Positions 1 to 32,131 of a stretch of DNA of 32,131 nt are shown piece by piece (position 1 is the stretch's first letter; each line of letters begins with the position of its first letter). A model generated the notes under the pieces. It saw nothing but the letters and a program-made list of their open reading frames with translations. It ran no database searches and was not told the origin of the DNA. The translations under genes and the position numbers were made by a program. Source of the DNA: Treponema sp. (GTDB taxonomy: Bacteria; Spirochaetota; Spirochaetia; Treponematales; Breznakiellaceae); assembly GCA_031290475.1 (NCBI GenBank), contig JAITNM010000105.1, positions 1-32,131 of the forward strand, given 5' to 3'.

Positions 1-151
1 GAGGCACCTTTGATGGCGTTCAGAATTAGGAATTACTGCCTTAGTGGGTAGAGAATCACCGAAAAAGCTGGAGTTGGCCCGTAAAAAACGGATAATTTTT
101 TGAATTTGGAATTGCTGCAACCAGGGCAGATGCGTTAAAACAAGAAAGTTT

Positions 152-180
152 AAAAAAGTCCGCTGATTAGCGTCAACGGA
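152..180 (-). terminator. Rho-independent terminator after the TSCPD gene
   Basis: On the minus strand, directly after the stop codon, an 8-bp stem (TCCGTTGA pairing with TCAGCGGA, one G-T wobble, six-base loop CGCTAA) is followed by a run of T (the plus-strand A run at 152-157). This is a compact intrinsic terminator that ends the sbcDC-TSCPD transcription unit. The remaining bases 1-151 hold no convincing gene. Confidence 0.75.
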
Positions 181-429
181 TCAGTGTTGCCCTAAAGCCT
201 CTTCCACCGCTTTGGCAAGCTGATCCGGGCAGGAGGTGCTTTTCCGTCCGCATTTGGTGCCCTTGAGGGTGGACACCAGCTCCCGGGCATCCATGCCTTC
301 CACCAGTTTTGATATGCCGTTAAGATTCCCGTTGCAGCCGTCTTCAAAGGATACCTGGCGGATCTTGCCGTCTTTTATATCGAAGTTGATTTTTGAGGAA
401 CAAACGCCCTTGGTTTTATATGCAAACAC
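181..429 (-). CDS. Small TSCPD-domain protein (four-cysteine TIGR03905-like family)
   Basis: This 82-residue protein of unknown function has the TSCPD signature near its C-terminus (residues about 65-69) and four cysteines at about C9, C32, C60 and C67, a pattern that suggests a metal site. The TSCPD module is also found at the end of some ribonucleotide reductases, and stand-alone versions like this one are common in anaerobes. The start codon is GTG (427-429); it is chosen because AGGAGA lies a few bases upstream and the protein begins in the usual place for the family. A promoter-like sequence lies between it and sbcC, so it may be transcribed separately as well as by read-through. A terminator follows its stop codon. 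The family call is firm; the biochemical role is unknown. Confidence 0.85.
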   Translation of the reverse strand: MFAYKTKGVCSSKINFDIKDGKIRQVSFEDGCNGNLNGISKLVEGMDARELVSTLKGTKCGRKSTSCPDQLAKAVEEALGQH

Positions 430-444
430 TTTTCTCTCCTGGTT

Positions 445-473
445 ATAATATAAGCAAAATACCCTGTTTTGAA
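445..473 (-). promoter_or_regulatory. Candidate sigma-70 promoter for the TSCPD gene
   Basis: On the minus strand TTCAAA (468-473) and TATTAT (445-450) are separated by exactly 17 bases, matching the consensus at 4 of 6 and 5 of 6 positions. It lies in the short gap between the sbcC stop and the GTG start. The predicted transcription start falls close to the ribosome-binding site, so the exact start is uncertain. Confidence 0.4.
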
Positions 474-484
474 TACCAAAGACC

Positions 485-3400
485 TCATGTGGCGGGGGCG
501 CCGAATGTAATCCGGGAACCCGAACCGGACTTGACTACTTCGATATGGCTGGGAATCCGGGAGCGCATATCCCCCACATGGGAGATAAGCCCTACCATGC
601 GGTGGTCCCTGAGTTCGTCCAGGATGAGGAGCGCCCGGTCCAGGCTCGCCTCGTCAAGGCTGCCGAAGCCCTCGTCGATGAACACCGCGTCAAGCCGCAC
701 GCCGCCGGAGCGGTTTTGAATAGAGTCGGCGAGGCCGAGGGCGAGGCTGATGGAGGCCATGAAGCTTTCACCCCCCGAGAGGGTGGCGCAGGGGCGGCAT
801 TTCCCGGTGTACGCGTCGAAAACCGCAAGATCAAGCCCCTTTGCCCGGTTCCCCCCCGCTCCAAAGCTGTCCAGGAGCAGGGCATAGCGGCCTTCGCTCA
901 TCCGCTCAAGCCGGGTGGTGGCATAGGCGGCCACTTCTTCCAGGTAGCGTCCCAAAAGCCAGGAGTCGAAGGCGGTCTTTTTCGGGTTCCTGCCCGCAAG
1001 ATCATCGGCGAGGGCGGTAAAACGCCGGCTCTTTTCCGAGAGCCTTTCGTAGCGGCTGCTGGTTTCCCCCAGCAGCGCCGCGTCCCGCTGTAGAGACGCA
1101 AGTTCCCCGCCGGCCCTGTCCCGTTCCGCTTCCGCCGCCTCCTGTTCCGCTTTAAGTTCCGGAAGCCTTTTCTTAATTTCACTTCCCGCTTCCGCCCTGC
1201 TTTCCTGGATTTCTTCCCGTACCTTGTCAAGGTTCCGCAGTAATTCTGTTTTTTGTGATTCAAGCCTTACCGAGGCGTCTTTCCAGAGGCCGATTTCTTT
1301 TTCCAGGGCGGATTCTTCCCTGATGTCAAGCAGGGCCTGCCGCAGGGATTCCGCGTCCTTAAAGGGAGAGGAGGCGAGGGCTTTTTGCAGGGCCTCTTCC
1401 GCTTCCCGGCCCTGTTTTCGGGCATCGTCCCGCTGGAGACGGCTTGTCTCTTCCTTCCCCGTAGCGGCGGCAAACGCCTTTCCCGCTTCTTCCCGCTTTT
1501 CCCGGTATTCCTTTACCAGCCTTTCTTTTCCGGAAAGCTGCCTGTCAAGGACAGTCAGGGCGTCTCTTGCGCTGTTTCCCGCGCCGGCAAAGGGCGATTC
1601 TTTGAGGAGCTTTGCGTGTTTCTGACGCAGTTCTTTTATAATACTGTCCAGGTTTTTTAGTTTTTCCGTCAATGCGGCCGATTCTTTTTCCTTTTCCCCG
1701 GTCTGGCGCAGCAATTTTTCCTGTTCCCTTCTGAGTTCTGTGAGCCGGTAGGCCCCCTGCCTGCCTGCCTGCTGTTTTTTAACGAGCCCGTTCACCAGGT
1801 CTACCTGGGCTTTGTGCTGTGTATCCGCTTCCTCCGCCGCGGGGATAGGCCCGCCCGCCGCTTCAGAGAGGCCGCGTATTTTTTCCGCCGCCCGCTTTTG
1901 TTCTGTTTCTCTGGCCGCGAGTTCCGCGTTTTTCGCCGCCCCCAGGGCCCGCTGTTCCCGCAGGGTTTCCTCGGCGCGGGCGATACGTTCCTCAATGCCG
2001 AAAAGGGGCGGCGGAGCGGCCGCCGGCAGGGGGTGATCCCGGGAGCCGCAGACCGGGCAGGGCTCGCCGTGCTTAAGGCCGAGTCCCAGGACTGCGGCCA
2101 TGTTGGCATTTTCGCGGGTTTCCTTTTGATGCCTTAAAAGCCTGAGCTCGTCTTCCTGTACCGGGATGCGTTTGGAAAGTCTCTCACATTCATCCCGCAG
2201 TTTTTCCGCTATGGCGGCGGCGGTTTTTTCCTCAGCCTGTAAAGTCTCCGCCTCCCTGGCGATCCGTTTAAGATCCGTAAAACGGTTCATAAGGTTTTTG
2301 GCCTCTTCAAGCAGGGCGTCGTTTTCTTCCGTGTTCCGGCTCTGCCCCTCAAGATCCCCGGTTTCCTTTTCCCTTTCGGCAAACCGTTTTCGCAGTAATT
2401 CTATCTCTGATGAAAGTTCATGGGTCTTTAGGCGTAGCGTTTCTGCTTCTCCGGCGCTCTCTTCGAGCCTTTTCTCCCCGCCGAGCATTTCCTCGAAGAG
2501 CGGCCGCCTTTCCCGAAGGAGCCGGATCTCACCCTCCAGTTCTTCCCTTTCCCCGTCTCTTTTTTCCGCTTCCGCCAGGGCCGCTTCCGCATCTTTCTTT
2601 TCCCGCAGGGCTCTTTCCCAGGCAGCGCCGCTTTCGGCCCGCTGTTTCTGTTTTTCCCCTTCCCGGTTAACCAGGTGCGCCAGGGGCTGGGCTTTCCGGG
2701 AAAGGGTGAGTTTCTTTTCCTTTTCGGCTATGGCCTTTCCCTGCTCTTCAAGTTCAGCTGCTTCGGTTGTTATCCTTTCAAGCCGTTCCCCTAACGCCGC
2801 CTCGCCCTCCCGGGCGGTAAGCTGTTTCTTAAGTTCCTCCGCCTCCCTGTCCAATGCGGCGGCCCGGATCCTGGCTTCCCGGAGGGCGGTTTCGGCCTTT
2901 TCCCGGGATTCGTCCAGGGTGTCAAAGTTTACCCGCTTGCCGATCTCCTGGAGGGTCCTGAAAACTTCCTGGGTTTCCACTGACGCCTGTCTTGACTTTT
3001 CAAGGGCAAGTTCCCGCACTTTTTCCGCTTTTTCCATGGGAAAAAGTTTCCCCAGCGCCTGCCGGCGTTTCGTGGTATTCTGCCGCAGAAATTCGGCGAA
3101 TTCCCCCTGGGGCAGCAATACTATTCTGAAAAATTCTTCGGCGTCAAGGCCTATGAGCTCCCTGATTTTTTCATCCGCTTCTGATTTTTTACTGCTGAGA
3201 CAGATGATATCTCCCGCCTTGATTTCATACAGGGCGGAATTTTCGTTGACAGTAGTAGAGCCTGTTCCCCTTAGCTTTAGTTTTTCCTGTTTTGGCGAAC
3301 GATCGATCCTGTAGTGTTTGCTTCCCGAAAGGAATTCAAGGGACACAAAACATTCCGCGTTTTCCCCGGCATAATCGCTCCTGAGGTTGAGCAGATGGTC

Positions 3401-3577
3401 TCCCCGGCTCCCCGGAACTTCACCGTAGAGGGCAAAGCAGAGGGCATCGAAGACGGTTGTCTTTCCCGAACCGGTTTTCCCGGTGATAAGAAAAATGTCG
3501 TCCAGGGAAGAGAAGTCCACGGTTTCCTTTCCCGCGAAGGGGCCGAAGTTTTGGAGATCGAGCTTTAGGGGTCTCAT
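485..3577 (-). CDS. sbcC: SbcC (Rad50-like) ATPase subunit of the SbcCD nuclease
   Basis: This is the ATPase and coiled-coil partner of SbcD. In the cytoplasm the complex opens hairpins and processes DNA ends blocked by protein or secondary structure. The 1030-residue length is normal. The N-terminus carries Walker A (GKTGSGKTT, about residue 33), two long coiled-coil arms rich in Glu, Lys and Arg fill most of the protein, and a zinc-hook CPVCG lies at about residue 504. The C-terminus has the ABC signature LSGGES and Walker B with the catalytic acidic pair (VFIDEGFGSLD). The start codon overlaps the sbcD stop by four bases (ATGA), so the two are translationally coupled. No damage to any key motif is visible. 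Several long antisense reading frames over this gene are shadows of its GC-rich coiled-coil codons. Confidence 0.97.
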   Translation of the reverse strand: MRPLKLDLQNFGPFAGKETVDFSSLDDIFLITGKTGSGKTTVFDALCFALYGEVPGSRGDHLLNLRSDYAGENAECFVSLEFLSGSKHYRIDRSPKQEKLKLRGTGSTTVNENSALYEIKAGDIICLSSKKSEADEKIRELIGLDAEEFFRIVLLPQGEFAEFLRQNTTKRRQALGKLFPMEKAEKVRELALEKSRQASVETQEVFRTLQEIGKRVNFDTLDESREKAETALREARIRAAALDREAEELKKQLTAREGEAALGERLERITTEAAELEEQGKAIAEKEKKLTLSRKAQPLAHLVNREGEKQKQRAESGAAWERALREKKDAEAALAEAEKRDGEREELEGEIRLLRERRPLFEEMLGGEKRLEESAGEAETLRLKTHELSSEIELLRKRFAEREKETGDLEGQSRNTEENDALLEEAKNLMNRFTDLKRIAREAETLQAEEKTAAAIAEKLRDECERLSKRIPVQEDELRLLRHQKETRENANMAAVLGLGLKHGEPCPVCGSRDHPLPAAAPPPLFGIEERIARAEETLREQRALGAAKNAELAARETEQKRAAEKIRGLSEAAGGPIPAAEEADTQHKAQVDLVNGLVKKQQAGRQGAYRLTELRREQEKLLRQTGEKEKESAALTEKLKNLDSIIKELRQKHAKLLKESPFAGAGNSARDALTVLDRQLSGKERLVKEYREKREEAGKAFAAATGKEETSRLQRDDARKQGREAEEALQKALASSPFKDAESLRQALLDIREESALEKEIGLWKDASVRLESQKTELLRNLDKVREEIQESRAEAGSEIKKRLPELKAEQEAAEAERDRAGGELASLQRDAALLGETSSRYERLSEKSRRFTALADDLAGRNPKKTAFDSWLLGRYLEEVAAYATTRLERMSEGRYALLLDSFGAGGNRAKGLDLAVFDAYTGKCRPCATLSGGESFMASISLALGLADSIQNRSGGVRLDAVFIDEGFGSLDEASLDRALLILDELRDHRMVGLISHVGDMRSRIPSHIEVVKSGSGSRITFGAPAT

Positions 3578-4800
3578 GTTTCAGCCTCCCCCCGCTCCGC
3601 TTCCTCAAGGAGTTCCCGGAACAGGGCGATTTTTTCATTATCCGGAGCGCCGTAAATGCCGGTGAGAAAATCTTCAAAGTCTTCCACCGTAGTTCTGCGT
3701 TCCCGGACGGCGCCGGCGGCGCCCTCCTCCCGGGGAACCCCTTCCCGCAGGCGGGACAGGGCGGCTTCCTGCCGTATGGAAAGAATCCAGGGAAAGCGCT
3801 GTCTTAAGAGGGGCAGGGGGTTTTCCACGAGCCCCTGATCGGTAAGGTGGATTTCAATATAATCCTTTTCCGCCTTTGAGATCTCCGGATCTCCCGCGCT
3901 TTCCCGGTAGAAATAGTTGAAACTTCCCCGCAGTTTTCGCAGCCTCCTCAAGGGGCGCACGGGTAGCGGTTCTACCGTTAAACTGTTGTCCTCTTTTAAT
4001 TCAACCGAGAGAAAACACTTTTCCTGTTCCGGCGACGCCTCGTTAAAAGAGTAGGGGAGGGGACTTCCGGAATACCATGCCCTTTCTCCCGCCTTCTGCC
4101 TCTGGTGGAGATGTCCCAGCGCCAGGTAATCGAATCCCCCAAAGTGTTTTGTATCCACCTGCTCCGCGCCGCCGAGAAATACCCGCTCGGATTCGCTTTC
4201 CACCCCCCCTCTGGCAAAGAGGTGGGCGGCGAGAACCGTATGTTTCACCCCGACGGCAAGGGCCTCCTCCCGCCCTTTTTCCAGCCGTGCGGCCGCTTCC
4301 TCCGCGAGGCGCGCCTGGGAACGGATAGGTTCCGCCGTTTTTCCGCCCTCCTCCGCCGGGCCCGTAAGTTCCGAGCAGAGACTCCCGGGGTTCATGTAGG
4401 GAAGGAGGAAAAAGGCGCAGGAATCCCGGGTATTACCGTCCCGTACCATTACCGGTTTATCCGCCTTAGCGGGATCGGTGGAGAAGTGTATCCCCAATTC
4501 CGCAAACAGCTCCTTTCCAAACCCCAGACGGGAAGAGGAGTCATGATTGCCGGACAGTATCAGTACCGCAAGATCCGGCCGCCGGGCCTTGAGTTTCCCT
4601 AAAAAAGAGCCGAAAAGATCCACTCCGTCGGGAGAGGGGATGGAGCGGTCGTAAACGTCCCCGGCGATGATGAGGGCGCGGTAGGAAAGATCGGCGAGGT
4701 TTTCTATGAGCTGATCCAGCATAAAGCGCTGATCTTCAATCAGGGAGTGTTCGTGGAAAATTTTCCCTAAATGCAGATCCGCGGTGTGAAGAAACCTCAT
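3574..4800 (-). CDS. sbcD: SbcD (Mre11-like) nuclease subunit
   Basis: This is the metal-dependent exo/endonuclease subunit that works with SbcC. Metallophosphoesterase motifs appear in order: DLH (residues 8-10), GDVYDR (about 47), SGNHDS (about 83), AAHLF (about 192) and GHLHQ (about 228). The nuclease fold is followed by a C-terminal helical region that binds SbcC. The length of 408 residues is typical. The gene starts only about eight bases downstream of a -10 box in a consensus promoter and has no Shine-Dalgarno sequence, which suggests a leaderless or nearly leaderless transcript. It overlaps sbcC by ATGA at its 3' end. The call is firm from motifs and gene order. Confidence 0.97.
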   Translation of the reverse strand: MRFLHTADLHLGKIFHEHSLIEDQRFMLDQLIENLADLSYRALIIAGDVYDRSIPSPDGVDLFGSFLGKLKARRPDLAVLILSGNHDSSSRLGFGKELFAELGIHFSTDPAKADKPVMVRDGNTRDSCAFFLLPYMNPGSLCSELTGPAEEGGKTAEPIRSQARLAEEAAARLEKGREEALAVGVKHTVLAAHLFARGGVESESERVFLGGAEQVDTKHFGGFDYLALGHLHQRQKAGERAWYSGSPLPYSFNEASPEQEKCFLSVELKEDNSLTVEPLPVRPLRRLRKLRGSFNYFYRESAGDPEISKAEKDYIEIHLTDQGLVENPLPLLRQRFPWILSIRQEAALSRLREGVPREEGAAGAVRERRTTVEDFEDFLTGIYGAPDNEKIALFRELLEEAERGEAET

Positions 4801-4808
4801 AATTTATC

Positions 4809-4837
4809 AGCATAGAAGACGGCCGGGAACTTGTCAA
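4809..4837 (-). promoter_or_regulatory. Consensus sigma-70 promoter of sbcDC
   Basis: On the minus strand a perfect TTGACA (4832-4837) is followed after exactly 17 bases by TATGCT (4809-4814). Only eight bases separate the -10 box from the sbcD ATG, and they contain no ribosome-binding site. Confidence 0.65.
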
Positions 4838-4852
4838 CGTGAAGTCCAATTT

Positions 4853-5614
4853 TTAACAGACGATAGCTTTGATGTTCTTTTCCGCCAGGCGGTATATATA
4901 GTCCTGGGTAATGCCCGAATCCGTTATGAGGTAATTGATCTTGTCCAGGCAGCCTAATGAGGCAAAGAGCACCTTTTCCAGCTTGCTTGAATCCACCAGC
5001 AGGTAGACTGTTTTGGCGGAGTTGATCATCGCCTTTTTAAGGGACAGATCGGTAAAGCTGGGATAGGTTAAGCCGGCCTCAAGGGAAAAGCCGCCTGCGG
5101 CCAGAAAGAGTTTTTCCACATACAGGTCATCAAAAACCGCGGTTGATTTTTCTCCCGTAAGGGACAGGGTGGGGGCCTTAAATTCCCCGCCTGTCATAAG
5201 AATCGTATTGGTCGGTTCCTTCCCCAGGGCCAGGGTAATGTTGATAGCCGGGGTAACGATATTCAGGTTTTTTTTATTGGTAAGATGCTTGATCATCTCT
5301 GTTACGGTGGTACCCGAATCCAGGATAATGCTGTCTCCGGAAGAGACAAATTCCGCCGCCTTTGCGCTGATCAGGGCCTTAAGGTCCATATTGTTATGCC
5401 GTTCAAGCTGTATACCGGTAGCAAAGGAAGAATAATTACTGATAAAAGCCCCGCCGTGCTGCCGGGTAATAAGGCCCGCCCCTTCCATGGCTTCAAGATC
5501 CTGCCTGATGGTCGGCTCGGAAACCTGAAAAATGTTTTTTAATTCCTGAACCCGGCAGCTGCCGTTTTCGCGCAGTAATTCTATTATTTTTTCCCGTCTT
5601 TGTTCCGGAAACAT
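4853..5614 (-). CDS. DeoR/GlpR-family transcriptional regulator
   Basis: This is a 253-residue sugar-phosphate-responsive repressor. Residues about 3-57 form the DeoR winged helix-turn-helix (EPTIRQDLEAME recognition segment and the RQHGGA wing), and residues about 75-235 form the DeoR C-terminal sensor domain (GDSIILDSGTTV, AAGGFS and LLVDSSK motifs). It is the last gene of the leftward operon, three bases after the kinase stop. Regulators of this family usually bind the phosphorylated intermediate of the pathway they control, so it most likely controls the divergent promoters at about 8949-9051. The effector cannot be read from the sequence. No terminator was seen after the stop; the sbcD promoter lies there instead. 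Confidence 0.93.
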   Translation of the reverse strand: MFPEQRREKIIELLRENGSCRVQELKNIFQVSEPTIRQDLEAMEGAGLITRQHGGAFISNYSSFATGIQLERHNNMDLKALISAKAAEFVSSGDSIILDSGTTVTEMIKHLTNKKNLNIVTPAINITLALGKEPTNTILMTGGEFKAPTLSLTGEKSTAVFDDLYVEKLFLAAGGFSLEAGLTYPSFTDLSLKKAMINSAKTVYLLVDSSKLEKVLFASLGCLDKINYLITDSGITQDYIYRLAEKNIKAIVC

Positions 5615-5617
5615 TGT

Positions 5618-7138
5618 TCAGCCTGATCCTTTAATAGGTAACCTTACTCTTTGTAACCACCGATTATAAGAAGATTTGAGTTCCCTGTCTAGCTTTGCGC
5701 CGGGCAGATACGATTCATGGACGGTGTTCCGCGCCAGCTCTTCCACCTCGGGGAAAGTCAGGCTGCCCTTTCCTATGAAGGCCAACAGCGCCGCTCCCAG
5801 GGCGCTTGCCTCGTGGCGTTTGTCTATCCTCACTTCGGTCTCAAGGAGGCCGGCGATCATACCCATGGAGATATTGCTGTGGGTAAGGCCGCCGTCGGCT
5901 TTTATCCACCGCAGCGCCGCGCCCCGGTCTTTTTCCATGGCGGAAATAACATCCTTTAGCTGGAAGGGGTAGGCTTCCACCGCGGCGCGGACTATATGGG
6001 CGGCTTCGGTACCGAAGTTTATCCCGAGGATTTCAGCCTGTCTGTCCATTTGCCACCAGGGGCCGCCCAGGCCGCTGAATGCGGGAATAAAGGTGACCCC
6101 ACCCGAATCAGGAACCGATTCGGCCAGGGCGTCAAGCTGTTTTGGGTCCGCCGCAAGACCGAGTTTGTTCTGTATCCAGTTGAGGGTTGAGGCGCAGCTT
6201 ACAATAACCCCCTCAAGGGCATAATCTGTTCTGTTTTCCATAGACCAGCAGACCGTACTAACCATGCCATGCCTTGAATGGCTGCGGGCGCCGGTGTTCA
6301 TCACCACCGAAGAGCCGGTCCCCATGGTTGCCTTGACGGTTCCCGGGGAAAAACAGCCTTCTCCAAAACAGGCGGCGTGGGAATCCCCGATTGCCGCGGT
6401 AATGGGGATGGGAGTATTAAAAATGCCGCCGAAAGTTGAGGAACTAAAATCTTTAAAAGCGGAAGGGCGAATTTCGCTCAGATGCAGGCCCCGGCTTCCA
6501 AAAAGATCCCCCATGCCGGCGTCCCAGGCGCAGGTATCAAGGTCCATGAGCAGGGTTCGCGACGCGTTGGTAGGGTCGGTATAAAAGGGCCGCTTGCCGG
6601 CGCCGCCCGCATCGAAGAGCTTATACATAAGCCAGGTATCGATAGTACCGAAGTACAGAGCCCCCGCCCGTATCCGGGCCCGTAAATCGCGGTCTTCTTC
6701 AATTAAATAAAGCAGTTTAGTGCCCGAAAAATAGGGGTCTATACGCAGCCCTGTACGTTGCCGTATGTTTTCTTCCAGCCCCGCCTCCTGATGCAGGCGG
6801 GAACAGACCGCTATGGAACGCTTGCACTGCCAGACTATGACCGGCGTCGCGGGGTTCCCCGCCCGGTCCCAGAGAAGAAAAGATTCCCGCTGGTTGCTGA
6901 TTCCCGCGGCGCTAACGGCCTTTTTGGAATACCCCGCCTCTTCAAAACGGGAAACCGCCCCTTTTACCGCGCTAAGAACGGACGCAACGATTTCATTGCC
7001 GTCCTGTTCGACAAAACCCGGTTTGGGGTAGCAGGAATTGAGGGACGCCGTATAGGAAGCCATAATTTCCCCGGCAATGGAAAAAATAAGCGCCTTGGAA
7101 CCACTGGTTCCCTGATCAATCGAAAGGACATACTCCAT
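5618..7138 (-). CDS. FGGY-family carbohydrate kinase with glycerol-kinase-like active site
   Basis: This ATP-dependent sugar or polyol kinase is 506 residues long, normal for the FGGY family. The N-terminal phosphate-binding loop is DQGTSGSK (8-15), and GTGSS plus a C-terminal GG motif (ADGGLTHS) make the ATP site. The residues that hold glycerol in E. coli GlpK (R83, E84, W103, Y135, D245) all have counterparts here: R84, E85, W103, Y136 and D252. The substrate is therefore probably small or has a glycerol-like end, rather than being a standard xylulose. The gene sits between the split transketolase and the DeoR regulator, with a GGGGCGG-like ribosome-binding site. By context it should phosphorylate the ketose made by the isomerase across the divergent promoter, for example apulose. 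A true glycerol kinase is possible but does not explain the neighbours. Confidence 0.88.
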   Translation of the reverse strand: MEYVLSIDQGTSGSKALIFSIAGEIMASYTASLNSCYPKPGFVEQDGNEIVASVLSAVKGAVSRFEEAGYSKKAVSAAGISNQRESFLLWDRAGNPATPVIVWQCKRSIAVCSRLHQEAGLEENIRQRTGLRIDPYFSGTKLLYLIEEDRDLRARIRAGALYFGTIDTWLMYKLFDAGGAGKRPFYTDPTNASRTLLMDLDTCAWDAGMGDLFGSRGLHLSEIRPSAFKDFSSSTFGGIFNTPIPITAAIGDSHAACFGEGCFSPGTVKATMGTGSSVVMNTGARSHSRHGMVSTVCWSMENRTDYALEGVIVSCASTLNWIQNKLGLAADPKQLDALAESVPDSGGVTFIPAFSGLGGPWWQMDRQAEILGINFGTEAAHIVRAAVEAYPFQLKDVISAMEKDRGAALRWIKADGGLTHSNISMGMIAGLLETEVRIDKRHEASALGAALLAFIGKGSLTFPEVEELARNTVHESYLPGAKLDRELKSSYNRWLQRVRLPIKGSG

Positions 7139-7157
7139 AATCCGCCCCTGTTATTCA

Positions 7158-8117
7158 TTACGAGAGCATATTTTGAACCGTTTCCCTAATCCCCCCAGGA
7201 TCAAGTTTGAAAAACACCTTGTTATCCGCGGCGGTCCAGTTTTTGGAGAAGGAGCCCTCGGGAACCCCCAGGCGCTTAAGTACCGCCCCCAGGCCGTTTT
7301 CGGCAATGAGTTCCGCGGTCATGCTCCCCGCGCCCCCGTGGGTTGTATGCTGTTCCACCGTTAACACAAGCCCTGTTTTCCGTATGGATTCAATAATAGC
7401 CCCTGGAAAGAAAGGCCGTACGGAAGTTATGGCAAAAATTTCGCAGGAAGCATAGCCCCCCAGCAGTTCCGCCGCGTCCAGCGCGTCATGAACGGCGCTT
7501 CCCAGGGCGACGATGGTAATGTCGGCGCCCTGGGAAAACTGTACCGGATAACCGGGCCTAAAAACATACGATTCGGGGGTGACCAGGGGGAATTTGCCTG
7601 AATTAAGGCTGGTGTACACAGGCCCCTTTCGGTCAAGGACGCCGTACTCCGCCATTTGCCGGCATTCCCTGGGGTCGCAGGGGACATAAATCTCAAAGCC
7701 CGGCATACCCCGTAACACGGAAACATCGTTTAGCTCATGATGGGTAATGCCGTCGGTCCCATAACTAAACCCGGCGTGGAGGCCGTTCACCTTTACATTG
7801 CTTTGTGAATAGCTGATGTCAACCTTAAGCTGTTCATTGGATCGGCAAACCAGGAAGGGGGACGCATTGCCGGTGATGGGGATAAGGCCGCTGTTTGCCA
7901 AACCGGCGGCCATACCCATTAAATTCTGCTCCGCAATGCCTACGTTTATTACCTTTTCGGGGAACCTGTCCCTAAAGGGCCGAATTTTGCTCGTACTGAC
8001 CGAATCGCTGACCAAATACACAATGCCGGCGCCCTGCTTTGCCATTTCCATGTAGGCGTTCATCTGGGAGTCCCGCAGATCTTCGGCTGTAACCCGGATC
8101 ATTTCCGCGATACTCAT
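7158..8117 (-). CDS. Transketolase, C-terminal subunit (pyrimidine-binding and C-terminal domains)
   Basis: This is the second half of a two-subunit, thiamine-diphosphate-dependent transketolase. At 319 residues it matches the usual size of the split C-terminal subunit. The motif GIAEQNLMGMAAGLA contains the glutamate that activates the cofactor, followed by the GTDGITHHELND segment and the transketolase C-terminal domain. The start is set at 8117 because that ATG overlaps the stop of the N-terminal subunit as ATGA; a longer reading frame beginning at 8177 would run back into the upstream gene. Split transketolases of this kind often serve dedicated sugar pathways rather than the pentose phosphate pathway, and this one is followed by a sugar kinase. 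The specific ketose donor is inferred only from context. Confidence 0.93.
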   Translation of the reverse strand: MSIAEMIRVTAEDLRDSQMNAYMEMAKQGAGIVYLVSDSVSTSKIRPFRDRFPEKVINVGIAEQNLMGMAAGLANSGLIPITGNASPFLVCRSNEQLKVDISYSQSNVKVNGLHAGFSYGTDGITHHELNDVSVLRGMPGFEIYVPCDPRECRQMAEYGVLDRKGPVYTSLNSGKFPLVTPESYVFRPGYPVQFSQGADITIVALGSAVHDALDAAELLGGYASCEIFAITSVRPFFPGAIIESIRKTGLVLTVEQHTTHGGAGSMTAELIAENGLGAVLKRLGVPEGSFSKNWTAADNKVFFKLDPGGIRETVQNMLS

Positions 8118-8923
8118 AAAACCAGCTCCTTTAAGGCCAGCTCGCCCTGTTCTATGGTGGGAATGGTATGGTGCCATTCGGGCCTGTTTTCAGCAAAGGA
8201 AACCCCCTTGCCCTTTATCGTGCGGGCGATGACCCCATGGGGTTTTGAACCTGAATAATCCAGGGAATCAAAAAGGGCGGCCATAGCATAGGCGTCGTGG
8301 CCGTCAATTTCATGTACCTCAAAACCGAAGGCTTCAAGTTTGTCCCGCAGGGGGTTTATTTCCATAGTGTTGGCAACAGTGTCGGCAAGCTGGAGTCCGT
8401 TAGTATCAACTATCAGGGTAAGGTTCCCCAATTTATAGTGGGAAGCGGCCATGGCGGCTTCCCAATTGGTCCCCTCTTCCAGCTCCCCGTCCCCGGTAAG
8501 CACAAAGGTACGGTACCCCCGGCCGGTTTTTTGCGCCCCCAGGGCCATGCCCACCGCGATGGAAAATCCGTGCCCCAGCGCCCCGGTACAAACCTCTATC
8601 CCCGGCACCTGATTGGTAGGGTGAATCGTTAAGGGGCAGTCATGCTGCAAATAGGTATCCAGCCATGAAAGAGGGAAAAAGCCCCGGGCCGCCAGGGTTG
8701 CGTAGAGCCCCTCGGAAGCGTGGCCCTTGCTCAGAACAAAACGGTCCCGGCCGGGATCGGTTCTGTTTTCGGGGGAAAAATTGAGGGTATTAAAGAACAG
8801 CGTGGTTAGAATATCCGCCTCTGAAAGGGACGAACCCAGGTGGCCGCCCCTGGCGTGTATAATCATCGAAACAATCTTTCTTCTTATTTCGATGGATTTC
8901 TCTTTTAGGTTGACATTATCCAT
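8114..8923 (-). CDS. Transketolase, N-terminal subunit (thiamine-diphosphate-binding)
   Basis: This is the diphosphate-binding half of the split transketolase (269 residues, normal for the family). It has the RGGHLGSSLSEADIL and SKGHASEGLYA segments and the cofactor motif that starts GDGELEEGTNWEA and ends near the VDTNG residues. The start at 8923 is preferred over an upstream ATG at 8977 because GGAGG stands six bases before it, and because 8977 lies inside the promoter. It is the first gene of the leftward operon, with a short leader of about 20 bases from the promoter at 8949-8977, and it overlaps the C-terminal subunit by four bases. Confidence 0.94.
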   Translation of the reverse strand: MDNVNLKEKSIEIRRKIVSMIIHARGGHLGSSLSEADILTTLFFNTLNFSPENRTDPGRDRFVLSKGHASEGLYATLAARGFFPLSWLDTYLQHDCPLTIHPTNQVPGIEVCTGALGHGFSIAVGMALGAQKTGRGYRTFVLTGDGELEEGTNWEAAMAASHYKLGNLTLIVDTNGLQLADTVANTMEINPLRDKLEAFGFEVHEIDGHDAYAMAALFDSLDYSGSKPHGVIARTIKGKGVSFAENRPEWHHTIPTIEQGELALKELVL

Positions 8924-8948
8924 ATTTCCTCCGAAACGGCATAAAACA

Positions 8949-8977
8949 ATTATATTACATACTAATAAAACATGCAA
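8949..8977 (-). promoter_or_regulatory. Sigma-70 promoter of the transketolase-kinase-deoR operon
   Basis: On the minus strand TTGCAT (8972-8977) and a perfect TATAAT (8949-8954) are separated by 17 bases. The ribosome-binding site GGAGG and the ATG at 8923 follow at normal distance. The -35 box is overlapped by one arm of the inverted repeat 8975-9025. Confidence 0.7.
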
Positions 8978-9025
8978 GCAATTTTCTTTTAGCTCTTTTT
9001 AGTTTCTTTTTACTTTTTTTGCTTG
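8975..9025. promoter_or_regulatory. Possible shared operator (inverted repeat between divergent operons)
   Basis: CAAGCAA (8975-8981) and TTGCTTG (9019-9025) form a perfect 7-base inverted repeat, 37 bases apart. One arm overlaps the -35 box of the leftward promoter and the other meets the TTGACT -35-like box of the rightward one. A repressor bound to both arms could shut both operons. The local DeoR-family protein is the natural candidate. Binding is inferred, not shown. Confidence 0.35.
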
Positions 9026-9051
9026 ACTTTCCTTCGAGCCTATGATAGGGT
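9023..9051 (+). promoter_or_regulatory. Weak candidate promoter of the ABC transporter operon
   Basis: TTGACT (9023-9028) lies 17 bases before TAGGGT (9046-9051), which is a poor -10 box. A better-looking TATGAT (9041-9046) is only 12 bases away from the -35. A promoter must lie here because the rightward operon begins at 9081, but the exact -10 is unclear. Confidence 0.35.
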
Positions 9052-9071
9052 GTAAATACAATCTTTATTAG

Positions 9072-10028
<957 letters not shown>

Positions 10029-10056
10029 TGTTCTGTTCTAAATATTTAGCATAATG

Positions 10057-10120
10057 AACCACGAGTCGAAGAAGTAAAGAAAATATATGATTTATGTCTT
10101 TCTTCTTCGACTTTGTGGTT
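10057..10120 (+). other. Long mRNA hairpin between binding-protein gene and rest of operon
   Basis: The left arm (10057-10074) pairs with the right arm (10102-10120) along about 18 base pairs, with one bulge and one wobble. An inner AAAGA/TCTTT extends the stem to about 23 base pairs. No T-run follows, so it is not a standard terminator. It probably protects the upstream message or slows read-through, giving more binding protein than transporter. The arms resemble a dispersed palindrome, but no second copy is in the window. Confidence 0.65.
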
Positions 10121-10163
10121 AAATTTCGTGGTAAAATGATTTGAGTAATTATTCAGGGGAATT

Positions 10164-10817
10164 ATGGGGATAAAAGAAATCATCCTGTGCGGCGTCTTTG
10201 GGGCGGCGCTTCTTTCCTGTACGGTTGTAAAAAACGATACGTCGCAAAAAGATGCGGGAGGGAACCCCTACGGCTTTTCCATCGGAACCATCGACCCCAA
10301 AGGATACGCAAACGAGATTTGGGATTCCATGGTTGTTCCAAGGGTTGAGGAAATGGCCCTTGATTTTAAGATCCTCGCGGCGGACATGGAGGCCGGCGAG
10401 GAGGGAACCTCGGAGGAATACGGGTACCGTCTTTCAGAGAGAAATTCCTACAACTTCGCGGTTAAGGGAACCGTAAAGCTGTTGTCTATAGATACAAGTT
10501 CGGCCTCAGGCTCAGCCTCCCTGGACGTATACCCCTTTGACGGAACGGAGGACTGCCGCCTGCGTATAGGCCCGGTACTCCAGGGCTACGCGCTGCGGGA
10601 CATTCAAAGCGGTATTTCACCGAGCAGTTTTGTTAATCAGGTTGACTGGGCCAGACTCGCCACAGAGCTTAACAACAAGGTAAAAGAAACGGTCCTTGCC
10701 GAAATTGATTTTTCCGGCATGGCCGGTAAAGAGGCGGAGCTCCTGGGGGTTTTCACCTGGGAGGGAAGCGACCGGGTAATTACCATTACGCCGGTACGCC
10801 TTGAGTTTAAGGATTAG
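10164..10817 (+). CDS. DUF2291-family lipoprotein
   Basis: This 217-residue protein has a short hydrophobic N-terminus ending in a lipobox-like LLSC with the cysteine at about residue 19, so it should be lipid-anchored outside the cytoplasmic membrane. The rest matches the DUF2291 pattern: a conserved FSIGTIDP/YANEIWDSMVVP opening, a beta-rich core with NFAVKGTV, and a closing VRLEF segment. DUF2291 genes are regularly placed inside ribose-type ABC operons next to the ATPase gene, as here (two bases before it). Its role is not established; an accessory part in sugar uptake or delivery is inferred from this constant partnership. The ribosome-binding site is GGGGA before the ATG. Confidence 0.82.
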   Translation: MGIKEIILCGVFGAALLSCTVVKNDTSQKDAGGNPYGFSIGTIDPKGYANEIWDSMVVPRVEEMALDFKILAADMEAGEEGTSEEYGYRLSERNSYNFAVKGTVKLLSIDTSSASGSASLDVYPFDGTEDCRLRIGPVLQGYALRDIQSGISPSSFVNQVDWARLATELNNKVKETVLAEIDFSGMAGKEAELLGVFTWEGSDRVITITPVRLEFKD

Positions 10818-10819
10818 CC

Positions 10820-12343
10820 ATGGACGAAATAGCCCTTGAAGCCAGGCGGATCACCAAGGTATACCCCGGCACTACCGCCCTTGACAATGCGGATTTTAAG
10901 GCGCGAAAGGGCAAGGTAAACGTGCTTATAGGCGAAAACGGCGCCGGAAAATCAACCATGATGAAGATTGTCGCCGGCGTTGAAACAAAGACCTCCGGGG
11001 CTATTTACGTGAACGGTGCGGAAGCGGAATACACTACCCCCAACGAGGCGATTCAGCATGGCGTGGGAATTATTTATCAGGAATTGAATCTCTTTCCTAA
11101 TTTGAGCGTCGCGGAAAACATGTTCATGACCAGGGAGCTTAAAAGCAGCCGGTTTTCCATCGATCATAAAAAGCAAAATGAAACGGCCCTTCAGTACCTG
11201 AAAAAACTCAATCTGGAAGTACCCCCGGAAACGCTGGTGGTGGATTTACGGGTAGGCCAGCAGCAGTTGGTTGAAATTGCCAAGGTGCTTTCCCAAAAGG
11301 CCCGGATAATAATCATGGACGAACCTACCTCCGCTCTTACCGAGGCGGAAGTGGGTACCCTTTTCAGCGTGATTGATGAACTGCGAAAACAGGGAATCAC
11401 CATCATCTACATTTCCCACCGGCTGGAAGAGATCTTGCACATAGGCGATTATGTGACGGTGTTACGGGACGGGAAATTTATTGACGAAAAGCCGGTAACG
11501 GAAATTGACATCCCCTGGATAATCGACAAAATGACCGGGGGACACAAAATAGAAAATGTCTACGAGCGCCGTCCCATGGGCAAAGAAATTCTCCGGGTGA
11601 CAAACCTGTCCCTTCCAAAAAAGAACGGCCGCGGCCTCGCGGTAAACGGCGTGTCGTTTTCTCTCCGGGCCGGAGAGATCCTCGGCCTCTACGGTCTTTT
11701 GGGCGCCGGCAGAACGGAACTGCTGGAATGCCTGATAGGCGAACAGAAAAACTATACCGGAACCATTGAGCTTGAGGGAAAAACCGTCAAATCAAAAAAT
11801 ATCAGCGGCAGGATCAAAGACGGTTTTGCCCTTATACCGGAGGACCGGAAAACCCTGGGCGTCTTCGGCAATATGAGCATCCTGGAAAATATGATCATGT
11901 CCGCCTTGTCCCGGTTTTTCAGGCGCTTTATTCTGCGGGAAAAAATGGAGCAGGCGGCGGCGGCGGGGGTTTCCAAAGATTTGAATGTAAAGGCGGCGTC
12001 CATTCTGGATTCCATTAATTCCCTTTCCGGCGGGAATCAGCAGAAGATAATCATAGGCCGCAGCCTTCTGACCAATCCGAAAATTCTATTGATGGACGAT
12101 CCCACCCGGGGCATAGATGTATCGGCCAAGTACGATGTGTACGAAATATGCAAGAGGCTGGCGAAAAAAGGCATAGGCCTTATCTTTGTGTCTTCGGAAA
12201 TGCAGGAAATGCACGCCATACCTGACCGGGTGCTGGTGCTTTCCCAGGGGCGGGTGAAGGCAGAATATTTGCACGAGGAGTTAACGGAAGAAAAGCTGGT
12301 AGCCGCTTCCGCTATTACCATCAACACAGGAGTAGAAGAATGA
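10820..12343 (+). CDS. Sugar ABC transporter ATP-binding protein, RbsA-type (two fused ATPase domains)
   Basis: This is the energy-coupling subunit of the importer, with two ABC ATPase domains in one 507-residue chain as in RbsA, XylG and MglA. The first domain has Walker A GENGAGKST (38-46), a signature region LRVGQQQLVEIAK and Walker B IIIMDEPTSALTE. The second has the family's usual degenerate P-loop GLLGAGRTE, signature LSGGNQQK and ILLMDDPTRGIDV. It lies at the cytoplasmic face and drives the RbsC-type permease. The gene begins two bases after the DUF2291 stop and overlaps the permease start by four bases (ATGA). Confidence 0.95.
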   Translation: MDEIALEARRITKVYPGTTALDNADFKARKGKVNVLIGENGAGKSTMMKIVAGVETKTSGAIYVNGAEAEYTTPNEAIQHGVGIIYQELNLFPNLSVAENMFMTRELKSSRFSIDHKKQNETALQYLKKLNLEVPPETLVVDLRVGQQQLVEIAKVLSQKARIIIMDEPTSALTEAEVGTLFSVIDELRKQGITIIYISHRLEEILHIGDYVTVLRDGKFIDEKPVTEIDIPWIIDKMTGGHKIENVYERRPMGKEILRVTNLSLPKKNGRGLAVNGVSFSLRAGEILGLYGLLGAGRTELLECLIGEQKNYTGTIELEGKTVKSKNISGRIKDGFALIPEDRKTLGVFGNMSILENMIMSALSRFFRRFILREKMEQAAAAGVSKDLNVKAASILDSINSLSGGNQQKIIIGRSLLTNPKILLMDDPTRGIDVSAKYDVYEICKRLAKKGIGLIFVSSEMQEMHAIPDRVLVLSQGRVKAEYLHEELTEEKLVAASAITINTGVEE

Positions 12344-13392
12344 GCGCTGATAAACTGAAACAGCTTAATGTCGCGGACGCCGCGATGAAACTGCGGGCCT
12401 ATATCGCCCTTGCGGTGCTTTTGGTTTTCTTTAGCCTTAACAGTCCCAATTTTCTGACCCTTACCAGCCTGATTACCATGGTACGGCATATCTCCCTGAA
12501 CGCGATTATCGCCATCGGGGCTACCTTTGTTATTTTAACCGGCGGTATAGACCTTTCCATAGGGGCCATTATCGGCTTTGCCGGGATGATCGCCGGGGGC
12601 TTAATTCATCAGGGAATTCCGCTGAATTTTCTCGGTATTACCGTGTATCCCTGGGTCCCGGTGATACTCATTGTATGCGTGGTTATCGGAATACTGATAG
12701 GCTGGGTAAACGGCGTACTGATATCAAAATTCAACGTTACCGCCTTTATCGCTACCCTGGGCACCATGTATATTTTCCGGGGTTTCGCCCTGCTCCGTTC
12801 AAACGGCACCACCTTCCCCAACCTCCAGGGCAAACCGGAACTGAGAAATACGGGTTTTCCCCTGCTTGGCCAGGGCGCCTTTCTGGGCATTCCCTACAGC
12901 ATACTGATTATGATCGCCCTGGTAATCGTCGCCGTCTATATTGCCAGAAAGACCCCCTTCGGGCGGCATGTATACGCCGTGGGCGGCAATGAGAACGCCG
13001 CCAGGCTTTCCGGCATCCAGGTAAAAAAAATCAAGACGATTGTATACATGATCTCCGGCGGCTGCGCCGCGCTGGTGGGTCTTATCATCAGCTCTGAACT
13101 GGTAGCAGCCCACCCCGCCACCGGTGAAACCTACGAAATGAACGCCATTGCCGCCACGGTACTGGGCGGCACTTCTCTGGCCGGCGGTCGCGGCACCATA
13201 GGCGGCGCGGTTTTGGGTGCCTTTGTCATCGGCGTGCTTAACGACGGCATGGTGATGATGGGCATTTCTTCCTTCTGGCAGACGGTTATCCGGGGCATCG
13301 TCATTATTCTGGCGGTTATTCTGGATCAGCTGCAAAACCGCGGTCCCGGAAGAAGCAATGTGCGGAAAGCGGCCAAAACCAATAATAAGTAG
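12340..13392 (+). CDS. Sugar ABC transporter permease, RbsC-type
   Basis: This is the membrane channel subunit, 350 residues with about eight to ten hydrophobic segments. The BPD_transp_2 family signatures are present: GGIDLSIGAIIGFAGM after the second or third helix, the coupling region GRHVYAVGGNENAARLSGI, and a C-terminal ATVLGGTSLAGGRGTIGGAVLGA segment. It is translationally coupled to the ATPase by a four-base overlap. The isomerase gene follows after 22 bases with its own strong ribosome-binding site. Substrate cannot be told from the permease alone. Confidence 0.95.
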   Translation: MSADKLKQLNVADAAMKLRAYIALAVLLVFFSLNSPNFLTLTSLITMVRHISLNAIIAIGATFVILTGGIDLSIGAIIGFAGMIAGGLIHQGIPLNFLGITVYPWVPVILIVCVVIGILIGWVNGVLISKFNVTAFIATLGTMYIFRGFALLRSNGTTFPNLQGKPELRNTGFPLLGQGAFLGIPYSILIMIALVIVAVYIARKTPFGRHVYAVGGNENAARLSGIQVKKIKTIVYMISGGCAALVGLIISSELVAAHPATGETYEMNAIAATVLGGTSLAGGRGTIGGAVLGAFVIGVLNDGMVMMGISSFWQTVIRGIVIILAVILDQLQNRGPGRSNVRKAAKTNNK

Positions 13393-13414
13393 TTCAACTA
13401 CGGAGGATTCGATC

Positions 13415-14812
13415 ATGGACAAGATCAAATTGGGCTTTGCCCCCACACGGCGGAGTATTTTCAGCGCCCCTGACGCGGTAAAATACCGGGGGCTGACAAA
13501 AGACCGCCTTGCGGAGCTGGGGATTGATGTTGTTGATATTGACGATATTAACCAGGAAGGCCTCCTCTATAACACCGCCGAAATTCCGGCAATTATCGCC
13601 AAGTTCAAGGCTGCCGGAGTGGATGGCATTTTTACGCCCCACTGCAATTTCGGCACCGAATACGCGGTGGCCGAGCTGGCCCGGAATATGGCCCTGCCCG
13701 TACTGCTCTGGGGGCCGAGGGACGAAGCGCCTGACCGCGAAGGTATACGGCTCAGGGACAGCCAGTGCGGCCTGTTCGCCACCGGCAAGGTGCTCCGCCG
13801 CTTTGACCTTCCCTTTACCTATCTGACCAACTGCCGCCTTACAGACCCTGAATTCACCCGGGGGCTGGATGTCTTTTTAAAGGTATGCAGCGTAGTAAAG
13901 ACTTTTCGCCGTATCAGAATACTCCAGATCTCCACCAGGCCCTACGACTTTCTTACCACCATGTGCAACGAGGGAGAACTTCTGGAAAAATTTAATATTC
14001 AGCTTGCCCCCATACCCATGACGGAATTGGTCGAGGCGATCCGGGAAGCGGAAAACCAGGCCGAAACCAAAGAAACGCTCAAGCTCATTAAAGAAAAGAT
14101 GGAACTCAAATGCGACGAGGCCGCGGCGGCAAAGACCGCGGCGCTTAAGACCGCCATGAAGAATTTGGCGGCAAAGTATGCGTGCGGCGCGGTGGCCATT
14201 CAATGCTGGAATGCCCTGCAAAGTGAAACCGGCATTATGCCCTGCGGCGCCAATTCCCTGCTCACCGACGAGGGAATTCCCGTGGTGTGCGAAACCGATA
14301 TTCACGGGGCCATAACGTCGCTCCTGGTACAGGCCGCTTCGCTGGGGGAAAAGCGTGTTATGTTTGCCGACTGGACGGTACGGCATCCTGACAACGAAAA
14401 CGGCGAGCTGCTGCAGCATTGCGGCCCCTGGCCCATTTCCCTGGCGCGGAACAAACCCGCCCTTGGAACATCCGTGGCCTTTACCCATCCCGGTTCGGTC
14501 TCCGCCGAAGCGCGGCACGGCGAATTGACCCTGGCCCGCTTTGACGGCGACAATGGGGAGTACAGCCTCTTGCTTGGAAACGCCAAAGGAATAGACGGTC
14601 CATACACCAAAGGCACCTACCTTTGGATCGAGGTGAAAAACTGGAAACGCCTGGAAGCGAAAATTGTGGAAGGGCCGTATATCCATCACTGCGTCGCCAT
14701 ACACGGCGATTTTACGCCGGTTCTTTACGAAGCCTGCAAGTACATAGGCGTAAAACCGGACCTCTACGACAACAACGACGAAGAAGTTAAGGCATGGCTG
14801 CGGGGGGAATAA
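13415..14812 (+). CDS. Sugar isomerase of the L-fucose/L-arabinose isomerase superfamily
   Basis: This 465-residue protein has the two-part layout of the FucI/AraA family. An N-terminal Rossmann-like half includes FKAAGVDGIFTPHCNFG. The C-terminal half carries the metal-binding region, with CETDIHGAITSLL (Glu/Asp pair), ADWTVRHPD and a conserved HCGPWP. Such enzymes interconvert aldoses and ketoses with a manganese ion. The start at 13415 is chosen because GGAGG lies eight bases upstream; a frame beginning at 13358 would overlap the permease end. Being last in the importer operon, it should act on the imported sugar before the kinase. The true substrate is not known; some members of this family turn out to be specialised and not fucose enzymes. 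Its stop is only nine bases from the convergent jetD stop. Confidence 0.8.
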   Translation: MDKIKLGFAPTRRSIFSAPDAVKYRGLTKDRLAELGIDVVDIDDINQEGLLYNTAEIPAIIAKFKAAGVDGIFTPHCNFGTEYAVAELARNMALPVLLWGPRDEAPDREGIRLRDSQCGLFATGKVLRRFDLPFTYLTNCRLTDPEFTRGLDVFLKVCSVVKTFRRIRILQISTRPYDFLTTMCNEGELLEKFNIQLAPIPMTELVEAIREAENQAETKETLKLIKEKMELKCDEAAAAKTAALKTAMKNLAAKYACGAVAIQCWNALQSETGIMPCGANSLLTDEGIPVVCETDIHGAITSLLVQAASLGEKRVMFADWTVRHPDNENGELLQHCGPWPISLARNKPALGTSVAFTHPGSVSAEARHGELTLARFDGDNGEYSLLLGNAKGIDGPYTKGTYLWIEVKNWKRLEAKIVEGPYIHHCVAIHGDFTPVLYEACKYIGVKPDLYDNNDEEVKAWLRGE

Positions 14813-14821
14813 AAGAAACGT

Positions 14822-16093
14822 TTAATTGCGGTAATCAATGATCTCCTGTTCCACGCCGCGTCCTGTTTCCTGAATCCTTTGCATAAGTCCTTCCAGTTCC
14901 GGAACAGCCTTTAGTTCTTCCCTGACAAGCGCAAGCCGTTTAATCGAAGACGCTTCGAGTTTCCTGCTCCAGGGGTAGTACCGGTCAAAGGTATCGCCGT
15001 CCATCCGTACCGGCGTCACCGTTTTTGCCGCTGTTTCCCTGAGTTCCTGGAGGATGAGTATTCCGTCCGGGTCAAGATCGCCGGCGTGATAAAAACGGAA
15101 GCCCGAAGCGGCCAGTATTTTTACGAGTGAACCTACCGCCCGGTTCGGATGGCCGCCGGTATAAAGACAGCAATTGTACTCAATGCCGTCGAAAAGCCCG
15201 CCTTCGCTCAGAGCGTAAAATGTTTCCTTGTTTTCTATCATTAGCGCTGTTGGCGCTTCTGTTTTTTTCGGAAAATCATCCGGTGTAAAAGGAGTTATGC
15301 TGTTTATTGTCAGGATCGTAGAAAGCGGAAGCCCTAGTATGCCCCCTCTCGCGTTGATCAGGGGTGCGGATTCACCGGTCCCTCCCGTCGTTTTAAAAAG
15401 GAATATGATTTTTCCTGCAATTAGCGTTTCCGGAAAGGAGCGGTCAACGAGGGAAATAAAATCCGGTATGTGCAGTTTTTGTTTTTTTGCCCTGATAAAA
15501 ACCGGGTTGAAGATCGCCGTAAGCTGTTCGATCCGTTTTGAATCTGAAAAAATGGAAATGGAAAACGCACGGATAGTGATCTTTTCCGAATTTTCAAGAG
15601 CCCGGCAAAGAGAGGCCAGATCTGTTACGGCCTGTTCGTCAAGGCCCCTTTGGGCGTCGGCAGGGCTTATTTTCTCCCCAAGGAAAGCAAAAAAACCGCT
15701 TTCGGGCGAGACTGCCGTAAAGGAAGCCGCGGCGGCAAGGGCGGCTTTGCGGGCGGAGCGAACAATTGACTGGGGGGCGGGCCTGCCGGCCAGTTCAAAC
15801 AGCAACGCGGCGTCCCGGCAAATCAGGGAGGAAAGGGCTTCTCCCTTGCGCCGTTTAACCCAGACAAGGGAAAGCAATTGCCGCTCTTCAAGAGATTCGG
15901 CGGCTTCAAGGTAGGACTCCCGTTCATCAGGCGGAGTGTTTTCAAAGTCCGGGAAGATGGCGGCGGAACGTATTCTGAGAAAGCCCCGTTCTTTGCCCGG
16001 CGTGGAAGCGGCGGCCGCCCTTTCTGCGCCGGATGCCGAGGCATAGTACCGCACGGTAAAGGCATTGATGATCCGTTCTTCCCACAAAGTCAT
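14822..16093 (-). CDS. jetD: Wadjet nuclease subunit JetD (DUF2220, TOPRIM-like)
   Basis: This is the endonuclease subunit of the Wadjet (JetABCD) system, which cleaves small circular plasmids after the JetABC motor has extruded them. The 423-residue protein has a variable N-terminal half and a C-terminal DUF2220 TOPRIM-like domain. That domain shows the acidic IENKE strand (286-290), TGGHPN (312-317) and HAGDLDPDG (336-344), the expected Glu and Asp-x-Asp metal ligands. It is the last gene of the operon, four bases after jetC. Its 3' end faces the isomerase gene with nine bases between stops. The family call is firm; which Wadjet subtype it belongs to was not decided. Confidence 0.9.
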   Translation of the reverse strand: MTLWEERIINAFTVRYYASASGAERAAAASTPGKERGFLRIRSAAIFPDFENTPPDERESYLEAAESLEERQLLSLVWVKRRKGEALSSLICRDAALLFELAGRPAPQSIVRSARKAALAAAASFTAVSPESGFFAFLGEKISPADAQRGLDEQAVTDLASLCRALENSEKITIRAFSISIFSDSKRIEQLTAIFNPVFIRAKKQKLHIPDFISLVDRSFPETLIAGKIIFLFKTTGGTGESAPLINARGGILGLPLSTILTINSITPFTPDDFPKKTEAPTALMIENKETFYALSEGGLFDGIEYNCCLYTGGHPNRAVGSLVKILAASGFRFYHAGDLDPDGILILQELRETAAKTVTPVRMDGDTFDRYYPWSRKLEASSIKRLALVREELKAVPELEGLMQRIQETGRGVEQEIIDYRN

Positions 16094-16097
16094 GCTG

Positions 16098-19000
16098 TTA
16101 TTTCCCCGCCGCCGCTGTCTTCGCGTTCAGCACTATCCCAAGATCGGCGCCGGTGAGCGAATTACTGTCGTCAACATGACAGTCGCGGACCCGCACGGCA
16201 TTGCCGTAACGGCTTATAATGTTGATTCGATCCATGAAGGGGGCAATAGCCTCAATTTTTTCCGGAGGAACCGAAGTGATAATCTGCAGATTAAGATCCT
16301 TATAAAACGTCAGTATTTTTCCTATGCGTTCATCGTCCATACGGTTAAAGGCTTCGTCAAATATTACGAGCCGTACTGTTTCTTCCGGCCGTGCCTTATA
16401 AAAGCGATAGAAACTCGCGGCAATAGCCACATAGTAGGGCGTCTGAGTTTCACCGCCGGACTTTTCCCGCAGTACCCGTGACAGGGAAAGTTCTACGGGT
16501 TTTCCCGTGGCTCTGTCGATAGTATCGGTTTGCCTGATTTTTATGTCGTAGTGAAAGTAGGTCCGGTAATCGCAGATATTCCGCATCTCCTGGGAATCGA
16601 GATTTGCGTTGAGTATGCGGTCGAATAGTTCTTCCGCCGCTTTCCGTTCATCAATATCCGCGATCTGGGTAAAAAGCCCTTCTTCCATGGCGGGAATTGC
16701 CGCCGCACGGCGTATCACTTCTATCTGGCCTTTCCGTTCCGCCACTTCTTCCAGGGTAAAGCGGTACTGATCCCGCCCAAAGAGCAGATCCCGCAATATA
16801 CTGTTAATCTCCCGGAAACTTTCCCGCGCCTCCTCTATCTGTTCATAAATCCGGGAAATAAAATGTTCTCTGAACTCCTTTTCCGCATCCTGCCGGGCGC
16901 GGGCTATCTTTTCCCGGTAATCCGGCAGTTCCGATGTTTCAAACCGTTTCAACATGGTTTCCGCTTCGGTGTTTTCCTGCGCTTCAAGGGAAAGCATATA
17001 CTGAAATTCCTGATTGTAGTTCAAAACGAGTTTGCGGTATTCAACTTGCAGGCTTTCCGTCCTGCTGCGAAAACCCTTGAGCGTTGACTCGTAGGTGGTC
17101 GTAAGTTCCGTAATAGCGGCCTCGCCGTAGCGCTTTTCCGCATACGCCTCACATTCTCCGATCATCAGAGGATTGGCATCCGCAAATACTTTTATTGCGT
17201 CTTCCTTTTCCGCGAGAGATTGGGAAAGTTTCGCAATGCTGTTACGGCAATTATCGGCGGTAGTATTCAAACCTCCCAGTGTGGTATGTAACCGGACTTT
17301 TTCATCGTCAATGTCTTTAAGTTCTCCGTCCAGGGCCCGGTGCTTTTCTTCCAGTTTCCGGAATGAAGCTGTATCCACCGCGGCGAGTTCTTTTTCCGCA
17401 CGCTCAAGGTTTTCCCGGTAAGTGCGGCAGTTTTCCAGCGCAGGCAGGAGAAATTGCATTTCTGTCAAAGTATTTCTGACTCTGTAATACGCGTTTTCCC
17501 GTGCGCCGGCTTCCCGTTCTTCCGCTTCGGCGTTATCGTGCTCACCGGTTAGCCGGTCTCTTTCGGCCAGCAGGAAGAGCTTCCGTTCTTCCAGTGCGGC
17601 CTGGCCTAAATAATGTCTTTTGTACACCTCCTCCCTGATCCGGGAAGCGGTATGATTACTGTATCTCATGCATTCCCTGGTTACCGCAAGTTTATAGGTT
17701 TTGAGGGTGTCGATATCCGCACGCATAACTTCGCCCAGAATATAATCAAGGTAGATGCGGGCATAGCCGTCCGCTTTTATAAGTTCCGACAGCGATCCTT
17801 TCTGTGGCTTTGCCATCCGCATTTTTTCCAGATTCGGGAGGAAGGCTCCTGCCACAGTTCGGGGAAGGCGGTCGTAAATTGCAAGAGCTTTCTGAAACTG
17901 TTCAGGCGGTACGAGGAGGGCGTGACGGCAGGTATTAAGCCAGCCTTCCACCGCATCCACCCAGGATTTATCCGTAACATCGGCCGCCTCAGATAAAAAA
18001 TGCACGTCTATTCCCGCCTTTTCAAGTTCCCTGCGCAATGCGGCAGGCGCTTCCGGAGGGCGAAGTATGCCCTGGTTCAGTTCAGCCAATTCAGAGATTA
18101 TTTCACGCAGCAATGCCGCGGTTTCGTCTGTTTTGCGGTGCGCTTCATCTTTTAAAGCCCTGTATTTCTTTTGCTCTGTTTCAACCCAGTCAATATCACT
18201 GTCGGGATTGTCGCTTAATTTGCGCCCGATCAGAATTTCACACTGCGATTTAAGGGTACGGTACTTTTCCGCGCTTTTTTCTTCCCGCTCAAGGTCCTGC
18301 TTAAGCCGTTCAATGCGGCTTGAAATTCCTTCATAGAGCCGGTGCGCGTCATTGGCCGCAAGGGCCATGACAGTTTCCCGCATCTCCTCATTTTTGTCAA
18401 AACGTTTTTTTTCGATAGCGGAAATTTCCCGGTCAATAAAAACGATCTTTTTTTCCGTTTCCGCAAGTTCCTGTGTGATCTTTTCAGACTGAGCCCTGTC
18501 AATATCCCGTTCTATTCTGAGTTTTAGGTATTCCTGTTTCAGAACAAGACCTTCAAAATTCCGCCATTCCGCGGCCTTGGCGCAGATTTTTCGCAGGAGC
18601 GCGATTTTTGCCTCCGCCGCTTTTGCCTGGCGTTCCGCTTCTTTATAACTTTCAAGATTGGCCTTCATGTCGGTTATGGGGACGAGATTTTCTTCCAGAA
18701 TATAATCGCATACAAATTTATCAACCGAGACGAGGGGAGCAAAACCAATAGAACGGGTAAAAGATTCCAGGTAGGGATTGTACTCGGTATAGCGTTTCCA
18801 AACGCCAAGTTTTCCGGTAAAATCGCGGATATACTGTTTTTTTGATTCGTAAACCGTAACGCCCCGGGGTACGAGTATATCTTTAAACTGCCGGAACAGC
18901 AGGGGAGCAGTGTTTCCGGGAGTTTTGCTTCCGGAAGATCCGTCTTCCGAAGCGGAATTGCCGGCTCTTACTGTAAGGCGCGCAATGGAAATGCCGGTTC

Positions 19001-19409
19001 CCAGCCAGAAGTGTTCGGTAAAGCGGTCGTTGGTATACGCTTCCACGCAGACCCCTGCGGAAAAGCCTCCGCTGGCAGCGGTTTTGCCGTCAGGACCGGC
19101 GGGAAGGGTAATGGAAAATTCAAGCATAACATGAGAAACTGTATCACCCCGGAGGTACTCGGTAGTATCACTGCCGAGTTTACAGCGGACATAGCCAAGA
19201 AGGTCCCGTCCGCCGCCTTTCCGTTCCCCTGCCGCGGAGTTGAACTTTGCCTTGCGGAGATCCGCAGCCATGGCGTACTGAATGGCGTCGATCGCCGTGG
19301 ACTTGCCGGAACCGTTGTCCCCCGCCAGAAGGCAGCGGTTTCCTATTTCAATGATCGTGTCCTCAAAATTATGCCAATTGACAAGCCGTATCCGTTCCAG
19401 AGTGATCAT
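16098..19409 (-). CDS. jetC: Wadjet SMC-like ATPase JetC (MukB-like)
   Basis: This is the DNA-extruding motor of Wadjet. It is 1103 residues, built like SMC/MukB: N-terminal Walker A GDNGSGKST (30-38), long coiled coils with a central hinge-like region (about residues 490-620), then ABC signature KSGGETQ (about 982) and Walker B VIFDEAFNRMD (about 1015). A short Gly/Ser-rich insert (about 150-172) lies in the head domain. The start overlaps the jetB stop as ATGA, and jetD follows after four bases. SbcC, encoded 13 kb away, shares the fold but has a zinc hook that is absent here; gene order with jetA, jetB and jetD separates the two. Confidence 0.93.
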   Translation of the reverse strand: MITLERIRLVNWHNFEDTIIEIGNRCLLAGDNGSGKSTAIDAIQYAMAADLRKAKFNSAAGERKGGGRDLLGYVRCKLGSDTTEYLRGDTVSHVMLEFSITLPAGPDGKTAASGGFSAGVCVEAYTNDRFTEHFWLGTGISIARLTVRAGNSASEDGSSGSKTPGNTAPLLFRQFKDILVPRGVTVYESKKQYIRDFTGKLGVWKRYTEYNPYLESFTRSIGFAPLVSVDKFVCDYILEENLVPITDMKANLESYKEAERQAKAAEAKIALLRKICAKAAEWRNFEGLVLKQEYLKLRIERDIDRAQSEKITQELAETEKKIVFIDREISAIEKKRFDKNEEMRETVMALAANDAHRLYEGISSRIERLKQDLEREEKSAEKYRTLKSQCEILIGRKLSDNPDSDIDWVETEQKKYRALKDEAHRKTDETAALLREIISELAELNQGILRPPEAPAALRRELEKAGIDVHFLSEAADVTDKSWVDAVEGWLNTCRHALLVPPEQFQKALAIYDRLPRTVAGAFLPNLEKMRMAKPQKGSLSELIKADGYARIYLDYILGEVMRADIDTLKTYKLAVTRECMRYSNHTASRIREEVYKRHYLGQAALEERKLFLLAERDRLTGEHDNAEAEEREAGARENAYYRVRNTLTEMQFLLPALENCRTYRENLERAEKELAAVDTASFRKLEEKHRALDGELKDIDDEKVRLHTTLGGLNTTADNCRNSIAKLSQSLAEKEDAIKVFADANPLMIGECEAYAEKRYGEAAITELTTTYESTLKGFRSRTESLQVEYRKLVLNYNQEFQYMLSLEAQENTEAETMLKRFETSELPDYREKIARARQDAEKEFREHFISRIYEQIEEARESFREINSILRDLLFGRDQYRFTLEEVAERKGQIEVIRRAAAIPAMEEGLFTQIADIDERKAAEELFDRILNANLDSQEMRNICDYRTYFHYDIKIRQTDTIDRATGKPVELSLSRVLREKSGGETQTPYYVAIAASFYRFYKARPEETVRLVIFDEAFNRMDDERIGKILTFYKDLNLQIITSVPPEKIEAIAPFMDRINIISRYGNAVRVRDCHVDDSNSLTGADLGIVLNAKTAAAGK

Positions 19410-20062
19410 GATAAACTCTCCGTATCAGGCGCCGCATCAAGCGCGGCGGCGGCGCCGTCGTCATCTTCAGTGTCATCAGAATCGCTCTTGCTCATAAGAA
19501 CAGCGATAAGCTCGTCTATTCCTTCCCGGTCCACGCTGAGGGGAATGCTGGGGTAAAGCAGTATCTGTCCGTCCGGGTCCGAAATATCCGCCTGATTTAT
19601 GCCGATAAGTTTGCACGAGGAAAGACGCTGCAGCACTTTAATTTGGCCCGTTTTCTTTAATTCGTCCCCGGTCATGATATTGAATTTCTGCTGAAATTCC
19701 TGAATGGTAATAACCGGAAATGCCGTCAGGTGGAGTTCTATCCGCTTCTCTTCGTAAAGCTGTCTGAGCGCCAGCAGCGCGCAGGTATCATCCCTGCCGA
19801 GTCTGAGTCTGAGATCTCCTGCCGCTCTGAACGTGATTACCCCAAGGCTTTCATCCCGTTTTAATTCCGCATCCATGCAGGAAAACCATGCGTCAAAGAG
19901 AACAATATTCCGGATAGTAAAATCGTAAAGTTCTTTTTCTTTCTCGATCCCCCTGATAATAAAAGTTTTTGACAAAAGAGTATGCAAGGCCGATTTAAAA
20001 AGGGCAAATTCGTTGTTTGTAAGTTCCGGTATTTTGGCAACGGCTTCAATATCGCTGTTCAT
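19406..20062 (-). CDS. jetB: Wadjet subunit JetB (DUF4194, MukE-like)
   Basis: This 218-residue winged-helix protein matches the DUF4194 pattern. In Wadjet it bridges the JetC heads and the JetA kleisin. The folded part includes LLSKTFIIRG, DLRLRLGRDD, LHLTAFPVITIQEFQQKF and LIGINQADISDPDGQILLYPSI, with the YPSI closing strand typical of the family. The last 30 residues are an acidic, probably disordered tail (SDDTEDDDG). The ATG at 20062 has a strong GGAGG and overlaps the end of jetA by 17 bases; its own stop overlaps jetC by four bases. The placement between JetA and JetC supports the call. Confidence 0.9.
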   Translation of the reverse strand: MNSDIEAVAKIPELTNNEFALFKSALHTLLSKTFIIRGIEKEKELYDFTIRNIVLFDAWFSCMDAELKRDESLGVITFRAAGDLRLRLGRDDTCALLALRQLYEEKRIELHLTAFPVITIQEFQQKFNIMTGDELKKTGQIKVLQRLSSCKLIGINQADISDPDGQILLYPSIPLSVDREGIDELIAVLMSKSDSDDTEDDDGAAAALDAAPDTESLS

Positions 20063-21731
20063 TTTTCCTCCTCAACCTGACGCCGGGGATGACATAGCCG
20101 CCGGAACTTACCGAAATACTGTTTCCATTTAAAGCAACGGCAGCGCTCTCATTCACGGCAATATCCATGTCATCTGAAAAATCCATGGCTGCCGGCATAT
20201 CCTCAATGTCATAATTGAACTGTAGACGGGAATCGCCGTATAAAAGGGTATAAACAAAACGGATAAATGATTTTTCATCTTTTACGAGGTCAACACTTGA
20301 CAGAATCCGTTCTCTGCCGCCCTGTTCGTCAAGCCACGCGCTTATTTTTTTAAGACTGAGCTGCCGCTGCATACGTTCAAGAAACAGCGCTTCTGTGCGG
20401 GCAAGGGCTTCTTCGTCTACCGGGGAAGAGACCGGCTTGAATTCCGCAGTTTCCCGGCGGTAACGGCGGTACAGGGATTCGGCGGCGAAATGCCTTATCC
20501 GGAAAATACTGTGGGCAAACACGGCGGAAAGTTCTTCATCACCGCCGTAAATCGCTTTGACAAGAATGCCCAATTTCCCCGCAATAGTTGTGTCCGGTTC
20601 CAGAAGGGCCTTGATCCTTTCGGTGCTGGAACGGGAATACTGCGCATTACGGCGGTCAATTTCGTCCTGCAGGGGATCTACCGCCCGGAGGGTGTCTCGT
20701 ATATCTTCCAGCATGGTTTTGAGTTTTTCCCGGCATTCCTTAGTATCCGACTGCCGTATTCTCGCCAGTTTTCGTGAACTCTCGTTAAGCCATTTTTCGT
20801 CAAGCAGCAGTTCTGTTACCTTTCTGAAAATTTTCGGACGGTACCGGGAAAGATTATCCGAAGTTTTTAGCCGTTTATAGGCGGCGTCCAGAATATCTTC
20901 ACGATATTCATCGTAATGCTGACGCAGAATGTCGCTCACCTCAGCAGAAATTGCACCGGTATTTAACCTGTCGTAGTATCCCTTAATGCTTTGAGAAAGC
21001 ACTTTAAGGGAGTCAATGAGTAATTGGGTCTCCTCATTGGCGTGGAGTACCGCATAATGACCGTTCTCTTTTACCGCGTCGCCGCAGAGGGAGGAATAAA
21101 TGTTCACCACATGGCTTTCGTATTCGGTTTTAAGCCCCTCGTCCACCCGGACCAGGGATTCAAAGAAAGGCCGTCCCCAGGGGGTGATATTGATAAGCCG
21201 GGTATAATCCCCCAGGGTCTCCTCGGTAAGCCAGCCTGAACCGACAAGTCGCCGGAGGAATTTGAGCGCCAAAGAGCGGTCATTGGAAATGGATACCCCG
21301 GCGCTTTTGGAAGATGCGTTTCCGGCTCGTCTTTTACCGGTATTATCATTCTCGCCAAAATCCAGAAGCGGACTTTCTGTTGAATCTGACGGTGAAGGAT
21401 TTAAAACCGCAGTATCGCTGTTCTCAATATCGGCAACAAATCCGCCGCCGTTGCTGGTATCAGAAGCGCCGGTAGAATTCGGGTTTTCCTCCAAAGAGTC
21501 CGCGCCGCTTTCGGCAGCCGGTTCTTCTTCTTCTTCGGCGAGGCTGTTACGGTGCAGTACAAGGTATTCGGTAAAGGTGCGGATCACCAACTCCCGTTCC
21601 GGCCCCTGGGTATTTTCCTGAAAAAGCCGGTAATAGAGTACTAAAAGCGCCGCATAATGTTCACGGTTCCCCCTTGCCAGGGGTGAAAAGAAGTTTTCAG
21701 GCAGAACGGTAAAAACACCGGAATTGGGCAT
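20046..21731 (-). CDS. jetA: Wadjet subunit JetA (kleisin-like, DUF5716-type)
   Basis: This is the first gene of the Wadjet operon, encoding 561 residues, and it should act as the kleisin that closes the SMC ring. The N-terminal helix bundle (about 1-62, FSPLARGNREHYAALLVLYYRLF) and the part from about 151 onward (RSLALKFLRRLVGSGWL, GRPFFESL, SIKGYYDRL, DEALARTEAL near the end) resemble the JetA family annotated as DUF5716 rather than DUF3375. Residues about 64-150 form an acidic, Ser/Asn/Gly-rich linker that looks like an insertion. GAGGGG precedes the ATG. Upstream are the 54-bp tandem repeats and paaK in the same direction, so read-through from paaK may add to expression. Confidence 0.85.
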   Translation of the reverse strand: MPNSGVFTVLPENFFSPLARGNREHYAALLVLYYRLFQENTQGPERELVIRTFTEYLVLHRNSLAEEEEEPAAESGADSLEENPNSTGASDTSNGGGFVADIENSDTAVLNPSPSDSTESPLLDFGENDNTGKRRAGNASSKSAGVSISNDRSLALKFLRRLVGSGWLTEETLGDYTRLINITPWGRPFFESLVRVDEGLKTEYESHVVNIYSSLCGDAVKENGHYAVLHANEETQLLIDSLKVLSQSIKGYYDRLNTGAISAEVSDILRQHYDEYREDILDAAYKRLKTSDNLSRYRPKIFRKVTELLLDEKWLNESSRKLARIRQSDTKECREKLKTMLEDIRDTLRAVDPLQDEIDRRNAQYSRSSTERIKALLEPDTTIAGKLGILVKAIYGGDEELSAVFAHSIFRIRHFAAESLYRRYRRETAEFKPVSSPVDEEALARTEALFLERMQRQLSLKKISAWLDEQGGRERILSSVDLVKDEKSFIRFVYTLLYGDSRLQFNYDIEDMPAAMDFSDDMDIAVNESAAVALNGNSISVSSGGYVIPGVRLRRKNEQRY

Positions 21732-21745
21732 GGTCCCCTCTATAT

Positions 21746-21751
21746 ATTATA
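21746..21751 (-). promoter_or_regulatory. Possible -10 box before jetA
   Basis: A perfect TATAAT reads on the minus strand 14 bases before the jetA ATG. No good -35 is present at 16-18 bases; that position falls inside the first repeat unit. It would place the transcription start within or next to the ribosome-binding site, so it may be chance. Confidence 0.25.
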
Positions 21752-21756
21752 CGTCT

Positions 21757-22103
21757 TTAGGCCGGCTGTCTTGGACCCTTGCGGGTCCAAACCCTACCGC
21801 TTACACATCCTTAGGCCGGCTGTCCTGTACCCGTGCGGGTCCAGCATTTACCGCTTACATATCCTTAGGCCGGCTGTCCTGTACCCGTGCGGGTCCAAAC
21901 CCTACCGCTTACACATCCTTAGGCCGGCTGTCCTGTACCCGTGCGGGTCCAAACCCTGCCGCTTACACATCCTTAGGCCGGCTATCTTGGACCCTTGCGG
22001 GTCCAAACCCTACCGCTTACACATCCTTAGGCCGGCTATCTTGGACCCTTGCGGGTCCAAACCCTACCGCTTATACATCCTTAGGCCGGCTGTCCTGTAC
22101 CCG
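21757..22103 (-). repeat. 54-bp tandem repeat array between paaK and jetA, with hairpins
   Basis: The marker TTAGGCCGGCT recurs at 21757, 21811, 21865, 21919, 21973, 22027 and 22081, always 54 bases apart. This gives six full units, and the seventh start lies inside the paaK coding end (to about 22103). Read on the minus strand, each unit copies the last codons of paaK including the stop, followed by a hairpin (arms TTGGACCC and GGGTCCAA in the purest units, four-base loop). Three units instead have GTACCC in one arm, like the paaK end itself. There are no unique spacers, so this is not a CRISPR array. It may act as terminator or message stabiliser between the two operons. Confidence 0.92.
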
Positions 22104-23414
22104 CTTGGCTTTGCCTTCGGAGATGGGGAGGGCGCCGCTTTCGTGGAGTTCTACCCGGGGGTTGATCGTGATCGAGGCCTGGATGGTCTTGCGGATCTTG
22201 TCCCGTAGCGCGTTGAGAGGCCGGGAGTCGTCCATAAAAATATCCGGCCCTACTTCTACTTTTACCGTCAAACGGTCCAGGACACCCTCTTTTTCCACCA
22301 CGATGAGGTAGTTGTTTCCCACTTCCCCCATAGCCATGATCACCTCTTCGATTTGGCTCGGGAAAATGTTCACCCCGTTGATGATGAGCATGTCGTCGGT
22401 ACGGCCCGTGATGCGGCGGAGCCGGCGGTGGGTTCTGCCGCAGACGCAGGGTTCGGTGTAGAACGAGGAAAGGTCGCGGGTACGGTAGCGCAGTATTGGC
22501 GTCGCTTCCCGGCAAAGGCAGGTGAGGACCAGTTCCCCGGTCTCGCCGTCCTTCACGGGTTCCAGGGTATCGGGGTTGATGATTTCACCGATGTAGCCGT
22601 CTTCCCAGAGGTGGAGTCCGTTTTTCGCCTGGCACTCGAAGGCTACCCCGGGCCCGTTCATCTCCGAAAGGCCGTAGGAATTGTACACATCAATTTTAAG
22701 CAGATCCTCTATGCGTCTGCGGGTGTCCTCCGAGTAGGGCTCCGCTCCGGCGAAGGCCCGTTTGAGACAGATACTGTCCCTGCTCACCCCTTCGCTTCTC
22801 ATGATTGATTCCACATGGAGCAGGAAGCTTGGGGTGGCGTGAACTACTGTGGTGCCGAAATCTTGCATGAGACGGAATTGCCGGGTGGTGTTGCCGGCGC
22901 CTGATGGGATCACCAGCATTCCTACCTCTTCACCGCCGGCGTGAAAACCTAAGCCCCCGGTAAAAAGACCGTAGGTGATCATGTTTTGAAACACATCGGC
23001 TTTGTTACACCCGGTGCCATAGATGCACCGGGCCACATAGCCGGTCCATTTTTTAATATCCTCACGGTTAAAGTAAATGGTAGTAGGAGTACCGGTAGTG
23101 CCGCTTGAGGCGTGGAGCCGGATCACTTCTTCTTTTGGAACACTGAGGAGGCCGTAGGGAAAAGCTTCCCGGAGATCATGCTTGGCGGTAAAGGGAATGC
23201 GCTTTAAATCCGCGAGGGTTTTGATATCCTCCGCGCTGTTGATCCCCGCCTTGGGCAGACGCTCCCGGTAAAAGGGTGTGCGCAGCGCCCATGTTACCGC
23301 GATCTTTAGTTTTTCAAGCTGCAGGGCTTCCAGTTCAGGACGGGACATGGTTTCGATTTCAGGATTCCAGTACTGAAAATAGTCAGGAGGGGGGGTGAGA
23401 GAGGTAGGGGTCAT
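22071..23414 (-). CDS. paaK: Phenylacetate-CoA ligase family protein (PaaK-like)
   Basis: This AMP-forming aryl-acid CoA ligase joins CoA to phenylacetate, indoleacetate or a similar acid in the cytoplasm. Its 447 residues are normal for the family. It carries the adenylate loop HASSGTTGTPT (about 94-104), the YGLSEMNGPG acceptor motif, YRTRDLS, and the C-terminal lid with GRTDDMLIINGVNIFPSQIE and the closing lysine GKAKR. It overlaps iorB by four bases (ATGA) and follows iorAB, an arrangement common in anaerobes that ferment aromatic amino acids. There it either activates arylacetates or works in reverse to harvest ATP. The coding end (QDSRPKDV) is duplicated in the tandem repeats just downstream. 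Confidence 0.93.
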   Translation of the reverse strand: MTPTSLTPPPDYFQYWNPEIETMSRPELEALQLEKLKIAVTWALRTPFYRERLPKAGINSAEDIKTLADLKRIPFTAKHDLREAFPYGLLSVPKEEVIRLHASSGTTGTPTTIYFNREDIKKWTGYVARCIYGTGCNKADVFQNMITYGLFTGGLGFHAGGEEVGMLVIPSGAGNTTRQFRLMQDFGTTVVHATPSFLLHVESIMRSEGVSRDSICLKRAFAGAEPYSEDTRRRIEDLLKIDVYNSYGLSEMNGPGVAFECQAKNGLHLWEDGYIGEIINPDTLEPVKDGETGELVLTCLCREATPILRYRTRDLSSFYTEPCVCGRTHRRLRRITGRTDDMLIINGVNIFPSQIEEVIMAMGEVGNNYLIVVEKEGVLDRLTVKVEVGPDIFMDDSRPLNALRDKIRKTIQASITINPRVELHESGALPISEGKAKRVQDSRPKDV

Positions 23415-24010
23415 TTTGTGGCTCCTGTACCGGTATTTTCCTCCGCTGTTTCGCGGCCCAGGTGAAAAGCTTTACTGTTGGCGGCGGCTATATCGGGGGC
23501 TTTTGCGGCGAACATGGCAGTAATGGTGCTTTCTATCGTTTCCGCAGGGATGGGGAGGAAGGGAGAAGCGGCCCCTACCATGACCATGTTTACCGTGCGG
23601 GAATGGCCGGCTTTTTTGGCAAGAGACGCGGCATCCACAAGGCGGTATTGGGGGAAGCGTTGAATTACACCGGTAATACTTTCGATGGCAGGATAATCCG
23701 GGATGTTGATAAAAGGTTCCAGCGCGGTAACCAGGACGCCCTTGGGGCTGAGCCATGCGGCGTAACGCAGGCTTTCCAGGGGTTCCATGGCAATGATAAG
23801 ATCCGCCCCGCCCTGGGGTACCAGATCCGAGGCAATGGGTTTATCGGCAATACGGAGGTGGGCCAGTACCGCGCCTCCCCGCTGGGCCATGCCGTGCACC
23901 TCGGACTGGCGTACCGCGAGCCCTGCGCTCACCGCCGCCTGGGCAATGATGGCCGCAATAGAGAGCACCCCCTGGCCTCCCACACCGGCTAAGATAATGT
24001 CTCTTTTCAT
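23411..24010 (-). CDS. iorB: Indolepyruvate ferredoxin oxidoreductase beta subunit
   Basis: This is the gamma-type (CoA-binding) subunit of the 2-keto acid:ferredoxin oxidoreductase that oxidises indolepyruvate and other arylpyruvates to aryl-acetyl-CoA. At 199 residues it has the usual length. The signature GVGGQGVLSIAAIIAQAA opens the protein, followed by SEVHGMAQRGG and a C-terminal helical part. The start at 24010 is chosen because it gives the normal family N-terminus (MKRDIILAG) and shares one base with the iorA stop (TAATG). A longer frame from 24103 lies inside iorA and would add about 31 basic residues. Confidence 0.92.
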   Translation of the reverse strand: MKRDIILAGVGGQGVLSIAAIIAQAAVSAGLAVRQSEVHGMAQRGGAVLAHLRIADKPIASDLVPQGGADLIIAMEPLESLRYAAWLSPKGVLVTALEPFINIPDYPAIESITGVIQRFPQYRLVDAASLAKKAGHSRTVNMVMVGAASPFLPIPAETIESTITAMFAAKAPDIAAANSKAFHLGRETAEENTGTGATK

Positions 24011-25761
24011 TATTGCCCCCCTCCCTTTTCCCCGGCTGTTTTTTCTTTTCGCTGCCCTGCGGTGTACCGTGCGGTGTACCGCTTCCGGAAAGCTTCCAGG
24101 CATTCCCGCTTAAAAATCACCACTGAAAGGCCGGGGTACTCAGCTTCGGCCCGCAGTTTTACTGCGTTTTCTTCCAACAGTTGTTTCTTTGCCTCCAGTT
24201 CCAGAAGGTGCGGAGGATCAACTCCGCATCCCAACAGGATCTGCTTAAGCTGGGATGAGGGCGCGATTGTTTCCTGACACCCGGTCATGGCCACAATGGA
24301 ATTGTCCAGGATGATCACCGTCATGGGGGTATTGGAAGATACCGCGTCTATGAGGCCCGTAATTCCCGAGTGGAGAAAAGTAGAGTCCCCCAGCACCGCC
24401 AGGGCATGTTTGATACCCGCATCGGCGGCGCCCCGGGCCATGCCGATAGAAGCCCCCATACAGACGATGGACTCGGGGACGCTGTAAGGAGGCATGGCCC
24501 CCAGGGAGTAACAGCCGATGTCGGAGTTGATCGACAGGGATTCAAGACCGCTGGTTGCCTTCCTGATGGTTTCATAACTGTCCCCGTGGGGGCAGCCCTG
24601 GCAGAGCTGGGGAGGACGGCCGGGCAGCTTCGGAATGTCCAGGGCTTTGAACCGCACCTGGCTTCCCTCCACCGTAAAGCCGCTGTCCAGGACGTTCGGT
24701 CGCGGGGAAAGTCCCAGACCCCGGCGTACCGAATCGGGATCCAGCTCGCCGGACCGGTTCAGGGTCCCGTCCAGTTTTCCCGAGATACTGATCGCCTGGG
24801 GCAGAATTCCCCGGAGTTTTTCTTCAATAAAAGGCTGCCCCTCTTCGATCACGATAAGGCGTTCCGCCTTTTCACAAAGACTGCGGATCTGATCTTCCGG
24901 TAAAGGATAGGCCCCGATGTGGAGCCTGGAAGGAACCTTACCCCCCCGGGACTCAACAAAGTCATCAAGGTTTTCTTCGTAGTAATTTCCCCCAAGTCCC
25001 GCGGTAATTACCCCAAGACTCCTGTCCCTATTATCCTGTTCCAATTTATTGGAAGAGTAACAGGCGGTCCATTCCCGAATATCATCCTGTTTTTCGATGA
25101 GGGAGAGGTAGTTCCGCCGGGCAAAGGCCGGGAGCAGCATCCACCGGGATTTATCTTCCGCCTTGGAAAGGGGGTTCGGCTCCCGGAGGGGGCGGGTATT
25201 TACCGAGGACCGGGCGTGGGAGAGCCGGGTGGAAAGGCGGAACATCACCGGGACGGAAAAACGTTCCGAAAGGTCGAAGGCGTCCCGGGCCATATCGTAG
25301 GCTTCCTGTTGACTCCGGGGTTCAAGGCAGGGGATCATGGCAAAATTCGCGTAAAACCGGGAGTCCTGCTCGTTCTGGGAACTGTGCATCCCCGGATCAT
25401 CCGCTACGGCTACCACAAGCCCGCCCTTGATCCCCAAAAGCGCCGCGTTCATAAAGGGGTCGGAAGCCACGTTGAGCCCCACGTGCTTCATGGTGACCAT
25501 TGCCCGCTTTCCCGCAAAGGAAGCGCCCAGGGCCGCCTCCAGGGCGGTCTTTTCATTGGCGCACCAGGCGGCGATAAAGGCGCCCGGCGCATGACCTTTA
25601 CGGTCCCGGTTCCCGGCGTTTTTTTCATACTCGCCGATGAGATACTCCATGATTTCTGTGGAAGGAGTTCCGGGATACCCATAGGCGGCGCTTAACCCCG
25701 CGTGAACCGCTCCCAAGGCCGCCGCCTCATCGCCCAGAAGGGCAAATTGATTGTCATCCAT
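24010..25761 (-). CDS. iorA: Indolepyruvate ferredoxin oxidoreductase alpha subunit, without ferredoxin domain
   Basis: This thiamine-diphosphate catalytic subunit is 583 residues. The N-terminal pyrimidine-binding domain shows GYPGTPSTEIMEYL (about 29-42) and an EKTALEAALGAS segment; the cofactor motif is GDSTFLHSGITGLIDAV with DNSIVAMTG. CQGCPHGD lies just before it. Typical IorA proteins end in two [4Fe-4S] CxxCxxC clusters; here the protein stops after the catalytic domain with a basic, low-complexity tail (QRKEKTAGEKGGGQ), so the ferredoxin module is missing or supplied by another protein. A candidate promoter lies ten bases before the ATG and no clear ribosome-binding site is visible. 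It is the first gene of iorA-iorB-paaK. Confidence 0.92.
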   Translation of the reverse strand: MDDNQFALLGDEAAALGAVHAGLSAAYGYPGTPSTEIMEYLIGEYEKNAGNRDRKGHAPGAFIAAWCANEKTALEAALGASFAGKRAMVTMKHVGLNVASDPFMNAALLGIKGGLVVAVADDPGMHSSQNEQDSRFYANFAMIPCLEPRSQQEAYDMARDAFDLSERFSVPVMFRLSTRLSHARSSVNTRPLREPNPLSKAEDKSRWMLLPAFARRNYLSLIEKQDDIREWTACYSSNKLEQDNRDRSLGVITAGLGGNYYEENLDDFVESRGGKVPSRLHIGAYPLPEDQIRSLCEKAERLIVIEEGQPFIEEKLRGILPQAISISGKLDGTLNRSGELDPDSVRRGLGLSPRPNVLDSGFTVEGSQVRFKALDIPKLPGRPPQLCQGCPHGDSYETIRKATSGLESLSINSDIGCYSLGAMPPYSVPESIVCMGASIGMARGAADAGIKHALAVLGDSTFLHSGITGLIDAVSSNTPMTVIILDNSIVAMTGCQETIAPSSQLKQILLGCGVDPPHLLELEAKKQLLEENAVKLRAEAEYPGLSVVIFKRECLEAFRKRYTARYTAGQRKEKTAGEKGGGQ

Positions 25762-25771
25762 AATGCCGGGA

Positions 25772-25800
25772 ATTGTATCAAAATATCAAAAGGGAGTGAA
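25772..25800 (-). promoter_or_regulatory. Candidate promoter of iorA-iorB-paaK
   Basis: On the minus strand TTCACT (25795-25800) and TACAAT (25772-25777) are spaced by 17 bases. Only ten bases separate the -10 box from the iorA ATG, implying an almost leaderless transcript. No GGAGG-like site is seen. Confidence 0.5.
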
Positions 25801-25843
25801 GGGACCCTATTCGGCCAGATTAATTTTGAGGCAATGCGCGCTC

Positions 25844-25873
25844 TTGACACGCCCCCTTGTTTTTTACCATGAT
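25844..25873 (+). promoter_or_regulatory. Candidate promoter of the DUF4912-GH57 operon
   Basis: A perfect TTGACA (25844-25849) is followed after 18 bases by CATGAT (25868-25873); TACCAT (25865-25870) is an alternative with a 15-base spacer. The start ATG at 25883 is nine bases beyond, without a visible ribosome-binding site. Confidence 0.5.
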
Positions 25874-25882
25874 CCTCTAGCT

Positions 25883-26566
25883 ATGTATGAATCCGCCATT
25901 TCCCGTTCTTATTTAGAAAGTTTGACCACCGAAGAGTTGTTGAGTTTGGCGGATAACCGGGGTATAGAGATCCCTGCGGAATTGGAACGCAATTTTATCA
26001 TTGAGGAGATTTTAGACGCGTTTCTGGTAGACGCGTACTTGCCGGATGAGGGAGAATCTCCGCCCCTGGAAGAAACAGATATCCTGGACCCCGTACTTTT
26101 GCCAAAACACTACAACATAACCTATATTGACGTTATTGTCCGGGATCCCCTTTGGGTATATGCCTTTTGGGAAATAAAATGTGCGGAAAAAGAGGTCTAC
26201 GAAAAGGAAAGTAATTTTGAAGGTTACTTTTTAAAAGTATGTCCTAACCAGGGAACCCCGGGGGATCCCTTTACCGTAGAAGTAGGAATCGAGGATACCT
26301 CCTGGTACCTGGGTTTTTCCACGGGCCTTGAAAATCTTGCCCTTCAAGGACAGGATACGCGCAGCTTCCGTCTTGAGTTATGCGCGTCCCTGGGGGATGA
26401 AACGGAGGTATTGGCCGTGTCCCGGCTTTTTACCCTGCCCGCTCTCATGGCTCCTCTGGGGAGCCGGAGGGACAGGCCGGAACTCCGTCTTTTATCTGGA
26501 TTGGATGATGATTTACCGGTACTGCGAAATGGGGATAGGCTATCTCGTATTCTTCATATAAAATGA
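25883..26566 (+). CDS. DUF4912 domain protein
   Basis: This 227-residue protein of unknown function begins with a short helical segment resembling a Rho-N/SAP-like module (YLESLTTEELLSLADNRGIEIP, residues about 10-31), then a DUF4912 domain (about 75-195: YIDVIVRDPLWVYAFWEI is the diagnostic part). The start at 25883 is preferred over an upstream ATG at 25751. That longer frame runs over the divergent iorA start and the promoter, whereas relatives begin with the YLESL segment. The 3' end overlaps the GH57 gene by four bases (ATGA), so the two products are probably made together and act in the same process, likely storage-glucan metabolism. That role is inferred from this linkage only. Confidence 0.82.
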   Translation: MYESAISRSYLESLTTEELLSLADNRGIEIPAELERNFIIEEILDAFLVDAYLPDEGESPPLEETDILDPVLLPKHYNITYIDVIVRDPLWVYAFWEIKCAEKEVYEKESNFEGYFLKVCPNQGTPGDPFTVEVGIEDTSWYLGFSTGLENLALQGQDTRSFRLELCASLGDETEVLAVSRLFTLPALMAPLGSRRDRPELRLLSGLDDDLPVLRNGDRLSRILHIK

Positions 26567-28239
26567 ACGCTTCTATGATTAAATCCAAGGTTATTTCTGT
26601 TCTGCTCCATGCCCATCTGCCCTTTGTTTCACCCCCGGGTATTCCTGCGGAGATCCGGTTTCCCGATGGCTGTGCTTTTTCCGAGGGGAAAGCCCGCCAG
26701 GGCCCGCCTGAGCATCTTCCCTTTTCCTGTGAAGAATCCTGGTTTTTTGAGGCCCTTTCGGAAACCTACCTTCCTCTGCTTGAAATGTTTGATCGTTTAG
26801 ATGCGGCCCGGGTGCCTTTCAGGCTATCCCTTTCTCTGTCCCCGGTTTTGTCCGCCATGTTCACCGACAAAGTTCTGATCGAGCAGTACCTGGATTATGT
26901 GGACCGGCAAATCGAATTCGGTTCCCGGGAATTGGATCGTCATGGGAATGATCCCTGCCTGTATGCTCTGACAAAGTTTTACTACGACCGGGTGGCGGAA
27001 AAACGCGTCCTTTTTGCCGAACGGTATGAGAAAAATATTTTACAGGTTCTGGATCTGTACCAGAAAAAAGGCCGTCTGGAAATTCTGACCACCGCCGCTA
27101 CCCACGCCTTTCTTCCGATTTATGCAGCCTATCCGGAGGCTGTTCAGGCTCAGATTGAAGTGGCCATTGCTTCCCATCGTCAAATCTTCGGCAGGAACCC
27201 TCAAGGGTTCTGGCTGCCCGAAATGGGTTGGTCGCCGGAACTGGATGAATACCTCAGATCCTACAATTTCAGTTATACTGTTATTGACACCCACGGGCTT
27301 CTTACGGGGAACGGCGAATGCCGTAAGGGAAGTTTTTATCCTGTTAAAACCCCGGCCCAGATATTTGTGCTGGCCAGGGATTTTTACGCTTCCCGTGAAC
27401 TTTTTGAAAGTGAATCCGCCTTCCGCCTTTCCCCGGTTTACCGGGATAACCGGGAAGATCCGGCCTTTGAGTTGGAACCGGATCTGATCCGTCCCTTCTT
27501 GAGTGAGAAGGGAGGCCGTACCCCTACAGGCTATAAGTACTTTACCCAGGGAGGGGGGGGCGCCCCGAAAGTGCTCTACGATCCCCAAAAGGCTTCTGAT
27601 CAGGTCCGCGCCCAGGCCCGCGCCTTTTTGGACAGCCGCTTGCGCGCCCTGGACCGCGCCGGCGCGCTTATGGACGAAATCCCTGTCAGCCTCTGCGCCT
27701 TTGACGCGGATCGTTTCGGCCGTTTCTGGTACGAAGGGCCGGATTTCCTGGAAGCCCTGTTCAGGGAAGGCGCCGGCAGGGAGGGGCTTCATTTTATGAA
27801 TCCCCCTGAGTACCTTTTCAAGCAGAAAGACATAGAGAACCTCCTCCCCGGATATTCGTCTTCCGGCGTCAACGGTTATGGAGAAATGTGGCTGGACGCT
27901 TCCAACGACTGGATGTACCGCCATGTGGTCCGTTCCCTGGATCGGATGGTAGAATTGGCAGAGCGGTTCCCCAACGACTCCGGTCTTAAGGAGCGGGCCC
28001 TCAATCAGGCGGCCCGGGAAATACTTCTGGTTCAATCATCCGACTGGCCGCGTATGCTTTACAAACAGGAATGTCCGGATTTTGCCCGGTATCAGATCGA
28101 CATGGCCTTAAGGAATTTTACCACGATTTATGAAGCCCTGGGGAGCAACTACATCAGTACCGAATGGCTTACCAGCCTGGAACGGCGGCATAATCTTTTT
28201 CCCCATATAAACTACCGGGTCTTTCGGAGAAAAAGATAA
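26563..28239 (+). CDS. GH57-family glycoside hydrolase with DUF1957 (glucan-branching-enzyme type)
   Basis: This 558-residue GH57 enzyme is probably an alpha-1,4-glucan branching enzyme that forms alpha-1,6 branches in glycogen. Family motifs appear in order: HAHLPFV with two metal/active-site histidines (16, 18); GFWLPEMGW containing the predicted nucleophile E220; and AFDADRFGRFWYEGPDF with the predicted acid/base D381. A C-terminal DUF1957-like helical part has NGYGEMWLDASNDWMYRH. The fourth motif reads GRFW where relatives usually have GHWW, so a conserved histidine is replaced. The gene is coupled to DUF4912 by a four-base overlap. An amylase or 4-alpha-glucanotransferase cannot be excluded, but the DUF1957-type end favours branching. 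Confidence 0.87.
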   Translation: MNASMIKSKVISVLLHAHLPFVSPPGIPAEIRFPDGCAFSEGKARQGPPEHLPFSCEESWFFEALSETYLPLLEMFDRLDAARVPFRLSLSLSPVLSAMFTDKVLIEQYLDYVDRQIEFGSRELDRHGNDPCLYALTKFYYDRVAEKRVLFAERYEKNILQVLDLYQKKGRLEILTTAATHAFLPIYAAYPEAVQAQIEVAIASHRQIFGRNPQGFWLPEMGWSPELDEYLRSYNFSYTVIDTHGLLTGNGECRKGSFYPVKTPAQIFVLARDFYASRELFESESAFRLSPVYRDNREDPAFELEPDLIRPFLSEKGGRTPTGYKYFTQGGGGAPKVLYDPQKASDQVRAQARAFLDSRLRALDRAGALMDEIPVSLCAFDADRFGRFWYEGPDFLEALFREGAGREGLHFMNPPEYLFKQKDIENLLPGYSSSGVNGYGEMWLDASNDWMYRHVVRSLDRMVELAERFPNDSGLKERALNQAAREILLVQSSDWPRMLYKQECPDFARYQIDMALRNFTTIYEALGSNYISTEWLTSLERRHNLFPHINYRVFRRKR

Positions 28240-28244
28240 TCTTC

Positions 28245-28250
28245 TATAAT
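28245..28250 (+). promoter_or_regulatory. Possible -10 box before the SpoIIE phosphatase gene
   Basis: A perfect TATAAT sits 13 bases before the ATG in the short gap after the GH57 stop. The matching -35 region is poor (TTCGGA-like), so read-through from the GH57 gene is equally possible. Confidence 0.3.
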
Positions 28251-28263
28251 TGAGATACCTATT

Positions 28264-31005
28264 ATGAAATTTCTCCGTTGCAAATCATTGCAGAGTTTTC
28301 GATTGCCGGTGGTTATATTCATCTTTTTAACCCTTTCCTTCCATCTTTTGGCGGAGGAAGGCGGCATACGCCCGGAAGAAGCGGGAGCTGTTCCGGCCCT
28401 TACGCCGGTAAATCAGACGGACATTGACGGAACCGGCTCTATTTCCCCCCTGAAGCCGCTCCTCTGGAAGATCCGGCCAAAACGTTACGTGACTCTCGAT
28501 ATGTGGACCTTCCTGTTTATAGGAATTATGCTGTTTTCTTTGATAGGCTTGGGCGTCCTTACCATGGGAATTGCCGGCATTCTCCGGGAAGGGATGGACA
28601 TACGGAAAGAAATTTCCGCCCTGGCTGGGGGAGATATTCTGCCCTTTGAACAAAAGAGGCGTTTTACCGGGCTCCGAAAACGGGGGGCCGGTCTCAGGCT
28701 GAAACTAACCTCCTTTATTATTGTACTGGTCCTTTTGGTAACCGTCATGGTTTCCACCCCCCTCTATGTCTGGATGACCCGGCTCCAGCGGGAAACCCTT
28801 TTTGAAGGGTTCCGGGAACGTTCTACCATTCTTCTGGAAGGACTTGCATCCAGCCTCAGGGTCTGCCTTGCCGAAGAGCCCCTCATATCCCGTGCCCGCG
28901 AAGGGTTAATACCGGAATTAAGTTTTCTTCCGAATCAGATTTCCGCTGTTCCCGAAGCCCGGTATGTTACCATCACCGGTTTTGATCCGTCCGGTCAGGG
29001 ATCAGAGGAACTGGTCTGGGCTACCAACGACCCGGATATCCTTAATAAGATTGATACCCCCGTATTCCGTCCCGGAGTTTCCCGGTTTACAGATGAGTTG
29101 AGCCCAAACCTGGGGGAAATTTCCTCCAGGTTTAACAATCAGTCCCGTTTGGAAGCAGGGGACAGGACGGCAGCCCTCTTCATGCTTTACCGGGAAGAAG
29201 CAGCCCTCCTTGGCCGGACAGATGAGCAGGATATTAAAAGGCGGGAGGATATCCGCGCAACCATAGAGGGCCTGGAAGCCCGTATCGGTGAACAGCTGGC
29301 CGCTATTAGCAGGGAGATAGGTTCTTTGCCTGCCTATGGCGCCGCCGGTTTTGTCCCGGACAAATCCGCTCTAAGCCGGCGTATTGATTCGTTGCGAAGG
29401 GTACATACCCCGGCCCCTTGGGGCGGAACCAAGGGTATGTACCCTGAGTCAAATACCTTACGAGAACAACATACCCCGACCGCTTGCGGCGGGGTTGTTG
29501 ATAATGAAAATCATAGTTTTATTCTTTTTATGCCCATACTGTTTCCCCGGTATTCTGATAATACCTTCTTTCGCGGCCTTATCCGGCTTGAGGTTTCTAT
29601 TGATTCTATTCTTGATCAAATCGCCGGTGACCAGTGGAATCTCCTTAAGATGATACTCCTTGTGGCCGGCGCCGCGCTGATCATAGGAACCCTGGGTACC
29701 TTTATTTTATCTACCCTGATACTCCATCCCATACAGAAGCTGGTCAGTTATGTGGAACTCATTCGGGACACGGAAGATAAAACCAAACTGGAGGGGGTGG
29801 AGATCAAGATTAAAACCTGGGATGAATTAGAGGTTCTGGGCACTACGATCAACGATATGATTGTAGGGCTCGTCAACGCCGCCCAGGCTTCCAAGGATCT
29901 CACCATCGGCAAGGAACTGCAGAAAAAATTCATCCCCCTTGAGACTGATAAGGAAGGGAACAAGTTAACTTCCGGTTTTAAGAATACCGCCTGCGCGGAA
30001 TTCTTCGGTTACTACGAAGGCGCCAAGGGAGTATCGGGGGACTATTTTGACTATATCGATCTGGACGGCCGTTTCTATGCTATCATCAAATGCGATGCGG
30101 CCGGTAAGGGCGTTCCGGCGGCGCTTATCATGATCCAGGTAGCAACCATGTTCCTCAATCATTTTAAAAATTGGACATCCATTGAAAACGGACAGTATAT
30201 TGAAGAGGTAGTCTATCAGATTAACGATTTTATCGAAGCCCTTGGTTTTGAAGGCCGGTTCGCCGCCTTTATTCTCTGTCTCTTTGACTCCGAAACAGGA
30301 TTACTGCGGTGTTGTAATGCCGGGGACAACATTGTGCACTATTACGACCATTCGGAAAAGAGACTGAAATCCATCACTCTGCCCCAATCCCCCGCCGCCG
30401 GGGTGCTTCCCAATTTTCTCGTAGAAAGCAAGGGGGGCTATACAGTCCAGACTTTTACCCTGGATCACGGCGATATTCTCTTTCTCTATACCGATGGTAT
30501 TGAAGAGGCAAAACGCAACTTCCGGGATTCATCATTCAACGAAATTACCTGCACCGAAGGGGACGCCCCTGCGGGTACTCCCCATGCCAATCATGTGGCA
30601 GGCCAGGGGAATGAACAATTAGGAGTCGACCGGGTGGAGGGGATCATCAATGGGGTGATGAACAAGCGGTTTTATTCCCTCTATAAATACCACAACCCCG
30701 AGGGGGAAAATGAACTGCAATTCGACTTTACTTCCTGCAGCGGTACTGTGGAGGAGGCCATCATGGCCCTGGTTGCGGTAGAAAAGATGTTCCGCCTCTA
30801 TAAGAACCCCGGAGCGGGGGATGATTCCCGGGTTTTAGTAGACCGTAAAGTAGACAGGTTCCTTAAAGAGCATTTTACCCAGTACAGAAACTACTGCGGC
30901 CAAACCAGGGAACCCGGAGAAAACAGCGTCTACACCTCGTATACCCATGTCATGGAAGATCCCCAGTACGATGATCTCACTATTTTGGGTATTAGGAGAA
31001 AATAG
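28264..31005 (+). CDS. Membrane-bound HAMP-SpoIIE (PP2C-type) serine phosphatase
   Basis: This 913-residue signalling protein probably dephosphorylates an anti-sigma-factor antagonist. Layout: an N-terminal hydrophobic segment (about 11-30), a membrane helix at about 80-106, a third at about 148-170, an extracytoplasmic sensor region (about 172-458), a fourth helix at about 460-487, a HAMP linker (about 488-540) and a C-terminal SpoIIE/PP2C phosphatase domain (about 560-910). Metal-binding motifs are SGDYFDYIDLDG (near 592), CDAAGKGVPAAL (609-620), CNAGDN (near 685) and YTDGIEEA (near 742), so it looks catalytically intact. About 34 residues of the sensor region (from about 379) are encoded by a palindromic repeat inserted in frame. 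The ribosome-binding site is weak. No anti-anti-sigma partner is encoded in the window. Confidence 0.9.
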   Translation: MKFLRCKSLQSFRLPVVIFIFLTLSFHLLAEEGGIRPEEAGAVPALTPVNQTDIDGTGSISPLKPLLWKIRPKRYVTLDMWTFLFIGIMLFSLIGLGVLTMGIAGILREGMDIRKEISALAGGDILPFEQKRRFTGLRKRGAGLRLKLTSFIIVLVLLVTVMVSTPLYVWMTRLQRETLFEGFRERSTILLEGLASSLRVCLAEEPLISRAREGLIPELSFLPNQISAVPEARYVTITGFDPSGQGSEELVWATNDPDILNKIDTPVFRPGVSRFTDELSPNLGEISSRFNNQSRLEAGDRTAALFMLYREEAALLGRTDEQDIKRREDIRATIEGLEARIGEQLAAISREIGSLPAYGAAGFVPDKSALSRRIDSLRRVHTPAPWGGTKGMYPESNTLREQHTPTACGGVVDNENHSFILFMPILFPRYSDNTFFRGLIRLEVSIDSILDQIAGDQWNLLKMILLVAGAALIIGTLGTFILSTLILHPIQKLVSYVELIRDTEDKTKLEGVEIKIKTWDELEVLGTTINDMIVGLVNAAQASKDLTIGKELQKKFIPLETDKEGNKLTSGFKNTACAEFFGYYEGAKGVSGDYFDYIDLDGRFYAIIKCDAAGKGVPAALIMIQVATMFLNHFKNWTSIENGQYIEEVVYQINDFIEALGFEGRFAAFILCLFDSETGLLRCCNAGDNIVHYYDHSEKRLKSITLPQSPAAGVLPNFLVESKGGYTVQTFTLDHGDILFLYTDGIEEAKRNFRDSSFNEITCTEGDAPAGTPHANHVAGQGNEQLGVDRVEGIINGVMNKRFYSLYKYHNPEGENELQFDFTSCSGTVEEAIMALVAVEKMFRLYKNPGAGDDSRVLVDRKVDRFLKEHFTQYRNYCGQTREPGENSVYTSYTHVMEDPQYDDLTILGIRRK
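29399..29500 (+). repeat. Palindromic repeat element inserted in frame inside the phosphatase gene
   Basis: This 102-base stretch folds into two hairpins. The first has perfect 12-base arms, GGGTACATACCC (29399-29410) and GGGTATGTACCC (29433-29444), with an inner CCCCTTGGGG palindrome. The second has CAACA and CCCCG...CGGGG pairing around CCGCTTGCGG (29467-29500). Two blocks, 29418-29445 and 29460-29484, are shared with the non-coding copy at 31597-31649. The length is a multiple of three and the reading frame stays open, so the element is translated. Confidence 0.88.
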
Positions 31006-31011
31006 TGCGGG

Positions 31012-31111
31012 ATTTAGAGGCTCTAAATACGGTGAAAACCGCATTTGCGTATGCAAGTGCATGAGACCAAGGTTTGCGGTCTGTCCATAAAATAATCGAC
31101 TTTATGGACAG
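31012..31111 (+). ncRNA. Hairpin-dense structured leader of the small gene at 31127
   Basis: Five possible stems follow one another in 100 bases. They are ATTTAGAG/CTCTAAAT (31012-31028); CGGT-GAAA-ACCG with a GNRA-type loop (31030-31041); GCATTTGC/GCAAGTGC (31041-31060, one wobble); AGACC/GGTCT (31064-31082); and a perfect 11-bp CTGTCCATAAA/TTTATGGACAG (31081-31111). The last ends five bases before the AGGAAG ribosome-binding site. Neighbouring stems share one or two bases, which allows switching. No known riboswitch class was recognised. It could also be debris of repeated elements. Confidence 0.4.
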
Positions 31112-31126
31112 GCACTAGGAAGTACT

Positions 31127-31510
31127 ATGACGTTTAGCGATCGAATGAAGGAACTCCTGGAACAGGGAGTGGCGGTTTCCAAGGACTTCGCGTCCAAGGC
31201 GGGAGAAAAGGCCCAGGATTGGAGTGAAAAGGGGTACCAGGCTTCCCGGGAATTTATAAGCAAGGCGGGAGCCAAGGCCCAGGACTTTGGGGAACGGGGG
31301 GTGCTGATGGTGGAAATCCGTCAGCTTGAAGGCCGGGCTCAAAAACTCCTTGCCTGCCTCGGTTCGGAGGTCTACGCCGCCTTTGCCGAACAGGGGCTCG
31401 AGACTATTTCCGCCGAAGATCCCCGGGTTAAGCCAATCCTGGCAGAGCTTGCTTCCATCAGGGAATCAATTGAAAAGAGGGAAGGGGAGCTTCAAAGCCG
31501 CAAAACTTAG
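31127..31510 (+). CDS. Small helical protein with internal 22-residue repeat, unknown function
   Basis: This 127-residue protein was not recognised as a named family. Residues 18-36 and 40-58 are near copies (SKDFASKAGEKAQDWSEKG and SREFISKAGAKAQDFGERG) with a 22-residue period and alternating charge, suggesting an amphipathic helix. The rest (about 62-127) is also predicted to be helical and ends in a charged ESIEKREGELQSRK segment, so it may form a coiled coil. There is no signal peptide or membrane helix. The ATG has AGGAAG upstream. A terminator lies about 150 bases past the stop. Its coding style matches the neighbours, which supports a real gene. Confidence 0.75.
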   Translation: MTFSDRMKELLEQGVAVSKDFASKAGEKAQDWSEKGYQASREFISKAGAKAQDFGERGVLMVEIRQLEGRAQKLLACLGSEVYAAFAEQGLETISAEDPRVKPILAELASIRESIEKREGELQSRKT

Positions 31511-31596
31511 GGCTGACCGGTCCTTGCCCGGCACGCCTTTAATACCCACGACCGGAAGGATACCCAAGAACCCGCTCGCCGGTTCGCGGGGGAGCA

Positions 31597-31649
31597 TTGG
31601 GGCGGAACCAAGGGTATGTACCCTACGAGAACAACATACCCCGGCCGCT
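31597..31649 (+). repeat. Second copy of the palindromic element, in non-coding DNA
   Basis: 31597-31624 matches 29418-29445, and 31625-31649 matches 29460-29484 with one difference (G for A). The 14 bases that separate the two blocks inside the phosphatase gene are absent here. GGGTATGT (31612-31619) can pair with ACATACCC (31634-31641). The flanks differ from the first copy, so this is a dispersed element and not a local duplication of the gene. Confidence 0.88.
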
Positions 31650-31657
31650 CTGCCTCC

Positions 31658-31686
31658 CCCGCCGAAAGGCGGGTTCTTTGTTTTTT
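31658..31686 (+). terminator. Rho-independent terminator after the small helical-protein gene
   Basis: A perfect 6-bp GC stem CCCGCC/GGCGGG with a GAAA loop (31658-31673) is followed by a T-rich run (31674-31686). It ends the rightward transcription unit that contains the phosphatase and the small protein. Confidence 0.85.
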
Positions 31687-32017
31687 ATCTCCATTCAGAA
31701 AATGAGAACTTAATAATATTATTAAAATTACGATGTACAAATACCTCACCGGATAATTCCGAAATATTATATATAACCGGCCATTGCAATTTATCGTTAC
31801 CTTCTTTATCATATACACCGACGTTGGCTAATATATCGCGAATTTTTTGCATTGTGAATATATTATTATTAGAAATAATTTCTTGTTCTACTTTACTATA
31901 ACGATTAAATTCGTCAAATCCTTCTCCAATATTAAGGCCATTATTAGTTATAAAATTTGAGGCTATCTGATATTTTACATCAGATTCAATAAAAAGAATT
32001 ATAAAAACAAAACGTAA
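31685..32017 (-). pseudogene. AT-rich 3' remnant of a linear amide C-N hydrolase (Ntn-hydrolase) gene
   Basis: A minus-strand frame of 110 codons is open from just after an in-frame TAG (32018-32020) to a TAA (31685-31687) but has no start codon or ribosome-binding site at its head. Its product ends like choloylglycine hydrolase/penicillin acylase-type proteins: VKYQIASNF, GFDEFNRYSK, then LQWPVIYNISELSGEVFVHRN and a closing IIKFSF. The N-terminal catalytic cysteine half is missing. The stretch is clearly AT-rich and uses A/T-ending codons, unlike the GC-rich genes nearby, which points to acquisition from another source followed by truncation. Assignment rests on remembered family pattern, without a database search. 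Confidence 0.6.
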
Positions 32018-32131
32018 CTATTCAGCCGGTTAGGCGTCAGGCAATGCCCCGTAGTACTAGTCATGAGACAACTCTTTATGGTATGATGAAATAAGGGATG
32101 GGAAAGGACATTAAAGGGAACGAATCCAGTA
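32018..32131. other. Unassigned tail beyond the truncated hydrolase
   Basis: Composition changes back to balanced GC at about 32020, exactly where the hydrolase frame breaks, so this looks like the edge of an insertion or rearrangement. An ATG at 32098 opens a frame to the window end (MGKDIKGNESS), but its AAGGG abuts the ATG and is too close to be a normal ribosome-binding site. The stretch at 32028-32066 vaguely resembles the region that precedes the reverse-transcriptase gene in group II introns; this is only an impression. Confidence 0.25.

Follow-up and report, generated by a model that had tools for sequence, protein, structure and literature searches.

Short palindromic sequences that are dispersed through the genome and lie in frame within unrelated protein genes have been described as Rickettsia palindromic elements (RPEs), and a 2024 review merely called in-frame palindromic insertion in other prokaryotes conceivable (PMC10969869). 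Among other mobile sequences, ISDra2 inserts 3' of TTGAT without duplication (PMC8612924), and QMITEs carry flanking direct repeats (PMC5896051). Here we analysed a stretch of a draft Treponema sp. genome (GCA_031290475.1, contig JAITNM010000105.1, 32,131 nucleotides, hereafter the window), in which a palindromic element lies in frame within a phosphatase gene directly 3' of a TTGAT motif.

The host gene (28264–31005) is a 913-aa open reading frame (ORF); it encodes a membrane sensor whose SpoIIE phosphatase domain is C-terminal (residues 605–755). This gene, the element with its parts and the second element copy are given on the forward strand. An alignment of many element copies, which share the start TCGT.GCG and the end GTTGTTGAT, delimited the mobile unit to 29389–29502 (114 bp). 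In translation, the unit starts on a codon boundary and adds 38 residues, SLRRVHTPAPWGGTKGMYPESNTLREQHTPTACGGVVD, as codons 376–413. The first-pass annotation of this DNA had correctly recognized a two-hairpin element in frame in the phosphatase ORF, but its size of 102 bp and about 34 residues was too small. The target motif TTGAT (29384–29388) directly precedes the element. Hairpin 1 (29398–29445), which was supported by an inverted repeat, the predicted fold and compensatory changes, is composed of the outer arms AGGGTACATACCC and GGGTATGTACCCT and an inner GC hairpin. Hairpin 2 (29467–29500), which was supported by the predicted fold and compensatory changes, has a stem of the type CAACA.ACCCCG / CGGGGTTGTTG and nearly reaches the constant right end TTGAT (29498–29502). 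The DNA folding energy of the two-hairpin stretch was −31.6 kcal/mol (z = −6.1), and none of 200 shuffled sequences was equally stable.

The window also contains a composite second copy (31566–31679), in which the element core is placed in non-coding DNA between arms of another palindrome (31566–31594 and 31654–31678). The second copy of the core that had been annotated there proved to be an exact 28-base repeat (31597–31624, identical to 29418–29445) outside any gene, in the form of a composite derivative. A further palindromic intergenic sequence (TGTCCATAAAATAATCGACTTTATGGACAG) was observed at 31007–31110 between the phosphatase ORF and the one that follows, and at 21783–22064, GGGTCCAAACCC was repeated at a spacing of 54 bases, apparently as a tandem repeat.

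The element belongs to a family with many copies in Treponema and termite-gut relatives. Its own genome, a 3.2-Mb draft of 306 contigs, had 56 matches, nine of which were 96–100% identical over 112–121 bp, which excludes a chance origin of the window repeat. As the annotation had predicted, dispersed copies were found both within and outside genes. The copies on two other contigs (C89 and C90) matched the coding copy over all 114 bp with no difference, indicating that the coding insertion is recent. Element matches were found in 19 of the 59 genomes of the order, the own genome included. Among 247 genomes drawn from the phylum, the right-end core was found in 10, all of which belonged to two families of the Treponema order; the 209 genomes from outside the order lacked it, and a reversed control pattern was found in none of the 247. 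A species-genome scan returned at least 80 named matches, and those listed were all from Treponema or other spirochaetes, including T. vincentii, T. socranskii and T. putidum as well as numerous metagenome bins of Treponema and Spirochaetaceae. Searches of viral contigs, phages, plasmids and Rfam returned no match.

The subfamilies diverge by up to ∼25% with hairpin pairing kept through compensatory changes. In the automatic consensus, eight hairpin pairs had both sides changed, and in hairpin 1 the seventh and eighth outer-stem pairs, counted from the loop, were present as C-G, A-T and T-A variants. Nine identical copies were found within one genome (G029), and such identity within a genome indicates that each lineage amplifies a version of its own. 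Common variants were short forms of 46–50 bp and longer composites with other hairpins in the loops. In T. vincentii, one copy (L344) was a 113-bp form and the same site in another species (G064, L368) carried a mini form of ∼50 bp, a length difference that perhaps arose from recombination between repeated hairpin parts. The L344 flank (query positions 901–1200) was part of another abundant repeat with dozens of matches in each T. vincentii relative.

We then defined the insertion site from a census of the retrieved loci, in which 107 distinct copies had both ends. The four bases 5' of the element were TTAT in 57 and TGAT in 43 copies (100 of 107 together), and the base directly 3' was T in 100 copies. 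Since TTTAT is a frequent left motif but the right end reads TTGAT, the terminal TTGAT is part of the element and not a target duplication; in tandem arrangements elsewhere, the following copy uses the TTGAT of the preceding copy as its target. For T. vincentii OMZ 806 (G063), the flanks of 20 insertions were joined in silico and the first 13 of the joined sequences (3899 bases) were searched in four sister genomes. Five sites (L305, L342, L345, L347 and L351), including one in an AraC-type regulator gene, aligned without gaps across the junction in G059, G061 and G062, from which it follows that insertion adds exactly the element; two other sites (L352 and L353) aligned to empty sites with small indels a few bases from the junction. 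The element inserts immediately 3' of T(T/G)AT with neither duplication nor deletion of the target, and its right end TTGAT is constant. At the AraC site, G062 (L333) had TTTATTCGTGCGGAGGG where G059 was empty, a net gain of three bases in frame that resembles what would remain of the element's left end.

Among the 107 distinct copies, 89 were outside long ORFs (150 codons or more); of the 18 within such ORFs, 11 kept the frame, including three in less certain genes (L234, L244 and L273), and 7 broke it. Two further in-frame cases lie beyond these 11, L147 and L351, the latter missing from the automatic census owing to a change in the penultimate base of its right end. The in-frame hosts included PurL, where the element precedes the glutaminase domain (L074, reverse orientation), and a DegT-family aminotransferase (L236, reverse), to which the homologue ArnB aligns at 15–283 and 354–418, the 38 residues of the insert lying between. 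In T. vincentii, they included the AraC-type regulator (L305, reverse), proteins of 692 and 223 aa (L341 and L342) and a HigB-like toxin (L351). An AcrB-type transporter carried a 48-bp form (L058), and two ORFs without a Pfam match carried the element (L285) and a 132-bp composite (L147). The earlier proposal of a spirochaete family that spreads through protein genes is thereby borne out by repeated in-frame insertion in unrelated genes. In the rnhB gene for RNase HII on contig C226 of the own genome, a 113-bp copy (L007:580–691) splits codon 2, and its terminal TTGAT sets a TTG in frame at the former ATG position, possibly as a replacement start codon.

Copy lengths were divisible by three for 13 of the 18 copies inside ORFs and 36 of the 89 outside (p = 0.019), a suggestive enrichment among related copies that are not fully independent. 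The 114-bp form corresponds to 38 codons, and four of the six reading phases are open in the subfamily of the window copy. Because so many phases are open and the commonest length, 114 bp, is divisible by three, in-frame survival looks like the result of chance and selection.

Taken together, we consider it likely that 29389–29502 represents a non-autonomous, palindromic mobile element that was inserted recently, moved in an IS200/IS605-like manner and is tolerated by its host protein as ballast. The comparison with phosphatase homologues that had been suggested supported an insertion: homologues from 29 other genomes all lacked the 38 residues, as did a homologue in the same assembly (contig C199; 74% identical over the C-terminal part), which was too diverged for blastn, and the absence from the window gene's homologues was shown at the protein level only. 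In the AlphaFold2 model, the insert (376–413) is located in a domain between the long helices 141–203 and 447–502, with pLDDT below 50 at 381–414, a confident strand from 418 and an overall pTM of only 0.47. We read the insert in this model as a tolerated, unstructured loop. From the open frame, we infer that the translated protein includes the 38 residues, which probably add ballast and no new function.

Other origins of the 38 residues have to be weighed against an insertion. The open frame and the intact gene would also be expected if the residues were a long-standing functional segment of the sensor domain from whose gene the repeats elsewhere were derived, but their absence from every homologue, including that of the same assembly, the DNA identity with copies elsewhere and the low model confidence make this almost inconceivable. 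A misjoin of repeat-rich draft contigs at the window copy is suggested by the 306 contigs of the assembly and by several copies at contig ends; it is nevertheless very improbable, given that both flanks belong to the same gene with homologues aligning on either side, and that equivalent in-frame copies are present in the complete T. vincentii genome, whose sister genomes have empty sites. The position of the insert in the sensor region between long transmembrane-type helices would suit an element kept for a recruited function, in which the hairpins or the added residues regulate the phosphatase. We regard such recruitment as improbable, since the copy is identical to others and too recent for a conservation test, and no second species was found with the element in the phosphatase gene.

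As for the way in which the element moves, it inserts 3' of a motif with no duplication, has hairpins at its two ends and finishes in a target-like sequence on the right, all of which points to IS200/IS605-like movement. In such a single-strand process, the hairpins near both ends would be recognized, and the strand would be cleaved 3' of the target motif at the left end and 3' of TTGAT at the right end, by an enzyme whose source the genomes searched did not reveal. Insertion would be roughly random and the coding copies would be survivors: in-frame copies located in a loop or linker would be tolerated, and the rest would lie between genes or be lost. No Y1 transposase (PF01797) exceeded the cut-off in the own genome and seven other copy-rich genomes. 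A search of 2.3 Mb of retrieved DNA for an autonomous parent that shares both ends yielded two long spans, neither of them convincing. A recurrent neighbouring gene was rejected as a mobiliser, the gene clusters being ORFs that read through the element itself. Two relatives without the element (G023 and G027) had 28 and at least 61 matches, respectively, to Y1-type transposases, possibly RAYT expansions.

In the complete genome of G029 (3 855 671 bp), 23 of 26 ends or copies had the left end toward the origin, where the origin was placed near 0 and the terminus near 2.1–2.2 Mb from a weak GC skew, so that the terminus is approximate. This bias is expected from lagging-strand insertion; gene orientation in G029 was only weakly biased. 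There was no clear bias in G037 (6/13), G059 (22/39) and G063 (18/28), counted with the origin taken at the record start, a placement checked by skew for G029 and G037. We did not adopt the orientation bias as a general rule because it was clear in G029 only.

The same mobile element could instead be moved by an enzyme unrelated to IS200/IS605 TnpA, such as another HUH nuclease, a recombinase or an RNA-based route, with a convergent likeness to ISDra2. In favour of this alternative, genomes that hold many near-identical copies had no PF01797 match above the cut-off, and three of the four genomes examined showed no clear orientation bias. However, it is typical of IS200/IS605 elements to combine targeted, duplication-free insertion with end hairpins and a right end that resembles the target, and the bias in G029 is strong; we thus hold an unrelated enzyme to be a possible but rather unlikely mobiliser. 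More speculatively, a spirochaete family of translated palindromes, which would have repeatedly lengthened Treponema proteins in frame, may be mobilized by a single-strand enzyme that does not belong to the known Y1 family, a proposal that we put forward only tentatively.

In-frame palindromic insertions are best known from Rickettsia, and the Treponema family represents an independent case in another phylum. It offers exact ends, an exact target and gap-free empty sites in culturable species, and its host proteins have relatives with solved structures, so that two questions become testable: the identity of the mobiliser and the effect of such elements on proteins. The family is also a warning that Treponema gene models can hold repeat-derived protein segments.

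Several known systems share features with the element. Like MITEs such as QMITE1 of Coxiella, it is a non-autonomous repeat able to overlap ORFs, but it has neither a target duplication nor a terminal inverted repeat; a DDE-type MITE was rejected since the ends TCGTTGCG and TTGTTGAT are not inverted repeats and the empty sites showed no duplication. From the nature of integron junctions, an attC site was set aside, as the left junction of the element varies and the right one is constant. REP and REPIN sequences with their RAYTs are likewise short palindromic repeats of many copies, mostly between genes, whereas the Treponema element has a sharp target and in-frame coding copies; a REP/RAYT element was rejected because neither tag tetranucleotide (GTAG or CGTC) occurs in 29389–29502 and no RAYT-type gene (PF01797) exceeded the cut-off in the eight copy-rich genomes.

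With IS200/IS605 elements (ISDra2 and IS608), the element shares insertion 3' of a short motif, the lack of duplication, end hairpins and a target-like right end. It differs in that eight copy-rich genomes were without a Y1 transposase and no autonomous parent was found, and in that the lagging-strand-type orientation was clear in one genome only. We did not assign it as an IS200/IS605 miniature element, as the cognate enzyme was searched for and not found.

RPEs, which are not known to have a mobiliser, resemble the Treponema element in being palindromic, dispersed, multi-copy and in frame in unrelated protein genes. The differences are the phylum, the length (∼114 bp against ∼150 bp for RPEs), the share of copies in ORFs (18/107 against nearly half of the RPEs of R. 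conorii), the use of both orientations in genes and the sharp T(T/G)AT target with empty sites. The first-pass comparison with RPEs was apt as to the behaviour and the separate family, less so as to the placement, most copies (89/107) being outside long ORFs and some breaking genes. A search of the open-access literature found no description of the core sequence or of such a Treponema element. The likeness to RPEs is one of behaviour, drawn by description and not by sequence, and implies no descent. In sum, the element behaves like the Rickettsia palindromic elements but forms a separate family, for which we found no earlier description.
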